NCBI RefSeq assembly: GCF_036967205.1
Contig: NZ_CP146022.1
Coordinates: forward strand, 7,006,001 to 7,070,000
Direction: 5' to 3'
Source of the DNA: Streptomyces sp. Q6
Lineage (GTDB): Bacteria; Actinomycetota; Actinomycetes; Streptomycetales; Streptomycetaceae
Length of the DNA: 64,000 bases
In this document: positions 1 through 64,000 of the stretch, one piece after another
Layout: each line of letters begins with the position of its first letter
How positions within the stretch are numbered: the stretch's first letter is position 1
Notes under the pieces: model-generated
The model's input: the letters and a program-made list of their open reading frames with translations, nothing else
Databases searched by the model: none
Told to the model about the DNA's origin: nothing
Made by a program: the position numbers and the translations under genes

Positions 1-729
1 CTGCGTGGCGTAGGAGCCGAGTCCACCGCTCGCGCCCCAGATGAGGACGTTGTCGCCCTGCTTCATGCCGGCGCCGTTGCGGGAGACGAGCTGCCGGTAC
101 GCGGTGGAGTTCACCAGACCGGGCGCGGCGGCCTCTTCCCAGCTCAGGTGGTCCGGCTTGGGCATCAGCTGGTTGGACTTGACGAGCGCGATCTCGGCGA
201 GCCCGCCGAAGTTCGTCTCGAAGCCCCAGATGCGCTGCTCGGGGTCGAGCATCGTGTCGTTGTGGCCGTCGCTCGACTCCAGCTCGACGCTCAGGCAGTG
301 CGCGACGACCTCGTCACCGGGGTTCCAGGAGTTCACGCCCGGTCCGGTGCGCAGCACGACGCCCGCGAGGTCGGAGCCGATGATGTGGTACGGCAGGTCG
401 TGGCGCTTGGAGAGCTCGGACAGGCGCCCGTAGCGCTCCAGGAAGTTGAAGGTGGACACCGGCTCGAAGATCGAGGTCCACACCGAGTTGTAGTTGACCG
501 AGGAGGCCATCACGGCCACCAGTGCCTCGCCCGGGCCGAGCTCGGGCACCGGCACGTCGTCCAGGTGGATCGACTTGCGCGGGTCCTTCTCGCGGGACTC
601 GAGCCCGGCGAACATCTCCGCCTCGTCCTTGTGCACGGTGATCGCGCGGTACGAGTCGGGGAGCGGCAGGGCGGCGAAGTCGGCAGACGTGGCGGTCTGC
701 GACTGAATCGCGTCCAGGATGTCCTTCAC
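1..729 (-). CDS. ccr: Crotonyl-CoA carboxylase/reductase, N-terminal part (gene runs off the window)
   Basis: Only the first 243 codons lie in the window. The GTG start at 729 reads VKDILDAIQS and is preceded by GGAGG 7 nt upstream. The fragment matches the start of the large zinc-free MDR-type crotonyl-CoA carboxylase/reductase family: an N-terminal region naming Ser/Arg substrates (PLPDSYRAITVHKDE) followed by the GroES-like fold with GVNSWNPGDEVV-like and NFGGLAEIALVK-like segments. The family reductively carboxylates crotonyl-CoA to ethylmalonyl-CoA with NADPH, feeding the ethylmalonyl-CoA pathway and supplying polyketide extender units. The neighbours support this: a 3-hydroxyacyl-CoA dehydrogenase and TetR regulator lie upstream on the same strand. 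The long 1.18-kb leader separates it from tetR, so it probably has its own promoter. Family recognition is from memory of conserved segments; the C-terminal half is not visible. Confidence 0.88.
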   Translation of the reverse strand, partial: MKDILDAIQSQTATSADFAALPLPDSYRAITVHKDEAEMFAGLESREKDPRKSIHLDDVPVPELGPGEALVAVMASSVNYNSVWTSIFEPVSTFNFLERYGRLSELSKRHDLPYHIIGSDLAGVVLRTGPGVNSWNPGDEVVAHCLSVELESSDGHNDTMLDPEQRIWGFETNFGGLAEIALVKSNQLMPKPDHLSWEEAAAPGLVNSTAYRQLVSRNGAGMKQGDNVLIWGASGGLGSYATQ

Positions 730-1042
730 GGTGGTGCCTCCGGCGGTGAGCGACTGAGGGGATCGCTGAGTCGGGTGTGGCTGCTGGGTTTGAGGGTGTG
801 CCGTCGGTTCGGCGGGGGTGGTGCTGTGGCAGCGCTGGGTGTGGCGCGGAAGGTTGCCTGTGACGCAGGCGTCCGGGCGCACGGGTCACGGTCGGTCGTG
901 GCCTGTGGGGACAGCCGGCGTACGGAAGTTCTCTGCACGCCGGCCGCCCGGACTCCTTCAACGTATGGCACGCCGTGACAACGCACAAGGCACTGCGTGC
1001 CACGAGTTTCGCTCAGGTGAAATCTTTACGACACAACTGAGC

Positions 1043-1105
1043 GATGATCGATCATCCATGGTCAGGGGCGGGTTGTGCGGGCAGGAAGGGATCGATGATC
1101 GATCA
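1043..1105. repeat. Pair of GATC-rich 13-bp direct repeats, one a perfect palindrome
   Basis: The sequence cgatgatcgatca is present twice, 51 nt apart start to start. The first copy is embedded in gatgatcgatcatc, a perfect 14-bp palindrome; the second is embedded in gatcgatgatcgatc, symmetric except at the centre. They lie about 310-380 nt upstream of the ccr start codon. The spacing is close to five helical turns, as expected for cooperative operator pairs. Function is inferred; nothing identifies the binding protein. Confidence 0.45.
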
Positions 1106-1141
1106 CACCAGGGGTGGGCTGGTGGCCCGGGATGCGCGAGA

Positions 1142-1178
1142 GCCCTCTGACGTGGCACTGCGTGCCACGTCAGAGGGC
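1142..1178 (-). terminator. Perfect 17-bp stem-loop, likely terminator of the decayed minus-strand genes
   Basis: The arms gccctctgacgtggcac (1142-1158) and its exact complement (1162-1178) flank a 3-nt loop (tgc). No U-tract follows, which is usual for Streptomyces terminators. It sits immediately downstream, on the minus strand, of the carbohydrate-binding-module remnant ending about 1190, so it is probably the fossil terminator of that gene. Confidence 0.6.
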
Positions 1179-1189
1179 CGGTCCCGCCG

Positions 1190-1460
1190 CGTCGGTTCGG
1201 GACGAGGGACAAGCCATCCACGGTCGCGTTGCCGACCGCCGGGAGCGAGAGGCCCAAGCTGATCGCCGAGCAGCCCGACGGAACGGCCGGGGTCGTGCGC
1301 GCCGCCTGCTGCCAGGTCGACGGCGACGGGGCGTACGCCGGTACTCGTCCCGTACGACCGGGTCCCGGCGCTGTCACGCAGGTGCACGCTGATCTTCACG
1401 GGGGAGCCGGCCGCCCGGCTGCCCTTGAACCACAGGCCCGGCGCGTACGTGCGGCGACGT
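1190..1460 (-). pseudogene. Remnant of a secreted carbohydrate-binding-module protein (C-terminal end)
   Basis: Two reading frames on the minus strand together resemble the last beta-sandwich domain of a secreted glycoside hydrolase or CBM protein. One frame reads TYAPGLWFKGS then PVKISVHLRDSAGT (about 1380-1445). The other carries TWQQAARTTPAVPSG and AISLGLSLPAVGNATVDGLS, then LVPN (about 1200-1320). The TW-Q and AVDDLSLV-type ending is typical of CBM_4_9-like domains. At least one frameshift separates the halves and no start codon or signal peptide remains. It abuts the nucleotide-sugar dehydrogenase remnant without a gap. Assignment rests on motif resemblance only. Confidence 0.4.
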
Positions 1461-1740
1461 CAGGATGATGGCCTGCTCCGGCACGGCCTGCTCGACGGCG
1501 GTGGCGCAGGCGCCCGCTCCAGCGCCCGCAGGTCCGGTACGAGATGGTCGTCGACCGGTGTCGGCCCGCAGATGACGACGGTCTCGGCCGCGCGCAGGGC
1601 GGCCGGATCCGTCGTCAACAGCAGCCGGTCGCCGGCCAGTCGGCGGCGCAGTCGCGCGTGGCCGGCGGGCAGCGGATCCACGTCGTACGCGCCGGGCATC
1701 CGGTCCCCCAGGAGCGCGGAGATGGAAGCCGCCTGATGCG
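1455..1740 (-). pseudogene. Remnant of a UDP-glucose/GDP-mannose-type nucleotide-sugar dehydrogenase
   Basis: On the minus strand one frame reads LTTDPAALRAAETVVICGPT then PVDDHLVPDLRALERA. The next frame continues CATAVEQAVPEQAIILTS. Together these match the NAD-binding half of nucleotide-sugar dehydrogenases (the ADVVIICVPTP-DEHLVPDLS motif followed by the alpha/beta segment ending in ILTST). The frames are joined by a 1-nt deletion near 1508, and the ORF has neither the N-terminal GxGxxG nor the catalytic Cys domain. The sequence switches abruptly at about 1455 into the CBM-like remnant, which looks like a deletion junction. Such dehydrogenases make UDP-glucuronate or ManNAcA for surface polysaccharides; this copy cannot. 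Confidence 0.55.
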
Positions 1741-1913
1741 GCCTCTATCGGTGGGGCACAAGCCGTCAGCGAGCCACGGGGTTCCAGCAGGGGGGAGATG
1801 GCGAAAAGGTTCGTACAGGTGCGGTGAGGGAGGCGGACGGCCGGCGGGCGCGCACCGGGTGAGCCCGCGCACCGGCGGCGCACCGAACGGCTTCGGCGCG
1901 GGGCCGACCGGCT

Positions 1914-2729
1914 CTACCGGTTCCTGAGCGCTTCCTCGATCGTGCGCATCACCTCGGGCAGCGGGGCGTCCGTGCGCGCCACCGCCACCAGAACCTCGCC
2001 GGTGTGCGACACCTGGGCCGGCGGCGGGGAGGCCGGGGTGCGCCCCGCGCCGATGCCGGTGCCGAACGTGCGGCGGACGATCGCGAAGGCGTGGTCGAGC
2101 TGGTTCTCCACGTCGCCCTGGCCGCCGGCCCGCAGCCAGCGGCGCAGCACGTGGTTGTGGGCGGTCACGACGGCCGACGCGGCGACCTCGGCGAGCAGCG
2201 GGTCGTCGTTGCCGTCGTGGTGGGCCTGCTCGTCGAAGTGGCCCAGCAGATAGCGGGTGAACAGACGCTCGTAGCGGGCCACCGAGGCGATCTCGCGCTC
2301 ACGCAGCGTGGGCACCTCGCGGGTCAGCCGGTAGCGCTCTACGGACACCGCGGGCGAGGCGGCGTACATCTTCATGACTTCCTTGATGCCGCGGCACACC
2401 GTGTCCAGCGGGTGCTCCAGGGGAGGCGCCGCGTTCAGCACCGCCTCCGCGCGGACCAGGGTGTCGTCGTGGTCCGGGAAGATCGCCTCTTCCTTGGAGC
2501 GGAAGTGACGGAAGAAGGTGCGGCGGGCGACGCCGGCGGCCGCGGCGATCTCGTCGACCGTCGTCGCCTCGTACCCCTTCGTGGCGAAGAGCTCCATCGC
2601 CGCGGCCGCGAGCTCGCGGCGCATCTTGAGCCGCTGGGCGGCGGCTCGGGTGCCCGCGGCGCTCTCCGGAGCGTCGGGCTGAGCCGGGGTACGGGAGGAC
2701 GGGTCGGCGGCCTTATGAGCGGGCGTCAT
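1914..2729 (-). CDS. TetR/AcrR family transcriptional regulator
   Basis: A 271-aa protein. A Pro/Ala-rich leader (1-33) precedes a TetR helix-turn-helix at about 36-84, with key residues MELFATKGYEATTVDEI and AGVARRTFFRHFRSKEEA. The rest is an all-helical ligand domain of unknown effector, with a VERYRLTREVPTLRERE-type helix seen in acyl-CoA-pathway TetR regulators, and a 30-residue C-terminal extension. I chose the ATG at 2729 because a 21-bp palindrome ends only 5 nt upstream of it, leaving no room for a leader; the longer frame would translate through that operator. The gene follows the 3-hydroxyacyl-CoA dehydrogenase by 115 nt on the same strand and precedes ccr, so it probably controls this acyl-CoA cluster and itself. 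The effector is unknown. Confidence 0.85.
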   Translation of the reverse strand: MTPAHKAADPSSRTPAQPDAPESAAGTRAAAQRLKMRRELAAAAMELFATKGYEATTVDEIAAAAGVARRTFFRHFRSKEEAIFPDHDDTLVRAEAVLNAAPPLEHPLDTVCRGIKEVMKMYAASPAVSVERYRLTREVPTLREREIASVARYERLFTRYLLGHFDEQAHHDGNDDPLLAEVAASAVVTAHNHVLRRWLRAGGQGDVENQLDHAFAIVRRTFGTGIGAGRTPASPPPAQVSHTGEVLVAVARTDAPLPEVMRTIEEALRNR

Positions 2730-2734
2730 GCCCC

Positions 2735-2755
2735 GAACGTACTGCATGTACGTTC
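2735..2755. promoter_or_regulatory. 21-bp operator palindrome at the tetR start
   Basis: Inverted repeat with 8-bp perfect arms GAACGTAC (2735-2742) and GTACGTTC (2748-2755) around a 5-nt centre (tgcat). It lies 5 nt upstream of the TetR gene start codon, the usual position for autorepression by a TetR dimer. The size and dyad symmetry are right for this family. No second full copy was noticed upstream of the dehydrogenase or ccr. Confidence 0.7.
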
Positions 2756-2844
2756 CAAGTCGCTCCCCGGTAAGCGGGCCGCCCGGCTCCCCGAGCAGCC
2801 CGCCCCAGTCCGACCCGAGGTCGGGACCCGCCCCCGCTCCCGGC

Positions 2845-4635
2845 TCAGCGCCGTGCATATTCGCGGAAGCCACGGCCCGTCTTGCGGCCGAGGCAGCCCG
2901 CGGCCACCAGGTGTTCGAGCAGCGGCGCGGGCGCGAGACCCGGGTCGCGGAACTCGCGGTGCAGGACCTTCTCGATGGCCAGGGAGACGTCGAGGCCCAC
3001 CACGTCGAGGAGTTCGAAGGGTCCCATCGGGTAGCCGCCGCCGAGCTTCATCGCGGCGTCGATGTCGTCGAGGGTGGCGTAGTGCTCCTGCACCATCTTG
3101 ATCGCGTTGTTCAGGTACGGGAACAGCAACGCGTTCACGATGAACCCGGCCCGGTCGCCGCAGTCCACGGGGTGCTTGCGGATCTTGAGGGTCAGGTCCT
3201 TGACGGTGGAGTGCACGTCGTCGGAGGTGAGGACGGTCCGCACGACCTCCACCAGCTTCATCGCCGGTGCCGGGTTGAAGAAGTGCATCCCGATGACGTC
3301 CTGCGGGCGCGAGGTGGCGCGGGCGCAGGCGACGACCGGCAGCGACGAGGTCGTCGTGGCGAGGATCGCGCCCGGCTTGCAGACCTTGTCGAACGTGCCG
3401 AACAGCTGCCGCTTGATCTCCAGGTCCTCGGCGACGGCCTCCAGGGCGAGGTCGACGTCCGCGAAGGCCTCGTAGGAACCGGCCGGCGCGATCCGCGCGA
3501 GCGTCTGCGCCGCGGCCTCGGCCGTCATCCGGCCCTTGTCGACAGAGCGCTGAAGAGACTTGCCGATACGGGCCTTCGCCGCGTCCGCCTTCTCCTCGCT
3601 GCGGGCGGCGAGCACGATGTCGTACCCGGCCTTCGCGAACACCTCGGCGATGCCGGAGGCCATCGTTCCCGAGCCCGCGACACCGACGGAGCGGATCGTG
3701 CGCCCCGGGGCGGCCACGGCGTCGCTCAGCGGCGTCAGGGCGTCCCGCACGACCACCGAACTGCCCGGCTCCTCGTACGAGTAGAAGCCGCGGCCCGCCT
3801 TGCGTCCCGTCAGGCCCGCCTCGCTGAGCTGCTTGAGGATCGGCGCGGGGGCGTGCAGCCGGTCGCGGGACTCGGCGTACATGGCGTCGAGGACGGTCCG
3901 CGCGGTGTCGACACCGATCAGGTCGAGCAGCGCGAGCGGGCCCATCGGCAGTCCGCAGCCCAGCTTCATCGCGGCGTCGATGTCCTCGCGGGACGCGTAC
4001 TTGGCCTCGTACATCGCGGCGGCCTGGTTGAGGTAGCCGAAGAGCAGTCCGTCGGCGACGAAACCGGGCCGGTCGCCGACGGCGACGGGCTCCTTGCCGA
4101 GCTCCACGGCGAGGTCGGTGACGGCGGCGACCGCGGTCGGGGCGGTCAGCACGCTGGAGACCACCTCGACGAGCTTCATCGCGGGGGCCGGGTTGAAGAA
4201 GTGCAGCCCGATGACGCGCTCGGGCCGCGCGGAGTCGGCGGCGAGCCGGGTCACGGACAGCGCGTTCGTCCCGGTCGCGAGGATCGTCTCGGGCCGCACG
4301 ACCGCGTCCAGGGCGCGGAAGATCTGCTGCTTGATCTCGTACGACTCCGGGGCGACCTCGATCACCAGGTCGGCGTCGGCGGCGGCCTGGAGGTCCGTGA
4401 ACGTACGGAACCGGGCGAGCAGGTCCGCACGCTCCTGCTCGGTGAGGTGCTCGCGGCGTACCGCACGCGCCGTCGAGGCCTCCAGGGAGGCGGCGGCCTG
4501 CGCGGTGGCGGCCTCGCTGATGTCGATGCCGATGACCTCGCGGCCGGCGCGTGCGAGGACCTCGGCGATGCCGGTGCCCATGGTGCCGAGGCCGACGACG
4601 GCGACCGTAGAGATGCGGGACAGGGGAGCGTCCAT
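2845..4635 (-). CDS. 3-hydroxyacyl-CoA (3-hydroxybutyryl-CoA) dehydrogenase, tandem two-domain form
   Basis: A 596-aa protein made of two complete copies of the roughly 290-aa 3-hydroxyacyl-CoA dehydrogenase unit. Copy 1 has the NAD-binding GLGTMG at 15-20, catalytic HFFNPAPAMKLVE at 145-157 and the C-terminal DRPGFVADGLLFGYLN region from 188. Copy 2 starts at about 314 with GSGTM at 321-325 and repeats MHFFNPAPAMKLVEVV and DRAGFIVNALLFPYLN. Both copies keep the His-Glu dyad motifs, so both may be active. The reaction is NAD(P)-dependent interconversion of 3-hydroxyacyl-CoA and acetoacyl-CoA, which feeds crotonyl-CoA to the neighbouring Ccr. The ATG at 4635 has GGAG 9 nt upstream. Single-unit enzymes of about 285 aa are more common; the duplicated form is typical of actinobacteria. 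Confidence 0.93.
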   Translation of the reverse strand: MDAPLSRISTVAVVGLGTMGTGIAEVLARAGREVIGIDISEAATAQAAASLEASTARAVRREHLTEQERADLLARFRTFTDLQAAADADLVIEVAPESYEIKQQIFRALDAVVRPETILATGTNALSVTRLAADSARPERVIGLHFFNPAPAMKLVEVVSSVLTAPTAVAAVTDLAVELGKEPVAVGDRPGFVADGLLFGYLNQAAAMYEAKYASREDIDAAMKLGCGLPMGPLALLDLIGVDTARTVLDAMYAESRDRLHAPAPILKQLSEAGLTGRKAGRGFYSYEEPGSSVVVRDALTPLSDAVAAPGRTIRSVGVAGSGTMASGIAEVFAKAGYDIVLAARSEEKADAAKARIGKSLQRSVDKGRMTAEAAAQTLARIAPAGSYEAFADVDLALEAVAEDLEIKRQLFGTFDKVCKPGAILATTTSSLPVVACARATSRPQDVIGMHFFNPAPAMKLVEVVRTVLTSDDVHSTVKDLTLKIRKHPVDCGDRAGFIVNALLFPYLNNAIKMVQEHYATLDDIDAAMKLGGGYPMGPFELLDVVGLDVSLAIEKVLHREFRDPGLAPAPLLEHLVAAGCLGRKTGRGFREYARR

Positions 4636-4965
4636 CCGGGAACTCCAGGAGTGAGGGTGACGACTGAGGGGTCACACCCGAAGACGCCACATGCCGGGCG
4701 TCGTGCGGGAGTTGAACGTGGCGCGCGGCGCACACGGGAAGCGGCGGCCCTGTCCCGGGGCCATGCCGTACTGGGTCGTGCTGGTGGTGCCTGAACCGAC
4801 TGGCACTCGCGGCGGCTGCGTCACCAGGCCGCACGAGTGGTGCTGCGGGAAGTATGCCCCGCTCACCTGAGCTTAACCGACGAGTAACGAGCGCACCAGT
4901 CCTCGGTGTTGGCCAGTCGCTGTGATCTACGTCGCCGCAGGCCCGGCGCGTCTACCCTCGGTCTC
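4636..4965. promoter_or_regulatory. Divergent promoter region with an imperfect TTA..TAA dyad
   Basis: A 330-bp region between the minus-strand dehydrogenase and the plus-strand HEAT-repeat gene, with no credible gene. At 4873-4887 it contains ttaaccgacgagtaa, an imperfect 15-bp dyad of form TTAnnCGACGnnTAA, suitable for a regulator of fatty-acid or acyl-CoA genes. A possible -10 (taccct, about 4954) lies close to the HEAT gene start, suggesting a very short leader there. All are candidate sites only. Confidence 0.4.
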
Positions 4966-5537
4966 ATGGACGAAGAGTCGCGAGCGGTGACAGAGCGCAT
5001 CCGGAAGGAATCCGGCGGCACGCCCGCCTTCGAGCAACTGGCCGCCACGGCCGACCACGACGAGCTGGCCGCGGTGCTCACGGCGCCGGAACAGCCCTTG
5101 TGGTCCCGGGAGTTGGCCGCGTACCGGCTCGGCCTGGCCGGTGATCGCCGCGCCTTCGAGTCCCTCGTCCTGCTCCTCAACCACCGCGACGCCGAGCGGT
5201 GCGCCGCCGCCGCGCAGGCGCTGCTCGCCCTGCGCGACCCGCGCACGGGCCGCGCGGCGGCGGCCCTGGCCACGAACGAACTGCGGGTCGCCTACGCCCT
5301 GCACCCCATCCGCCTGCTCACTCAGCTCAGGGCCCCCGAATCGGCCCCGGCCCTGATCGCCACGCTCCGCCGCCGCCTGACCCCGCACGACCCGTACCGC
5401 ACGGTGGCCCTGGCCTGCGTCGAGGGCCTCGGCAGCCTGGCGGACCCCCGCGCCCGCGAGGTCCTCACGGAGGCGGCGACCCACCCGAGACTGGCGATGG
5501 CGGCGGCAGCGGCCCTGGCACGGCTGCCGGGGAGTGA
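4966..5537 (+). CDS. HEAT-repeat protein (apparent 1-nt frameshift at its last codons)
   Basis: Starts MDEESRAVTERIRKESGG and encodes about 190 residues of helical repeats: ELAAYRLGLAGDRRAFESLV, LLLNHRDAERCAAAAQALLA and APESAPALIATLRRRL, with the D-R-A-V/A pattern of HEAT/PBS-lyase-type repeats. No catalytic motif is seen; such proteins are protein-protein scaffolds. In the sequence as given the frame does not stop: it reads on past 5537 to 6270, antisense through the acetyltransferase and radical SAM genes, which is implausible. Adding one G to the GGGG at 5529-5532 gives ...RLPGE followed by TGA at 5535-5537, only 2 nt before the 3' end of the convergent acetyltransferase. I therefore place the real end at 5537. 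Confidence 0.72.
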
Positions 5538-5538
5538 G

Positions 5539-6069
5539 TCAGGTGGCGGCCGGGCCCCGCCGGTACCGCAGCTCCGGCACGCTCGCGCCGCCCACCTCGT
5601 ACGGCTCGCGGGCCCCGTCCGCCACGAAACCGGCCCGCTCGTAGAACCGCCGCGCCCGCGCGTTCCCCTCCACGACCCACAGCCGCATCACGGGCCGCCC
5701 GGCCGCGAGGGAGCCGGCGAGGCACGTCTCCAGGAGCGCCCGCCCGACTCCGGTCGACAGCTGGGCCGGATCGACGTACAGCGCGTACAACTCGCCCTCG
5801 CCGGGCGGTACATCGGTGTCCCGGCACGGCCCGTGGCAGCCCCAGCCGATCACGCGGCCGGCGCGCTCGGCGACGTACTCCTCGGAGCGCCCGAACAGCT
5901 CCCGCCGCCGCTCGGCGTCCCGGTCCGCGCTCATCGCGTCCAGGTACGCCCGCGGCATCAGCCCCGCGTACGCGAACCGCCAGCCCCGTACGCGGACCTC
6001 GGCCACCGCGGCGCAGTCGTCGAGGGTCATGGGGCGCAGCAGGACAGGGGTGCGGGCGGGCCGGTTCAC
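5539..6069 (-). CDS. GNAT family N-acetyltransferase
   Basis: A 176-aa single-domain GNAT protein. It has the N-terminal LRPMTLDDCAAVAEVRVRGW helix and the central AERAGRVIGWGCHGP strand. The acetyl-CoA motif A follows as LYVDPAQLSTGVGRALLETC (Q-x-x-G-x-G-x-A/G). The C-terminal LWVVEGNARARRFYERAGF segment is typical. It transfers an acetyl group to an amine of unknown identity. The GTG at 6069 (VNRPARTPV) is used because it gives the full N-terminal strand; an ATG at 6030 would cut into it. It is convergent with the HEAT-repeat gene and codirectional with the radical SAM gene, 56 nt downstream of that gene's stop. Confidence 0.85.
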   Translation of the reverse strand: MNRPARTPVLLRPMTLDDCAAVAEVRVRGWRFAYAGLMPRAYLDAMSADRDAERRRELFGRSEEYVAERAGRVIGWGCHGPCRDTDVPPGEGELYALYVDPAQLSTGVGRALLETCLAGSLAAGRPVMRLWVVEGNARARRFYERAGFVADGAREPYEVGGASVPELRYRRGPAAT

Positions 6070-6125
6070 GGGCCCAGTGTCGCCCACACCGCCGCGCGGC
6101 ACCTTCCCCGTCGCCCGCGCCGCTC

Positions 6126-7169
6126 TCACAACAGGGTCAGCTGCGTGGGTCCGGCCTGGGTGGGCACCAGTGGCTCCGGGTCCCGTACGCGCCGGGGCGA
6201 GGCCGCCCGCGACGGGCCGATCCCGAACTCCTCCGCCAGCTCGTGCACCTGCCGCGTCACCCGCCGCTGATACCACTTCGGGGCGTACGCGCCGTCCGCG
6301 TACAGCCGCTCGTAACGCCGTACGAGGTAGGGGTGGTGCCGCGCCAGCCATGCCATGAACCACTCGCGCGCCCCCGGCCGCAGATGCAGCACGAGCGGCG
6401 TCACGGACGTCGCCCCGGCCCGCGCGACGGCCCGCACCGTCGCCCGCAGCTGCTCGGGCCGGTCGCCGAGGAAGGGGATCACCGGCGCCATCAGCACCCC
6501 GCAGCCGATCCCCGCGTCGGTGAGCGCGCGCACCGCGTCGAGCCTGCGCTCGGGCGCGGGCGTGCCCGGCTCGACGGTGCGCCACAGCTCCTGGTCCACG
6601 AAACCGACCGAGACGCAGACCCCGACGTCCGTCACCTCGGCCGCCTGTCGCAGCAGCGGGAGGTCGCGCAGGATCAGCGTGCCCTTCGTCAGGATGCTGA
6701 AGGGATTCGCGTAGTCGCGCAGCGCCTCGATGATGCCGGGCATCAACCGGTAGCGCCCTTCGGCCCGTTGGTAGCAGTCGACGTTCGTGCCCATCGCGAT
6801 GTGCTCGCCGAGCCAGCGGCGTGAGCCGAGGTGGTGGCGCAGCAGTTGCGGCGCGTTCACCTTCACCACGATCTGGCTGTCGAAGTCGAGTCCGCTGTCC
6901 AGGTCGAGGTAGCTGTGGGTGTTGCGGGCGAAGCAGTAGACGCAGGCGTGCGTGCAGCCGCGGTACGGGTTGACGGTCCATTCGAACGGCATGCGGGACG
7001 CGCCGGGCACCCGGTTCACGATCGAGCGCGCCCGGATCTCGTGAAAGGTCACCCCGCGGAACTCCGGGGTGTCGATGGTCCTGCTGACCACGGCGTCCGC
7101 GCCGAACAGCGCGGCGTCGGGCGCCCGGCCGTGTTCGGCCGGTCCGTCCGTGAGGTTCTCCCAGCGCAT
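6126..7169 (-). CDS. Rv2578c family radical SAM protein
   Basis: A 347-aa protein. The radical SAM cluster motif is CTHACVYC (C72, C76, C79), after WTVNPYRGC. Downstream are MGTNVDCYQRAEG, FSILTKGTLILRD and the GVLMAPVIPFLGD segment, which are hallmarks of the SplB-like/Rv2578c subgroup seen in actinobacteria. The 4Fe-4S cluster would cleave S-adenosylmethionine to a 5'-deoxyadenosyl radical; the substrate is unknown. The start at 7169 (MRWENLTDGP) has GAGGAGG 6 nt upstream; the longer frame lacks any ribosome site. The upstream 7170-7335 region is divergent with the SRPBCC gene. Confidence 0.87.
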   Translation of the reverse strand: MRWENLTDGPAEHGRAPDAALFGADAVVSRTIDTPEFRGVTFHEIRARSIVNRVPGASRMPFEWTVNPYRGCTHACVYCFARNTHSYLDLDSGLDFDSQIVVKVNAPQLLRHHLGSRRWLGEHIAMGTNVDCYQRAEGRYRLMPGIIEALRDYANPFSILTKGTLILRDLPLLRQAAEVTDVGVCVSVGFVDQELWRTVEPGTPAPERRLDAVRALTDAGIGCGVLMAPVIPFLGDRPEQLRATVRAVARAGATSVTPLVLHLRPGAREWFMAWLARHHPYLVRRYERLYADGAYAPKWYQRRVTRQVHELAEEFGIGPSRAASPRRVRDPEPLVPTQAGPTQLTLL

Positions 7170-7335
7170 GACGCCTCCTCGGTTGGTTCTGCCCCCGCGT
7201 CCCAGAATAGAACACATGTTCCCTTGATCGTGCGAACCTGTTTCCGAACCCTTCAGGGCCCCGGATTTGGTGGCCGGTGCGCCGGGTGGTTGGCTTGCCG
7301 GAGCCCCTGAAGAACCAAGTGCTGGAGGAAGAGCC

Positions 7336-7779
7336 ATGGCGCAGGTCGAGGCCACCACGGAGCGGGTCGTCGCCGCCAAGCCGGACGACGTGTTCGACGC
7401 CCTCGCCGACTACAGCGGGACGCGCGCGAAGCTGCTGTCCGAGCACTTCAGCGAGTACGAGGTGCGCGAGGGCGGCGACGGCGAGGGCACCGTCGTGCAC
7501 TGGAAGCTCCAGGCCACCAGCAAGCGCGTCCGCGACTGCCTGCTCGACGTGAGCGAGCCGACCGACGGCGAACTCGTCGAGAAGGACCGCAACTCGTCGA
7601 TGGTGACGACGTGGCGCGTCACCCCGGCCGGCGAGGGCCGGTCCCGGGTCACGGTGACCACCGTGTGGAACGGCGCGGGCGGCATCGGCGGCTTCTTCGA
7701 GAAGACGTTCGCCCCCAAGGGCCTCGGCCGCATCTACGACGCCGTCCTCGCCAAGCTCGCCACCGAGGTCGAGAAGTAG
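7336..7779 (+). CDS. SRPBCC family (START-like) protein
   Basis: A 147-aa single-domain protein. The N-terminal strand ATTERVVAAKPDDVFDALAD and the helix after YSGTRAKLLSEHFSEYEV are typical of the polyketide-cyclase/dehydrase or Bet v1-like fold. The C-terminal long helix ends FAPKGLGRIYDAVLAKLATE. These proteins bind hydrophobic ligands in a helix-grip cavity; the ligand is unknown. The ATG is preceded by GGAGGAAGAGCC. It is transcribed alone, divergent from the radical SAM gene. Confidence 0.8.
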   Translation: MAQVEATTERVVAAKPDDVFDALADYSGTRAKLLSEHFSEYEVREGGDGEGTVVHWKLQATSKRVRDCLLDVSEPTDGELVEKDRNSSMVTTWRVTPAGEGRSRVTVTTVWNGAGGIGGFFEKTFAPKGLGRIYDAVLAKLATEVEK

Positions 7780-8022
7780 GACCGAGCGACAGGGGCGCGG
7801 GCAGGCGCGGGAAGCCGTCCGCGCGCCCTCGCGCCCCCCGGTGAAGCCGATGTAGTGCTCACCGTTTCGAGTGGTTTTCGTTTCGCGCCGGTTGTACGCC
7901 GTAGGGCTCCGACCGGCGCATACGTCGACAGAGCTCCGCCGACATGCGTCTCGTCGCGCTTGCCCCCCGTTATCCCGTAATGCGAGAAATGGGCGGCGCA
8001 AGGGCGACGAGGGGAGCGGCAC
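7780..8022. other. Intergenic region upstream of the MFS transporter
   Basis: No gene is seen in these 243 nt. A run of relatively AT-rich sequence (gttttcgtttcgcg, about 7872-7886) and the segment gttatcccgtaatgcgagaa (about 7969-7988) could carry the transporter promoter. There is no recognisable operator. Confidence 0.35.
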
Positions 8023-10437
8023 GTGGGCACGACGACGCTGGTGACCGAGACGGAGACGGTCGGGGAACCGGTGGCCCCACCGGCCCCGCAGCCGGCCGCC
8101 GATCCTCGATCGGCCCGAGAGTCCGTGCGGTCGCCCGACCACGGACTCTCCCCGAGCCGGGTCAGGATGGTCTTCATCGGGCTGATGCTCGCGCTGCTGC
8201 TCGCCGCGCTGGAGCAGATGATCGTCGCCACCGCGCTCCCCAGGATCGTCGGTGAACTGCACGGCCTCGACAAGATGTCCTGGGCGATCACCGCCTACCT
8301 GCTGACCTCCACCATCGGCCTGCCGATCTACGGAAAGCTCGGCGACCTCTTCGGCCGCAAGGGCGTCTTCCAGTTCGCCATCGTCGTGTTCATCATCGGC
8401 TCCGCACTCGCGGGCCGGGCGCAGAGCATGGACCAGCTCATCGCGTTCCGCGCCGTCCAGGGCGTCGGCGCGGGCGGCCTCATGATCGGCGTACAGGCGA
8501 TCATCGGCGACATCGTGCCGCCCCGCGAACGCGGCCGCTACATGGGCCTGATCGGCGCCGCGTTCGGCCTCGCCTCGGTGGCCGGACCGCTGCTCGGCGG
8601 CTACTTCACCGACCACCTCTCCTGGCGCTGGTGCTTCTACTTCAACGTGCCCTTCGGCCTGGTCACCCTCGCCGTCACGGCCGTCGTCCTCAAGCTCCCC
8701 AAGCCCACGAAGAAGCCCCGACTCGACGTCCTGGGCGCCCTGTTGCTCGCCACCGCGTCCACGTGCCTGGTCCTGCTGACCAGTTGGGGCGGCACGGAGT
8801 ACGCGTGGGGCGACCGGGTCATCATCGGCCTCGCCGCCGGAGCCGTCGTGGCGGCCGGGCTGTTCCTCGTCGCCGAGAAGTACGCGGCCGAACCCCTCAT
8901 CCCGCTGCGGCTGTTCCGCGACTCCGTCTTCAACCTCAGCGGCATCGTGGGCATGGTGGTCGGCGTCGCGCTCTTCGGCGCCGCCAGCTACCTGCCCACC
9001 TTCCTCCAGATGGTCGACGGCGCCACCGCCACCGAGTCCGGACTGCTGATGCTTCCCATGATGGGCGGCGTCGTCGGCGCCTCCGTCATCTCCGGCCAGC
9101 TCATCAGCCACACCGGCCGCTACAAGCTCTACCCGATCCTCGGCGGCGCCCTCTCCACGATCGGCATGTACCTCCTGTCGCGCCTTGAGGTCGACACGCC
9201 GCGCCTCGAGTACAGCGTCTACATGGCCGTGCTGGGCGCGGGCATCGGCCTGATCATGCCGGTGCTGGTGCTCGCCGTGCAGAACGCGGTCAGCCCGTCC
9301 GACCTCGGCACCGCCACCAGCGCCAACAACTACTTCCGGCAGATCGGCGGCAGCGTCGGCGCCGCGATCTTCGGCACGCTCTTCGCCGACCGCCTCGCCG
9401 ACTCGCTCGCCGACCGGCTGCCCGCCGGCGGCGACCTGCCGGACGCCGAGTCGATCACCCCGCAGCTCGTGCACGCGATGCCCGAGGCGCTGCGCGCCCC
9501 CTACATCGAGGCGTACGCCGACGCGATGCCCCGGATCTTCCTCTACTTGGTGCCGGTCCTCGTCCTTGGCCTGCTCCTCGCCTTCTTCCTCAAGGAGACA
9601 CCCCTGTTGTCCAGCGCAGCCGCCCCCCAGTCGTCCGAGCACCCCGTCATCCCGCCGCAGGAGCGCACCTCGTACGCCGCCGGAGTCCCGGTCTGCGGCA
9701 CCGTCCAGCACTCCGACGGCACCGCCGTGCCGCGCGCGGCCCTCACCCTCATCGACGTCGGCGGCACCCAGATCGGGCGCGGCGCCAGCGGGGAGGACGG
9801 CCGGTACGCCCTGTCGACGCCCGGCGCCGGTTCCTACGTCCTGATCGCGGCGGCCGGCGGACACCAGCCGCAGGCCGTGACCGTCACCGTCGGGGAGCGC
9901 CCCGTCGAGCTCGACGTCGTGCTCGGCGGCGCGGGCCGCCTCGCCGGTTCCGTCGTCACCGCCGACGGAACTCCCGTACGGGACGCGACGGTCACCCTGA
10001 CGAACGTGCACGGCGAGGTCGTCGCCACCACCCGCAGCGGGCGCGAGGGCGGGTACGTCATCACCGAGCTGGTCGCCGGCGAGTACACCCTCGCCGCGAG
10101 CGCCCCCGCGTTCCGCCCGGCCGCGCTCCCGGTCACCGTGATGGCCTCCCGCGAGACCCGCCAGGACGTCGAACTCGCGGGCGGGGCGGTGCTGCGGGGC
10201 ACCGTCCGGGCGACCGGCGGGCGCCCGGTGGAGGACGCCCGGGTGACGCTGCTCGACGCGGCGGGGAACGTCGTCGACACGCTGACGACGGGCCCCGACG
10301 GCACGTTCCGCTTCATCGACCTGTCATCGGGCGAGTACACGGTGATCGCTGCGGGATACCCGCCGGTGGCCACGGTTCTTCAGGTGGCCGGGGGCGGGCG
10401 CACGGAGCGGGATTTGCAACTCGGGCACGAGGACTAG
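8023..10437 (+). CDS. DHA2-type MFS drug transporter fused to three carboxypeptidase-regulatory-like domains
   Basis: An 804-aa protein. After a cytoplasmic leader (1-45), residues 46-530 form a 14-helix MFS exporter of the DHA2/EmrB family. Motif A is [11 protein letters not shown] at 104-114 and motif C-like glycine-rich segments ([16 protein letters not shown]) follow. From about 557 to the end come three beta-sandwich carboxypeptidase-regulatory (transthyretin-like) repeats, starting near 557 ([20 protein letters not shown]), 639 ([20 protein letters not shown]) and 721 ([20 protein letters not shown]). With 14 helices the C-terminus should be cytoplasmic, which is odd for domains normally found outside the cell. 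It probably exports a lipophilic toxin or metabolite by proton antiport. Start GTG with GGGGAG 7 nt upstream. No regulator is adjacent. Confidence 0.88.
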
Positions 10438-10643
10438 CCATCGGCCGCGGGTCCGGTGAGGCCGCGTGCCTTCCAGGGGGCGGGGAACCGCGCGCCCAGC
10501 CCCCACCGGACCCGCGCCCGCGATCGCGCCGCACCGCCCCGCCCCTTCAATTCCCGTTTCCACCCCACCCGTTGACCGGCGGAGCCGTACCGTGGATGGA
10601 GGCGGCGCGCACCCCCGGCGTGCCGGAGGGAAGGAACGCGGCG

Positions 10644-13028
10644 ATGCACGGCACCGGTCAAGCCCCGCAGGGCCGCGTTCCGCTGGCCGTGGTCGTCGTG
10701 GACCAGGCGGGCCACGTCTCGCACTGGTCCACCGGCGCACGCCGTCTGTTCGGGCCGTCCCGGGAGGAAGCGGTGGGCCGCCCCGCCACCGATCTGCTGC
10801 CCGTCACCGGCGCACTGCCGGAGTACGGCCCCTACGAGGGCATCGGACACGACCTCGAGGACTCCCTCGACGGGCGGACCTCCTACCCGGCGGCCGGCCG
10901 CGCCCGGCTCGACTCCAGCGTCGGCGCGCGGGACCGGATCGACGTCCTGTGGTGGGCGTACCCGCTGGTGGGGCCGGGACCCGAGCGGCTGCTCGTGCTC
11001 GCCGCCGACGCGCGGCGGCTGAGCGAGGAGGAGCCGGAGGGCGAGCGCATAGCCCCCGGGTTCGCCCTGCACACCGACTTCCCCGGCGCCGACGAACTGG
11101 CCCGGGGGCTGCCCGCCATCCTGCCCAGCATGAGCGTCGGCGAGAGCGCCAGGATCGTCTCCCAGGTCCTCGAACTCGGCTATCCCGTACTGGAGTTCAG
11201 CCAGCACGACCGGGTCCCCGTCACCGCGGACTGGGGAGTCTCCCGGCGCACCGAGCGCAAGGCGCGGCGCGCGGAGGCGGCGCGGGCCGCCGCGTCCGGC
11301 GTGCCGTCGCCGCGCGCCCCCCTCGACGACGCCGAGGACATCGAGTACGCGGCGGTGCGCGAGCGGCTCGAGTTCCTCAACGAGGTGAGCGGGCGCATCG
11401 GTTCGTCGCTCGACCTGTCCCGCACCATCGTCGAGGTGAGCCGCGCCGTCGTGCCGCGCTTCACGGACGTGGCCGGCACGTATCTGCGCGAGCAGGTCGT
11501 CGCCGGTGAGGGGTTCCCCGAGGGGCCGCCCGACGCGACGACCATGTGGCACCGCGTCGCCCTGGAGCACACGGACGAGCCGGGCCGCTGGGACGACGTC
11601 GTGCCGGTCGGCGAGTCCATGCCGTTCCCCGTGCACACGCCGTTCTTCCAGTGCATGACGAGCGGGGAACCGGTCCTGGTCCCGTACATCTCCGAGGAGA
11701 TGGGCAACGCGATCGCGTCGCAGTTCGAGAAGCGCGACATCCGGCCGCTCATCACCCGTCGTTCGATGCTCGTGGTCCCGCTGAAGGCGCGGAACGTCGT
11801 CCTCGGGTTCATGATCCTGCTGCGCCACCAGGAGCGGCCGGTCTTCAACGACATGGACCGCGTCACCGGCGCCGAACTCGCCGCGCGCGCGGGCCTCGTG
11901 CTCGACAACGCCCGGATGTACACGTACCAGGAGTCCGTCGCCGAGACGCTCCAGGACAGCATGCTGCCGCACATCGAACCGCACATGCCGGGCTGCGACA
12001 TCGCCACCCGCTATCTGCCGGGCGCGCTGCTGGGCCGGGTGGGTGGCGACTGGTTCGACTCCATCAAATTACCGGGCGCGCGGACCGCGCTCGTCGTCGG
12101 TGACGTCATGGGCCATGGTCTCAACTCTGCCGCGATGATGGGCCAGTTGAGGACCGCTGTTCAGACCATGGCCGCCCTCGATCTGCCGCCCGCCCAACTC
12201 CTGCGCAATCTCGACGACTTGGCGCAGCGGCTCGGCGAGCACTACCTCGCCACCTGCCTGTACGCCGTCTACGACCCCATCGCCGGAGAGCTGCACCTCG
12301 CCAACGCCGGGCACATACCGCCCGTCATCGTGCGCGCCGCCGACGGCCGCAGCGACCTCCTCGACCTGCCCACCGGCGCGCCTATCGGCGTAGGAGGCGT
12401 GCCCTTCGAGTCCGTACGGGTACCGGTCGCGCCCGGCGACCGCCTGGTCATGTGCACCGACGGCCTGGTCGAGGTGCGCGGCCAGGACATCGGGGTGGGC
12501 CTCGCCACGCTCTGCGAGTCCGCCGCCCACCCCGCCGCGTCCATGGATGACGCCTGCGACACGATCATCCGCGCCCTCGGCACGCGCGGCGGCCGCAAGG
12601 ACGACGTGGCGCTGCTCATGGTCCGCATGACCGGCATCGAGACCCGGGACGTCGCCCATTGGGACCTCGCCGCCGAACCGGCGGAGGTGGGCCGCGCGCG
12701 TGCCCTCGTACGCGAACAGCTCGCGGAATGGGGCCTGTTGAACCTGGAGTACGCGGCCGAGCTGATGGTCAGCGAACTCGTCACGAACGCCGTACGGCAC
12801 GCCAGGGGTGAGCGGGTGCAGCTGCGCCTGGTGCGTTCGGGCTCGCTGCTGTGCGAGGTCGAGGACACCCAGCACACCCTGCCGACACTGCTCAGCGCGG
12901 GCCCCGGCGACGAGTTCGGGCGCGGTCTGCGCGTCGTGACGCATCTGGCGCGCGAGTGGGGCACGAGCCGCACCGCGACGGGCAAGACGGTGTGGTTCGA
13001 ACTGACGGCTCCCCGCCGCCGTCGGTGA
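10644..13028 (+). CDS. PAS-GAF-SpoIIE (PP2C) phosphatase with C-terminal anti-sigma-type HATPase domain
   Basis: A 794-aa cytoplasmic signalling protein. Domains in order: PAS (about 8-130, VVVVDQAGHVSHWSTGARRLFG), linker, GAF (about 242-420), SpoIIE/PP2C phosphatase (about 430-645) with GGDWFD near 466, GDVMGHG near 485 and DGLVEVRGQD, then a GHKL ATPase domain (about 668-794) with ELVTNAVRHARG. The phosphatase would dephosphorylate an anti-sigma antagonist and the kinase domain would phosphorylate one or bind a sigma factor. Codon 476 is TTA (12069-12071), so translation should depend on the bldA tRNA, tying it to development or secondary metabolism. The ATG at 10644 has GGAGGGAAGGAA upstream; alternative starts are 10596 (ATG) and 10572 (TTG). 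Confidence 0.9.
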   Translation: MHGTGQAPQGRVPLAVVVVDQAGHVSHWSTGARRLFGPSREEAVGRPATDLLPVTGALPEYGPYEGIGHDLEDSLDGRTSYPAAGRARLDSSVGARDRIDVLWWAYPLVGPGPERLLVLAADARRLSEEEPEGERIAPGFALHTDFPGADELARGLPAILPSMSVGESARIVSQVLELGYPVLEFSQHDRVPVTADWGVSRRTERKARRAEAARAAASGVPSPRAPLDDAEDIEYAAVRERLEFLNEVSGRIGSSLDLSRTIVEVSRAVVPRFTDVAGTYLREQVVAGEGFPEGPPDATTMWHRVALEHTDEPGRWDDVVPVGESMPFPVHTPFFQCMTSGEPVLVPYISEEMGNAIASQFEKRDIRPLITRRSMLVVPLKARNVVLGFMILLRHQERPVFNDMDRVTGAELAARAGLVLDNARMYTYQESVAETLQDSMLPHIEPHMPGCDIATRYLPGALLGRVGGDWFDSIKLPGARTALVVGDVMGHGLNSAAMMGQLRTAVQTMAALDLPPAQLLRNLDDLAQRLGEHYLATCLYAVYDPIAGELHLANAGHIPPVIVRAADGRSDLLDLPTGAPIGVGGVPFESVRVPVAPGDRLVMCTDGLVEVRGQDIGVGLATLCESAAHPAASMDDACDTIIRALGTRGGRKDDVALLMVRMTGIETRDVAHWDLAAEPAEVGRARALVREQLAEWGLLNLEYAAELMVSELVTNAVRHARGERVQLRLVRSGSLLCEVEDTQHTLPTLLSAGPGDEFGRGLRVVTHLAREWGTSRTATGKTVWFELTAPRRRR

Positions 13029-13129
13029 TCTTTCCCCGTACCGCTCCGGGCGCGCCCCCCTCTCGAATGAGTCGTGAAGGTACGTGACGGCCGCTTGTGG
13101 GGGCGCACTCCGGCGCGATAGACCGAGCT

Positions 13130-13171
13130 GACCTTACGGATCCGACCCTCCGGACCCGACCTTCCGGACCT
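13130..13171. repeat. Three 14-bp imperfect direct repeats upstream of the methyltransferase
   Basis: The units gaccttacggatcc, gaccctccggaccc and gaccttccggacct follow each other exactly from 13130 to 13171, 40 nt before the next start codon. The spacing is constant and 10 of 14 positions are shared by all three. They may be regulatory or a simple local duplication. Confidence 0.4.
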
Positions 13172-13210
13172 GCCGGTCGTCGATCCGTCGCCGAGCCCCG
13201 GGGAGGGCCC

Positions 13211-13930
13211 ATGAGCGTGACCGAGCGCTACAAGGACGCGTGGGAGAGCTTCTGGGAGGACGCCCCGCAGGAGCCCGGGAGCGTCTTCTGGGACGCGGAG
13301 CCCGTCCTCACCGTGGGACTCCATCTCGCCCTGTACGAGCCGCACTTGGTGGCCTCGGACCTCCCCGTCGTCGACCTCGGCTGCGGCAACGGCACCCAGA
13401 CCCGATTCCTCGCCGACCGCTACCGCAAGGTCGTCGGCGTCGACCTGTCGAGCGCCGCCGTCGACCGGGCCGTGCACGCCGACCCAGCCAAGGGGGCCGA
13501 CTACCGCCTGCTCGACGCCACGGACGCGGACCAGATCGCCGCCCTGCACGCCGAGTTGGGGGACGCGAACGTGTACGTACGCGGTGTGCTGCACCAGAGC
13601 GAGTCCGCCGACCGGCAGCCGTTGATCGACGCGGTCGCCACGCTCGTCGGTGAACGGGGACGCGGCTTCTTCGTCGAACTGTCGGAGCGGGCCCGCCCCG
13701 TCCTGCGCGCGCTGGCGTCCCATCCGGCGGGGCCGCCGCCCAAGCTGGCTCCCGTCTTCGCCCATGGCATCGCCCCGGGTGAGGTCTCCGACATCGCCGT
13801 GCTCGACGGCGTGGAAGCGGCCGGCCTCACGGTGCTCGCGGCCGGTGAGCTGCCGCTGACCACGACCGAGTACGCCGCCGACGGCACCCGTATCGAGCTG
13901 CCGTCGAAATGGCTCGTGGTGGGGCGGTAG
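13211..13930 (+). CDS. Class I SAM-dependent methyltransferase
   Basis: A 239-aa protein with the Rossmann methyltransferase motif I VVDLGCGNGTQTRFLAD at about 53, motif II VVGVDLSSAAV and an acidic TDADQ segment. The N-terminus (YKDAWESFWEDAPQEPGSVFWD) is of the kind found in small-molecule methyltransferases. The acceptor is unknown. The ATG is preceded by GGGGAGGG 4 nt upstream; a longer frame from 13097 has no ribosome site and runs through the 14-bp repeats. It follows the phosphatase by 182 nt and is probably transcribed separately. Confidence 0.85.
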   Translation: MSVTERYKDAWESFWEDAPQEPGSVFWDAEPVLTVGLHLALYEPHLVASDLPVVDLGCGNGTQTRFLADRYRKVVGVDLSSAAVDRAVHADPAKGADYRLLDATDADQIAALHAELGDANVYVRGVLHQSESADRQPLIDAVATLVGERGRGFFVELSERARPVLRALASHPAGPPPKLAPVFAHGIAPGEVSDIAVLDGVEAAGLTVLAAGELPLTTTEYAADGTRIELPSKWLVVGR

Positions 13931-14065
13931 CGGCAGCGGCTCCGGGCCGGGCACCGGGTGGGCATGGACGTGTTCAAGGGCGGCCACGACGGTGCCTGCC
14001 GGCGTGGCGGCCTCGTCGACGCGCTGGTGCGGATGCTCGCCCCGGAGGTCGCCGCAAGCCGCTGA
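13931..14065 (+). pseudogene. Possible C-terminal remnant of an esterase-like gene
   Basis: Directly after the methyltransferase stop, one frame reads RLRAGHRVGMDVFKGGHDGACRRGGLVDALVRMLA and stops at 14065. The GGHDxACxRxxLxDAL pattern resembles the C-terminal histidine loop of enterochelin-esterase-like alpha/beta hydrolases, but the rest of the enzyme is absent. It could instead be a chance ORF of 34 codons from the ATG at 13964. Confidence 0.3.
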
Positions 14066-14116
14066 CCAGAGGGAACTGCGCCGCACGGGTGCGACATTGG
14101 TCTAGACCCCTGAGAG

Positions 14117-14125
14117 TTATCCACA
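14117..14125 (+). promoter_or_regulatory. Single consensus DnaA box
   Basis: TTATCCACA matches the bacterial DnaA-box consensus exactly, 42 nt upstream of the D-aminopeptidase gene. It is isolated: no cluster of boxes or AT-rich element is nearby, so it is not an origin. It may be a chance match or a DnaA titration or regulatory site. Confidence 0.3.
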
Positions 14126-14166
14126 GGCCTGGTGGGGTGTGACCGATTCCGCGTACGGTGCTGCCC

Positions 14167-15000
14167 ATGAAGATCCTGATCAGCGCCGACATGGAAGGCG
14201 CCACGGGAGTCACCTGGCCCGCGGACGTCCTGCCCGGCACCCCGCAGTGGGAGCGCTGCCGCGCCCTGTTCACCTCGGACGTGAACGCGGCGGCACGCGG
14301 CTTCTTCGACGGCGGTGCCGACGAGGTGCTCATCAACGAAGCGCACTGGACGATGCGCAACCTCCTGCTCGAACAGCTCGACGACCGCGTCGAGATGCTC
14401 ACAGGACGCCACAAGTCGCTGTCCATGGTGGAGGGCGTCCAGCACGGCGACGTCGACGGCATCGCCTTCATCGGCTACCACGCGGGCGCCGGCATGGAGG
14501 GTGTGCTCGCGCACACCTACCTGGCGAACCAGATCACGGGCGTGTGGATCAACGATGTGCGGGCGAGCGAAGGACTGCTCAACGCCCATGTGGTGGCGGA
14601 GTACGGCGTCCCCGTCGTCCTCGTCACCGGTGACGACCACGCCTGCGACGACGCCCTCGGGTACGCGCCACAGGCCCGCAAGGTCGCCGTCAAGGACCAC
14701 GTCTCCCGCTACGCGGCGGTGTGCCGCACCCCCGCGCGCACGGCCGCCGACATCCGGGCCGCCGCCAAGGACGCCACGTCGCTCGCGGTGCGCCACGAGC
14801 CGGTCCGCGGCGGTCCCTTCACCGTGGAGGTGGAGTTCGACGCCGAACACCTCGCCATGGCGGCGACCGTCGTGCCGGGCGTGGAGCGCGTCGGCGAGCG
14901 CAGGATCTCCTACACGAACGCAACCATGTACGAGGGCATCCGCACCTTCAAGGCGGTCACCACGATCGCCTCGGCCGCGGTGGAGGAACAGTATGGCTGA
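14167..15000 (+). CDS. dppA: M55 family zinc D-aminopeptidase (DppA-like)
   Basis: A 277-aa cytoplasmic enzyme. All zinc ligands known for Bacillus DppA can be placed: D8 and E10 in ISADMEG, H60 in NEAHW, H105 in GYHAGAG and H116 in LAHTY. It releases N-terminal D-amino acids such as D-Ala from peptides and probably forms a decameric ring. The ATG at 14167 gives MKILISADMEG; two upstream codons (MLP) are an unlikely alternative. It is the first gene of a four-peptidase operon and overlaps the next gene by 8 nt. Confidence 0.92.
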   Translation: MKILISADMEGATGVTWPADVLPGTPQWERCRALFTSDVNAAARGFFDGGADEVLINEAHWTMRNLLLEQLDDRVEMLTGRHKSLSMVEGVQHGDVDGIAFIGYHAGAGMEGVLAHTYLANQITGVWINDVRASEGLLNAHVVAEYGVPVVLVTGDDHACDDALGYAPQARKVAVKDHVSRYAAVCRTPARTAADIRAAAKDATSLAVRHEPVRGGPFTVEVEFDAEHLAMAATVVPGVERVGERRISYTNATMYEGIRTFKAVTTIASAAVEEQYG

Positions 15001-16336
15001 GCGAGTTCTCGAAGCACCGACCGTCGACCAGCAGGCGCTGGACGAGGTCGTCACCTTCACCTCCGAGCTGATCCGCATCGACACCACGAACCGTGGCGGC
15101 GGTGACTGCCAGGAGCGACCCGCCGCCGAGTACGCGGCCGCCAAGCTCGCCGAGGCGGGCCTGGAGCCGACGATCCTGGAGCGCACCGCGGGCCGCGGCA
15201 ACGTGGTGGCGCGCATCGAGGGCACCGACCCGAGCGCCGACGCCCTCCTGGTCCACGGCCACCTGGACGTGGTGCCCGCCGAGGCCGCCGACTGGAGCGT
15301 CCACCCGTTCTCCGGCGAGGTCAGCGACGGCGTCGTGTGGGGCCGCGGCGCCGTCGACATGAAGAACATGGACGCGATGATCCTCGCGACCGTCCGGCAG
15401 TGGGCCCGCGTCGGGTTCCGGCCGCGCCGCGACATCGTCATCGCCTTCACCGCCGACGAGGAGGCGAGCGCGGAGGACGGCTCCGGGTTCCTCGCCGACC
15501 GGCACGCCGACCTCTTCGAGGGCTGCACCGAGGGCATCAGCGAGTCCGGCGCCTTCACCTTCCACGACGGCAGCGGCAAGCAGATCTACCCGATCGCGGC
15601 GGGGGAGCGCGGCACCGGCTGGCTCAAGCTCACCGCGCGCGGCAAGGCGGGCCACGGCTCCAAGGTCAACAAGGCCAACGCGGTCTCGCGCCTCGCCGCA
15701 GCCGTCGCCCGCATCGGCGAGCACGAGTGGCCGGTCCGGCTCACCCCGACCGTGCGCGCCGCGCTCACCGAACTGGCCGCGCTGTACGGCATCGACACCG
15801 ACGTGAGCGCGCCCGGCTTCGACGTCGACGCGCTGCTCGCCGCCCTCGGCCCGGCCGCCGCCCTGGTCGAGCCGACCGTGCGCAACAGCTCCAACCCGAC
15901 GATGCTGTCCGCCGGATACAAGATCAACGTGATCCCGGGGGAGGCCGTCGCGCACGTCGACGGGCGTTATCTGCCCGGCGCCGAGGACGAGTTCAGGACC
16001 ACCCTCGACCGGCTCACCGGGCCCGACGTCGAGTGGGAGTTCCAGCACCGCGAGGTCGCGCTCCAGGCGCCGGTCGACTCGCCCACGTTCCGGAACATGC
16101 GGGCGGCCGTCGAGGAGTTCGCCCCCGAGGGGCACGTGGTCCCGTACTGCATGTCGGGCGGCACGGACGCCAAGCAGTTCTCGCGCCTGGGCATCACGGG
16201 CTACGGCTTCGCCCCGCTCAAGCTCCCCGAGGGCTTCGACTACCAGGCGCTCTTCCACGGCGTCGACGAGCGGGTCCCGGTGGAGGCGCTGCACTTCGGG
16301 GTCCGCGTCCTCGACCGCTTCCTGCGCACGGCATAG
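14993..16336 (+). CDS. M20 family metallopeptidase
   Basis: A 447-aa di-zinc exopeptidase of the M20/M25/M40 group. Metal and catalytic motifs are HGHLDVVPA (H90, D92), GRGAVDMKN (bridging D122) and FTADEEAS (catalytic E156, metal E157). The dimerisation lid domain follows (GKAGHGSKVNKANAVSRLAAAV). It removes amino acids from small peptides or N-acyl groups, with specificity unknown. Translation is coupled to dppA: the ATG lies inside its last codons (8-nt overlap). Pairing with a D-aminopeptidase suggests stepwise digestion of D-residue peptides. Confidence 0.92.
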   Translation: MAERVLEAPTVDQQALDEVVTFTSELIRIDTTNRGGGDCQERPAAEYAAAKLAEAGLEPTILERTAGRGNVVARIEGTDPSADALLVHGHLDVVPAEAADWSVHPFSGEVSDGVVWGRGAVDMKNMDAMILATVRQWARVGFRPRRDIVIAFTADEEASAEDGSGFLADRHADLFEGCTEGISESGAFTFHDGSGKQIYPIAAGERGTGWLKLTARGKAGHGSKVNKANAVSRLAAAVARIGEHEWPVRLTPTVRAALTELAALYGIDTDVSAPGFDVDALLAALGPAAALVEPTVRNSSNPTMLSAGYKINVIPGEAVAHVDGRYLPGAEDEFRTTLDRLTGPDVEWEFQHREVALQAPVDSPTFRNMRAAVEEFAPEGHVVPYCMSGGTDAKQFSRLGITGYGFAPLKLPEGFDYQALFHGVDERVPVEALHFGVRVLDRFLRTA

Positions 16337-16447
16337 ACACGCGGCAATCACACGGCACACACACGGCGAGTACAGGGCGGCGGGCTAGGAAAACATGGCG
16401 GACGCGAAGAACATGGGGGCCTCAGGACAAATGGGGGCGGGGACGAC

Positions 16448-18448
16448 ATGGTGCGCACGGAGGGCCATGGCGCCTGGCCGTCGCCGATCGACGCGGCGCT
16501 GGCCGCCGCGCACGACGGACAGCCCGAGTTCGTCGGGTTCGTCGGCGACGAGGCCTGGTGGACCGAACCGCGGCCCACCGAGGCGGGCCGCCGCGCCCTG
16601 GTGCGCCGCAGGCCGGACGGCACCGAGCAGTCGGTGCTGCCCGCGCCATGGAACGTGCGCAGCCGCGTCATCGAGTACGGCGGCCGGCCGTGGGCGGGCG
16701 CCGAGCGCGCCGAGGGCCCGCTGCTGGTCTTCGTGAACTTCGCCGACCAGCGCCTGTACGCGTACGAGCCCGAGACCCCGGGTGCCGAGCCGCGGCCGCT
16801 GACCCCGCTCTCCTCGGTCGGCGGCGGTCTGCGCTGGGCCGATCCGCAGCTCCACCTCGACCGGGGCGAGGTCTGGTGCGTCCTGGAGGAGTTCACCGGC
16901 GACGGACCGAGCGACGTACGCCGGGTCGCCGCGGCCGTCCCGCTGGACGGCTCGGCCGCCGAGGAGCGCGCCGCCGTGCGCGAACTCACCGACCCGGCAG
17001 CCCACCGGTTCGTCACCGGCGCCCGGCTCTCGCCCGACGGGCGGCAGGCGGCGTGGATCGTCTGGGACCACCCGCGCATGCCGTGGGACGGTACGGAGCT
17101 GCTGCTCGCCGACGTGCGGGAGGACGGCACGTTCGGGCCCGCCCGGAGCGTCGCGGGCGGCCCCGAGGAGTCGATCTGCCAGGTCGAGTGGGCCCCCGAC
17201 GGCGCACTCCTGTACTCCGGTGACGCGAGCGGCTGGTGGAACCTGTACCGGCTCGACGGCGCCGCGGCCCCCGGCGCGGCCGCCAGGCCGCTGTGCCCGC
17301 GCGAGGAGGAGTTCGGCGGGCCGCTGTGGAAGATCGGCCTGAGCTGGTTCAAGCCCCTGGAGGCCGGTCTCGTCGCCGTCGTGCACGGCGCGGGCGCCAC
17401 CTCGCTCGGCATCCTCGACCCGGAGACCGGTGAGGTCGTCGACACCGCGGGCCCCTGGACCGAGTGGTCCTCGACGCTCGCCGTGCACGGCACCCGGGTC
17501 GTCGGCGTCGCCGCGAGCCCGCGCACCGCCCCCGAGGTCGTCGAGCTGGACACCTGCACCGGCCGCACCCGGGTGATCGGCGCCGCGCACAGCGACCCCG
17601 TCGACCCGGCCTACTACCCCGAACCGCAGATCCGCACGTTCGAGGGGCCCGAGGGGCGCGACATCCACGCCCACATCTATCCGCCGCACAGCCCCACCCA
17701 CATCGCCCCCGACGACACGCTCCCGCCGTACGTCGTCTGGGCGCACGGCGGCCCCACCGGGCACGCCCCCCTCGTGCTCGACCTGGAGATCGCCTACTTC
17801 ACCTCGCGCGGCATCGGCGTCGCCGAGGTCAACTACGGGGGCTCCACCGGCTACGGGCGGGAGTACCGCAACCGGCTGCGCGAGCAGTGGGGCGTCGTCG
17901 ACGTCGAGGACTGCGCGGCCGTCGCCCTCGCGCTCGCCGAGGAGGGCACCGCCGACCGGGAGCGGCTCGCGATCCGCGGCGGCAGCGCCGGAGGCTGGAC
18001 CAGCGCCGCGTCCCTGACCAGCACGGACGTCTACGCGTGCGGCACGATCATCTACCCCATCCTCGACCTCACCGGCTGGGCCGAGGGCGAGACCCACGAC
18101 TTCGAGTCGCGGTACCTGGAGTCCCTCGTCGGGTCCCTCGCCGAGGTCCCCGCGCGGTACGCCGAGCGCTCGCCGGTCGAGCACGCCGACCGGCTCACCG
18201 TCCCCTTCCTCATCCTTCAGGGGCTGGACGACGTGATCTGCCCGCCCGCCCAGTGCGAGCGGTTCCTTGAGCGGGTGGAGAGCGAGGGGCGGCGCGTCCC
18301 GCACGCGTACATCGCCTTCGAGGGCGAGGGGCACGGCTTCCGCCGCGCGGACACCATGGTCCGCGCCCTGGAGGCCGAACTCTCCCTGTACGCCCAGGTC
18401 TTCGGGCTCAACGTCGCCGGTCTGCCCACCCTGGAGCTGTCCAAGTGA
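16448..18448 (+). CDS. S9 family prolyl oligopeptidase-like serine peptidase
   Basis: A 666-aa protein: an N-terminal seven-bladed beta-propeller (about 20-390, with LSPDGRQAAWIVWD and WAPDGALLYSGDASG blades) and a C-terminal alpha/beta-hydrolase. The catalytic Ser is in GGSAGGW (about 513), Asp in LQGLDDVICP (about 594) and His in EGEGHGF (about 628). WAHGGPTGHA marks the oxyanion strand. It resembles the acylaminoacyl- or dipeptidyl-peptidase branch and has no signal peptide, so it acts in the cytoplasm on small peptides. It lies 111 nt after the M20 gene and overlaps the next gene by 4 nt. Confidence 0.9.
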   Translation: MVRTEGHGAWPSPIDAALAAAHDGQPEFVGFVGDEAWWTEPRPTEAGRRALVRRRPDGTEQSVLPAPWNVRSRVIEYGGRPWAGAERAEGPLLVFVNFADQRLYAYEPETPGAEPRPLTPLSSVGGGLRWADPQLHLDRGEVWCVLEEFTGDGPSDVRRVAAAVPLDGSAAEERAAVRELTDPAAHRFVTGARLSPDGRQAAWIVWDHPRMPWDGTELLLADVREDGTFGPARSVAGGPEESICQVEWAPDGALLYSGDASGWWNLYRLDGAAAPGAAARPLCPREEEFGGPLWKIGLSWFKPLEAGLVAVVHGAGATSLGILDPETGEVVDTAGPWTEWSSTLAVHGTRVVGVAASPRTAPEVVELDTCTGRTRVIGAAHSDPVDPAYYPEPQIRTFEGPEGRDIHAHIYPPHSPTHIAPDDTLPPYVVWAHGGPTGHAPLVLDLEIAYFTSRGIGVAEVNYGGSTGYGREYRNRLREQWGVVDVEDCAAVALALAEEGTADRERLAIRGGSAGGWTSAASLTSTDVYACGTIIYPILDLTGWAEGETHDFESRYLESLVGSLAEVPARYAERSPVEHADRLTVPFLILQGLDDVICPPAQCERFLERVESEGRRVPHAYIAFEGEGHGFRRADTMVRALEAELSLYAQVFGLNVAGLPTLELSK

Positions 18449-19365
18449 AGGCACTGCGCCGTGGGCGCCGACTCGCCCCCGGCGCCCGCGTCGCCGTCGT
18501 CGCGCCCAGCGGGCCCGTGCCCGAGGACCGGCTCCAGGCGGGCCTGGACATCCTGCGCGGCTGGGACCTGGATCCCGTCGTCGCCCCCCATGTCCTGGAC
18601 GTGCACGGGGAGTTCGACTACCTCGCGGGCGCGGACGCGGACCGTGCCGCGGATCTCCAGCGGGCCTGGTGCGACCCCGACGTGGACGCCGTGCTGTGCG
18701 CCCGCGGCGGCTACGGCGTGCAGCGCATGGTCGACCTGCTCGACTGGGAGGCGATGCGGGCCGCCGGGCCCAAGGCGTTCGTCGGGTACAGCGACATCAC
18801 CGCGCTGCACGAGGCGTTCGCGGTGCGGCTCGGCGTCTCGACCCTGCACGGTCCGATGGTCGCGGCGGCGGACTTCCTGAAGCACGCGCGGGCGCAGGAC
18901 CACTTGCGGGCCACGCTGTTCGAGCCCGAGTCGGTCCAGGTGATCACCGCCCTGGAAGGCGCCGCAGCGCTCGTGCCCGGCAGCGCGCGGGGCGTCACCC
19001 TGGGCGGCTGCCTCTGCTTGCTCGCCGCGGACCTCGGCACGTCGGCCGCCCGTCCGTCGGCGCGGGGCGGACTGCTCTGCCTGGAGGACGTCGGCGAGGA
19101 GACGTACCGCGTCGACCGGTATCTGACCCAACTGCTGCGCGGGGGCTGGCTGTCGGGCGTCTCCGGCATCCTGCTCGGCTCCTGGGCGGAGTGCGAACCG
19201 GTGCGGGACCTGCTCGTCGAGCGGCTCGGCGGGCTCGGGGTGCCGGTCGTGGAGGAGTTCGGGTTCGGCCACGGCGACGGCGCGCTGACGGTGCCGCTCG
19301 GGGTCGCGGGTCGGCTGGACGCGGAGGCCGGGACGCTCACCCTGGACGCCCCCGCGCTCGACTGA
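18445..19365 (+). CDS. S66 family LD-carboxypeptidase (LdcA-like)
   Basis: A 306-aa enzyme of the murein tetrapeptide LD-carboxypeptidase family. The catalytic Ser is S116 in FVGYSDIT, the Glu is in LCLEDVGEE and the His in GFGHGDG. The start region RVAVVAPSGPV and ARGGYGVQRMVDLLD are signature segments. It cleaves the L-to-D bond that releases the terminal D-Ala of muropeptide tetrapeptides. The GTG start overlaps the S9 stop (GTGA), so translation is coupled. With the M55 D-aminopeptidase in the same operon it points to cell-wall peptide recycling. Confidence 0.92.
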   Translation: MKALRRGRRLAPGARVAVVAPSGPVPEDRLQAGLDILRGWDLDPVVAPHVLDVHGEFDYLAGADADRAADLQRAWCDPDVDAVLCARGGYGVQRMVDLLDWEAMRAAGPKAFVGYSDITALHEAFAVRLGVSTLHGPMVAAADFLKHARAQDHLRATLFEPESVQVITALEGAAALVPGSARGVTLGGCLCLLAADLGTSAARPSARGGLLCLEDVGEETYRVDRYLTQLLRGGWLSGVSGILLGSWAECEPVRDLLVERLGGLGVPVVEEFGFGHGDGALTVPLGVAGRLDAEAGTLTLDAPALD

Positions 19366-19371
19366 CGGCCA

Positions 19372-19470
19372 CCTGCGCGTCGGCCGGGTCAGCCCCCGGC
19401 CCTGGGCCGACGGCCTGCGCGTCAGCCCCCGGCCCTGGACCGACGGCCTGCGCGTCGGCCGGGTCAGCCC
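19372..19470. repeat. GC-rich tandem repeat between convergent genes
   Basis: Three copies of a unit starting cctgcgcgtc: a 42-nt copy at 19372-19413, a 33-nt copy lacking an internal ggccgggtc at 19414-19446, and a partial 24-nt copy at 19447-19470. The last copy covers the stop codon of the acetyltransferase on the other strand. Each unit contains gggtcagcccccggccc, which can fold back, so the array may act as a bidirectional transcription barrier. Confidence 0.6.
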
Positions 19471-20006
19471 TTCACGCCGGGCTTCCAGTCCTGGGCGAGG
19501 AGACCGAGCAGGACCTCGTCGAGGAACTCGCCGAGCACCCAGGCCGAGGAGCGCAGCACGCCCTCGCGGACGAAGCCGCACCGCTCGGCCGCGCGCAGCA
19601 TCCCGTGGTTGTCCGCCAGCGTCTCGATCTGCAGCCGGTGCAGGCCGCGTACGACGAAGCCGTAGTGGCACAGCGTCGCGACGACGTCGGTGCCGTAACC
19701 CTTGCCGCGCGCGGCCGGCAGCAGTCCCAGGCCGATGTGCGCGGAGCGGCTGTGGTGGTCGATGCCCCACAGCGTCGCCGTGCCGAGCAGTGTGCCGCCC
19801 TCCCGCTCCACCACGGAGAACGGGACGCTGCTCTCGTTCGCGTCGTCCACGAAGAGCCGCGGGTCCCTCGTGCCGGGTGTGATCGGGCGCCAGGGGCCGC
19901 CCTCGGCCCGCGAACCGTTGACCACGTCGTCGTAGAGCTCGGTCCGCAGCACCGGGATGTCGTCCTCATGCCGGGCCCGCAGCCCGATCCTGTCGCCTCT
20001 GAGCAT
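19464..20006 (-). CDS. GNAT family N-acetyltransferase (RimJ/RimL type)
   Basis: A 180-aa protein starting MLRGDRIGLRARHEDDIPVL, the usual RimJ/RimL-like opening. The acetyl-CoA site is IGLGLLPAARGKGYGTDVV (R/Q-G-x-G-x-G/A variant) and the C-terminal HRLQIETLADNHGMLRAAERCGF is typical. Acceptor unknown (protein N-terminus or small amine). A tandem repeat overlaps its last codons. The start at 20006 is the only ATG giving the complete N-terminal strand. Confidence 0.87.
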   Translation of the reverse strand: MLRGDRIGLRARHEDDIPVLRTELYDDVVNGSRAEGGPWRPITPGTRDPRLFVDDANESSVPFSVVEREGGTLLGTATLWGIDHHSRSAHIGLGLLPAARGKGYGTDVVATLCHYGFVVRGLHRLQIETLADNHGMLRAAERCGFVREGVLRSSAWVLGEFLDEVLLGLLAQDWKPGVKG

Positions 20007-20123
20007 GCGGGATTCTTATCGGACCGGTCAGGGTCGAGGCAACCGCTCGACCGACCGGCCCGATCGGCGCACGCACCCGCGCACGGACCCACGCACGCAC
20101 CTGAGCACGCGTCGGTGCTCCGG
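20007..20123. other. Short intergenic region rich in cgcac repeats
   Basis: A stretch of about 40 nt (20066-20107) consists of imperfect gcacgcac/ccgcgcac copies. No gene or clear regulatory site is seen. It carries the promoter region of the acetyltransferase gene. Confidence 0.3.
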
Positions 20124-20507
20124 TCAGTGCACGCACAGGCAGAACGGATGACCGGCCGGATCGGCGTAGATCCGCCAGTTGGCGTCCGGGCGGAGCTGGT
20201 CCGTCCGCTCCAGGACCGTGGCGCCGAGGGCGAGGGCGCGCTTCTCCTCGCCGTCGAGATCGTCCACGTCGAAGTCCAGGTGGAGCTGTTGCGGCCGCTC
20301 CTGTCCCGGCCACTCGGGCGGCCGGTAGCCCGTCACCCGCTGGCAGGCGATCGGCGTGCCCTCGAATCCGTGGACCTCGATCCAGTCGGTGTCCCCGGGG
20401 TCCGCGACCACCCGGCCGCCGAGCAGTTCGGCGTAGAACGTGGCGAGCTGTTCCGGATCGGCGCAGTCCAATGCGACTGCCTGCAACTTTCGAATCACTC
20501 CGGTCAC
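20124..20507 (-). CDS. VOC (glyoxalase/bleomycin-resistance fold) family protein
   Basis: A 127-aa protein with the paired beta-alpha-beta-beta-beta units of the VOC fold. The first is IRKLQAVALDCADPEQLATF then YAELLGGRVV; the second is QQLHLDFDVDDLDGEEKRAL then DPAGHPFCLCVH. The HLDFDV and DPAGHPFCL segments are those of the small uncharacterised actinobacterial VOC group. Metal and substrate are unknown. I use the GTG at 20507 (VTGVIRKLQ) because GGTGGCGGG lies just upstream and the preceding 16 codons are Gly-rich and not family-like; the longer ATG start at 20555 is possible. Confidence 0.75.
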   Translation of the reverse strand: MTGVIRKLQAVALDCADPEQLATFYAELLGGRVVADPGDTDWIEVHGFEGTPIACQRVTGYRPPEWPGQERPQQLHLDFDVDDLDGEEKRALALGATVLERTDQLRPDANWRIYADPAGHPFCLCVH

Positions 20508-20653
20508 GTACCCGCCACCCGCGCCGGGCATGCGGGTGCCACCGCCCGCCGTCACCCGTACGGGCCCTCGGCCGGTGCGGTCCCGGCGCTTTCCCGCACA
20601 TGCTGGGCGGGGAGGCGGCGACGGCCTCCGGGGGAACGACGGAAGGGTCCACG

Positions 20654-20896
20654 ATGAGCCCCAAGGACACCGCGAGCTCCTCGAAGAGCGGCGGCACCGC
20701 CGCGTTCACGCCGGCCAGGATCGCGGTCCTGGTCCTGGCCGTCCTCGCCGTGATCTTCATCTTCGAGAACACCCAGCGGGTGAAGATCCGCCTGCTGATC
20801 CCCGAGGTCACCATGCCGCTCTACGGCGCGCTGCTGATCACGGCGGTCATCGGAGCCGTCTGCGGGGGCTATTTCGTGGCGAGGAGACGCAAGTGA
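20654..20896 (+). CDS. LapA-domain small membrane protein
   Basis: An 80-aa protein with two transmembrane helices: TPARIAVLVLAVLAVIFIFEN (about 19-39) and MPLYGALLITAVIGAVCGGYF (about 54-74). The connecting FENTQRVKIRLLIPEV is the LapA (lipopolysaccharide assembly protein A, DUF1049) signature, and the tail ARRRK is cytoplasmic. In Gram-positives the role is unknown. The ATG has GGAAGGG 6 nt upstream. It overlaps the next gene by 4 nt (GTGA). Confidence 0.85.
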   Translation: MSPKDTASSSKSGGTAAFTPARIAVLVLAVLAVIFIFENTQRVKIRLLIPEVTMPLYGALLITAVIGAVCGGYFVARRRK

Positions 20897-21216
20897 GACG
20901 AGTGGCGACGCTGACGGCCGGGACGGTCCTGGCGCTGACGGCATCGGTGGGAGTCGCGGGCGCCGCGTCCGCCGCGGACGGACCGGCGATGCCGGACTTC
21001 CGCGGCCGCGGTCTGATGCACGTGTTCAGCACGCTCGACTACCGCACCCGGGTCGAGGTGAAGGACGTCAGCGGCCGGCACCGGCACGTCCTGTGGCCGA
21101 TGAGCTGGAAGGTCTGCACCCAGAGCCCGGCCGCCGGCCAGGGGATCGGCGACGACACGGTCCGCATCGGCGTCGTGAAGAACGGCGAGAAGTGCCCCCG
21201 GACGGGCGTCCGGTAG
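20893..21216 (+). CDS. Secreted PASTA-like domain protein
   Basis: A 107-aa protein with a Sec signal peptide (about 1-28, RRVATLTAGTVLALTASVGVAGAASA). The single small domain MPDFRGRGLMHVFSTLDYRTRVEVKD then WKVCTQSPAAGQGI has the order of a PASTA domain: a P-x-hydrophobic-G opening, then C/V-x-x-Q-x-P-x-x-G. Two Cys residues (in WKVCTQ and EKCPRT) could form a disulfide. PASTA domains bind muropeptides or protein partners. It is translationally coupled to the LapA-like gene, so both probably act at the envelope. No enzymatic motif. Confidence 0.7.
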   Translation: MRRVATLTAGTVLALTASVGVAGAASAADGPAMPDFRGRGLMHVFSTLDYRTRVEVKDVSGRHRHVLWPMSWKVCTQSPAAGQGIGDDTVRIGVVKNGEKCPRTGVR

Positions 21217-21236
21217 CGGCTGCGTACGCTGACCGG

Positions 21237-21818
21237 ATGAGTGATCATCCAGCGATCCTGGCCGCGGGCGACCGGGTGGCCATCCGGCCGTACGCGCTCA
21301 CCGACGCGGACGAGTTCACCGCACGGGCCCGCGAGAGCGAGCGACTGCACCGGCCCTGGCTCTTCCCGCCCGCCGACCCCGCCACCTACGCGGACTACGC
21401 GGGCCGGCTCATCGAGGATCCGACGAAGTACGGGTTCCTGGTGTGCGAGCGGGCGGGGGACGGGCCGGAGAGCGGGCCGATCGCCGGGTTCATCAACATC
21501 AACAACGTCGTGCTCGGCGGCTTCCGCTGCGGCGCCCTCGGCTACGGCGCCTTCGCCCACGCGGCCGGGCGCGGCCTGATGTCCGAGGGCCTCGGCCTGG
21601 TGACCGGGTACGCGTTCGGCACGCTCGGCCTGCACCGCCTGGAGATCAACGCCCAGCCGCGCAACGTCGCGTCGATCGCGCTGGCCCGCCGCGCCGGATT
21701 CCGGCGCGAAGGGTTCTCGCCGGACTTCCTCTTCATCGACGGGGCCTGGCGCGACCACGAGCGCTGGGCGCTCACCGCCGAGATGGTCAGCGCCCGGACC
21801 GCCCCGGCTTCCGGTTGA
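21237..21818 (+). CDS. GNAT family N-acetyltransferase (RimJ/RimL type)
   Basis: A 193-aa protein: AAGDRVAIRPYALTDADEFT opening, RESERLHRPWLFPP, and the acetyl-CoA loop AHAAGRGLMSEGLGLV (G-R-G-L/x-A/S variant). It ends with HRLEINAQPRNVASIALARRAGFRREGF. This is the RimJ/RimL ribosomal-protein-type acetyltransferase branch. The ATG at 21237 is 20 nt after the previous stop. Its 3' end overlaps the convergent DUF6204 gene by 32 nt. Confidence 0.87.
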   Translation: MSDHPAILAAGDRVAIRPYALTDADEFTARARESERLHRPWLFPPADPATYADYAGRLIEDPTKYGFLVCERAGDGPESGPIAGFININNVVLGGFRCGALGYGAFAHAAGRGLMSEGLGLVTGYAFGTLGLHRLEINAQPRNVASIALARRAGFRREGFSPDFLFIDGAWRDHERWALTAEMVSARTAPASG

Positions 21819-22137
21819 TCTTCATGGTGTCCATGTCCGTCACGGTCGAGCGCAGCTCCCCGTACGGGTAGCCGCGCTCCTGGAGATACGCCTCGGCCCG
21901 CTCCTCGGCCAGCGCGCCCGCCATCTCGTCGCCGTCGGCCGGGTCGGAATCGACGACGTACCGCATCGAGAAGTGCTTGAGCGTGCGGTCGTACGCGAGG
22001 GAACCCTCGGGGCCGAACCGCATGCCCGCGATGCCCTCGTGCTCGGCGACCTCCGCGAGCAGCCGCTCCCGCGCCGCGTCGGTGAGGTCGTCGAAGGTGC
22101 CGCGGACGATGACGCGGTAGGTGTGGCTCTCGGCCAT
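21787..22137 (-). CDS. DUF6204 family protein
   Basis: A 116-aa protein of the small actinobacterial family with a ferredoxin-like alternation: SHTYRVIVRGTFDDLTDAAR, FSMRYVVDSDPADGDEMAGA and the C-terminal RGYPYGELRSTVTDMDTMKI. Function unknown. AGGAGG lies 14 nt upstream of the ATG. It is convergent with, and overlaps by 32 nt, the upstream acetyltransferase gene, and is divergent from the arginase-like gene. Confidence 0.8.
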   Translation of the reverse strand: MAESHTYRVIVRGTFDDLTDAARERLLAEVAEHEGIAGMRFGPEGSLAYDRTLKHFSMRYVVDSDPADGDEMAGALAEERAEAYLQERGYPYGELRSTVTDMDTMKINRKPGRSGR

Positions 22138-22217
22138 GGTGGTGCTCGCTCCTCCTGCGCACGCGGATGCGTACGGCCTGTTGAAAGCGCCAGGGTACGT
22201 CGATGAGGATGGCGCGC

Positions 22218-23117
22218 ATGCGGAATATCGTGGCGATCGACGCTCCCTCGAACCTGGGCCTGCGCCCGCCCGCCCCCGGCACCGTCCCCGGTGTCTACAA
22301 ACTGGCCGGTGCCCTGCGCGAGCACGGGATCGTGCGCCGCCTCGGCGCCGTCGAGGGCGGCGTCGTCGTACCGCCGCGCTACGACCGGGGCGACTGGCAG
22401 GAGGGCGACGGGGTCTTCAACGCCGCCGCCATCGCCACGTACACCGTGCGGCTCGCCGACCGGATCGAACGGCATGTCCGGGCGGGGGACTTCCCGCTCG
22501 TGCTCGGCGGCGACTGCTCGATCCAGCTCGGCGCGGCCCTCGCGCTGCGCCGCGTCGGCCGGTACGGGCTCGCCGCCGTCGACGCCTCCGCGGACTTCCG
22601 GCACCCGGGGAACTCCGACCGGGTCGGCGCGGCCGGCGGCGAGGAACTGGCGCTCGGCACGGGCCGCGGCCAGGCCGACCTCACGGACATCGAGGGACTG
22701 CGGCCCTATCTGCGCGACGAGGACGTACGGCTCTTCGGTGGCCGCGACGCCTTCGAGGACGACCGGGCCGAACTCGCCGCGCTCAAGATCCCGAACGTGA
22801 CCGTCGGCGAACTGCGCGAGTGGGGCGTCGCGGACGTCGTACCCGGCTTCGTGCAGAGCCTCGAAGTGCCGGTGCTCGACGGCTTCTGGGTGCACCTGGA
22901 CGCCGACGTCCTCGATCCGAGCGTGATGCCGGCCGTCGACGCCCCCGACCCGGGCGGCCTGCTGCCCGACGAACTCCTCGCGCTGCTCGGGCCGTTGCTC
23001 GCCTCGCCGCGCTGCGTCGGCATGAACGTCACCATCTACGACCCGGACCTGGACCCCGACGGCACCGCGGGTGCGCTGCTCACCGACCTCATCGTGGCCG
23101 CCTTTGCGCAATCCTGA
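22218..23117 (+). CDS. Arginase/agmatinase-fold protein with non-canonical metal site
   Basis: A 299-aa protein with the ureohydrolase fold. The three signature segments are present but altered: GGDC at 97-100 instead of GGDH, DASAD at 122-126 instead of DAHxD, and HLDADVLDP (D228, D230) instead of SxDxDxxDP. Both metal-binding histidines of arginase are therefore Cys and Ser, while all four aspartates remain. It may bind one metal, use a different metal, or be a non-hydrolytic relative; formimidoylglutamase or agmatinase activity should not be assumed. The start at 22218 follows GAGGA by 8 nt; ATG 22203 is an alternative. Divergent from DUF6204. Confidence 0.78.
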   Translation: MRNIVAIDAPSNLGLRPPAPGTVPGVYKLAGALREHGIVRRLGAVEGGVVVPPRYDRGDWQEGDGVFNAAAIATYTVRLADRIERHVRAGDFPLVLGGDCSIQLGAALALRRVGRYGLAAVDASADFRHPGNSDRVGAAGGEELALGTGRGQADLTDIEGLRPYLRDEDVRLFGGRDAFEDDRAELAALKIPNVTVGELREWGVADVVPGFVQSLEVPVLDGFWVHLDADVLDPSVMPAVDAPDPGGLLPDELLALLGPLLASPRCVGMNVTIYDPDLDPDGTAGALLTDLIVAAFAQS

Positions 23118-23209
23118 CCGGAGCAGCCCCTGGTCAGCTCGCCGATGACCATGTTCGATGGTCGTCGGGGGTGCCAGGTGCGGCGCGCCCCGGGCGACGG
23201 GAGGCAGAC

Positions 23210-25186
23210 GTGACCATCATCCGCCGCGAGGTGCTGACCCTGCCGGGCGTCCTGCCCGGCCCCGTCAACCCACTGCCGCCGCTGCGGCCGCTCGACGACG
23301 TGCACGCCCTCGACGACCGGTCGACGGCGGGACTCCCGCTCGACATGACCCGCCAGCTCGGCTACCGGCCGCTGCGCAGCCTGCTGCCCACCCGTCTCCT
23401 CGACGGGTACGGACGCGACCGGGCGCCGGTCGACCTCGACACGATCGTCCTGGAGAACGACCGGCTGCGGGTGACCGTCCTGCCGGGTCTCGGCGGCCGC
23501 GTCCACTCCCTGTTCCACAAGCCGACCGGACGCGAACTCCTGTACCGCAACCCGGTGTTCCAGCCCGCCGCCTTCGCGCTCAACGGCGCCTGGTTCTCCG
23601 GCGGCATCGAATGGAACATCGGCGCCACCGGACACTCCACGCTGTCCTGCGCACCCCTGCACGCGGCTCGCGTCACGGCGCCCGACGGCGGCGAGATGCT
23701 GCGCCTGTGGGAATGGGAGCGCCTGCGCGACCTCCCCTTCCAGATCGACCTGTGGCTCCCCGAGGACTCCGACTTCCTCTACGTGGGCGTCCGCGTCCGC
23801 AATCCGCACGAGAAGCCCGCGCCGGTGTACTGGTGGTCCAACATCGCCGTTCCGGAGGAGCGCCGCGTCCTCGCGCCCGCCGACGCGGCCTGGCACTTCG
23901 GGTACGAGCACCGCCTGAGCCGCAAGCCGGTGCCCGACTCCGATGGAGCCGACCGGAGTTACCCGCTGAACAGCGAGTACGCCGCCGACTACTTCTACGA
24001 TGTCGAGGACGGCCGGCGCCGCTGGATCGCCGCGCTCGACGACGCCGGGCAGGGCCTCGTACAGACATCGACCGACGTGCTGCGCGGCCGCAAGCTCTTC
24101 GTGTGGGGCACCGGCCCCGGCGGGCGGTGCTGGCAGGAGTGGCTCACCGAGCCCGGCACCGGCGGCTACGCCGAGATCCAGGCGGGCCTCGCCCGCACCC
24201 AGCTGGAACACGTACGCCTGGAGTCGGCGCGCGAGTTCAGCTGGCTGGAGGCGTACGGGCCGCTCGGCGCCGACGCGGGCGCGGTGCACGCGGCGGGGGA
24301 CTGGGACGGCGCCGTCGCGGAGGTGGAGCGGCGGCTCGAAGCGGCGCTGCCACGGGCCGCCGTCGACGCCGCCTACGCGGCGTGGCGGCCGCACGCCGAC
24401 GCGGAACCCGGCGAGCGGCTCGCCGTCGGATCCGGCTGGGGCGCGCTCGAAGTGCTGCGGACGGGGGTGAAGGTGGAGGGCACGCCGTTCGAGGAGACGA
24501 CGATCGGGCCGGACCAGGAGCCCTGGCGGGCCCTCCTGGAGAGCGGGGTGTTCCCCGAGCCCCGCAAGGTCGGCCCGCCCGGACCCTCGCTGGTCTCGGC
24601 GCCCTGGCGCGACATGCTGGAGACGGCCCCCGCGCGGCCGCTGGCCGAATACCACCTGGGCCTCGCCCAGTGGCACGCGGGGGACCGGGCTCAGGCCGTG
24701 CGCAGTTGGGAGCGCGGCCTCGAACTGGCCCCGTCCGTCTGGCCGTTCCTGCGCTGCCTCGCCGTGGCGGACACCGCCGACGGCCACGGTGAGCGGGCCG
24801 CTGACCGGTACGCGGAGGCCTTCGACGACCTGTGCGCGGAGCGCCGCGACGACGGCGAGGTCTGGCTCGCCGCGACCGCCGCGCTGGGCCGCGAGGCGAT
24901 CGAGGCGCTGCTGGCCGTCGGCCGGACGGCGGCGGCGCGTTCCGTCTGGCAGCGGCTGCGTCCGGCGACCCGGGCGCGCGGCCGCTTCCGCTTCCTGGAG
25001 GTCGAACTCCTCCTCGCGGAAGGGGACTTGACGGCGGCACGCGCCGTTTTCGACGAGGGCTTCGAGGTGGCGGATCTGCGCGAGGGAGCGGAGGCGATCG
25101 GGGAGATGTGGGACCGGGTGGCGCCGGGGGAGGAGCTGCCCGCGCGCTACGACTTCCGGATGCGGGCGAGGCCGGCGACCGGCTGA
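23210..25186 (+). CDS. DUF5107 domain protein with C-terminal TPR-like region
   Basis: A 658-aa protein. Residues about 75-385 form the DUF5107 domain, a galactose-mutarotase-like beta-sandwich: LENDRLRVTVLPGLGGRVHS, ELLYRNPVFQPAAFALNGAW, and FSGGIEWNIGATGHS. The C-terminal 200 residues are helical TPR-like repeats (EYHLGLAQWHAGDRAQAVRS, WERGLELAP). Such proteins sit with glycan or carbohydrate metabolism genes elsewhere, so sugar binding is likely, but no catalytic residues are known. GTG start with GGGAGG 6 nt upstream. It is monocistronic here. Confidence 0.82.
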   Translation: MTIIRREVLTLPGVLPGPVNPLPPLRPLDDVHALDDRSTAGLPLDMTRQLGYRPLRSLLPTRLLDGYGRDRAPVDLDTIVLENDRLRVTVLPGLGGRVHSLFHKPTGRELLYRNPVFQPAAFALNGAWFSGGIEWNIGATGHSTLSCAPLHAARVTAPDGGEMLRLWEWERLRDLPFQIDLWLPEDSDFLYVGVRVRNPHEKPAPVYWWSNIAVPEERRVLAPADAAWHFGYEHRLSRKPVPDSDGADRSYPLNSEYAADYFYDVEDGRRRWIAALDDAGQGLVQTSTDVLRGRKLFVWGTGPGGRCWQEWLTEPGTGGYAEIQAGLARTQLEHVRLESAREFSWLEAYGPLGADAGAVHAAGDWDGAVAEVERRLEAALPRAAVDAAYAAWRPHADAEPGERLAVGSGWGALEVLRTGVKVEGTPFEETTIGPDQEPWRALLESGVFPEPRKVGPPGPSLVSAPWRDMLETAPARPLAEYHLGLAQWHAGDRAQAVRSWERGLELAPSVWPFLRCLAVADTADGHGERAADRYAEAFDDLCAERRDDGEVWLAATAALGREAIEALLAVGRTAAARSVWQRLRPATRARGRFRFLEVELLLAEGDLTAARAVFDEGFEVADLREGAEAIGEMWDRVAPGEELPARYDFRMRARPATG

Positions 25187-25203
25187 CGGCCGGCGCCGAT
25201 GGC

Positions 25204-25899
25204 TCAGCCCAGGCGCCAGGTTCCCGCCGCGTCGGACCGGCGCTCCGGTTCGAGCGGCTGTCCGGCCGCCGCCGCGGCCAGCCAGCCGGCCCACCGGTCG
25301 ACGAACTCGTCGAGCGTGAGGTCGGTCAACTCCGTGACGGGCCAGACGACGTCGAACTCCTCCTGAGCCGCGGACGGCGCCAACGCGTCCCGCGCCTCGG
25401 CCGTCTCCGGGGACAGCGCGCACGGAACATGTTCGAGGTGCACGCGGTCCGGATGGCAGGGCGCGAAGGCCGTCTCGTACCAGCGGAACGTCCCCGGTTC
25501 GTCGGCGTCGCAGTACCACAGCGCGTGACCGCGCCCCGGCGCCCGCCGGTCGTGCGGGGTCAGCCGGATCTCGGCCGCCGCGATCACGTCGAAGGGCATG
25601 CCGGGTGCGGGGACCACGGGGTCGGCGATACCGATGCGGAGTTCGGCGGTCGGCAGGCGCAGTGACCAGAACAAGGGGGAGTCGGCCTGCTCCTGGGCCT
25701 GCCGGGCGGCCTCGGTGAGTTCCGTGCGCAGCCGCTCGGTGATCGACTCGAGGAGCGTCGCCGCGGCGTGGAACAGCTCTGCCCGGTCGGCCGAGGCGAT
25801 GTCGGCGCCGGCCGCGTGGCTGAGTTCATGGAAGACGCGGTCCGTCTCCCGGTCGTTCCACACCCGGAGCCGGTCAAGGCCTTTTGGACGACCTCGCAC
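25204..25899 (-). CDS. Uncharacterised protein at the end of the kinase/AAA cassette
   Basis: A 231-aa acidic protein I do not recognise. The N-terminal half is helical (VFHELSHAAGADIASADRAE, then a coiled segment ITERLRTELTEAARQAQEQA). The C-terminal half contains GHALWYCDADEPGTFRWYET, ending with a Trp-rich VDRWAGWLAAAAAGQP helix. There is no signal peptide, membrane segment or catalytic motif. Its GTG start overlaps the kinase gene by 26 nt, so it is translated with the kinase. It may be a substrate, adaptor or effector of that kinase; this is inferred only from position. Confidence 0.7.
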   Translation of the reverse strand: MRGRPKGLDRLRVWNDRETDRVFHELSHAAGADIASADRAELFHAAATLLESITERLRTELTEAARQAQEQADSPLFWSLRLPTAELRIGIADPVVPAPGMPFDVIAAAEIRLTPHDRRAPGRGHALWYCDADEPGTFRWYETAFAPCHPDRVHLEHVPCALSPETAEARDALAPSAAQEEFDVVWPVTELTDLTLDEFVDRWAGWLAAAAAGQPLEPERRSDAAGTWRLG

Positions 25900-26695
25900 G
25901 GTCGAAGCGGTCGAGGCGCGCCCGCAGGTCGCGGGCGGTGGGGCGGGCCCCGGCCGGTTTGAACAGGGACTCCTTCACCAGGGCCGCCAGCTCCGCCGGC
26001 ACGTCCCGCGGCAGCGGTGGCAGGGGATCACTCAGGTGCTGGCGGCGGTAGTCGTGGCTCTGCGGGCCCTTGAACGGGCGGCTGCCGGTGAGGAGTTCGT
26101 AGGCGACGACACCGGCCGCGTAGACGTCCGTGGCCCCCGTGGCCCGGTCGCCGCGCCACTGTTCGGGCGCGGCGTACGGCGGGGTGAGGCTGTGCTTGCG
26201 GGTGTTGGGGTCCGTCGACGCCTCGGCGTAGCGCGAGATGCCGAAGTCGGCGAGCCGCCAACTGCCGTTCAGGAGAAGGATGTTCGCCGGTTTGAGGTCG
26301 CGGTGGACGACCTGCCCGTCGAGGGCGACCAGCGCGGCGGCGATATCGCGCAGCACCGCCAGGGTGTCCGTCAGGGGGAGCGGGGCGCCGCCCTGCCGGG
26401 CCAGCCGCACATCGAGCGAGGTGTCGGCGAGCGGCATGGCGAGAGCCCAGTGGTCCTCGGTCTCGCCCGCGTCGAGGACCGGCACGACGTGCGGCGATTC
26501 GGCCAGCGTGCGGCCGAGCAGCAGTTCGCGGTCCGCGCCGGGCGCCTTCTCGATCAGCTTCACGGCGCCGGTCGCGCCGTCGCCCCGGCGGGCCTGGAAC
26601 ACGAGGCCGAAGCCGCCGCTGCCGATGCGCTCGCCGAGGACCCAGGCGCCCTTGTCCATGGTGATCGAGTCGCCCGGCTCGGGGACGTGTTTCAT
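25874..26695 (-). CDS. Soluble Ser/Thr protein kinase (Hanks type)
   Basis: A 273-aa protein consisting of a kinase domain only. It has glycine loop GERIGSGGFGLVFQA (21-35), lysine K46 in GAVKLIEK, catalytic loop HRDLKPANIL (D133), DFG at 150-152 and APEQWRG. It lacks the transmembrane helix and PASTA or sensor domains of housekeeping PknB-type kinases, so it acts in the cytoplasm. The start ATG overlaps the AAA ATPase stop (ATGA), so the two are made together. Probable substrates are the cassette partners. Such short orphan kinases beside an ATPase are typical of signalling or conflict-type cassettes rather than cell-division operons. Confidence 0.9.
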   Translation of the reverse strand: MKHVPEPGDSITMDKGAWVLGERIGSGGFGLVFQARRGDGATGAVKLIEKAPGADRELLLGRTLAESPHVVPVLDAGETEDHWALAMPLADTSLDVRLARQGGAPLPLTDTLAVLRDIAAALVALDGQVVHRDLKPANILLLNGSWRLADFGISRYAEASTDPNTRKHSLTPPYAAPEQWRGDRATGATDVYAAGVVAYELLTGSRPFKGPQSHDYRRQHLSDPLPPLPRDVPAELAALVKESLFKPAGARPTARDLRARLDRFDRARSSKRP

Positions 26696-27984
26696 GCCTT
26701 CTCCTCGTCCGGCTTCTCGTCGGCGTCCGGCGCCGGGAGCCGCTTGGCCCGGTCCGCCGCCATCGACTTCGCGAACTCCTCGGCGGTCTCGTCGAAGAGC
26801 CGCTGGTCGCTGGTGATGCGCTGGTGAACGTTGACGACCGCCTGCTTGTAGCGCTTGGCGCACTCGGCGATGTCGGCGTAGGAACAGCCCTCCAGGAGTG
26901 CGGCTCCCTTGGCGAGGCGCGGCGGCTTGACGCCCCCGGGCCCCTCGAGTGCCTGGCGCAGCAGTTCCTCTCGCTGGGTCTTGTCGGGCCCGTGCACCGG
27001 GATGTGGACGCCGAGGCGGCCCGAGCGCAGCAGGGCCGAGTCCAGGTTCTCGATGTGGTTGGCGGTGGCGAGGAGCACGTACCCCTGGGTGGGTTCCATC
27101 CCGTCGAGGAACTCCAGCAGGTCGGCGAGGAAACGCTGGCGCATCTCCTGGCTGTTCTGGTTGTCGGTCGCCCGCAGCCCGCAGTAGATGTCGAGGTCGT
27201 CGAGGACGATCAGGACGGGCGAGCGGGAGGCCGCCATGCGCAGATGGTCCCCGATCTCGGTCCAGTCCCAGAGGTTGGCGACGTCGAGGAACACGGCGTT
27301 GATCCCCGTCTCGACGGCGTGCCGTACGGCGAGCCGGCTCAGGATGGTCTTGCCGTTGCCGGGCGATCCGTGCAGCAGGACGCCCCGCTTGGGCGGAACT
27401 CCCCACTCCAGGAGCAGGTTCGCGGTCTCGCCCTGGAGGAAGCCCGACGTGTTCGCCTTCACCTTCTCCATCAGGCCGTCGGCGAAGACGTAGGAGTCGG
27501 GGTCGACCTGCCGCCACAGGTCGGCGTCGAGCAGTCTGGCGCCCTTCCACACCCGGCCGACGTCCTTGCCGCGCGAGTTGAGCGCGGTGTACACCGCCTT
27601 GAAGTCGTCGCGGCGGCACACCAGGAAGGGCCCGCTGTCGTCCAGGTCGACGAAGACATAGCGCAGTTCGATCCCCTGCACGGTGCGGGAGGCGCACAGG
27701 TAGATCGACGCGACATGGTCGAGGAGGGCCTCGGGTTGCATGCCGTGGGCCGCCTGGCGCAGCCAGCGGCCGCCGTCCTGGCTGACGATGACCATCCGCT
27801 CGACGACCTCGCCCTCGTCGAAACTGCCGACGATGGTGCTCGGCCACTGGAGGGTGATCAGATCGTCATCGGCGATCCCCTGGAGGTAGGTCTTGATGCG
27901 GATGCTCTCGGGCTCGTGCAGGGGTGTGCTCAGGTCGCTCCATTTGGCGCCGAGCGGAAGGGGGACAACTCTGGGATCCGACAC
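26692..27984 (-). CDS. AAA+ ATPase with a large novel N-terminal domain
   Basis: A 430-aa protein. Residues 1-175 form an N-terminal domain I do not recognise (SFDEGEVVERMVIVSQDGGR, YLCASRTVQGIELRYVFVDL). The AAA+ core follows: Walker A GSPGNGKT at 206-213, Walker B VLIVLDDLD at 257-265, sensor-1 LLATANH and an arginine-finger region ALLRSGRLGVHI, the ring-forming pattern shared with FtsH- and CDC48-like ATPases. There is no protease domain. The tail is charged (ADEKPDEEKA). It could unfold or remodel the partner encoded upstream. It lies 42 nt after that gene and overlaps the kinase start by 4 nt. Confidence 0.85.
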   Translation of the reverse strand: MSDPRVVPLPLGAKWSDLSTPLHEPESIRIKTYLQGIADDDLITLQWPSTIVGSFDEGEVVERMVIVSQDGGRWLRQAAHGMQPEALLDHVASIYLCASRTVQGIELRYVFVDLDDSGPFLVCRRDDFKAVYTALNSRGKDVGRVWKGARLLDADLWRQVDPDSYVFADGLMEKVKANTSGFLQGETANLLLEWGVPPKRGVLLHGSPGNGKTILSRLAVRHAVETGINAVFLDVANLWDWTEIGDHLRMAASRSPVLIVLDDLDIYCGLRATDNQNSQEMRQRFLADLLEFLDGMEPTQGYVLLATANHIENLDSALLRSGRLGVHIPVHGPDKTQREELLRQALEGPGGVKPPRLAKGAALLEGCSYADIAECAKRYKQAVVNVHQRITSDQRLFDETAEEFAKSMAADRAKRLPAPDADEKPDEEKA

Positions 27985-28026
27985 CGGGATCGACTCCGTT
28001 CTGACGGGTTCTGCCGAGTGCGCCGA

Positions 28027-28986
28027 TCACATCTGGCGTTGGGTCCGGAACCGGCAGGTCCTGAACATCTCCTTCACGAACCCGTCGAGGACGCCGTCGC
28101 GAAGGAAGTCCACCAGGGCGATGCGGTAGTCGCTGCTGGAGTCGGAGTCGAATCCGAAGGTGCCGTGAATGGTGCTCTCGGAGAGGTTCTCGGCGGCCGT
28201 GTTGCGCAGTTGGGCCGTGAAGACGATGAAGCGGCCGTTCTCGTTGAACGGTGCTTCGATGGTGATCCATGTGTTGCGCGGCTTCTCCGTACCGCGCAAC
28301 GGGTCCTTGAACTTCTCCCTCTTGGAGATGGTCAGGTCGAGGCGGTAGAGGTCGAGGGCGGTGGGCGACGCCATCCGCCCGCTGGAGTCGGGGATGTTCG
28401 GAACGATCTCCTTGAGCACCTCCGTGTTACGGATCTTCGGCTTGCCGCCGCCGCCGTCGTAGCGCACGAAATCGCTGAAGTAGAAGACGAAGGTGTGCTG
28501 GGAGCGGGCCGGGCGCAGCGGCCGGTTGGCCACGTTCTCCATGGTCCGCCGGAAGGTCGCCTCGATCCGTTCCGCCTCCGCCATGAAGAGCAGGTACCAG
28601 GAGTAGAAGTCCGCGAACGACGAGGGCCGCCGGTGGATCTCGAAACGGTCCGTACCGATGATGAAGGCGCAGTGGTGGAGGTCGTGCCCGAAGGTGAACT
28701 CCACGTGGGAGATCGAGTTCGGGTTGTCGCCGTCCACCTGGGTGCGGGCCTCGAGCACGTCGAGGTAGTGGATGCCCCTCAGTTCGAGGAAGTCGTTGAG
28801 GACGCGGTAGCCCACGGCCACCAGTGCTTCGGCCATCTCGGCGCTGAGCGGTCCGCTCTTCTGATACTCCGTCACGAAGCGGAAGTCGCTGATGTTCTCG
28901 ACCTTTTCGGCCAAGGTGCCGCCCACGAACTCCTCGTACGTGGCGGGGAGGCCCGTGGGTTCGGCAGACAGGTCCCGATGCGACAT
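28027..28986 (-). CDS. Uncharacterised 319-aa protein, first gene of the kinase/AAA cassette
   Basis: No family recognised with confidence. The start MSHRDLSAEPTGLPATYEEF at 28986 has GAAAGGGA 8 nt upstream; a longer frame to 29121 lacks a ribosome site. The protein is soluble. Its middle (HVEFTFGHDLHHCAFIIGTD then RFEIHRRPSSFADFYSWYLL) looks like mixed alpha/beta strands with a loose resemblance to TIGR04255-type proteins. The C-terminal half is strand-rich (TWITIEAPFNENGRFIVFTA) and ends in basic RTCRFRTQRQM. Codon use is less G/C-skewed (more aag/gtt/tcg) than flanking genes, a weak hint of transfer. It probably supplies the sensor or substrate of the ATPase. Confidence 0.7.
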   Translation of the reverse strand: MSHRDLSAEPTGLPATYEEFVGGTLAEKVENISDFRFVTEYQKSGPLSAEMAEALVAVGYRVLNDFLELRGIHYLDVLEARTQVDGDNPNSISHVEFTFGHDLHHCAFIIGTDRFEIHRRPSSFADFYSWYLLFMAEAERIEATFRRTMENVANRPLRPARSQHTFVFYFSDFVRYDGGGGKPKIRNTEVLKEIVPNIPDSSGRMASPTALDLYRLDLTISKREKFKDPLRGTEKPRNTWITIEAPFNENGRFIVFTAQLRNTAAENLSESTIHGTFGFDSDSSSDYRIALVDFLRDGVLDGFVKEMFRTCRFRTQRQM

Positions 28987-29263
28987 AGAGATCCCTTTCA
29001 CGCCCGGTGTGCCACGTGAAACGGCTTGCCGACGGAGGAGCGACATCCGGTGGAGAGGCGTGCCTCGCCCCCGGCGCGTCGACCGACCTTGCTGTTCCCC
29101 GCACTCCGATGTGTCCGACACCGTCGCTGCCGAAGATAGCAGGAGAAATGCCGCACGGAGGGCGGTGCGAGGAACACGAACCGGCTGCGGTTGTACGTCG
29201 GTCGGGCATCGGTGGGCAGCCGGGTGGGGCGTGGCCCCACCCGGTGGTGGGAGACCGCCGGTG
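28987..29263. promoter_or_regulatory. Promoter region of the kinase/AAA cassette and 3' flank of the amidohydrolase gene
   Basis: 277 nt with no gene. It must hold the promoter for the minus-strand cassette (28986 downwards). The segment near 29133-29150 (agatagcaggagaaatg) is relatively AT-rich for this genome. The terminator hairpin at 29220-29244 lies at its distal end. Confidence 0.4.
29220..29244 (-). terminator. Strong GC hairpin downstream of the amidohydrolase gene
   Basis: An 11-bp perfect stem, ccgggtggggc with gccccacccgg, around a 3-nt loop, begins 20 nt after the amidohydrolase stop codon on the minus strand. This is the usual Streptomyces terminator form without a U-tract and isolates the kinase/AAA cassette from read-through. 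Confidence 0.65.
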
Positions 29264-30565
29264 TTACACCAACTCCCCGTTGCGGGCGACCACTTGACCC
29301 CCGTGGACGACCATGTCGCGCTGCGGCATGTCGACCACGACCTGCGGTACGCACTCGCCGCGGACCAGGACGAAGTCCGCGGGGTCGCCCGGCTCGAAAC
29401 CGGCGCGGTCCAGGCCCATCACGTCGGCGCCGCCATGGGCCCCGACCGTGTAGCAGGCGGTCAGTTCGTCGTCGAGGCGGACGTCCGTGACCCAGCCGAG
29501 GAGGTGCGCGCGGTGCAGCATGTCCGCGTTGCCGAACGGGCTCCAGGAGTCGCGGACGCCGTCCGAGCCGAGGCCGACACGGACCCCGTGCTCGTGCAGC
29601 TTCGTGATCGGCAGGACCAGCGACTCGTTCGGCGCGACCGTCGTCAGGGCGATGTCCAGGTCCGCCAAGTCGCCCGCCATCGTGTCGAGTTCACTGTCCG
29701 ACAGGAACGGCAGGCAGAACACATGACTGACCGTCACCTTGCCGCGCAGGGACAGGGCGCGGGTGCGCTCGATGATGCCGCGCAGCACCGTCGTGCCCTT
29801 CTCGTCGCGGTCGTGGAGGTGGATGTCGACGCCGACGCCGTAGCGGTCCGCCAGGCCGAAGACCAGGTCGAGCTGCTCGTCCAGGGCGTGGTCGAAACTG
29901 ATCGGGTCGATGCCGCCGATCATGTCGACGAGTCCGGAGCGCGCCGCGTCCTCCAGGAGCTTCGCCGTCCCCGGCGTACGGATGACGCCGTGCTGTGGGA
30001 ACCCGACGATCTGCACGTCGAGCGCGTCGGCGAGGCGTTCGCGCGCCTCGGCCACGCCTTCGAGCCCGGCCAGACCGTACGCGGGTGCCACGTCGGCGTG
30101 CGCCCGCATCGCGCGCGTGCCGCGCGTCACCGCGTGCGCCATCAGGCCGTACGCCCGCTCGCCGACCGGGCGCTTCTGCGACCGGAACAGCTCGACGTCC
30201 TGCGCGCAGTACTCGGCGATGCCGGAGGCCGGCTCGCGGCTGACCCAGTCACCGCCCCAGCTCGTCTTGTCGGGGTGGATGTGCGCGTCCACGAGCGCGG
30301 GCAGCGCGAGCCGTCCGCCGCCGTCGACCACCTTCGCGCCGCGCGGGGCGGGCGCGTCGCTGATCCGTCCGTCGACGACCGTCAGGTCGACGGCCTCCTC
30401 GGCGCCGAAGGGGCGTACGTCACGGAAGACCACGGCCTTCTTCGGGGCGGGGCCGCTCCCGGGCGTGGACGGCTGTGCCGCCGACGCGGCCGTCGGGGTG
30501 AACGCCGCGCCGAGCGAGGCGGCGCCCGCGAGGACACCGCGCCGGGACAGGGGAGGGGGAGTCAT
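29264..30565 (-). CDS. Tat-exported amidohydrolase (cytosine-deaminase-like)
   Basis: A 433-aa metal-dependent hydrolase. The N-terminus MTPPPLSRRGVLAGAASLGA carries a twin-arginine signal (SRRGVL) followed by a hydrophobic stretch and an ASAA cleavage region near 27-30. Metal ligands are H95 and H97 in DAHIHPDK, His in the DIHLHDRD strand, the HVFCLPF histidine and the final Asp in LGSDGVRDSW. The segment order is that of cytosine/isoguanine deaminases, so a nucleobase or related cyclic amidine is a likely substrate. Export suggests scavenging outside the membrane. AAGGAGAACC precedes the ATG. A GTATAC operator lies 40 nt upstream and a GntR gene is next. Confidence 0.87.
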   Translation of the reverse strand: MTPPPLSRRGVLAGAASLGAAFTPTAASAAQPSTPGSGPAPKKAVVFRDVRPFGAEEAVDLTVVDGRISDAPAPRGAKVVDGGGRLALPALVDAHIHPDKTSWGGDWVSREPASGIAEYCAQDVELFRSQKRPVGERAYGLMAHAVTRGTRAMRAHADVAPAYGLAGLEGVAEARERLADALDVQIVGFPQHGVIRTPGTAKLLEDAARSGLVDMIGGIDPISFDHALDEQLDLVFGLADRYGVGVDIHLHDRDEKGTTVLRGIIERTRALSLRGKVTVSHVFCLPFLSDSELDTMAGDLADLDIALTTVAPNESLVLPITKLHEHGVRVGLGSDGVRDSWSPFGNADMLHRAHLLGWVTDVRLDDELTACYTVGAHGGADVMGLDRAGFEPGDPADFVLVRGECVPQVVVDMPQRDMVVHGGQVVARNGELV

Positions 30566-30603
30566 GCGGTTCTCCTTGAGGGGAGGAGTGGCCTGGCCCG
30601 CTT

Positions 30604-30613
30604 TTTGTATACC
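30604..30613. promoter_or_regulatory. Candidate GntR operator upstream of the amidohydrolase
   Basis: TTTGTATACC, with the palindromic core GTATAC, about 40 nt upstream of the amidohydrolase start. The exact reverse complement recurs at 30722-30731. FadR-subfamily GntR proteins commonly bind GTATAC-type dyads, and a FadR-type gene is adjacent. Confidence 0.55.
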
Positions 30614-30718
30614 AAGGGGAGGGTGACGACAAGGCCGCCCGGCGTCGGACGCTCTGGGGTGCGGCTTTAGCCGGGAATGTCGGAGGTGCTGGAGGTGCCG
30701 CGAGGGCGACCGGTCGCT

Positions 30719-31477
30719 CTAGGTATACAAAGCGGGGTCGGTGGGGCCCGTGTCTCCGGTACGGGTGTCGCCGATGCCGGTGTCCGCCAGGCCCGTGTCC
30801 CCGAACAGCGACTTCAGCGCCACCGCACGGCTGTCCCTGACGTGCAGCAGCGTGCTCGCCGCCGCCGCCTCCGTGTCGCCCGCCGCGATGTGCCGGAACA
30901 TGTCCGCGTGCTGCGCCCGCATGTGCGCGGGCTCCTCCCGCATCCCGAACAGCAACCGCAACTGCCCGCTCAGCTGCTCCATCGTGCGGGACAGCAGCGG
31001 ATTGCCGGTGAGCGCCACGATCTCCTCGTGGAACGCCGTGTGGGCCGCCACCTCGCGCGTCCCCTCGTCCGCCGCGGCCGCCCGCTCGGCCCGGTCGAGC
31101 AAGCCGCGCAGCGCGGCCAGGCCCGGCAGCGCGTCGGGCGCTGCCGTGGCGACCGCGCGGGCCGCGAGCCGCGACGCCTGCACGGCCAGCGGCTCCCACA
31201 CCTCGTACAGGTGCGCCACGTCGGCCCGTTCCAGGCGTCGCACGCGGACACCGCTGTGCGGCAGCAGCTCGAGGAGTCCTTCGGAGACGAGCGCGCGCAG
31301 CGCCTCGCGCACCGGCACCCGGGACATGCGCAGCTCCTCGGCGACCTCGCGCTCCACGAGCCGTGCGCCCATCGGGTAGCGGCGGTCGACGATGCGCCGG
31401 CGCACCTCGTCGCGCGCCTGCGCGCTGAGCGACGTACGCCCCTGCCCCGGCTCCACTGCCTTGCCCGTCACGTGCAC
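30719..31477 (-). CDS. GntR family (FadR/FCD-type) transcriptional regulator
   Basis: A 252-aa protein. The winged HTH spans about 15-80 (RRRIVDRRYPMGARLVEREV, RMSRVPVREALRALVSEGLL). The C-terminal FCD ligand domain includes FHEEIVALTGNPLLSRTMEQ and QHADMFRHIAAGDTEAAAAS, with the His residues that bind metal or carboxylate ligands in this family. The last 25 residues are a repetitive GDTG/ADTG tail. It probably represses the amidohydrolase through the GTATAC sites on either side of the intergenic gap; one site overlaps its own stop codon. The GTG at 31477 (or the second GTG 6 nt later) follows GAAGGAC. Confidence 0.87.
   Translation of the reverse strand: MHVTGKAVEPGQGRTSLSAQARDEVRRRIVDRRYPMGARLVEREVAEELRMSRVPVREALRALVSEGLLELLPHSGVRVRRLERADVAHLYEVWEPLAVQASRLAARAVATAAPDALPGLAALRGLLDRAERAAAADEGTREVAAHTAFHEEIVALTGNPLLSRTMEQLSGQLRLLFGMREEPAHMRAQHADMFRHIAAGDTEAAAASTLLHVRDSRAVALKSLFGDTGLADTGIGDTRTGDTGPTDPALYT
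30722..30731. promoter_or_regulatory. Second GTATAC site overlapping the gntR stop codon
   Basis: GGTATACAAA is the exact reverse complement of the site at 30604-30613 and encodes the last residues (ALYT) of the GntR protein. The two lie 108 nt apart, about ten helical turns, compatible with a looping pair. Being inside the 3' end of the regulator gene, it is either a true operator or a duplication. Confidence 0.45.
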
Positions 31478-31567
31478 CGTCCTTCACCCTTCGTGCCCCG
31501 GGCGAGGATACGTGCACCTCCTGGGTCTCCCGCCGCTTCAGGGGAACCGCGTGCGATCGGGCGTCCC

Positions 31568-31939
31568 CTAGGGCGCCTCCGCCGTCACCTGGCGGTCCAC
31601 GTACTCGAAGACCGAGCCGTCGGGGTGCAGGGCGATCAGGTTGCGGCCCGCCGGGGTGGGCACCGGGCCCGCGACGACCTTGGCGCCGGACGCCGTCAGG
31701 ACCGCGTTCGCCTCGTCGACGTCGGGCACCGCGATCGTGGCCGACACCTTGCGCAGCACCTCCAGCTCGCGCTCGGGGCCGCTCATCAGGAGGAAGCAGC
31801 CCACCGCGGCGACCGAGACGCCGCCGCGCTCGAAGCGCTGCGCCCGGCTGCCCGTCAGGTTCTCGTAGAACGAGACCGACGACTCCAGCGCCTCCAGGTT
31901 CGCGACGCAGATACGCAGCGTGGTTCCCAGGATGTCCAT
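31568..31939 (-). CDS. VOC family protein
   Basis: A 123-aa VOC-fold protein. The first unit is TTLRICVANLEALESSVSFY, the second ATIAVPDVDEANAVLTASGA, and the C-terminal HPDGSVFEYVDRQ carries the conserved acidic ligand. Metal-binding positions are only partly conserved. Likely a small-molecule binding or isomerising protein of unknown substrate. It lies 90 nt upstream of the gntR gene on the same strand and ends just before it, so it may be cotranscribed. Confidence 0.8.
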   Translation of the reverse strand: MDILGTTLRICVANLEALESSVSFYENLTGSRAQRFERGGVSVAAVGCFLLMSGPERELEVLRKVSATIAVPDVDEANAVLTASGAKVVAGPVPTPAGRNLIALHPDGSVFEYVDRQVTAEAP

Positions 31940-32028
31940 ACGGGGAAGCCTAGTTGGCGCCGCCGGGCACCGTGATCCTTTCGCGGAAGCCGCCGTTACG
32001 GTACGGGAGCCACGGGTACCCGGGGCGC

Positions 32029-32403
32029 ATGGAACGCATCGACCAGCACATCGACCAGCGCGTCGAGAATCCGATGAACGACGAGTTGTCCGGTCGCGTC
32101 TCGCACGCCGTCCGTGACGCGGTGCGGGCCGAGCTGGCCGAGGCCGGCCAGCGACGCCGCGTGATGATGTACGCCGGTGCCGGCGCCGCCGCGCTGTACG
32201 CGGGCGCGGCCGTCGCCCTCGCCCTCGGTCTGGTGCTCGCCCTCGGCATGCCCGACTGGGGCGCGGCCCTCGTCATGGGGGCCGTCCTCGGCGTGGCCGC
32301 GTACGCGCTGCGCACCGCGGCCCGGCCCGGGAAGCCGAAGGGGCCCGAGGTCCCGCCGATGCCGTCGACCCCGCCGCCCGGCGCCACCGGCGCGCCGCGC
32401 TGA
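32029..32403 (+). CDS. Holin-like small membrane protein (Phage_holin_3_6 type)
   Basis: A 124-aa protein with a helical amphipathic N-terminus (VSHAVRDAVRAELAEAGQRR), two transmembrane helices (MMYAGAGAAALYAGAAVALA and WGAALVMGAVLGVAAYAL) and a Pro-rich tail (PPMPSTPPPGATG). This is the layout of the actinobacterial putative holin-X superfamily, common in Streptomyces chromosomes without any prophage nearby. The role is probably envelope stress or membrane organisation. An alternative start is the ATG at 32074. Confidence 0.7.
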   Translation: MERIDQHIDQRVENPMNDELSGRVSHAVRDAVRAELAEAGQRRRVMMYAGAGAAALYAGAAVALALGLVLALGMPDWGAALVMGAVLGVAAYALRTAARPGKPKGPEVPPMPSTPPPGATGAPR

Positions 32404-32424
32404 TCGCGGCGGGCCACCCCCGTC

Positions 32425-32765
32425 ACCGTACGCGCGTGATGCCCGGCTCGTCCGGGTCCGGTGCGCCGGTGACCGTCGACGTCGCGTCCGCGAGGACCGA
32501 TGCCGTGTGCGGGCAGACGCGGCGGTGGTGGCCGAGCGCCCCAGAGATGCGCCACATCGCCACCTGATCGCGCCCCGGGGTTCTTGAGCGGGCCGGGACG
32601 CCCGCGGGCGCCGGACGCATCGCGTCGAGGGCGACGCCCTCGATGTACGCGTGCGCCACGACAGCGCCCGCGGCAGCGCCGCCACCTCCTGGCCCACCGA
32701 CCTCTTGCCCGACCCCGAACGCCCCCGATGACCAGAAGCTCCGGTGCGGTTCCACGGAATGTCAT
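32425..32765 (-). pseudogene. Decayed P-loop kinase-like (AAA family ATPase) gene
   Basis: Three frames on the minus strand align in order with small actinobacterial P-loop nucleotide-binding proteins. First is MTFRGTAPELLVIGG (from 32765), then RSGSGKRSVGQEVAAL (Walker A region), then VVAHAYIEG followed by MRPAPAGVPARSRTPGR and ALGHHRRVCPHTASVLADAT. Two 1-nt deletions, one beside the C5 run at 32722-32726, break the frame. The protein also ends early at about 110 residues, against roughly 170-190 for relatives. So it is degraded even if one frameshift is a sequencing error. Confidence 0.6.
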
Positions 32766-32850
32766 CGCGGCGGCGCGGACGCCTCACGTTTGGTGGCGCC
32801 CCGCTCGGGGACGCGGAGGGTTCCGAGTTCCGTGTCCCCGGAGGAGAACC

Positions 32851-34194
32851 GTGAGCCGAACCCGATCGCGCGTCCTGATCGTCGGAGCGGGGTTCGCCGG
32901 ATACCGGGCCGCCCGCATGCTGACCCGGGTGGCCCGGCGCAGCGCCGACGTCACCCTGCTCAACCCGACCGACTACTTCCTCTACCTGCCGCTGCTGCCC
33001 CAGGTCGCCGCGGGCACCCTGGAGCCGCGCCGGGTCACGGTGTCGCTGTCCGGGACACTGCCGCACGCCCGGCTCGTGCTCGGCGAGGCCGACGGCGTCG
33101 ACCTGGAGGCCCGTACCGTCTCCTACCGCGGTCCGGAGGGCGGGCGCGGCGTCCTGGAGTACGACCGGCTCGTGCTCGCCGTCGGCAGCGTCAACAAACT
33201 CCTGCCGGTGCCCGGCGTCGCCGAGCACGCGCACGGTTTCCGCGGTCTGCCCGAGGCGCTGTACCTGCGCGACCACGTGACCCGGCAGATCGAACTCGCC
33301 GCGGCGGCCGAGACCCCGCAGGACTGCCGCGCCCGCTGCACCTTCGTCGTCGTGGGCGCCGGGTACACGGGCACCGAGGTCGCCGCGCAGGGACAGCTGC
33401 TGACCGACGCGCTCGTGAAGAAGCGGCCGCTGCGCGACGGCATCAGGCCGCGCTGGATGCTGCTCGACGTCGCGCCCCGCGTCCTGCCCGAACTCGACGA
33501 GCGGCTGTCCCGCACGTCCGACAAGGTGCTGCGCGGACGCGGCGTGGAGGTCCGCACCGGCACCTCCGTGAAGGAGGCCACCGATGACGGCGTCCTGCTC
33601 GACGACGGGGAGTTCGTCGACACCCGCACCGTCGTGTGGTGCGTCGGCGTCCGGCCCGACCCGCTCGTCGCCGGTCTCGGCCGGCCCCTGGAGCGCGGGC
33701 GGCTCCTCGTCGACCCGTACCTGAACGTGCCGAGCCATCCGGAGGTCTTCGCCTGCGGTGACGCCGCCGCCGTGCCCGACCTGGACAAGCCCGGCCGGTA
33801 CACGGCGATGACCGCTCAGCACGCCTGGCGGCAGGGGCGCGTGGCCGGACTGAACGTCGCCGCGTCCCTCGGCTACGGCGAACGCCGCAGCTACCGGCAC
33901 CGGGACCTCGGCTTCACCGTCGACCTCGGCGGCGCCCAGGCCGCGGCGAACCCCCTCGGCATCCACCTGTCCGGGCCGCTCGCCGGCGCCGTCACCCGCG
34001 GCTACCACCTCGCCGCGATGCCGGGCAACCGGATCCGGGTCGCCGCCGACTGGCTCCTGGACGCCGTACTGCCGCGCCAGGCCGTCCAGTTGGGGCTCGT
34101 CCGCTCCTGGTCCGTCCCCCTGGACACGGCCTCGCCCGAACTCGCACGGGTGCCCGACAGCGCCCCCGACCAGCACCATGGAGGTACCCCGTGA
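32851..34194 (+). CDS. Type II NADH dehydrogenase-like FAD oxidoreductase
   Basis: A 447-aa pyridine-nucleotide-disulfide oxidoreductase fold. It has FAD motif VLIVGAGFAGYRAARML at the start, NAD motif FVVVGAGYTGTEVAAQ near 165 and the second FAD motif VFACGDAAAVPD. There are no redox Cys pair or membrane helices; the C-terminal LAGAVTRGYHLAAMPGNRIR region is that of membrane-associated NDH-2 enzymes. It transfers electrons from NAD(P)H to quinone without proton pumping. GTG start with GGAGGAGAACC. It is coupled to the transketolase gene by a 4-nt overlap, which suggests shared control of NAD(P)H and pentose-phosphate flux. Confidence 0.88.
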   Translation: MSRTRSRVLIVGAGFAGYRAARMLTRVARRSADVTLLNPTDYFLYLPLLPQVAAGTLEPRRVTVSLSGTLPHARLVLGEADGVDLEARTVSYRGPEGGRGVLEYDRLVLAVGSVNKLLPVPGVAEHAHGFRGLPEALYLRDHVTRQIELAAAAETPQDCRARCTFVVVGAGYTGTEVAAQGQLLTDALVKKRPLRDGIRPRWMLLDVAPRVLPELDERLSRTSDKVLRGRGVEVRTGTSVKEATDDGVLLDDGEFVDTRTVVWCVGVRPDPLVAGLGRPLERGRLLVDPYLNVPSHPEVFACGDAAAVPDLDKPGRYTAMTAQHAWRQGRVAGLNVAASLGYGERRSYRHRDLGFTVDLGGAQAAANPLGIHLSGPLAGAVTRGYHLAAMPGNRIRVAADWLLDAVLPRQAVQLGLVRSWSVPLDTASPELARVPDSAPDQHHGGTP

Positions 34195-36047
34195 CCACCT
34201 ACACCGATGCCGAACTCCACGACCTCGCCCAGCAGTTGAGGGTCGACGCGGTGCGCGCGGCCGACGCCGCCGGATCGGGACACCCCACCTCGTCGATGTC
34301 CGCCGCCGATCTGATGGCCGTCCTCCTCGCCCGCCACTTCCGCTACGACTTCGAACGCCCCGCCCATCCCGCGAACGACCGCTTCATCCTGTCCAAGGGG
34401 CACGCGTCCCCCTTGCTCTACGCCGCGTACAAGGCGGCCGGGGCGCTCGACGACACCGAGCTGCTGACGTTCCGCAAGCTCGGCAGCCGCCTCGAAGGGC
34501 ACCCGACACCGCAGCGTCTGCCCTGGGTCGAGACCGCCACCGGCTCCCTCGGCCAGGGGCTGCCCGTCGGCGTCGGCATCGCCCTCGCGGGCAAGCGGCT
34601 CGACCGCGTCGGCTACCGCGTCTACGTCCTGTGCGGCGACAGCGAACTCGCCGAGGGCTCCGTGTGGGAGGCCGCCGAGCACGCCGGGCACGAACACCTC
34701 GACAACCTCACCGTGATCGTCGACGTCAACCGGCTCGGGCAGCGCGGGCCGACCCGGCACGGCCACGACCTCGACGCGTACGCGCGCCGCTTCCAGGCGT
34801 TCGGCTGGCACACCGTGGAGACCGACGGGCACGACGTGGCCGCCGTCGACCGCGCCTACGCCGAGGCCCGCTCCACCTCGGGGCAGCCCACCGTGATCCT
34901 CGCCCGCACCCTCAAGGGCAAGGGCGTCGCCGCCGTCGAGGACCGCGAGGGCCTGCACGGCAAACCGCTGCCCGAGGCGGCGGAGGCCGTCGAGGAGCTC
35001 GGCGGCGACCGCGGCGCGCGCGTGGACGTCCAGGCCCCGCCCGCCGCCCGCATCCTGCACGCCGTCCGCAGCGGCCACCTCGACCTGCCCCGCTACGAGG
35101 TCGGCGACGAGGCCGCCACCCGCGACGCGTTCGGCCAGGCCCTCACCGCGCTCGGCACCGCCCGCGGCGACGTCGTCGCGCTCGACGGCGAGGTCGGCGA
35201 CTCCACCCGCGCCGAGCTGTTCGCCAAGGAACACCCCGAGCGGTACTTCGAGTGCTACATCGCCGAGCAGCAGCTGGTCGCGGCGAGCGTCGGGATGGCG
35301 GTACGCGGATGGCTCCCGTACGCGTCCACGTTCGCGGCGTTCCTGACCCGCGCGCACGACTTCGTACGGATGGCCGCCATCAGCGGCGCGGGGATCAACC
35401 TGGTCGGCTCGCACGCAGGCGTCGCCATCGGCGAGGACGGGCCCTCGCAGATGGGCCTGGAGGACCTGGCGATGTTCCGCGCGGTGCACGGCTCGACCGT
35501 CCTGTACCCGTGCGACGCGAACCAGACGGCCCGGCTCGTCGGCTCCATGGCCGAGCTGAGCGGCATCCGGTACCTGCGGACATCGCGCGGCACGTCCCCC
35601 GTCATCTATCCGCCGCACGAGGAGTTCCCGGTCGGCGGGAGCAAGGTCCTGCGGTCCAGCGGCGAGGACCGGCTCACGCTGGTCGCCGCGGGCGCCACCG
35701 TCCACGAGGCGCTGGTCGCCGCGGACGAACTGGGCGCGGCCGGGATCCCGGTACGGGTGATCGACCTGTACTCGGTCAAGCCGGTCGACCGCGGCACGCT
35801 GCGCGAGGCCGCGCGGGCGACCGGATGCCTGGTCACCGTGGAGGACCACCGGCCCGAGGGCGGGATCGGCGACGCGGTGGCCGAGGTCTTCGACGACGGG
35901 GAGCCGGGGCCGCGGCTCGTCCGCCTCGCCGTACGCACCATGCCCGGGTCCGCGACACCGGAGGAGCAGCTCCGCGCGGCCGGCATCGACGCGGCGTCGA
36001 TCGTGGCGGGCGTCTCGCTCCTGGTCGAACACGCGGTGACCCCCTGA
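34191..36047 (+). CDS. Transketolase (short, about 620-aa form)
   Basis: A 618-aa thiamin-diphosphate enzyme. The N-terminal domain has AADAAGSGHPTSSMSAADLM and the ThDP motif GDSELAEGSVWEAAEHAGHE then NLTVIVDVNRL. The pyrimidine domain has CYIAEQQLVAASVGMA, with the catalytic Glu, and GSHAGVAIGEDGPSQMGLED. It ends with a transketolase C-terminal domain (VTVEDHRPEGGIGDAVAEV). It is shorter than the usual 660-700 aa and resembles animal-type or TKTL-like transketolases rather than the housekeeping tkt next to tal and zwf. It transfers two-carbon units between sugar phosphates. The GTG overlaps the NDH-2 stop. The gas-vesicle operon follows. Confidence 0.9.
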   Translation: MTTYTDAELHDLAQQLRVDAVRAADAAGSGHPTSSMSAADLMAVLLARHFRYDFERPAHPANDRFILSKGHASPLLYAAYKAAGALDDTELLTFRKLGSRLEGHPTPQRLPWVETATGSLGQGLPVGVGIALAGKRLDRVGYRVYVLCGDSELAEGSVWEAAEHAGHEHLDNLTVIVDVNRLGQRGPTRHGHDLDAYARRFQAFGWHTVETDGHDVAAVDRAYAEARSTSGQPTVILARTLKGKGVAAVEDREGLHGKPLPEAAEAVEELGGDRGARVDVQAPPAARILHAVRSGHLDLPRYEVGDEAATRDAFGQALTALGTARGDVVALDGEVGDSTRAELFAKEHPERYFECYIAEQQLVAASVGMAVRGWLPYASTFAAFLTRAHDFVRMAAISGAGINLVGSHAGVAIGEDGPSQMGLEDLAMFRAVHGSTVLYPCDANQTARLVGSMAELSGIRYLRTSRGTSPVIYPPHEEFPVGGSKVLRSSGEDRLTLVAAGATVHEALVAADELGAAGIPVRVIDLYSVKPVDRGTLREAARATGCLVTVEDHRPEGGIGDAVAEVFDDGEPGPRLVRLAVRTMPGSATPEEQLRAAGIDAASIVAGVSLLVEHAVTP

Positions 36048-36299
36048 CCACCGGTAGCCGTACACGCCGTACACGGAGACGGAGGCGCGGACCCGATGAC
36101 CGGCACACGCACCATCCGCACAGGACATCGGCACGCTGGAGCGTCACGGACGCCGTCGAGCAGGCCCGCACCGAGCCGTGGGCCGGGCTGCTCGGGAAGG
36201 GGCGGGCACTCGCTCCCGCCCGTCGCAAACTCCAGGCCCGGAAGGCCGGTTGAAGGTTTGGTCAGGGCTCATGAGGTGACTCGGAGGACGAGGCTGCAC
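36048..36299 (+). promoter_or_regulatory. Leader of the gas-vesicle operon with a SigB-like promoter candidate
   Basis: 252 nt before gvpO. One frame encodes SARWSVTDAVEQARTEPW then AGLLGKGRALAPARRKLQ up to TGA at 36253, perhaps the tail of a lost small gene. GTTT at 36256-36259, 15 nt, then GGTGAC at 36275-36280 loosely matches the SigB-type consensus GTTT-N14/15-GGGTAY, fitting the osmotic regulation known for Streptomyces gvp operons. The match is partial. GGAGG sits 12 nt before the gvpO ATG. Confidence 0.35.
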
Positions 36300-36641
36300 A
36301 TGACGAACACGAAAAGGACACACGGCGACACATCGCACGACGAGGACAACAAGTCCACCGAGGCGGGAGGCGTGCCAGGTCCCATGGAGGTGCTGCGCGA
36401 GGCGCGCGCCCAATTGGCGGAGCTCACAGGTATGACGGCGGAGTCCGTGTCGTCCTTCGAACGGACCGAGGACGGCTGGGAGTTGGAGATCGAGGTCCTC
36501 GAAGTGGTCAGGGTCCCCGACACGATGAGCCTGCTGGCGAGCTACCAGGTCAGCCTGGACCCGCACGGCGTGCTCACCGGTTACCGGCGTACCCGACGCT
36601 ACGAGCGGGGGCGTGCCGAGTCGCGCTCCGGCGGCCACTAG
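36300..36641 (+). CDS. gvpO: Gas vesicle protein GvpO
   Basis: A 113-aa protein. A charged N-terminal third (NTKRTHGDTSHDEDNKSTEA) precedes the conserved GvpO domain (about 38-108). This domain carries REARAQLAELTGMTAESVSS, WELEIEVLEVVRVPDTMSLL and YQVSLDPHGVLTGYRRTRRY. GvpO is an accessory factor first described in haloarchaea and required for vesicle formation. It is first in a ten-gene operon whose order is that of Streptomyces gvp clusters. The ATG at 36300 has GGAGGACGAGG upstream; an in-frame extension to 36096 is not family-like. Confidence 0.9.
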   Translation: MTNTKRTHGDTSHDEDNKSTEAGGVPGPMEVLREARAQLAELTGMTAESVSSFERTEDGWELEIEVLEVVRVPDTMSLLASYQVSLDPHGVLTGYRRTRRYERGRAESRSGGH

Positions 36642-36716
36642 AGGGCCCGCCCTCGCCCCTTGTCCCGCGCACGACACAGACCCCGCGCACAACACAGACA
36701 AGGAGGACCGGTCTCC

Positions 36717-37136
36717 ATGACCGTTGTCCCTGCACAGCAGTCAGGCGGCGGTGGCGGCACCAGCGGCCTGTACGACGTACTCGAACTCGTTCTGGACCGC
36801 GGACTCGTCATCGACGCGTTCGTCCGTGTCTCGCTGGTCGGCATCGAGATCCTGAAGATCGACGTCAGGGTCGTCATCGCCAGCGTCGACACCTACCTGC
36901 GCTTCGCCGAGGCCTGCAACCGCCTCGACCTGGAAGCGGGAGCGAAGCGCAGCCCCGGCCTGCCCGACCTCGTCGGTGAGGTCACCGAGTCGGGCGCGCG
37001 CGGCAAGTCCAAGGGCGCCCTGTCCGGGGCCGCGCAGACCATCTCCGAAGCGTTCAACCAGGCGCGGGACGAGGGCCAGCCCGAGCCCAAGCGCACCCGC
37101 CGTGCCCCGAGCCGCCGTAAGGAGGAGCAGGAGTGA
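36717..37136 (+). CDS. gvpA: Gas vesicle structural protein GvpA-type, with long C-terminal tail
   Basis: A 139-aa protein. Residues 17-70 carry the GvpA core ([49 protein letters not shown]) that stacks into the ribbed vesicle shell. Classical GvpA is about 70-75 aa; this one adds about 65 residues, charged and ending in a Lys/Arg-rich [15 protein letters not shown]. An AAGGAGGACCG site precedes the ATG. A 75-nt leader after gvpO and the strong site suggest high expression. It overlaps gvpF by 4 nt. Confidence 0.93.
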
Positions 37137-37891
37137 CCAGCACCTACATCTACGGCATCGCCAACGCCGAACACCCGTCGCTGCCCGCCGGCATGGGCGG
37201 CATCGGCGCCCCGGCGCGCGAGGTGCGCATCGTCAAGGAGGGCCCGCTCGCGGCGATCGTGAGCGAGGCTCCCGAGGACCTGCGCCCCAAGCGGCGCGAT
37301 CTGCTCGCCCACCAGAGCGTCCTCGCCGAGGCGGGCGGCGGCGGCTCCGTGCTGCCGATGCGGTTCGGCAGCCTCGCCCCCGACGACAAGGCCGTCGCGG
37401 ACGTGCTCGCCGAGCGCGCGGAGCACTATCTGGAGCGGCTCGCATCCCTCGACGGCAAGGTCGAGTACAACGTGAAGGCGCAGCACGACGAGGAAGCCGT
37501 CCTGCATCGCGTGATGGCCGAGAACGCCGAGGTCCGCACCCTGGCCGAGGCCAACAGGCAAGTGGGCGGCGGCACGTACGAGGAGCGGCTGCGCCTCGGC
37601 GAGGTGGTCGTCTCGGCGGTGCAGGCCCGCGAGGCCGAGGACGCCGTCGAACTTCAGCACCTGCTCGAACCGGCGGCGGAGGCGGTGTCCACCGGACCGG
37701 AGAGCACGGGCTGGCTGGCCAACCTCTCCTTCCTCGTCGAGCAGAAGACCTCCGAGCGCTTCCTCGCCGCGATCGAGGAGGTCCGCCGGAGCCATTCGCA
37801 CATCGAGCTCACCGTCAACGGCCCGCTGCCGCCGTACAGCTTCGTGGAGCCCGGCCCCTCGGAGCCCGCGGACGTGGGCGCGGAGCAGTGA
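37133..37891 (+). CDS. gvpF: Gas vesicle protein GvpF (GvpF/L family)
   Basis: A 252-aa protein of the two-domain GvpF/GvpL family. It opens [20 protein letters not shown] and contains the conserved [15 protein letters not shown] strand and [20 protein letters not shown]. It ends [20 protein letters not shown] followed by [11 protein letters not shown]. GvpF binds GvpA and is part of the assembly complex. It is translationally coupled to gvpA (GTGA overlap). Confidence 0.93.
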
Positions 37892-37895
37892 CCCG

Positions 37896-38120
37896 ATGGG
37901 TCTGATCACAGAGGTGTTGTTGCTGCCGTTCGCGCCGGTGCGCGGGTCTTTCTGGGCGATGGAGCAGTTGCTCAACGAGGCCGAGCGTCAGTACTACGAC
38001 CCTGCGGTAGTCAGGGCCGAACTCGCCCGTCTGGAAGCGCAGTTGATGGCCGGCGAGATCGACCAGGAGACATTTGACCGTATCGAGGACCAGCTCCTCG
38101 ACCGGCTGGAGGGCAAGTGA
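37896..38120 (+). CDS. gvpG: Gas vesicle protein GvpG
   Basis: A 74-aa, largely helical protein: MGLITEVLLLPFAPVRGSFW then a coiled region ERQYYDPAVVRAELARLEAQ and EIDQETFDRIEDQLLDRLEG. This is the GvpG signature of a hydrophobic N-terminus and an ED-rich end. It is an assembly factor, 4 nt after gvpF and overlapping the next gene by 4 nt. Confidence 0.92.
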   Translation: MGLITEVLLLPFAPVRGSFWAMEQLLNEAERQYYDPAVVRAELARLEAQLMAGEIDQETFDRIEDQLLDRLEGK

Positions 38121-38869
38121 ACCGAGTAGCGCTCGGCCTCGCGGTAGGGGCCGGCTACGTCCTCGGGCGTACGAAGAAGATGAAGCTGGCGTTCGCCGTC
38201 GGCACGATGGTCGCGGGCAAGCGGATGAAGCTGAGCCCGCGCGCGCTCGCCGACATGGTGAGCCAGCAGTTGGAGAACAACCCGCAGTTCAAGGAGATCG
38301 GGGACCAGCTCCGCGAGGACCTGCGCGGCGTCGGCAAGGCCGCGTCGGGCGCCCTGGTGGAGCGCCAGATCGAGGGCCTCGCGGGTCGCCTGCACAGCCG
38401 TACGCAGGGGGTGCGCGACCAGATATCGGGCGTCGCGCCCGACGTGGACGACGTGCGGGGCGCGGGCGAGCGGGTGACGGGCACCGTGGTGCCCGGGAGC
38501 CGCCGCTCCGAGGAGGAGCCGTACGACGACGAGGACGAGGCGTACGACGACGAGGTCGACGCCCGCGACGCCCACGACGCCGATGAGCCCGACGAGGACG
38601 CCCCCGATCAGGGCGCCCGCGACGCGGACCCGCACGAGGCGGACGCGCATGACGAGGACGCGCAGGACGAGGACGAGCGTCCGCAGCGGCGCGCGCCCCG
38701 CGCGTCGTCGGCCGCGAAGAAGACCTCGGCGGCCTCCGGGAAGCAGAGCGCCGCGAAGCAGAGCACCGGCGGGTCCAGGGGCGCCGCGAAGAAGACCGCC
38801 CGTACCGCCAAGAAGACCGCGGGCAGTGCGCCCCGCGCGACCACGAAGGGAGGCCGTGGCCGTGGCTGA
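38117..38869 (+). CDS. gvpY: Gas-vesicle cluster protein GvpY, acidic then histone-like tail
   Basis: A 250-aa protein known only from actinomycete gvp clusters. Residues 1-130 open with a weakly hydrophobic segment (VALGLAVGAGYVLGRTKKMK), then helices (MVSQQLENNPQFKEIGDQLR). Residues 135-195 are almost all Asp/Glu with Ala/His (EEEPYDDEDEAYDDEVDARD). From about 200 to the end it is a Lys/Ala/Ser-rich basic tail with AAKKT repeats (SAAKKTSAASGKQSAAKQST), like histone H1 C-termini. The two charge blocks could pair with each other or with the acidic tail of the next protein. GTG start, overlapping gvpG and the following gene. Confidence 0.85.
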   Translation: MNRVALGLAVGAGYVLGRTKKMKLAFAVGTMVAGKRMKLSPRALADMVSQQLENNPQFKEIGDQLREDLRGVGKAASGALVERQIEGLAGRLHSRTQGVRDQISGVAPDVDDVRGAGERVTGTVVPGSRRSEEEPYDDEDEAYDDEVDARDAHDADEPDEDAPDQGARDADPHEADAHDEDAQDEDERPQRRAPRASSAAKKTSAASGKQSAAKQSTGGSRGAAKKTARTAKKTAGSAPRATTKGGRGRG

Positions 38870-40007
38870 CAGCCCGAAGAACGCGCTCACCGGCCTCGCG
38901 AAGAGCCAGGCCACCGACCATCTCAAGGCCGAACTCCAGGAGTACCTGGCGGCGCAGGCACAGCGGATCCTGGTCGGCGCCGGCCGCAAGCTCGGCGAGT
39001 CGACGGTCAAGCTGAACGACATCGCCGCGGGCAACAGCCCCGGCTTCGCGAAGCTCGCCCTCGACGGCGGCCGCAAACTCGCCGAGGGCAAGGGCCCGTT
39101 GCGTACCGCCGTCGAGGTGGGCGCGGGGCGGCTCAAGGACAATGTCGTCGGGGCGTTCAAGGGCCTCGGCGGCGGCAAGAGCAAGCGCAAGGGCGGCGCC
39201 GGCAAGAAGCCGACCGTCATCATGGAGTTCATCGACATCGGTGTCGATCTGCGGACCGCGTACGACCAGTGGACGCAGTACCAGGAGTTCAGCACCTTCG
39301 CGAAGGGCGTCAAGAACGCCAATCGCGCCGACGACACCACGTCGGACTGGCAGCTCAAGGTCTTCTGGTCCACCCGGAGTTGGAAGGCGCACACCACCGA
39401 GCAGGTGCCGGACGAGCGGATCCAGTGGACGTCCGAGGGCGCCAAGGGCACGACGAAGGGTGTCATCTCCTTCCACCCGATGGGCGACCGGCTGACGCGC
39501 GTGCTGCTGCTCATCGAGTACTACCCGAAGGGCCTGTTCGAGAAGACCGGCAACATCTGGCGTGCCCAGGGCCGCCGGGCCCGTCTCGACCTCAAGCACT
39601 TCGCGCGGTTCGTGACGATGCGCGGCGAGGCGAGCGACGGCTGGCGCGGCGAGATCCAGGACGGCGAGGTCGTCCGCAGCCACGAGGACGCCGTGGAAGA
39701 GGAGGAGCAGGAGCGCGAGGCCCGCGAACAGGAGGAGCAGGAGGAGCAGGAGGCCCAGGACAAGCCGCAGGACGACGCGTACGAAGGCGGCGAGGAAGAG
39801 GACTGGGACGAGCACGAGGACGCCGACGCGGAGGAGCCCGGCCGGTACGACGACGAGGCCGACGAGGGCGACGAACCCGAGAACCTCGATGAGCGCGACG
39901 AGGCCGACGAGGAGCCGTACGACGAGGCCTACGAGGACGCCGAGCCGGAGGACGAGCCGGAGCCCGAGCCCCGGCGGCGCCGCGCCGGCGCGGGAGCCCG
40001 CGGATGA
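38862..40007 (+). CDS. gvpZ: Gas-vesicle cluster protein GvpZ with SRPBCC domain and acidic tail
   Basis: A 381-aa protein. The N-terminal 110 residues are helical and basic (KLAEGKGPLRTAVEVGAGRL). Residues about 113-255 form an SRPBCC/cyclase-like domain (KPTVIMEFIDIGVDLRTAYD, WQLKVFWSTRSWKAHTTEQV, LIEYYPKGLFEKTGNIWRAQ). The last 115 residues are extremely acidic and Gln-rich (EEEEQEREAREQEEQEEQEA), ending in an Arg cluster. SRPBCC domains usually bind lipids or hydrophobic ligands, so it may mediate vesicle-membrane or GvpA chaperone contacts. GTG at 38862, 8-nt overlap with gvpY. Confidence 0.85.
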   Translation: MADSPKNALTGLAKSQATDHLKAELQEYLAAQAQRILVGAGRKLGESTVKLNDIAAGNSPGFAKLALDGGRKLAEGKGPLRTAVEVGAGRLKDNVVGAFKGLGGGKSKRKGGAGKKPTVIMEFIDIGVDLRTAYDQWTQYQEFSTFAKGVKNANRADDTTSDWQLKVFWSTRSWKAHTTEQVPDERIQWTSEGAKGTTKGVISFHPMGDRLTRVLLLIEYYPKGLFEKTGNIWRAQGRRARLDLKHFARFVTMRGEASDGWRGEIQDGEVVRSHEDAVEEEEQEREAREQEEQEEQEAQDKPQDDAYEGGEEEDWDEHEDADAEEPGRYDDEADEGDEPENLDERDEADEEPYDEAYEDAEPEDEPEPEPRRRRAGAGARG

Positions 40008-40342
40008 CCACCGCGAGCCGACTCCCCGAGACCTACCGCAGCGAGGGCGGCGGAGCCAATCTGGCCGACATCCTCGAGCGCGTCCTCGACAAGGGCATCG
40101 TCATCGCGGGTGACATCCGCATCAACCTGCTCGACATCGAACTGCTCACGATCAAACTCCGCCTGATCGTCGCGTCCGTCGACAAGGCGAAGGAGATGGG
40201 CATCGACTGGTGGGAGGACGACCCGGCCCTGTCGTCGGGGGCGCGCCGCAAGGAACTCGCGCGGGAGAACGCCGAGTTGAAGGAACGCCTCGCCGAGCTG
40301 GAGAAGTCCGGCATCGGCCGGGAGGAGAGGGACACCGCATGA
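40004..40342 (+). CDS. gvpJ: Gas vesicle protein GvpJ (GvpA-like)
   Basis: A 112-aa minor shell or nucleation protein. GvpA-like core at 10-62: SEGGGANLADILERVLDKGI, RINLLDIELLTIKLRLIVAS. A helical C-terminal tail follows (RKELARENAELKERLAELEK). Longer than GvpA, as usual for GvpJ/GvpM. ATGA overlaps on both sides. Confidence 0.9.
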   Translation: MTTASRLPETYRSEGGGANLADILERVLDKGIVIAGDIRINLLDIELLTIKLRLIVASVDKAKEMGIDWWEDDPALSSGARRKELARENAELKERLAELEKSGIGREERDTA

Positions 40343-41127
40343 CGACGGACGACCTGCGCTACGTGTACGCCGTGTGCCGGCCGCTCGCCGCCCCCTTGCA
40401 GGCCGAACTGACCGGGGTCGCGGGCGCGCCGCCCGCGCAGCTGGAGCACCACGGCCTCGTCGCGATCGTGGGCAGCGTGCCGGAGCGGGACTTCGCCGAG
40501 GTCCCGCTCCGCGCCCACATGGAGGACCTCGACTGGCTGACGGAGACGGCCCGCGCCCACCAGAACGTGGTCGCGGCCCTCACCACCGTCACCAGCCCGC
40601 TGCCGCTGCGCCTGGCCACGGTCTTCCGTGACGACAGCGGCGTCCGCACCATGCTGGAACAGGAGGAGGACCGCTTCCGTGCGGGCCTCGACCGGCTCGA
40701 GGGGCGCGTCGAATGGGGCGTGAAGGTGTACGTGGAGGAGCCGTCGGCGCAGGCCCAGACCGCGCCGGCCACGCCCGCCGCGTCCTCGGGCCGCGACTAT
40801 CTGCGCCGCCTCAGGGCCGAGCGGACGGCCCGCGACGACACCTGGCAGCGCGCCGAACGGTTCGCGCAGGAACTGCACGACGACCTCGCGCGGTACGCCG
40901 CCGCCGGCCGCATCCACCCACCGCAGAACCCGGAGCTGTCCCGTACCAGCGGCCGCAACGTCCTCAACGCCGCCTATCTGGTGGAGCGTGCCACGTCGGA
41001 GGAGTTCGTGGAGCGGGTCGACGCGACCAAGGACCGCGAGCCGGGCCTGCGCGTCGAACTCACCGGCCCCTGGGCCGGCTACTCGTTCAGCGGCCCGGTC
41101 GGCGACGAGGGGGGCGAGCGGGAATGA
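40339..41127 (+). CDS. gvpL: Gas vesicle protein GvpL (GvpF/L family)
   Basis: A 262-aa second GvpF/L paralogue: DLRYVYAVCRPLAAPLQAEL, GLVAIVGSVPERDFAEVPLR, the PLPLRLATVFRDDSGVRTML strand, GRVEWGVKVYVEE and the C-terminal GLRVELTGPWAGYSF. GvpL nucleates the accessory-protein complex with GvpF, G, J and K. ATGA overlap with gvpJ and gvpS. Confidence 0.92.
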   Translation: MTTDDLRYVYAVCRPLAAPLQAELTGVAGAPPAQLEHHGLVAIVGSVPERDFAEVPLRAHMEDLDWLTETARAHQNVVAALTTVTSPLPLRLATVFRDDSGVRTMLEQEEDRFRAGLDRLEGRVEWGVKVYVEEPSAQAQTAPATPAASSGRDYLRRLRAERTARDDTWQRAERFAQELHDDLARYAAAGRIHPPQNPELSRTSGRNVLNAAYLVERATSEEFVERVDATKDREPGLRVELTGPWAGYSFSGPVGDEGGERE

Positions 41128-41312
41128 CCGTCATCGAACGGCGCGAGATCGCCCTGGTCGACCTGCTCGACCGGCTGCTCGCGGGCGGCGTCGTGCTCTC
41201 GGGTGACATCACCCTGAGGATCGCCGACGTCGACCTGGTCCGCATCGACCTCAAGGCCCTCATCAGCTCGGTCAATGAACAAGTACCTTCCCCGTGGCCG
41301 GAGTTGACATGA
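41124..41312 (+). CDS. gvpS: Gas vesicle protein GvpS (short GvpA-like)
   Basis: A 62-aa protein consisting of little more than a GvpA core: VIERREIALVDLLDRLLAGG, VVLSGDITLRIADVDLVRID, LKALISSVNE. It lacks the C-terminal tail of gvpA and gvpJ products. Likely a minor shell or tip protein. ATGA overlaps with both neighbours. Confidence 0.9.
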   Translation: MTVIERREIALVDLLDRLLAGGVVLSGDITLRIADVDLVRIDLKALISSVNEQVPSPWPELT

Positions 41313-41620
41313 CGAGCAGTCCGCAGAAGCACCGTGAGCAACAGCGCGAGCAGCGTATCGAGCTCGAACCCGACACCGTCGAGCGCGACCTGATGAAGCT
41401 CGTGCTCACCGTGGTGGAACTCCTGCGCCAGCTCATGGAGCGGCAGGCGGTGCGCCGCTTCGACACCGGGGATCTGAGCGAGGACCAGGAGGAGCGGATC
41501 GGCCTCACGCTGATGCTCCTGGAGGACCGCATGGCCGAGCTACGGGACCGCTACGACCTGCGGCCCGAGGATCTGAACATCGACCTCGGGCCACTGGGGC
41601 CGCTGCTGCCCAGGAGCTGA
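41309..41620 (+). CDS. gvpK: Gas vesicle protein GvpK
   Basis: A 103-aa protein ending the operon. A basic Gln-rich start (SSPQKHREQQREQRIELEPD) is followed by the GvpK helix block: VERDLMKLVLTVVELLRQLM, ERQAVRRFDTGDLSEDQEER, LTLMLLEDRMAELRDRYDL. The stop lies 21 nt before the 3' end of the convergent methyltransferase gene. Confidence 0.92.
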   Translation: MTSSPQKHREQQREQRIELEPDTVERDLMKLVLTVVELLRQLMERQAVRRFDTGDLSEDQEERIGLTLMLLEDRMAELRDRYDLRPEDLNIDLGPLGPLLPRS

Positions 41621-41641
41621 ACTCCCGCGGGGACGGGGGAC

Positions 41642-42469
41642 TTACGCGCGATCCCGCTTGCGGCCCAGGATCTCGCCGTGCAGCACGGTGAACCACGCGT
41701 CGTCCTTCGTGCCCCACTCCCGCCACGCGTCGGACACCGCCGTCAGCTGTTCGACGGTGGCGTGACCGCCCTCCGTCGCGCGCTCGGCGTACGCGGAGGC
41801 CAGCGTGCGGTCCGCCCACAGACCGCTCCACCAGGCGATCTCGTCCGGCGTCGAGTAGCACCACGTCCCCGCGGTGGCCGTGAGGTCCTGCGGCGCGAAA
41901 CCGGCCTCCAGCGCCCACGACTTGAGACGGCGTCCGGCGTCCGGTTCCCCACCGTTGGCCCGCGCCACCCGCCGGTACAGGTCCAGCCACCGCGTCATCC
42001 CGGGCGACTGCGGGTACCAGGTCATCGCCGCGTAGTCGGAGTCCCGTACGGCGATGATCCCGCCCGGCTTCGTCACGCGGCGCATCTCGCGCAGCGCCAG
42101 TACCGGATCGCCGACGTGCTGGAGCACCTGGTGGGCGTGGACGACGCAGAACGTGTCGTCCGGCCAGTCCAGCGCGTGCACGTCCGCCGTCGTGAACTCC
42201 ACGTTCGTCAGGCCCCGTTCGGCCGCCGTGGCGCGTGCCTGGTCCAGGATGCCCGCGGCGTGGTCGGCGCCGACGACGTGCCCGTCGGGGACCAGCGCGG
42301 CCAGGTCGGCGGTGATGGTGCCGGGGCCGCAGCCGATGTCCAGGATCTTCATGTGCGGCTTCAGTGAACCGAGCAGGTAGGCCGCCGAGTTGGCGGCGGT
42401 GCGCCAGGTGTGCGAACGCAGCACGGACTCGTGGTGGCCGTGGGTGTACACGGCGGTCTCCTGCGGCAT
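41642..42469 (-). CDS. Class I SAM-dependent methyltransferase (UbiE-like)
   Basis: A 275-aa protein. It has motif I KILDIGCGPGTITADLA, motif II GHVVGADHAAGI, FTTADVHALDWPDDTFCVVH and HQVLQHVGDPVLALREMRRV followed by TKPGG. The N-terminal YTHGHHESVLRSHTWRTAAN is typical of Streptomyces Methyltransf_25/11 proteins acting on small molecules. Substrate unknown. It is convergent with the gas-vesicle operon and unlikely to be part of it. Confidence 0.87.
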   Translation of the reverse strand: MPQETAVYTHGHHESVLRSHTWRTAANSAAYLLGSLKPHMKILDIGCGPGTITADLAALVPDGHVVGADHAAGILDQARATAAERGLTNVEFTTADVHALDWPDDTFCVVHAHQVLQHVGDPVLALREMRRVTKPGGIIAVRDSDYAAMTWYPQSPGMTRWLDLYRRVARANGGEPDAGRRLKSWALEAGFAPQDLTATAGTWCYSTPDEIAWWSGLWADRTLASAYAERATEGGHATVEQLTAVSDAWREWGTKDDAWFTVLHGEILGRKRDRA

Positions 42470-42624
42470 GACGGGATCCCCTCACGGTGTGACGGTCACC
42501 CGGGGCCGGTGCCCCGGGTGATGCGATCACCGTACGCCGCGTACTCGCATCGTGAGATACCCGTCTTGCTATATGGACATGGCCGGCCGGTGGCGCGGTG
42601 TACGGCGCCGCTTCTGACGGGGCG

Positions 42625-44130
42625 TCACAGTATGCTCAGCGGCCGGTACACGCGCAGTGCCTCGTGCTGCTTGTCGACCGTCAACTCCGGACCGCACTCG
42701 CCGACTTCACCGTCGTACGCGAGCGGCGTGCCCGGCGTGACGCCGTCCACGCGCAGCCGCGTCATCCGGGTCGCGTTGTGGAAGGGGGAGTGGGACAGTG
42801 GACCCGAGAGCGCCGCCGCGAGCAGCCGTACCCCGGGCAGCCGGCCGCCGTCGACCGTGCGCACGTCGAGCAGCCCGTCGGCCAGGTCCGCGCGCCGGCC
42901 GGCCGTCAGACCCATCCGCCGGTACGTGCAGTTCCCCGCGAACAGCAGCCACAACGGCCTCTTCTTGCCGTGCAGTTCGACCTCCAGCGGATGCTCGCGG
43001 CGCAGGACCTGGAGCGCCGCGACGACGTCCGCGAGGCGCCCGCCGATCCGCGACGACCAGCGTTCGCGCTCGTGCACCAGCTCCGGGTACGCGCCCAGGC
43101 TGAAGGTGTTGAGGAAGATTCCGGACGTCCGGTCCGAGGTGAAGCGGCCCACGTCCACGGCGACCGCGTCACCGCCCTCCAGGGCCCGCACCAGATCGCC
43201 CGCGTCCTCGATCCCGGCGTCGTACGCGAAGTGGTTGAGGGTGCCGCCGGGCAGCACCGCCAGCGGAAGGTCGTGGGCGAGCGCCACCTGCGCCGCGGTG
43301 TTCACCGAGCCGTCGCCGCCGGAGATGCCGAGGGCGCGGGCGCGCGGCGCCACCTTCTCCAGCTCGGCCTTGAGGTCGCCGCCCGTGAAGTCCACGAACT
43401 CGGCGTGGGGCAGCGCGTCCTTCAGCGCCCGCACCTTGTCGGGCGTCCCGGCCTTGGCGTTCACCACCATCACCAGACCCTCGCCGCCCGGCAGCGCCGG
43501 GACGTCGTCCACCAGCGGACGCCCCGGTGACGGCATCTGGTCACGCGTCGGCACCAGGCCGCGTACGGCGAAGGCCGCGCCCACCCCGAGCGCGGCCCCC
43601 ACGAGCACGTCACCGGGGAAGTGGGCGCCGGTGTAGACCCGGGAGGCGGCCACCGAGAACGCCAGCGGCGCCACGGCCGCGCCCAGGCCCCGCGACTCCA
43701 GGGCGACGCCGGTCGCGAACGCGGCGGCCGAGGCCGAGTGCCCCGAGGGGAACGACGTCGTGAACGGCTGCCGCTTGAGCCGGCGCACCAGCGGCACCGG
43801 GTCGAGGACGGGCCGCCGGCGGCGCACCGACCGTTTGCCGAGCGTGTTGATGGTCGCCGAGGCGAGCGCGAGCGAGGCGAGGCCGCGCACCGCGGCGCGG
43901 CGCGCCTTCGGGGAGCCGGAGGCGGCGAGCGCGCCGCCCACCGCGAACCACAGCACTCCGTGGTTGGCGGCGCGGCTCAGTTTCGGCAGGACGCGTTCGG
44001 CGCCCGGCCAGTTCGAACCTGCGGCGATCTCGAAGACGCGCAGGTCCAGGGCTGCCAGGCGGGCGCGCAGGGAGTGCTCCGGCGGAGTCACGTCCAGCGG
44101 CGGCGTGGTGGGGTCGAGGTCGGCACACAT
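42625..44130 (-). CDS. Fusion of PAP2 phosphatase and diacylglycerol (lipid) kinase
   Basis: A 501-aa membrane protein. The N-terminal half is a PAP2 phosphatase with KRSVRRRRP, FPSGHSASAAAFATG and SRVYTGAHFPGDVLVGA (the three PAP2 motifs) across several transmembrane helices. From about 225 to the end is a diacylglycerol-kinase catalytic domain: VMVVNAKAGTPDKV, GISGGDGSVNTAAQVAL and the LPGGTLNHFAYDAGI motif. One protein could thus both form and remove lipid phosphates, for example in undecaprenyl or phosphatidate recycling. The ATG at 44130 (MCADLDPTTPP) lacks a strong ribosome site. Confidence 0.9.
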   Translation of the reverse strand: MCADLDPTTPPLDVTPPEHSLRARLAALDLRVFEIAAGSNWPGAERVLPKLSRAANHGVLWFAVGGALAASGSPKARRAAVRGLASLALASATINTLGKRSVRRRRPVLDPVPLVRRLKRQPFTTSFPSGHSASAAAFATGVALESRGLGAAVAPLAFSVAASRVYTGAHFPGDVLVGAALGVGAAFAVRGLVPTRDQMPSPGRPLVDDVPALPGGEGLVMVVNAKAGTPDKVRALKDALPHAEFVDFTGGDLKAELEKVAPRARALGISGGDGSVNTAAQVALAHDLPLAVLPGGTLNHFAYDAGIEDAGDLVRALEGGDAVAVDVGRFTSDRTSGIFLNTFSLGAYPELVHERERWSSRIGGRLADVVAALQVLRREHPLEVELHGKKRPLWLLFAGNCTYRRMGLTAGRRADLADGLLDVRTVDGGRLPGVRLLAAALSGPLSHSPFHNATRMTRLRVDGVTPGTPLAYDGEVGECGPELTVDKQHEALRVYRPLSIL

Positions 44131-44223
44131 GCAAGAACCCGTACCCCGTGAACGCGGCCGCACCCGGCCCCTGTCGCCAATCCGTTTGCCCGTCACCCGC
44201 ACGGGCGTCCACAATGCGGGATC

Positions 44224-45846
44224 ATGGGACATCTGGAAGCCGCACACCTCGAGTACTTCTTGCCGGACGGGCGGGCGCTGCTCGGTGATGTCTCGTTCCG
44301 CGTCGGTGACGGCGCGATCGTCGCCCTGGTCGGACCGAACGGGGCGGGCAAGACGACCCTCCTCAAGCTGATCTCCGGCGAGCTCCAGCCGCACGGCGGG
44401 TCCGTCACGGTCAGCGGCGGCCTGGGCGTGATGTCCCAGTTCGTCGGTTCGGTGCGCGACGAGACGACCGTACGGGACCTGCTGGTCTCGGTGTCGTCGC
44501 CGCGCATTCAGGAGGCCGCGAAGGCCGTCGACCAGGCCGAGCACGCGATCATGACGGTCGACGACGAGGCCGCGCAGATGGCATACGCGCAGGCGCTGTC
44601 CGACTGGGCCGAGGCGCAGGGCTACGAGGCGGAGACCCTCTGGGACATGTGCACCATGGCCGCGCTCGGCGTCCCCTACGACCAGGCGCAGTTCCGCGAG
44701 GTCCGCACGCTGTCCGGCGGTGAGCAGAAGCGACTCGTCCTCGAAGCGCTGCTGCGCGGCACCGACGAGGTCCTGCTCCTCGACGAGCCCGACAACTATC
44801 TGGACGTGCCGGGCAAGCGCTGGCTGGAGGAGAAGCTGCGCGAGACGCGCAAGACGGTCCTCTTCGTCTCCCACGACCGCGAGCTGCTCGCCCGCTCCGC
44901 CGAGAAGATCGTCAGTGTCGAGCCGGGGCCCGGCGGCGCCGACGCGTGGGTGCACGGCGCGGGCTTCGCCACCTACCACGAGGCGCGGCGGGAGCGGTTC
45001 GCCCGCTTCGAGGAGCTGCGCCGCCGCTGGGACGAGAAGCACGCCCAGCTCAAGAAGCTCGTCGTGAACCTGCGCCAGGCCGCCTCGGTCAGCCACGAGA
45101 TGGCGTCCCGGTACGCGGCCGCGCAGACCCGCCTGCGCAAGTTCGAGGAGGCGGGCCCGCCGCCGGAGCCGCCGCGCGAGCAGGACATCACGATGCGCCT
45201 GAAGGGCGGCCGCACCGGCATCCGCGCGGTCACCTGCAAGGGCCTCGAGCTGACCGGCCTCATGCAGCCGTTCGACCTGGAGGTCTTCTACGGCGAGCGG
45301 GTCGCGGTCCTCGGCTCGAACGGCTCGGGCAAGTCGCACTTCCTGCGGCTCCTCGCGGGCGAGGACACGGTCGCGCACACGGGGGAGTGGAAGCTCGGCG
45401 CCCGCGTCGTCGCCGGACACTTCGCCCAGACCCATGCCCACCCCGAGCTTCAGGGCCGCGAGCTCCTCGACATCCTCTGGCGCGACCACGCCAAGGACCG
45501 CGGAGCCGCGATGTCGCTGCTGCGCCGCTACGAACTCACGGCCCAGGCCGAGCAGAAGTTCGAGCGCCTCTCGGGCGGCCAGCAGGCCCGTTTCCAGATC
45601 CTCCTGCTCGAACTCGAGGGCGCCACCGCCCTGCTGCTGGACGAGCCCACGGACAACCTCGACCTGGAGTCGGCCGAAGCGCTCCAGGAGGGCCTGGAGT
45701 CCTTCGACGGCACGGTGCTCGCGGTCACCCACGACCGCTGGTTCGCCCGCGCCTTCGACCGCTACCTGGTCTTCGGCGCCGACGGCCGCCTGCGCGAGAC
45801 GCCGGAGCCGGTCTGGGACGAACGCCGGGTGGAGCGTGCCCGTTAG
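44224..45846 (+). CDS. ABC-F family ATP-binding protein
   Basis: A 540-aa cytoplasmic protein with two ABC ATPase domains and no membrane part. Domain 1 has Walker A GPNGAGKTT at 37-45 and signature LSGGEQK with LLLDEPDNYLD. Domain 2 has Walker A GSNGSGKSH (about 362) and signature LSGGQQAR with LLLDEPTDNLDLES. The linker between them (ERFARFEELRRRWDEKHAQL) is the charged helical P-site tRNA-interacting motif of ABC-F proteins, which act on ribosomes as translation factors or antibiotic protectors. No resistance assignment is possible without comparison. Transcribed alone, divergent from the PAP2-kinase gene. Confidence 0.9.
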   Translation: MGHLEAAHLEYFLPDGRALLGDVSFRVGDGAIVALVGPNGAGKTTLLKLISGELQPHGGSVTVSGGLGVMSQFVGSVRDETTVRDLLVSVSSPRIQEAAKAVDQAEHAIMTVDDEAAQMAYAQALSDWAEAQGYEAETLWDMCTMAALGVPYDQAQFREVRTLSGGEQKRLVLEALLRGTDEVLLLDEPDNYLDVPGKRWLEEKLRETRKTVLFVSHDRELLARSAEKIVSVEPGPGGADAWVHGAGFATYHEARRERFARFEELRRRWDEKHAQLKKLVVNLRQAASVSHEMASRYAAAQTRLRKFEEAGPPPEPPREQDITMRLKGGRTGIRAVTCKGLELTGLMQPFDLEVFYGERVAVLGSNGSGKSHFLRLLAGEDTVAHTGEWKLGARVVAGHFAQTHAHPELQGRELLDILWRDHAKDRGAAMSLLRRYELTAQAEQKFERLSGGQQARFQILLLELEGATALLLDEPTDNLDLESAEALQEGLESFDGTVLAVTHDRWFARAFDRYLVFGADGRLRETPEPVWDERRVERAR

Positions 45847-46014
45847 GGCCTGACACGGGCCACCCGAGCCGCGACCCGATCCGCCGGACCGGCCCTGGGC
45901 CCGTCGCGGTGCGCGACGTCTCCCCGTAGGCTGCTCTGTCGGCGTGTACCGACTCAGCACGGGGAGCCGCGGTGAGAGAGGACGTCCATACGGACGGGTG
46001 ACGTCGACGAGGCC

Positions 46015-46952
46015 ATGCAGGCGATCAAGGACGCCTTCTACACCAACCGCCTCGACGTCCTGGAGCGGCCGGAGCGGTTCGGCGCGAGCTTCGACGTCCT
46101 GGAGATCGGCGGGATCACCGTCGGTGATCTGACGTGCGGCGCCGATGTCATGGTGCGCTGCGGCGAGTTGGGCGCCTACCACGTGAACATCCCGCTCGGG
46201 GACGCCCTGCGCTGGCACCAGGCGACCCGGCCCGAGGAGATCACCGCGCCCGGCAGCGCGGCCCTGTTCCAGCCGGTCGGCTCCACCGTCGTCGACCGCT
46301 GGGAGGGCGACGGCCGGATCATCGCCCTGAAGATCGACCAGGGGTTCCTGGAGCGCCGCGTCGAAGAGCTGACGGGCATCGCCCCGCGCACCCCCGTCGT
46401 CCTCGACCCGGGTCTCGACCTCACGCGCGGGCGCGGCCGTGAGTGGGCCCGGCTCGTCGGCTCGCTGGTGGACGACCTGCACGACGGCGCCCCGCTGCTC
46501 CGGCACCCGCTGGTCGCCGCGCCGCTGCGGGACGCCGTGCTCAACGGCCTCCTCCTGGCGGCGGGGCACCGCTACCGCGACCGGCTCGACCACCCGGCGG
46601 GGAGCTGCGGCCCGCTCCCGTGAAGCGAGCCGTCGACGCCATGCGCGCCCGCCCCGAGCACCCCTTCACCACCGCGGAACTCGCGGCCGAGGCCCGGGTC
46701 GGGGTGCGCTGGCTCCAGGAGGCGTTCGGCCGGTACGTGGGCCTGCCGCCGATGGCGTATCTGCGGGCCGTCCGCCTGGAGCGGGCGCACGCCGATCTCG
46801 CCGCGGCCGACCCGTACACGACGACCGTCGCGGACATCGCCCACCGCTGGGGCTTCGGACATCTGGGCCGGTTCGCCGATCAGTACCGGACCAAGTACGG
46901 CCGGGTGCCGTCGGTGACGCTGCGTGAAGCCGGCGACAGCCGGGGCGACTGA
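46015..46952 (+). pseudogene. AraC family regulator, interrupted by an apparent 1-nt frameshift
   Basis: The N-terminal frame (MQAIKDAFYTNRLDVLERPE) encodes an AraC-binding-like (cupin-type) domain to HPAGSCGPLP at 46623. The C-terminal frame continues PAGELRPAPVKRAVDAMRAR with the AraC double HTH (FTTAELAAEARVGVRWLQEA, DIAHRWGFGHLGRFADQYRT). Adding one G to the GGGG at 46599-46602 restores HPAGELRPAPV and a single protein of about 310 aa. The true start may lie upstream (GTG at 45972 is out of frame by one). The same kind of defect recurs in four other genes here, so this is more likely a sequence error than a dead gene. Target unknown. Confidence 0.75.
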
Positions 46953-47225
46953 GGGGCGGGCCCACCGGCAGGCCGCGCTATCCGGACAGCGGCCTCGTTC
47001 AGCGGATCGTTTCGGCAGCCGGGGTCGGCCTACCGTCGGACCGTTGTCGGGGGCCGGCCCTCCGGGCCCCGGGTCTCAGCCGTCATCGAGGCCGGGACGG
47101 CCGCGACGGATTCCGGCGACGCCCCGGCCCGGCACTACCCCGCCGGGCCGGCACCTGCCCGCGGGCCCGGGCTCCCCCCGGATCACTGCACCGGGCCCGT
47201 GTGGGCGGCTCGGCGCGGCCGGACG
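46953..47225. other. Intergenic region with GC-rich fold-back sequence
   Basis: 273 nt between convergent AraC and PfpI-like genes. There is no gene. A GC-rich fold-back gggggccggccctccgggcc at 47046-47065 may terminate transcription. Nothing else is recognised. Confidence 0.35.
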
Positions 47226-47762
47226 TCAGTCGCCGCGCATCTGCTCGATCAGTGCTTCGTCGAACGCCTTCAGATCGTCCGGCTTGCGGCTGGTGACCAG
47301 CGCGTTCGGCCCGGCCGTGCAGACCTTCACCTGGGCGTCGACCCAGGTGCCGCCCGCGTTGCGGATGTCCGTGGCCAGGCTCGGCCACGACGTCAGGGTC
47401 CGGCCGCGCAGCACGTCGGCCTCGATCAGGGTCCACGGTGCGTGGCAGATCGCGGCGACCGGCAGCCCGCGGGTGAAGAAGTCCCGTACGAACGCCACCG
47501 CGTCGGCGTCGGTGCGCAACTGGTCCGGGTTGGCCACGCCGCCCGGCAGGACCAGGCCGGCGAAGTCCGCGGCCGTCAGCCCGGCCGCCGTCTCCTGCAC
47601 CGGGAACGTGTCCGCCTTGTCCAGGTGGTGGAAGGCCTGCACCTCGCCCGGCCGCGTCGACACGAGCACGGGCTCGCCGCCCGCGTCCCGCACCGCCTGC
47701 CAGGGGTCGGTGAGCTCGATCTGTTCGACCCCTTCGGGCGCCACCAGGAACGCGATACGCAT
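47226..47762 (-). CDS. DJ-1/PfpI family (type 1 glutamine amidotransferase-like) protein
   Basis: A 178-aa protein. The nucleophile elbow AICHAPW carries the Cys (about 103). The acidic partner is in PEGVEQIEL and VLPGGVANPDQLR precedes the elbow. This is the PfpI/YhbO deglycase-chaperone branch. It may repair glycated or aldehyde-modified molecules under stress. It leads the minus-strand group after the CBS gene (about 50 nt), near a stress sigma factor. Confidence 0.87.
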   Translation of the reverse strand: MRIAFLVAPEGVEQIELTDPWQAVRDAGGEPVLVSTRPGEVQAFHHLDKADTFPVQETAAGLTAADFAGLVLPGGVANPDQLRTDADAVAFVRDFFTRGLPVAAICHAPWTLIEADVLRGRTLTSWPSLATDIRNAGGTWVDAQVKVCTAGPNALVTSRKPDDLKAFDEALIEQMRGD

Positions 47763-47814
47763 GACGTGCTCAACTCCCTTGCTGTGTCGGGTACTTCTGC
47801 TTCTTCATGGCCGG

Positions 47815-48234
47815 TCAGGCGTCCGGCCGTGCTCCGCTGATGTCGGCGAGCGCGGAGCCCGGCTCCTGGATCGGTGCCAGGTCGCCGAGGCTCACCATGC
47901 CCACCGCGCGGCCGTCCTCGACCACCGGCAGGCGGCGCACCGCGTGCTCCCGCATCAGGTCGGCGGCCGCGGACACCGCGGCGTCCGGGCCGATCGCCAC
48001 CGGGTCGAGCGTGCACACCGCCAGCGCGCTGACGGTGAGCGGGTCCGCGCCGTCGGCGACCGCGCGGAGCGCTATGTCGCGGTCCGTGAGAACCCCGACG
48101 ACCCGGCGGTCGTCCGCCACCAGGACATCACCGATGTCCTGGGCGCGCATGAGCTGGGCGGCCTCGACGAGTGAGGCATCCGGGCGCACCGCCACCACAC
48201 CCGGTGTCATGACGTCCCTCACCAAATCGGCCAT
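47815..48234 (-). CDS. CBS-domain pair protein
   Basis: A 139-aa protein with two CBS domains: RDVMTPGVVAVRPDASLVEA then DIGDVLVADDRRVVGVLTDR for the first, and TLDPVAIGPDAAVSAAADLM then HAVRRLPVVEDGRAVGMVSL for the second. It binds adenosine nucleotides and acts as an energy sensor; the partner is unknown. Such stand-alone CBS proteins are abundant in stress loci. Confidence 0.88.
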   Translation of the reverse strand: MADLVRDVMTPGVVAVRPDASLVEAAQLMRAQDIGDVLVADDRRVVGVLTDRDIALRAVADGADPLTVSALAVCTLDPVAIGPDAAVSAAADLMREHAVRRLPVVEDGRAVGMVSLGDLAPIQEPGSALADISGARPDA

Positions 48235-48306
48235 GGTCTCAGGCCCTTCTCCGTGGTCGGGGTGACCTCGCCCGCTGTACCCACGGGGTGGGGACCCATG
48301 CCTGCG

Positions 48307-48681
48307 CTATGCCGGCTCCTCGGTGAGCGCCTCGGCCAGCTCCGACGCCGTACGGAACACCGACGACTTCGGCAGGGCCGCCACCTTCGCGACCAACTGG
48401 TCCGGGGCGGAGCGCTCGGCCAGCGCGTCGGAGAGCGCCGCGGGTGTCCCGGGGAACGCCGTACGGCCGAGGAGCCGCCCCACTTCGAGCCGCACCGCCT
48501 CCAGGCGGCCGCGGCCGGGCAGGACGGGACCGCCGGCCACCTCCGGATCGTCGTCGGCCACCGGCTCCGGGTCGTGCCACTCCGCGGTCCGCGTGGGATG
48601 GCCGGACCGCAGGAACCCCTGGAGTTCGTGCTTCATCTCGTCGTCCCGGTGCGCGCTGAGCCGGTCGCTGCCTCGCTGCAT
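48307..48681 (-). CDS. DUF2795 domain protein
   Basis: A 124-aa protein. The C-terminal 55 residues, LLGRTAFPGTPAALSDALAE through QLVAKVAALPKSSVFRTASE, follow the DUF2795 pattern (F-P, helix, L-x-x-LP, hydrophobic, aEVaeaL). The N-terminus (RLSAHRDDEMKHELQGFLRS) is charged. Function unknown. It ends 72 nt before the CBS gene on the same strand. Confidence 0.72.
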   Translation of the reverse strand: MQRGSDRLSAHRDDEMKHELQGFLRSGHPTRTAEWHDPEPVADDDPEVAGGPVLPGRGRLEAVRLEVGRLLGRTAFPGTPAALSDALAERSAPDQLVAKVAALPKSSVFRTASELAEALTEEPA

Positions 48682-48826
48682 CTGTCACTCCCATGTCGTG
48701 GAACCGGCCGACGCGTACCCGGGCGCAGCCGGCTGACACATGGCCGACACCGGCCGGTTTGTCCGGTCGGGCAGGGGAGACCCGTACCCGGCCCCCCACG
48801 CTCCACCCGCTGGGGAAGGACTGGCC

Positions 48827-48958
48827 ATGGAGCTCCTCACGGTCCTCGTGCCGTTCGGCATGATGGGACTCGTTCTCGCGCTCGGTCGCTACGAGGAGTG
48901 GCTGCTGCCACGGCCCAAGGAGCCCGAGGTGGAGGAACCCACAGCGATCGTCCACTGA
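48827..48958 (+). CDS. 43-aa single-pass membrane protein
   Basis: MELLTVLVPFGMMGLVLALG forms one transmembrane helix; the tail RYEEWLLPRPKEPEVEEPTA is cytoplasmic and acidic. GGGGAAGGA sits 6 nt before the ATG. A small hydrophobic protein of this type is common in Streptomyces, with no known function. It stands alone between divergent groups. Confidence 0.65.
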   Translation: MELLTVLVPFGMMGLVLALGRYEEWLLPRPKEPEVEEPTAIVH

Positions 48959-48989
48959 CGGCCCGCTGAGACTGTGGGACGATCTCGGT

Positions 48990-49013
48990 GTTTGGTGCTC
49001 CGGATACGGGGCA
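48990..49013 (+). promoter_or_regulatory. Candidate SigB-type promoter of the sigma factor gene
   Basis: GTTT at 48990-48993, 14 nt, then GGGGCA at 49008-49013 resembles GTTT-N14/15-GGGTAY. It lies about 160 nt upstream of a SigB-family gene, and such genes often autoregulate. The -10 matches only partly. Confidence 0.3.
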
Positions 49014-49173
49014 CGCGACAAACAGTGCTTCGGACAGGAGGCACGTCCGTGGGAGGGATACGTACGCGTATCCGCGGTTTCCGTCCCCGGGTGTGTCCGT
49101 TCCCACGTCGGGGCGCTGCTCCCTTCCACGGTGTCCACAGCACAGAGGCACCCATTCAGGGAGTTGCCAAGCC

Positions 49174-49992
49174 ATGCGTACGCCCACCAGCGCACCCGTG
49201 AACCCGGCGAGGCCCAGCCGACGCCATCCGCACGACGACGCCCCGGACACCGCTGAAGCATTCGTGAAGCTGTCCGGGCTGCCCGAGGGCGCCGAGCGCG
49301 ACGCACTGCGCAAAGAGATCGTCGAAGCCTGGCTTCCCATGTCCGAACGGCTGGCCGGCCGATTCCGCAACCGTGGCGAGTCCTCCGAGGACCTGCGCCA
49401 GGTCGCCGCTCTCGGCCTGGTCAAGGCGGTCGACCGTTACGACCCGTCGCTCGGCAACGCGTTCGAGAGCTATGCCGTACCGACCGTCACCGGCGAGATC
49501 AAGCGCCACTTCCGTGACCACATGTGGACGCTGCACGTGCCGCGTCGCGTCCAGGACCTGCGCAACCGGGTCCGGTTCGCACAGCACGAGCTGTCCCAGA
49601 GCATCTCGGGGCGCGCCCCGACGCTCACCGAGATCGCCGAGCACGCCGGCATGACCGAGGAGGAGGCCCGCAGCGGTCTGGAGGCACTGGAGAGCTTCTC
49701 CGCCCTCTCCCTCGACGCCGAGCTGCCCGGCAGTGAGGACGGCTACTCGCTGTCGGACGCGCTCGGCTCCGCCGACCCCGCGCTCGACATCGTCGTCGAC
49801 CGCGAGGCCGTCAAGCCGCGCATCGCCGCCCTGCCCGAACGCGAGCGGCGGATCCTGTACATGCGCTTCTTCGGCGACATGACGCAGAGCCGCATCGCCG
49901 AACAGCTCGGCATCTCGCAGATGCACGTGTCCCGCCTGATCAGCCGCTGCTGCGACCGGCTGCGCGACCAGGTCCTCTCCGACGCCGCCTGA
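49174..49992 (+). CDS. SigB/SigF/SigG family RNA polymerase sigma factor
   Basis: A 272-aa group 3 sigma factor. Region 2 spans about 45-118 (RFRNRGESSEDLRQVAALGL, VKAVDRYDPSLGNAFESYAV). Region 3 includes HVPRRVQDLRNRVRFAQHEL. Region 4 spans about 222-262 (RERRILYMRFFGDMTQSRIA, EQLGISQMHVSRLISR). This family controls osmotic and general stress in Streptomyces, through anti-sigma/antagonist switching by SpoIIE-type phosphatases such as the one at 10.6 kb. No anti-sigma gene is adjacent. AGGGAG precedes the ATG at 49174. Confidence 0.92.
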   Translation: MRTPTSAPVNPARPSRRHPHDDAPDTAEAFVKLSGLPEGAERDALRKEIVEAWLPMSERLAGRFRNRGESSEDLRQVAALGLVKAVDRYDPSLGNAFESYAVPTVTGEIKRHFRDHMWTLHVPRRVQDLRNRVRFAQHELSQSISGRAPTLTEIAEHAGMTEEEARSGLEALESFSALSLDAELPGSEDGYSLSDALGSADPALDIVVDREAVKPRIAALPERERRILYMRFFGDMTQSRIAEQLGISQMHVSRLISRCCDRLRDQVLSDAA

Positions 49993-50020
49993 CCGCACGA
50001 CCGCCCAGCCGACCGGCCGC

Positions 50021-51151
50021 CTACCGGCGCATCGCCAGCGCGATGTGCCGTGACATCACGTCGAGCGCCTGCGCCTCCGCCATCGAGAAGGCGAGGCGGC
50101 CCGCGGACCGGAACAGGGAGAGCACTCCCTGGACCGGTTCGCCGGGCGCCGGGACCAGCGGGACGCACAGCAGCGAAGTGACGTCCGCGCGCACCAGGAC
50201 CGGCGCCCCCGAGGCGTCGTCGCCCAGGGCCTGCGGGTCCTCGGGGCGCACCAGGAGCGCCGGTGAACCCCCGCGCGCCGCCTCCACGATCAACGGGGCG
50301 GCCGCGGGGTCCTGTGCGCGGATGTCCCGTACGGCCTCGTCGCCGTCGCCGAACACCGCCGTACGCTCCAGCCGCGCGGCGCCCAGGTCCCCGATCACCC
50401 AGTCCGCGAAGCGGCCGTGCAGCACTCGCGCGGCGCGCCGCAGCACCTCCGCGGGGTCACCCGCCGGCGCGCCGAGCAGTTCGCGCGTCATCACGTCCAC
50501 CAGATCCATCACGGCCGCGTGCCGGGTCGTCTCCGCGAGGTCGGGGACCGGCGCGGCCGGGCGGGCCGTGCCCCGCACCCGCGCGTCGTCGTCGGCGGGG
50601 TGCAGGACGACGAGGACCGCGGTGCGTGGTTCGTTGCCCGGACGCAGTCCCGTCAGCGTCGTCCGTACGGGCGTGTGCGGGTTCTGCTGGAGGTGCACGG
50701 TCAGGCCGCGGTCCCCCTCGCCCCGGGCGACCGCCGCGACCTGGGAGCGGAACGCGCCCCGGTCCGCGTGCGCCAGGAACCCGGTGAGCGGCCGCCCGGT
50801 CGCGTAACCGGCCCGCACCCCCGTGAACGTCGTCGCCGCGAAGTTCAGCCTGCGCACCACCGACTCGCGGTCCACCAGCGCCACCGGCAGCGGAAGCCGC
50901 TGGAAGATCGCGCGCAGCAACTGCTGCTCCTGCCGGTCGGCCTGGGCCGACCGGCCCTCCGCGCCGATGTCCGCGGTGCCCAGTTGCTCGTACCACGGCC
51001 ACAACGTGCCGACCACGTGGTCGAGTTCGAAGATCGCCGCGTCGAGCACCGCCGGCAGTCCGTCCGCGGGGACGGAGCGCGCCGCCTTCAGCTGGGAGAC
51101 CCGACGCATGAAGTCCGCGAGTTCCTCACCGAATTCCTCCGTCTGCGCCAT
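50021..51151 (-). CDS. PAS-GAF domain sensor protein
   Basis: A 376-aa soluble protein. It has a helical start, then PAS (about 78-180, LLRAIFQRLPLPVALVDRES). A GAF domain occupies about 215-376, with VTSLLCVPLVPAPGEPVQGV and the final MAEAQALDVMSRHIALAMRR. There is no kinase or phosphatase output domain, so it must signal through a partner. It is divergent from the GAF-ANTAR gene (75 nt between starts), a likely partner in stress signalling. Confidence 0.82.
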   Translation of the reverse strand: MAQTEEFGEELADFMRRVSQLKAARSVPADGLPAVLDAAIFELDHVVGTLWPWYEQLGTADIGAEGRSAQADRQEQQLLRAIFQRLPLPVALVDRESVVRRLNFAATTFTGVRAGYATGRPLTGFLAHADRGAFRSQVAAVARGEGDRGLTVHLQQNPHTPVRTTLTGLRPGNEPRTAVLVVLHPADDDARVRGTARPAAPVPDLAETTRHAAVMDLVDVMTRELLGAPAGDPAEVLRRAARVLHGRFADWVIGDLGAARLERTAVFGDGDEAVRDIRAQDPAAAPLIVEAARGGSPALLVRPEDPQALGDDASGAPVLVRADVTSLLCVPLVPAPGEPVQGVLSLFRSAGRLAFSMAEAQALDVMSRHIALAMRR

Positions 51152-51226
51152 GCCGAGAACCTATCCCGTGCAGCGGTTTTCCGGGGCCCGCCGGGGGAAG
51201 CCGGAACAGGAAGGAGGCGTTACCCG

Positions 51227-51985
51227 ATGCGACAGTTCGTCACAAGCGAGGAACCCGCCGACCGTTCGGACTGCTACCCCGTGGCACGCGGCCAACTTCC
51301 GCCCGAGACACCCGAATCCGGGCTCCCGGCGCGGCGGCTGTCCGAACTCGCCGAGGAGGCCGTGCGCTGCACGACCGACTGCTGCGGGGCCGTCGCCATG
51401 GCGTCCGACCGCACCGGCGAGCGCCCGTCCGCGGTCACCCACCCCGACCTCGCCGCGCTCGTCTCCGTACAACTGCGTTCCGGCGAGGGCCCGATCCCGG
51501 TCGCCGAACAGGGCGGCAGGCCCGTCGACGCCAGCGATCTGCTGCACGACCGCCGCTGGCCCGACTACCGGGCGCTGGCGCTCGACTCCGGCGTGCGCTC
51601 CAGCGTGACCATCCCCTTCCGCAGCGCCGACCTGACCGTCACCCTCAGCCTCTACAGCTTCCGCGCGGGCACCCTGGAGGACGCCCCGCGCGGCCCCGTC
51701 CGCGCCCTCGGCGACCTCGCCGCCACCTGCCTGGTGCGCGACCGCTCCTACCAGGCCGCCCTCACCGAGCTCGACCAGCTGGGCGCCGCGCTGCGCACCC
51801 GGCCCGTCGTCGACCAGGCGTGCGGCATCGTCATGCACGTACTGGCCTGCGACGCGGACGACGCGTTCACCGTGCTGCGCCGCATATCGCAGACCACCAA
51901 CCGGAAGCTGGCCGACGTGGCCGCCGCCGTCGTCGAGCGCCGCGGGCGCGGCCTGGAGCGCGAGCTCACCGCCCTCACCCGCTGA
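51227..51985 (+). CDS. GAF-ANTAR transcription antitermination regulator
   Basis: A 252-aa protein. GAF domain (about 35-170) senses a small ligand; the C-terminal ANTAR helices (about 190-250) include RPVVDQACGIVMHVLACDAD and FTVLRRISQTTNRKLADVAA. ANTAR domains bind paired hexaloop RNA hairpins and prevent termination. Two Cys in RCTTDCCG could be redox or metal sensors. AAGGAGG lies 9 nt before the ATG. Confidence 0.88.
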   Translation: MRQFVTSEEPADRSDCYPVARGQLPPETPESGLPARRLSELAEEAVRCTTDCCGAVAMASDRTGERPSAVTHPDLAALVSVQLRSGEGPIPVAEQGGRPVDASDLLHDRRWPDYRALALDSGVRSSVTIPFRSADLTVTLSLYSFRAGTLEDAPRGPVRALGDLAATCLVRDRSYQAALTELDQLGAALRTRPVVDQACGIVMHVLACDADDAFTVLRRISQTTNRKLADVAAAVVERRGRGLERELTALTR

Positions 51986-52165
51986 CCGCCGTCCACCGAC
52001 CCCCGTCACCCACCCGGCGCAGTGCCGCGCCGGGTGGCTCCGCCTGTCCGGGTGCCCGCGTGGGTACGCACCCGACGACGGCACGACGCGCGCGCGGGGC
52101 GCCCTGGATGTGACGCTGGGAACCGGCGCGCGCGGTGGCAGCGCCCGAGACGGTACGGAGGCAGC

Positions 52166-53487
52166 ATGCGGCAGTCGGACCCCACGACCCGAGATCCCCT
52201 GCGGGAAGGACGCGGCCCCGTCCGGTTCGGGCCGCCGCTGCCCGAGGCGGGCCTGCCCGTGCTGCCCGGCCTGGCCGCCGCCGTCGCCGGCGCGGCCGGC
52301 CGCCCGTACCCCGAGCCGCCCGGCGGCCCGCCCGCCCTCCTGGCGGCGGCTCGCGGCTTCTGGCAGCGCAGGGGCTGCCCGCCGATCGCGGCCGGATCGT
52401 CGCCGCCCCCGGCGCCGCGCCGCTGCTGCTCGCGCTGACGGCCGCGCTGGGCGGCGACGTCATGGTCCCGCGGCCCTGTCCCGCGTGGTGGGGCCCGCAG
52501 GCCCGCCTCCTCGGCCGCGAGGTGTTCCACGTGCCGACGCCCGCCGAGTGCGGCGGCGTCCCCGACCCGTACGCCCTCCTGGAGACCGTCCGCCGGGTCA
52601 GAGCCGAGGGCGGCGACCCCCGGCTGCTCGTCCTGTCCGTCGCCGACGACCCGACGGGGACCGTGCCGCCGCCCGAGGTGCTGCACGAGGCGGTGGAGGC
52701 CGCCGCCGGGGAGGGCCTGCACATCGTCAGCGATGAGACCTGGCGCGACACCATGCACCCCGGCGCGAGCACGGTGCTGTTCAGCCCGGCCGAGATGTTC
52801 CCCGCCCATGTCACCGTCGTGACCGATCTGACCGGCGCGTTCCTGCCGCCGTCGCTGCCCGCGGCCTGCGCCCGCTTCGCCCCGACCGCGCAGGGCGAGC
52901 ACCTCGCCGACCGCGTCCTCGACGTACTGACCGCGACCGGCGCTCTGCTCTCGGCCCCGGTCGCGGCGGGAGCGGCGTACGTCCTCGACGAGGGCGACGA
53001 GGTCACCGCCCGCCGCACGGCCTCCGCCGCGCTGCACGCCGAGGCCGCCCAGGCGGTGCACCGCCGGGTGCTCGCCGCCGGCGGCTTCGCCCGGCCTCCG
53101 CGGGCCGGGCGCCATCTCTACGTCGACCTCGACCCGCTGCGCCCGCCGCTCGCCGCCCTCGGCGTCACCGACGCCCAGGATCTGGAGGACTTCCTCACCG
53201 AACGCCTCGGCATGCCCGTCCCCGGCGGCCACCGCTTCGGCGACGACCCGGCGGCGCTGCGGGCACGCCTGTCGACCGGGCCGCTGCTCGGGTCAACCCC
53301 CGACGAGCGCAGGGCGTCTCTCACCTCACCGGAGCCCCTGGAATTGCCGCATGTGGAACGGCTGTTGAGCATGGTGGGGTCGGCGTTCGACGATCTCGGC
53401 GAGTCCGGAGCGATCCGCGACGACGCGGGCCCCGTGGGCCCGGAAGGCAACGGACCGGCAGGCGAAGGATGGGAGTCCGAGCGATGA
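52166..53487 (+). pseudogene. Aminotransferase-fold protein, apparent 1-nt frameshift, PLP lysine not evident
   Basis: Two frames join into about 440 residues resembling fold-type I class I/II aminotransferases. First MRQSDPTTRDPLREGRGPVR to FWQRRG, then LPADRGRIVAAPGAAPLLLA, VMVPRPCPAWWGPQARLLGR and VSDETWRDTMHPG. Restoring one G in GGGG at 52371-52374 links them (RRGLPADRG). Where the family has S-x-S-K with the PLP-binding Lys, this protein reads VTVVTDLTGAFLPPSLP with no Lys, so it may lack transaminase activity. It ends in a coupled 4-nt overlap with the metallo-beta-lactamase gene. Confidence 0.7.
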
Positions 53488-54526
53488 CCCAAGCGTCCGA
53501 TTCGACGTCGACACAGCAGCGGGATGATGCCGTCGCGTCCCTTCCCCCCCTCGTCGAGCCGCGGCCGCTCGGCGGGGGCGGCACCGTGTCCCGCCGCTGG
53601 CCCAAGTCCTTCGCGCACCGGCTGACCGCACCCCTGCCGGGCCTGCGGGCCTTCGCCCGGTTCGCGCGCGAGGGCGCGCTCAGGCCCCCGCCGAGAGCCT
53701 CGCCGACATCCCGGACCTGCCCTTCGAACCGGGCCCGCTGCCCGACGTCGACGCCCGCACCGCCGCCGTCACCTGGGCCGGGCACGCCAGCTGGGTGGTG
53801 CGCATAGGCGGCCTGACCGTCCTCACCGACCCGGTCTGGTCCCGCAAGATCCTCGGCACCCCGGCCCGGGTCACCCCGGTCGGTGTCGCCTGGAGCGCGC
53901 TGCCGCCCGTCGACGCCGTCGTCATCAGCCACAACCACTACGACCACATGGACTGGCCGACCCTCAAGCGGCTCCCGCGCGACACCCCGGTCTTCGTGCC
54001 CGCCGGACTCGGCCGCTGGTTCACCCGGCGCCGCTTCACCCGCGTCACGGAGCTCGACTGGTGGGAGGCCGCCGAGCTGCGGGGCGTCCGCTTCGACTTC
54101 GTACCGGCGCACCACTGGTCCAAGCGCAGCCTCACCGACACCTGCCGCACGCTGTGGGGCGGCTGGGTCCTCACCGACGCCGAGGGGCAGCGCATCTACT
54201 TCGCCGGGGACACCGGGTACGGCCACTGGTTCTCGGAGATCGGCCGCCGCTACCCCGGTATCGACCTCGCCCTGCTGCCGATCGGCGCGTACGACCCGCG
54301 CTGGTGGCTGCAGGACGTGCACTGCGACCCGGAGGACGCGGTGCGCGCCGCGCAGGACGTGGGCGCGCGCCTGATGGCCCCCATGCACTGGGCCACGTTC
54401 CTGCTCTCGGCCGAGCCGGTCCTCGAACCGCTCACCCGGCTGCGGGCCGCCTGGGAGCGGGCGGGGCTGCCGCGCGCCGCGCTGTGGGACCTGCCGGTCG
54501 GCGCGTCACGCGTGCTGACCGCCTGA
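53484..54526 (+). pseudogene. Metallo-beta-lactamase-fold hydrolase, apparent 1-nt frameshift
   Basis: A protein of about 347 aa if one base is restored near the C5 run at 53685-53689, linking ...FAREGALRPP to AESLADIPDLPFEPG. The second frame carries VVISHNHYDHMDW (H-x-H-x-D-H zinc motif), FAGDTGYGHW and the final MAPMHWATF histidine. This matches the NAPE-PLD/UlaG-like hydrolase group that cleaves phosphodiester or lactone substrates. Coupled to the aminotransferase-like gene by ATGA, so they probably work together. Confidence 0.75.
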
Positions 54527-55141
54527 CTCCCGGCCGCCGCGCATCCTCCGCCACACCGTCGGGATCGCGCTGATCAGCAGGGTCAGCGCGATCGCCGCGA
54601 CCACGCCCTCCCACGGCTCCGGGAACAGCGAGCCGCCGACGATCCCGATGACCTGGTACGTCGCCGCCCAGGCGAGGCACGCCGGAAGGTCGCCGCGGGC
54701 GAACTGGCGCAGCGGCATCTTCGCCAGCAGGCACGCCAGCATCACCGGGATCCGCCCCGCGGGCACCAGCCGCGACAGGACGAGCACCAGCACACCGTGG
54801 TCGTCGAGCTTGTCCTGCGCCTGTTCGAGCCGCTCCTTCGGCGCCCGGCCGCGGATCGCCGCCAGCCACCGCGACCCGTTCTTCGAGTGCATGCCGCGCC
54901 GCCCCAGCCAGTACAGGGCGATGTCCCCGAGGAACGCCGCGACCGACGCCGTGACGAACACGAGCACCAGCGAGTACGCGGCGGACTGGTGGAAGGCGAC
55001 GACGGCGGCGGTGCTGACGAGCGCGCCCGTCGGGATGACCGGCACCAGCGCCCCGAGCGCGACGAGCACGAACAGCGTCGGATAGCCGACGGCCTGCTGC
55101 GTCGACTCGGGGGTGACCGCGGTCGCGGCGGCGAGGATCAC
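54506..55141 (-). CDS. DedA family membrane protein
   Basis: A 211-aa integral membrane protein with about five helices. The SNARE-associated/VTT core includes GDIALYWLGRRGMHSKNGSR and LVLSRLVPAGRIPVMLACLL, with the conserved R-x-x-P-x-x-R region in LSRLVPAGR. DedA proteins flip undecaprenyl phosphate or other lipids and support proton-motive-force homeostasis. The GTG overlaps the upstream metallo-beta-lactamase gene by 4 nt; its 3' end overlaps the convergent hydrolase by 21 nt. Confidence 0.85.
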   Translation of the reverse strand: MILAAATAVTPESTQQAVGYPTLFVLVALGALVPVIPTGALVSTAAVVAFHQSAAYSLVLVFVTASVAAFLGDIALYWLGRRGMHSKNGSRWLAAIRGRAPKERLEQAQDKLDDHGVLVLVLSRLVPAGRIPVMLACLLAKMPLRQFARGDLPACLAWAATYQVIGIVGGSLFPEPWEGVVAAIALTLLISAIPTVWRRMRGGRESGGQHA

Positions 55142-55911
55142 CGGGCCACCTCCGGCCGCACGCTCTCGCCGTGCGCGAGCCGGTGCACCGTCACGTCCGG
55201 CGCCCGCAGCGCCGCCTGCCGTACGAACTCGTCGCCCGGCGTGTGGAACTCGTGCGGCCGCACCGCGTCCATGCCGATCGGCCAGTACGTGCCGTAGTGC
55301 ACCGGCACCGCGCTGCGCGGCGCGATCCGGGCGAGCGCCTCGGCGGCGCGCGCCGGGTCCAGGTGGTGCGGACCGAGGTAGGGGCCCCAGCCGCCGACCG
55401 GCAGCAGCGCCACGTCCACGTCGCCCACCACGTCCGCCATGGAGTCGAAGAGCCCGGTGTCCCCGGCGAAGTACGTACGGGCCTCGCCGTTCACGAGGAA
55501 GCCGAGCGCGGGCGAGCGGTGCTGCCCCACCGGCAGCCGCCGCCCGTCGTGCTCGGCGTGCACGGCCTCTATCACGAGGTCTCCGACCTCGATCCTGGCC
55601 CCCGGCTCGACCTCCGTGATGCGCAGCGTCCGCAGCCGCCGCAGCGTCGGCACCGAACGGACCGCGCCGCGCGGCACCAGGACCCGTGTCCCCGGCGCGA
55701 GCCGCGCCAGCGACGGCACGTGCAGATGGTCCGCGTGCAGATGGGAGACGAGCACCACATCGGCGAGCGCGGCGCTCGGCGGCGGGGGAGCGCCCCGTCT
55801 GCGCCGCAGATGCGCGAGGCGCCTCGCGAAGAGCGGATCGGTCAGGACCCTGATGCCCGAGTCCTGGACCGTGCAGGTGGCATGACCCCACCAGGTGATC
55901 TCCACCGGCAC
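55138..55911 (-). CDS. Metallo-beta-lactamase-fold hydrolase (UlaG-like)
   Basis: A 257-aa protein: EITWWGHATCTVQDSGIRVL, zinc motif VLVSHLHADHLH, YFAGDTGLFDSM and the VPVHYGTYWP histidine. This is a UlaG/RomA-like metal-dependent hydrolase of unknown substrate, with no signal peptide. It is translationally coupled to the DedA gene, suggesting action on a lipid or membrane-linked metabolite. Confidence 0.86.
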   Translation of the reverse strand: MPVEITWWGHATCTVQDSGIRVLTDPLFARRLAHLRRRRGAPPPPSAALADVVLVSHLHADHLHVPSLARLAPGTRVLVPRGAVRSVPTLRRLRTLRITEVEPGARIEVGDLVIEAVHAEHDGRRLPVGQHRSPALGFLVNGEARTYFAGDTGLFDSMADVVGDVDVALLPVGGWGPYLGPHHLDPARAAEALARIAPRSAVPVHYGTYWPIGMDAVRPHEFHTPGDEFVRQAALRAPDVTVHRLAHGESVRPEVAR

Positions 55912-56001
55912 GCGTGTCTCCTTACGCTCCTTCGTGCGACTCCCCCGAGCCTACGTGCAGGAGTAGGGTCGTCGCCGAAAGGCGGAGGTGAGGGGGACAC
56001 C

Positions 56002-56418
56002 ATGGGCGGACCCGGTGAAGCGGTCAGGGTGGCGGCGATCGCCAGCCTGATCCCGCTGGAGGAGCTGGACGCGGACCCGTTCCTCGTGGACTCCCGCAGC
56101 CAGCACGCGATGTGTGCCCGCTGGGCCGCCGAGCGCGGCTACGTCATCACCCGCGAACTCCTGGTGCACGCGCTCCGCCCCGACCACGAGGTGCTGTGGG
56201 CGGACGTCGACGCGGGCCTGGTCGACGTCTTCGTCGCGCCCAGCGACCGCGTCCTGCGCGCGGCGCTCCGCTCGGTCGACGTGTTCTCGGCGGAGTGCGC
56301 CCGGCGCGGGATCCCGCTGGAGACCGCGGGCCTCGCCGAACCGGCGTACGACGCGGAGATGAAGGCGCGGGTGCACCGCCGGCTGTCGATGCCGACGGCC
56401 GGCTACGACGGCTGCTGA
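56002..56418 (+). CDS. Small protein resembling a resolvase N-terminal domain without catalytic Ser
   Basis: A 138-aa protein. The layout RSQHAMCARWAAERGYVITR, ADVDAGLVDVFVAPSDRVLR and VFSAECARRGIPLETAG follows the serine-recombinase catalytic fold (order of strands, WAxxxGY, D-R-x-x-R, and the el...GI/V-L helix). However, the usual YxRVS serine strand is replaced by AAIASLIPLEELDAD. It lacks the DNA-binding C-terminus. It is therefore probably a non-catalytic relative with a regulatory or unknown role. GAGGTGAGGGGG precedes the ATG. Confidence 0.6.
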   Translation: MGGPGEAVRVAAIASLIPLEELDADPFLVDSRSQHAMCARWAAERGYVITRELLVHALRPDHEVLWADVDAGLVDVFVAPSDRVLRAALRSVDVFSAECARRGIPLETAGLAEPAYDAEMKARVHRRLSMPTAGYDGC

Positions 56419-56540
56419 CCCGCGCGGCGCTGCGCCTCGGGACCCGGCTCCCCGATGGCCGGAGGGGCTTGGTTCGATCAGCCCAAAACGTATGAAACTC
56501 TGGCCGCCAGGAACCAGTACAGGGCGAGGGGAGCCGGAAC

Positions 56541-58652
56541 GTGGCCGGAGGCCGGTGGCGGCGGGTGGCGAGCGCGGCATGGCGCTCGCTGACGGTCTGG
56601 GCGGCGGGCACCCTGACCATGATGATCCTGGCGGGCATCCTGCCGGACTTCCAGCTCCAGTCCGACACCGGCGACAGCATGACCCGTGTCGCGATCACCG
56701 CCGCCCTCGGCGCCGGTGCCTTCGCCCTCCTGTCGGCCCTGGTGTGGCCGCTCCTGGTCCGCGCCCTGCTCCTCGTCCCCGCCCTCGTCCTCGGCCTCGT
56801 CGTGTTCTTCCTGAACGGCGCCGTGCTCCTGATCGCCCTGCACCTCGTCCCCGACGGGCGCGGCGAGGTCAGCCCGGAGACCGCGGTGGTCGTCGCCGCC
56901 GTGATGTCGGCCGTGGCGTCGGCGACCGGCGGTGCCCTCGCGGTCCGTGACGACGACGCCTACCGCAGGCGTCTGTACCGGCTCGCCGACCGAAGACGCC
57001 GCAAGGCCGTCGGCGGCGAGGGCAGCGGCTGCCCGCCCACCCCGGGCACCGTCTTCCTCCAGCTCGACGGCGTCGGCCACGAGGTGCTGCGGCGCGCCGC
57101 CCGCGACGAGCTCATGCCCACGGTGAACTCCTGGCTGCGCGAGGGCACCCACCGCCTCACCCCGTGGCGCACCGACTGGTCGAGCCAGACCGGCGCCAGC
57201 CAGCTCGGCATCCTGCACGGCTCCAACCACGACGTCCCCGCCTTCCGCTGGTACGAGAAGGACACCGGCGAGGTGCAGGTCTCCAACCGGCCGACCAGCG
57301 CCGCCGAACTCCAGCGCCGCGCCATCGAGCACACCGGCGACGGCGGCCTGCTCACCGTCGACGGCGCGAGCCGCGGCAACCTGTTCAGCGGCGGCGCCGA
57401 GGAGGTCGCCCTCGTCCTGTCCGTCGCCGCCCGGCGCGGCAGGCAGAACCGGTCGAGGGCCGGCTACTTCGCGTACTTCTCCGACCCGGCGAACGCCGTG
57501 CGCACCGCGCTGTCCTTCTGCGCCGAGGTGGGCCGCGAGATCGGCCAGTCCACCCGCGCCCGGCTCCGCAAGCGCCGCCCGCGCGTCGGACGCGGCGGCC
57601 TCTACCCGTTCATCCGCGCCTTCGCGACCGTCGTCGAGCGGGACGTCGTCGTCGCCGCCGTCATCGGCGACATGCTCGTCGGGCGCAGCGCGGTCTACGC
57701 GGACCTCGTCGCGTACGACGAGGTGGCGCACCATTCGGGGCCGTTCAGCCGCGACGCCGAGAAGGTCCTCGAACGGCTCGACCGCTCCCTCGCGCTGCTC
57801 GTGAAGGTCGCCGAGCACGCCCCGCGCCCGTACCGCATCGTCCTCCTGTCCGACCACGGCCAGAGCCCCGGCGAGACGTTCCTCGCCCGCTACGGACTGA
57901 CCCTGCAGAACCTGGTGCGGGCGGGCTGCGGACTGCCCGTGCCGCGCAAGGTGCGGCGCACCCACAGCGGCGCCGAGGCCCGCTCCGCCGTGCGCGCCGC
58001 GCTGCACCGCCCCGTCGAGGAGACCGCCCGCAAGGGCCGGATCACCGAGCCGATCGTGCTCGCCTCCGGCAACCTCGGCCTCGTCTCCTTCCCCGACGTG
58101 CCGCACCGGATGAGCAAGGAGGAGATCGACGCCCGCCACCCGGCGCTGCTCGCGACCCTCGCCAACCACCCCGGCATCGGCTTCCTCCTCGTCCGCAGCG
58201 AGGAACACGGCGCGGTCGTGCTCGCCGCGCAGGGCACCGAGGTGCCCGTCGCCGACCTGGCCGACGGGCGCGGGCCGCTCGCCGACTTCGGGCCCGGCGC
58301 CGCCGACGCCGTGCGCCGCACCGACTCCTTCCCGCACACCGCCGACATCATGGTCAACTCCTGGTACGACCCGGCGTACGGCGAGGTCCTCGCGTTCGAG
58401 GAGCAGATCGGCTCGCACGGCGGGCTCGGCGGCGCCCAGGGCCGGCCGTTCCTGCTCTCCCCGGTGGCCCTGTCGGAGCCGGTCGAGGACGGCGGCACGC
58501 TCGTCGGCGCCGAACAGGTCCACCACGTGCTGCGCCGCTGGCTGCGCGAGGGCAGCGGGCCGCAGATCCCGCTGGAGAATTCCCTGCACCAGGACCCGCC
58601 GATCGCATCATTTGCGGCAGTGCCCCCGGAAGCGCAGGACGAATCCGCCTGA
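56541..58652 (+). CDS. Membrane-anchored alkaline-phosphatase-superfamily phosphodiesterase
   Basis: A 703-aa protein. Three to four transmembrane helices (about 13-35, 48-68, 70-95 and 108-128) resemble the holin-like membrane domain. A large C-terminal type I phosphodiesterase/nucleotide pyrophosphatase domain starts at about 168 (TVFLQLDGVGHEVLRRAARD). Metal-site segments are LQLDGVG, TDWSSQTGASQLG (nucleophile region), LLSDHGQSPGETF (about 436) and IGSHGGLGG. It probably cleaves phosphodiesters such as teichoic-acid or nucleotide linkages at the membrane. GTG with GGAGCC upstream. Confidence 0.85.
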   Translation: MAGGRWRRVASAAWRSLTVWAAGTLTMMILAGILPDFQLQSDTGDSMTRVAITAALGAGAFALLSALVWPLLVRALLLVPALVLGLVVFFLNGAVLLIALHLVPDGRGEVSPETAVVVAAVMSAVASATGGALAVRDDDAYRRRLYRLADRRRRKAVGGEGSGCPPTPGTVFLQLDGVGHEVLRRAARDELMPTVNSWLREGTHRLTPWRTDWSSQTGASQLGILHGSNHDVPAFRWYEKDTGEVQVSNRPTSAAELQRRAIEHTGDGGLLTVDGASRGNLFSGGAEEVALVLSVAARRGRQNRSRAGYFAYFSDPANAVRTALSFCAEVGREIGQSTRARLRKRRPRVGRGGLYPFIRAFATVVERDVVVAAVIGDMLVGRSAVYADLVAYDEVAHHSGPFSRDAEKVLERLDRSLALLVKVAEHAPRPYRIVLLSDHGQSPGETFLARYGLTLQNLVRAGCGLPVPRKVRRTHSGAEARSAVRAALHRPVEETARKGRITEPIVLASGNLGLVSFPDVPHRMSKEEIDARHPALLATLANHPGIGFLLVRSEEHGAVVLAAQGTEVPVADLADGRGPLADFGPGAADAVRRTDSFPHTADIMVNSWYDPAYGEVLAFEEQIGSHGGLGGAQGRPFLLSPVALSEPVEDGGTLVGAEQVHHVLRRWLREGSGPQIPLENSLHQDPPIASFAAVPPEAQDESA

Positions 58653-58740
58653 TTTGGTGCGGGATGCCCACGCGTCCGACCATGAAGCGCCGCCCGGCGA
58701 TCCCGAGGCGGCGTCAGCACGACGAGAGGCGCACGACCCC

Positions 58741-60117
58741 ATGCACGACTCCGGGACCGCATCGCAGACGGCTCCGGCCGGGGAAGCGGAACAGCAGGAC
58801 GGCAGCAGGCACGCCCGCAAGTTCGGCCTGCCCGTCGCCACCGCCCTCGTCATCGGCAACATCGTGGGCGGCGGCATCTTCCTGCTGCCCGCCTCCGTCG
58901 CCCCGTACGGCACGATCAGCCTCGTCGCCTTCGGCGTCCTGACCGTCGGCGCCATCGCGCTCGCCCTCGTCTTCGGGCGGCTCGCGAACCGGCACCCGCA
59001 GACCGGTGGCCCGTACGTCTACGCCCGTGAGGCCTTCGGCGACTTCGCCGGGTTCCTCGCCGCGTGGAGCTACTGGATCACCACCTGGGTCAGCAACGCG
59101 GCGCTCGCCGTCGCCGCCGTCGGCTACCTCGACGTCCTGCTGCCGCTGCACGGCTCCACGTTCTGGACGATCGTCGCCGCGCTGCTCTGCCAGTGGCTGC
59201 CCGCGCTCGCCAACCTCGCCGGGACCCGGTACGTCGGCGCGGTCCAACTGGTCTCCACCGTCCTGAAGTTCGCGCCGCTGCTGCTCGTCGCGGTCGGCGG
59301 GCTCTTCTTCTTCCAGGCCGACAACCTGGGGCCGTTCCGCGCCACCGACGACTCCGCGATCGGCGCGATCTCCGCGTCCGCGGCGATCCTGCTCTTCAGC
59401 TACCTGGGCGTCGAGTCCGCGTCCGTCAGCGCCGGCGAGGTCCGCGACCCGCAGCGCAACGTCGGCCGCGCCACGGTCATCGGCACCGGGCTCGCCGCGC
59501 TCCTGTACCTGCTGTCCACGGTGTCGGTGTTCGGCACCGTCGCGCACGACCGGCTGGTGAACTCCACGGCCCCGTTCTCCGACGCCGTCAACGCCATGTT
59601 CGGCGGCACCTGGGGCGGCACGGCCGTCGCGGTCGCCGCGCTGGTCTCCATGATCGGCGCGCTCAACGGCTGGACGCTGCTCAGCGCCCAGACCCCGTAC
59701 GCCGCGGCGAAGGACGGACTGTTCCCCGCGGCGTTCACCCGCAAGCGGCGCGGCATCCCGACGTTCGGCGTGATCGTCGCGGTGACGCTCGCCTCGCTCC
59801 TGACGATCTACAACTACACGGCCGGCTCGACCGGTGTCTTCGAGACCCTCGTCCTCGTCACGACCTTCACGGCGACGGTCCCGTACCTGCTTGCCACGGC
59901 CGCGCAGATCTACTTCCTGCTGTCCGGCCAGGGCGACAAGGTGCGCCCCGGCCGCCTGGCCCGCGACATGATCCTCGCCCTCGCCGCGTTCGGCTTCTCG
60001 ATGTGGCTGGTCGGCGGGGCGGGATACGCGGCCGTCTACCAGGGCGTGCTGTTCCTGTTCGTCGGGGTGCTGGTGTACGCGTGGATGGCCGCGCGCAAGC
60101 GGCGCGTCGCGGCGTAA
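58741..60117 (+). CDS. APC family amino-acid permease
   Basis: A 458-aa transporter with about 12 helices. TM1 carries the helix-breaking GNIVGGGIFLLPAS; TM6 region SYLGVESASVSAGEV; loop RKRRGIPTFGVIVAV. It is of the basic amino acid/polyamine antiporter or cationic permease branch. The ATG at 58741 (MHDSGTASQTAPAGEAEQQD) gives a normal 35-residue leader; an upstream 43-codon extension lacks a ribosome site. Substrate is not predictable. It is 88 nt after the phosphodiesterase. Confidence 0.87.
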   Translation: MHDSGTASQTAPAGEAEQQDGSRHARKFGLPVATALVIGNIVGGGIFLLPASVAPYGTISLVAFGVLTVGAIALALVFGRLANRHPQTGGPYVYAREAFGDFAGFLAAWSYWITTWVSNAALAVAAVGYLDVLLPLHGSTFWTIVAALLCQWLPALANLAGTRYVGAVQLVSTVLKFAPLLLVAVGGLFFFQADNLGPFRATDDSAIGAISASAAILLFSYLGVESASVSAGEVRDPQRNVGRATVIGTGLAALLYLLSTVSVFGTVAHDRLVNSTAPFSDAVNAMFGGTWGGTAVAVAALVSMIGALNGWTLLSAQTPYAAAKDGLFPAAFTRKRRGIPTFGVIVAVTLASLLTIYNYTAGSTGVFETLVLVTTFTATVPYLLATAAQIYFLLSGQGDKVRPGRLARDMILALAAFGFSMWLVGGAGYAAVYQGVLFLFVGVLVYAWMAARKRRVAA

Positions 60118-60132
60118 CCGCCGTCCGGCCGG

Positions 60133-60157
60133 CCGCGCGGTTCCCCGCGCGACCGGC
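60133..60157. terminator. Bidirectional terminator between convergent genes
   Basis: The stem cgcgcgg (60134-60140) with ccgcgcg (60145-60151) around ttcc, extended by ggcc/ggcc after a small bulge, lies in the 72-nt gap between the permease and DUF6345 genes. Placement and symmetry fit a shared terminator. Confidence 0.5.
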
Positions 60158-60189
60158 CCTCGTCCGCCCCCGTCCGGCCGGCGGACCGC

Positions 60190-61827
60190 TCAGCGGGCGA
60201 TCGGTGCCACGACCCACCTGAGCTTCTTGAACATCGAGTCGCGCGAGCCCAGTTCGATCAGCTTCCGCGCCGCGGGATACGCCTCGTTGCCCTCGATCTC
60301 GTACCCGACCTCCAGCGTGCCCGGCACGTCCCTGATCTCCAGCTGCGCCTCGATGTCCGACGCCGAGTGCTCGCTGTCGGAGGCCATCGCCGTCAGATGC
60401 GCGATACGCCGCTGCTGCGCCTCGTCGAGCGCCTGGCGCGGGTCACGCGCACCCGGCGACCGCAGCGCCTGCGACCCCTTGCCGGACGGCGGCGCGACCG
60501 CCGACGACGGCGTACGGGTCTCACCGGTGGCCCGCCGCGTCGACAGCGTCGCCTGGACGACGGTGCCGTCGTTGTCGAGCGCCACCCGGAACTCGCCGCG
60601 ACCCGGCGTGATCACCGGTACGCCGTCGAAGGCCTGCCGGAACGTGACGTGCGTCTGGAGCGACACGGGCTCGCCGATCTGCGAACCGTCCTTCTTGCCG
60701 CTGTTCTGCATCAGGTCGTGCACGGAGTCCACGATCAGCTCGGCGCCGTCGGTGTTCTCCGCGTGCTGCTCCGCGAACTGCCGGGCCAGCTCGACCGCGC
60801 GCTCGGTCGGCAGCCGGTCGGTGTTGCGGTGGTTGGCCTCGGCCAGCTTCACCCAGCGCACCGCCTGCGGCGCCGTCGACACGTACCGGTCGCCGGAGCT
60901 CGCGCTGAGCACGCCCTGCCGCTCGACGTGGACCTCCTGGAGCGCCGCCGACGGGAAGTGCGCCAGCCGGCCCATCCGGGCGAGCTCGTCGCTCGGGTCG
61001 CGCGGCGCGAGCTGCACGATCTGCGGCTCGGCGGGTGCCTGCGTCAGCGGGTCGCGCAGCCCCTCGCGCGCGTAGTACCAGCGCCACGCGTACCAGGCGT
61101 CGGACACGTGCTCGCGGTAGAAGTTGCGCTCCGAGTTGAGGCGGTTCTGCGCCTCGGCCTGGGTCGCTCCGGTGGCCGCGACCGACGGGGCCTGGCCGTG
61201 GTAGATGTCCCAGCTCGCGTTCAGCCACGCGTCGCAGAACGTCTGGCCCGCGCGCCACTTCTCCCAGAACTTCTTGCCGTAGTCCGGGCTGTCGATGCTC
61301 GTCGTCTCGAACCCGAAGATCATCCGGGATCCGAGGTTGGGGCCCGCCCACGTGCGGACGGGGGAGTGCCCGTCGAGGACGCGCAGTGAGTTGCACGTCG
61401 ACCAGAACACGTAGTTGGCCTTCTCGTTGCCGAACGCCATCCGGTTGGAGATCGCGTCCGAGCGGTTGTCCCACGTGCCGCCGAGCGGCGCGAAGAACAC
61501 CCCGTTGCCGTCCATGCCGCCGTGCCCCGAGTGGTACACCGCGACGACGGCGTCCACGCCGTACCTGTCCTGCCAGTTGTCGTACGTCTCCTCGTACGCC
61601 CACACCTGCACGCCGCTGTCCGCGAACCAGAAGTTGCGGTCGTAGAACTGCTGGAGGTACGCGAGCCAGCCGGTCGCGTCCTCGTGGGTGTGGGAGAGCG
61701 GGTTCTGGTTCACGAACTTCTGGATGCTGAACGCACCCCACCAGCCGAACGTCGAGTCGCGATCGGCCGCGCCGGGCTTGCCGGTCTCCAGCGGTGACGG
61801 ACCTTGGTCCGCGTAGATCATGCGCAT
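60190..61827 (-). CDS. DUF6345 domain protein with caspase-like His/Cys pair
   Basis: A 545-aa protein. The N-terminal 230 residues match the DUF6345 family, starting WGAFSIQKFVNQNPLSHTHE. They include YHSGHGGMDGNGVFF (H99, H102) and, about 40 residues later, YVFWSTCNSLRVL (C145). This strand-His-Gly...strand-Cys order is that of clan CD (caspase/gingipain-like) cysteine peptidases. Residues 270-545 form a second alpha/beta region with helices (AVELARQFAEQHAENTDGAE) and strands (VTFRQAFDGVPVITPGRGEF), reminiscent of FTP/PepSY-type propeptide domains. There is no signal peptide. It is divergent from the MoxR/metallopeptidase pair, sharing a 303-nt promoter region. Confidence 0.72.
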   Translation of the reverse strand: MRMIYADQGPSPLETGKPGAADRDSTFGWWGAFSIQKFVNQNPLSHTHEDATGWLAYLQQFYDRNFWFADSGVQVWAYEETYDNWQDRYGVDAVVAVYHSGHGGMDGNGVFFAPLGGTWDNRSDAISNRMAFGNEKANYVFWSTCNSLRVLDGHSPVRTWAGPNLGSRMIFGFETTSIDSPDYGKKFWEKWRAGQTFCDAWLNASWDIYHGQAPSVAATGATQAEAQNRLNSERNFYREHVSDAWYAWRWYYAREGLRDPLTQAPAEPQIVQLAPRDPSDELARMGRLAHFPSAALQEVHVERQGVLSASSGDRYVSTAPQAVRWVKLAEANHRNTDRLPTERAVELARQFAEQHAENTDGAELIVDSVHDLMQNSGKKDGSQIGEPVSLQTHVTFRQAFDGVPVITPGRGEFRVALDNDGTVVQATLSTRRATGETRTPSSAVAPPSGKGSQALRSPGARDPRQALDEAQQRRIAHLTAMASDSEHSASDIEAQLEIRDVPGTLEVGYEIEGNEAYPAARKLIELGSRDSMFKKLRWVVAPIAR

Positions 61828-62130
61828 TGCCGAACCCCCTGCGAAACCCCGTGAGAAACCCCCGACTTGGGAGCTTTGGGGGGCCTCAAAGTGTCACCGC
61901 CGTGACGTCTTGCCCAGCGCCGATTCCGGCCATGGTGGCCGCGCCACGGGCATGTCCGGGCTTCTCTCGCGTCGCTCTGGAGCACGTGCCCGATGCCCCC
62001 ACGCGCACCGGGCGCGCCCCCGAAATCCAGGTGCGGGCGCGGGCCGTGCGGTCCCACACTGTTCGGGCGGGAAGCCGCGCACCAGCGCGCCTCGCTCGAA
62101 CACCTCCCTCCCTTCGTCTGGAGTCAGTAC
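61828..62130. promoter_or_regulatory. Divergent promoter region between DUF6345 and MoxR genes
   Basis: 303 nt with no convincing gene; a plus-strand extension of the MoxR frame to 61993 is Arg/Pro-rich and unlikely to be translated. It must hold both promoters. The relatively AT-rich ggggcctcaaagtgtcac (61879-61896) is a possible promoter element. No inverted repeat was noticed. Confidence 0.35.
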
Positions 62131-63192
62131 GTGCAGGCTGCCGTCACGGTCACGCCCTCCCGCATCCCGGAGCTGCTGCTGGGTCTCGCGACCGTGCGGC
62201 CGGTCTTCATCTGGGGCGCCCCCGGCATCGGGAAGTCGTCCCTGGTAAGGGCTTTCGCCGAATCGCTCGGCCTGGAGTGCGTGAGCCTGCTCGGTACCCA
62301 GCTGGCCCCGGAGGACCTCATCGGCGTCCCGCAGATCCGCGACGGGCGCTCGGTGTTCTGCCCGCCGGAGGCGATCGCCCGCGACGAGCCGTACTGCCTG
62401 TTCCTCGACGAGCTGAACGCGGCGACGCCGGACGTGCAGAAGGCGTTCTACTCGCTGATCCTGGACCGCCGGATCGGGAACTACGAGCTGCCCGAGGGGT
62501 CCATCGTCATCGGCGCGGGCAACCGCGCCACCGACAACGCGCTGGCCCGCCCCATCGCCTCGGCCCTCGTCAACCGCCTCGCGCACGTCCACCTCCGGGC
62601 CTCGCCGGCCGACTGGCTGCGGTGGGCGGCGGGCGCGGGCATCCACCCGTGGATCCAGGACCACCTCACCGACCGCCCCGACCACCTGTGGTCGAAGCCG
62701 CCGAAGACCGAGGAGCCGTTCTCCACGCCCCGCTCCTGGCACATGCTCAGCGACGCCCTGCACAGCTTCGGGCCGACCCTGGACGAGGAGACCCTGAAGG
62801 TCCTCGCGCACGGCACGCTCACCCCGGCCCACGCGGTCGCGTTCTGCGGCTACGCGAAGATCGTGCGCAGCCGGTTCGGGCTGGACGCGATCCTCAAGGG
62901 CGACGCCCGCTGGCCGCACCGGATCGAGGACCGCGACCTGCTGTACTACCTGGCCGAGTCGTTCCGCGGCCGCCTCGCCAAGGACCTGCCGGCGTCCAAG
63001 GAGCACGCCTCGCCGTCCGTCCGGCAGACCGCCTACCGCGCCAAGTCGCTGCTCGTGCAGCTCGCCGAGATCTCCGTCGAGGTCGCCCAGACGGTCATCG
63101 CCGACGACACCGACGGCAACCCGCTGCTGCCCGCCTGGTTCCTGGTCGAGGCCGCCCGCGACATGCCGCGCCTGGTGGAGGCCCGCCGATGA
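62131..63192 (+). CDS. MoxR-type AAA+ ATPase
   Basis: A 353-aa ATPase: Walker A GAPGIGKSS at 29-37, Walker B CLFLDELNAATPDV at 89-102 and sensor-1 IVIGAGNRATDNA. A long C-terminal helical part follows (TYRAKSLLVQLAEISVEVA-type segment). MoxR AAA+ proteins work with von Willebrand A-type or metallopeptidase partners as chaperones or in conflict systems. The GTG at 62131 has GGAG 9 nt upstream and gives the family N-terminus SRIPELLLGLATVRPVFIWG. ATGA overlap with the next gene. Confidence 0.85.
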   Translation: MQAAVTVTPSRIPELLLGLATVRPVFIWGAPGIGKSSLVRAFAESLGLECVSLLGTQLAPEDLIGVPQIRDGRSVFCPPEAIARDEPYCLFLDELNAATPDVQKAFYSLILDRRIGNYELPEGSIVIGAGNRATDNALARPIASALVNRLAHVHLRASPADWLRWAAGAGIHPWIQDHLTDRPDHLWSKPPKTEEPFSTPRSWHMLSDALHSFGPTLDEETLKVLAHGTLTPAHAVAFCGYAKIVRSRFGLDAILKGDARWPHRIEDRDLLYYLAESFRGRLAKDLPASKEHASPSVRQTAYRAKSLLVQLAEISVEVAQTVIADDTDGNPLLPAWFLVEAARDMPRLVEARR

Positions 63193-64000
63193 CCCGCGCC
63201 CGCCGGACGCCGGACGAGCCGCGGCCCGACCCGGCGACGGAGGCCTATCTCGCGGGACTCGCGCTGGTGCGGGCCAACCCGGCGCTCGACGCGCTCGACG
63301 CGACGTTCTGCCGCGCCGACTGCCGGTCCGCGCCGCCGAACGGCCTGGCCCTGGTCGATTCCGACGGCCGCGTCCACGCCCACCCCACCCGCCGCGCCGA
63401 ACCCGCCGAGTGGGCCTGGGCGCTGGCGCACTGCCTGCTGCACCTCGGGTTCGGCCACGTCCCGGCCGCCCGTGGCACGCGTGTGCCGCCCGACGCCTGC
63501 GACCTCGCGGCGCGCTGCGTCGTCGTGCACCGCTTCCAGCAGACGTTCCCCGTCGGCCGCCCGCCGGACGGGCTGCCGGCCACGTTCCCCGGCGGCGACG
63601 AGGAGCAGCTCGCCGCGCGCTGGCGCCGCGACGGCATCCCGCCCGCGTACGCGCACTGCGGCGCGGGCGGCACCGCCCCGACCAGGTCCTCAAGCCGTGG
63701 CTCGGCCTCACCGCGGCCCCCGACTGGCAGACCGCTTTCGCGCACGCCCTCACCCGTACCGTGTCCGCCGCCATGGACGTCGCGGGCGGCCGGCGCGACG
63801 ACCTCAGGGGCGCGCGGGTGCCGCAGCGCCCGTGGGAGCGCGCCCTGAGCTGGTTCGTGTCCTCGTACCCGCTGCTCGGCGGTATCGCGGCGGGCATGAC
63901 GGTCGTCGCGGACGCCGAACTGGCGCGCGCCCACGACATCGCCGTCGCCGCGGTCGCCGCCGACCTCGGCGAGATCTACGTCAACCCGCTCAAGCGCCAC
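63189..64000 (+). pseudogene. DUF2201-type putative metallopeptidase/VWA-like partner, frameshifted and cut by the window end
   Basis: The first frame (MTRARRTPDEPRPDPATEAY) encodes the N-terminal part of a MoxR-partner protein, with LAHCLLHLGFGH at 79-90. Related proteins have HExxHxxxxH here; this one has HCxxHxxxxH, so the catalytic Glu is Cys. After about 163 residues the frame breaks. Restoring a C in CCCC at 63676-63679 continues DQVLKPWLGLTAAPDWQTAF, MDVAGGRRDDLRGARVPQRP and LSWFVSSYPLLGGIAAGMTV to the window end. The downstream part is the start of the VWA-like C-terminal domain. Translationally coupled to MoxR. Confidence 0.72.

Follow-up and report, generated by a model that had tools for sequence, protein, structure and literature searches.

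A rare gene cassette of Streptomyces sp. Q6 encoding an AAA+ ATPase and a Hanks-type kinase divided over two overlapping genes

The minus strand of Streptomyces sp. Q6 carries four open reading frames in the same direction, located at 28986-25204 of the window, i.e. the whole 64,000-nucleotide stretch of contig NZ_CP146022.1 that was analysed. This cassette is tentatively regarded as an accessory, strain-restricted signalling module, most likely horizontally acquired, in which the protein of gene 1 and a single-ring AAA+ ATPase would be combined with a Hanks kinase whose tail comes from a gene of its own that overlaps the kinase gene. A role in conflict or stress would fit such a module better than housekeeping. 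The joint module is favoured because the genes are co-directional, with one gap of 42 nt and overlaps of 4 and 26 nt, and because the motifs of the kinase and of the AAA+ protein are present, while gene 4 keeps the invariant columns of its family and gives a confident structure model (pLDDT 89). It is favoured also because the kinase groups with its family with 100/100 support, gene 1 is rare and the block is absent in four of eight relatives.

Gene order and the first two genes of the cassette

Gene 1 (28027..28986, minus strand) encodes an orphan protein of 319 aa without a family match. After a gap of 42 nt, without overlap, it is followed by gene 2 (26692..27984, minus strand; GTG start), encoding an AAA+ ATPase of 430 aa. 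The latter overlaps by 4 nt with gene 3 (25874..26695, minus strand), which encodes a Hanks-type Ser/Thr kinase of 273 aa. Gene 4 (25204..25899, minus strand; 231 aa, GTG start) shares 26 nt with gene 3 (25874..25899, minus strand) in a different frame, within the linker that joins the kinase domain to the coiled-coil, and corresponds to the C-terminal part (coiled-coil and C-terminal domain, CTD) of a kinase family, placed in a frame of its own. The four frames and both overlaps, as listed in the preliminary description of this DNA, were confirmed.

A perfect inverted repeat of 11 bp (29220..29244, minus strand) is located between gene 1 and the neighbouring amidohydrolase gene (30565-29264, minus strand; named by eye) and is a candidate terminator lacking a T run. 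Its hairpin has a z-score of -2.16, and 5 of 200 shuffled sequences fold equally well. Concerning the terminator described earlier upstream of the cassette, the hairpin is indeed present, but a pattern scan for terminators, which found two against a shuffle mean of 1.6, does not pick it; a terminator function is plausible. Directly 5' of the gene 1 start, a 10-bp imperfect inverted repeat, CCCTTTCACG/CGTGAAACGG (28993..29024), could possibly serve as an operator.

Gene 1 was also described as having a different codon use. This was not borne out, as its third-position GC (0.922) is in the range spanned by the amidohydrolase gene and the rest of the cassette (0.892-0.933). The overall GC of gene 1 is lower (0.639) because of its amino-acid composition, the difference sitting in codon positions 1 and 2 and not in the third position. 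The protein gave no match in Pfam, PADLOC or NCBIfam at E-values up to 1, nor among plasmids or phages. In two overlapping draws of Streptomyces genomes it was found in 1 of 150 and 1 of 392, its own genome each time, and across 396 genomes of the phylum only its own copy and three weak matches (L002-L004) appeared. The latter were judged to be due to chance; by eye, their ORFs appear to encode different proteins, including a Clp-type ATPase. A resemblance to the TIGR04255 family was also considered and rejected, since NCBIfam gave no match and comparison with a profile built from 10 members, of which two are partial, does not support it (hhalign probability 0.1, E 0.51; hmmsearch E 0.096, -1.5 bits). 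The single-sequence structure model of gene 1 reached a pLDDT of 35 and was unusable.

The core of the AAA+ protein matches PF00004 at residues 202-330 with 65.9 bits (Pfam) and includes the motifs GSPGNGKT (206-213), LIVLDDLD (258-265) and ALLRSGRLG (317-325), the first two being Walker A and Walker B. The usual form of Walker B has a Glu where gene 2 has an Asp (LDDLD). The N-terminal part of about 165 aa is an orphan. Nothing convincing matched it among 395 further genomes from the phylum: besides its own copy there were two weak matches (L006, L007), which were taken as chance after inspection of their ORFs by eye. The same was decided for an alphaRep match of this domain (E 5.9e-4), in which no single stretch passes alone. 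A scan of the genome collection for exact 8-residue patterns of the AAA+ protein, which detects close relatives only and may have left out the own record, gave 147 pattern matches, none confirmed as a close relative. In 246 Streptomyces genomes, the non-own sequences among the matches listed showed at most 35% identity and covered the core or the residues directly N-terminal to it.

Genes 3 and 4 as two halves of one kinase family

The catalytic motifs of Hanks kinases are present in gene 3 (GSGGFG, AVK, HRDLKPAN, DFG and APE). Searching plasmids with gene 4 by tblastn gave 10 records, of which nine have a serine/threonine kinase annotated at the matching position and one has no feature there. 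Nine of the ten matches were examined as loci: eight of the stretches carry one CDS of 478-502 aa with an N-terminal half corresponding to gene 3 and a C-terminal half corresponding to gene 4, and the ninth is without annotation. These genes define a family without a name, consisting of a Hanks kinase, a coiled-coil and a CTD, mostly of about 480-500 aa. A profile scan of the genome collection, based on a 10-row CTD alignment, gave 58 loci; kinase and CTD are found in a single open frame in 53 of them, the exceptions being L074, L078, L083, L084 and L085. Some of the family rows duplicate one another or loci obtained by other searches (L053/L054; L012/L028 and L013/L055 are identical in the kinase domain). 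A split as in genes 3 and 4 was not observed as such among the 58 genome loci. In Q6 the family similarity switches, colinearly, from the gene 3 frame to the gene 4 frame near the 26-nt overlap.

Two statements of the preliminary description have to be revised accordingly. The kinase is not a bare Hanks domain lacking a sensor, because genes 3 and 4 are two halves of one family, so that the kinase is separated from the C-terminal part that is usual in it; and the product of gene 4 is not a tail protein unrelated to the kinase. The earlier remark that two of the proteins could not be assigned holds, as none of the libraries (Pfam, PADLOC, NCBIfam) names either gene 1 or gene 4.

Gene 4 keeps 10 invariant columns of a 46-row CTD alignment in which it is itself one row, and its structure was modelled with confidence (pLDDT 89). 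The CTD, at about residues 65-215, is modelled as an alpha/beta domain; frataxin and bilin reductases were considered as structural matches, the likeness being weak and not clearly above background. No significant match of the CTD was found in Pfam, PADLOC, NCBIfam or PDB; the only two Pfam rows for gene 4 had E-values of 0.21 and 0.43. Third-position GC is 0.927 in gene 3 and 0.892 in gene 4. In a tree of 70 kinase rows, the gene 3 kinase fell into one group with all kinases that bear a CTD (100/100) and was separate from four paralogues of its own genome; its end branch was long (0.7, the median being 0.25). The tree does not establish that the kinase is of foreign origin: the best tree places it outside the Streptomyces group, yet the AU test does not reject a grouping with Streptomyces kinases (p 0.291). 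Broken or partial members of the family were observed as well, L074 having stops in the CTD and L078 carrying a CTD without a detectable kinase.

The accessory block and the neighbours of related kinases

The cassette forms, together with the amidohydrolase gene and a GntR-like gene (31477-30719, minus strand; named by eye), a block of 6.4 kb (25187..31567) between two convergent genes. The gene flanking it downstream was found in 8 of 13 other genomes, which had been picked for carrying the amidohydrolase. In four of the eight it adjoins a homologue of the gene at 31.6 kb of the window and the block is absent, the gap between the aligned pieces being 36, 45 and 59 bp in three relatives and about 0.4 kb in the fourth, against 6.4 kb in the window; in the other four, the homologue of the 31.6-kb gene was not seen within the flanks retrieved. 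The block is accessory, as the flanking homologues adjoin each other in these four relatives. Insertion in Q6 and loss in the relatives are both compatible with this difference. The cassette is therefore not a fixed part of the Streptomyces core, in agreement with the preliminary description, as gene 1 occurs in 1 of 392 Streptomyces genomes and the block is missing at the same junction in four relatives. In relatives, 14 of 14 amidohydrolase loci retrieved align at the DNA level up to the stop codon of that gene, and no cassette follows 3' (flanks of about 1.5 kb). Elsewhere in the window (36717-41620), ORFs resembling gas-vesicle proteins were observed, presumably of the GvpA, GvpF/L, GvpG and GvpK types, as judged by eye.

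Records of the kinase-CTD family come from Actinomycetota, Chloroflexota, Pseudomonadota, Myxococcota, Dormiibacterota and Saccharimonadota. No relative of the AAA+ gene or of gene 1 adjoins a kinase-CTD gene at any of the 58 genome and 9 plasmid loci; tblastn of both against loci L012-L085, with flanks of up to 8 kb and shorter at some loci, gave no match at E <= 1e-3 outside the own locus. The preliminary description had named as its own test whether the four genes recur together in different contexts; no such recurrence was found in the genome, plasmid or kinase-CTD loci searched. The neighbours of kinase-CTD genes vary by locus, and many of them seem unremarkable. A Pfam scan of 112 neighbours found phage integrase three times and kinase, Mrr and sigma-70 region twice each, the other families shown appearing once, and no Pfam family matches more than 3 of the 112. 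Ten upstream neighbours picked by hand comprised a Tn3 transposase, a phage integrase, a CHAT protein, a Schlafen AlbA_2 protein, an SNF2-type helicase, Mrr, a TPR protein, DUF4238, a ribonucleotide reductase and one protein without a match. At L046 and L061, DUF1156 and DUF499 antiphage-associated proteins lie nearby, with scores under the NCBIfam curated cut-offs.

Some further observations were made at individual loci. L076 was placed near DUF1156/DUF499-type proteins by its clustering with L046 and L061 only. On five of six linear Streptomyces plasmids examined (L014, L015, L017, L021 and L022), the kinase-CTD gene lies at most about 10 kb from the plasmid end, with a helicase gene in between in the four of these that are annotated; on the sixth (L016) the distance is about 12 kb. 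Near the kinase-CTD gene of the latter (L016:8928-16498, S. zaomyceticus), the annotation of the record lists a restriction endonuclease, an HTH regulator and a nucleotide cyclase with a Pycsar effector. At L044 and L072 a second kinase domain begins directly 3' of the kinase-CTD gene, and the upstream gene encodes a CHAT protein (L044) or a TPR protein (L072).

Interpretation and comparison with known systems

The sequences establish the order and overlaps of the genes, the catalytic motifs, the common family of genes 3 and 4, the rarity and the accessory location. The gene order suggests that the four products may act together, and the tail encoded by gene 4 would work in trans on the kinase. 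In such a module, the CTD and/or the gene 1 protein would recognise a cue, and the AAA+ ring would remodel the assembly of gene 1 protein and CTD in an ATP-dependent manner. This remodelling would free or cluster the kinase, which could then phosphorylate a target of the host (or of an invader). The AAA+/kinase module perhaps has a conflict-related role, a reading favoured because some relatives of the kinase adjoin Tn3 transposase, phage integrase, CHAT, Schlafen AlbA_2, Mrr or DUF1156/DUF499 genes; cue and target, like an anti-phage activity, are hypothetical here. A bolder version, for which we see little likelihood, is a ring-ATPase-gated kinase switch of a new kind: the tail domain would have been split off so that the AAA+ ring, with its orphan N-domain, and the orphan partner could dock it or take it off, by which a stand-alone kinase would become a regulated conflict system. 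The joint module is weakened by the lack of a second set of AAA+, gene 1 and kinase genes in the collections searched, by the diverse and often ordinary neighbours and by the nonspecific PADLOC signal of the kinase; moreover, the split may be damage, and the AU test does not decide for a foreign origin of the kinase.

Such damage is the strongest rival to the signalling module. A frameshift, due to a nascent pseudogene or to an assembly error, would make genes 3 and 4 one broken gene, and the AAA+ neighbour would be an accident of the accessory region; we hold this to be doubtful, yet a serious possibility. It agrees with the single frame of both parts in 53 of 58 genome loci, with the colinear passage of similarity from frame to frame at the 26-nt overlap, with the lack of a ribosome-binding sequence 5' of the gene 4 GTG as judged by eye, with the existence of visibly broken members (L074, L078) and with the long end branch of the gene 3 kinase. 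On the other hand, conserved residues and the high third-position GC are kept in both halves, and these motifs and this composition speak against complete decay. As gene 3 encodes a complete kinase domain, the frame break need not have abolished its activity. The overlap could also be in use, with ribosomal frameshifting or re-initiation yielding a short kinase besides a kinase with CTD. The 26 nt shared by two conserved frames would allow this, as would the rare codons AAA, AGG and CCT before the TGA (0.88, 4.79 and 1.82 per 1000 in the ORFs called in the window), but we consider it very improbable: downstream RNA folding is ordinary (z -1.05), the split was observed as such at none of the 58 loci, and TGA-C is the commonest stop context, being found in 20 of 54 called ORFs (a set from a crude caller that missed some genes, including the kinase gene). 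As this stop context is not special in the window, an RF2-like frameshift context at the overlap was rejected.

A regulator outside defence, for instance of the adjoining amidohydrolase and GntR-like genes, is an unlikely alternative. Its appeal is the common 6.4 kb block and the common strand, against which stand the 14 of 14 amidohydrolase relatives without a cassette 3' and the hairpin between the amidohydrolase gene and the cassette.

The signalling module, if the AAA+ partnership is real, would represent an unusual control of a bacterial Hanks kinase. The kinase-tail domain family has no name in the copies of Pfam, NCBIfam and PADLOC searched, and together with its confident model it provides a starting point for testing which signals these sporadic and apparently soluble kinases respond to.

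Kinases occurring in MoxR-vWA systems have been described (PMC7159879), and the passages of that paper on these kinases hold no match to the arrangement of an AAA+ gene with a split kinase. None of the titles and abstract openings covered by a literature search describes it either, which is no proof of absence.

In PADLOC, the kinase scored 171 bits with mad6 and 154 bits with the best PD-T4-6 model. This label was dropped as nonspecific, since the four best paralogues from the own genome, used as controls, all score higher (185-247 and 199-312 bits, respectively). MAD6 of the MADS system is a Hanks kinase too, but with 124.2 bits gene 3 stays below the NCBIfam cut-off of 460 bits. With PD-T4-6 it shares the Hanks kinase domain and matches the models, the four controls matching better. 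Gene 4 gave no PADLOC match. IetAS consists of the AAA+ ATPase IetA and the protease IetS. The AAA+ core of gene 2 matches IetA models (PADLOC best 1.3e-19; NCBIfam 58.5 bits), far under the equivalog cut-off of 510 bits, and the proteasome-activating nucleotidase scores higher (80.7 bits, NCBIfam); no peptidase family was detected in the other three cassette proteins (Pfam, E up to 1). The PADLOC and IetA labels therefore give no support to a defence function.

The TPR-like AAA+ protein of several Streptomyces genomes (L152-L157) resembles gene 2, with 30-33% identity over the core and the stretch leading into it (query residues 153/161 to 376/385), but has another N-terminus (TPR by eye), and no relative of gene 1 or of genes 3 and 4 adjoins these six loci at a convincing E-value. 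The kinase-CTD family (plasmids L014-L020 and L022 of Streptomyces, Rhodococcus and Variovorax; genome loci L028-L085) is colinear with genes 3 and 4. Its kinase domain is 52.7-56.6% identical to gene 3 in the nine best plasmid rows and about 44% identical in two further Rhodococcus rows, and its C-terminal part is 27-41% identical to gene 4. The family uses one frame, in 8 of 8 annotated plasmid genes and in 53 of 58 genome loci, whereas the cassette of Q6 carries the same two parts as two overlapping genes.
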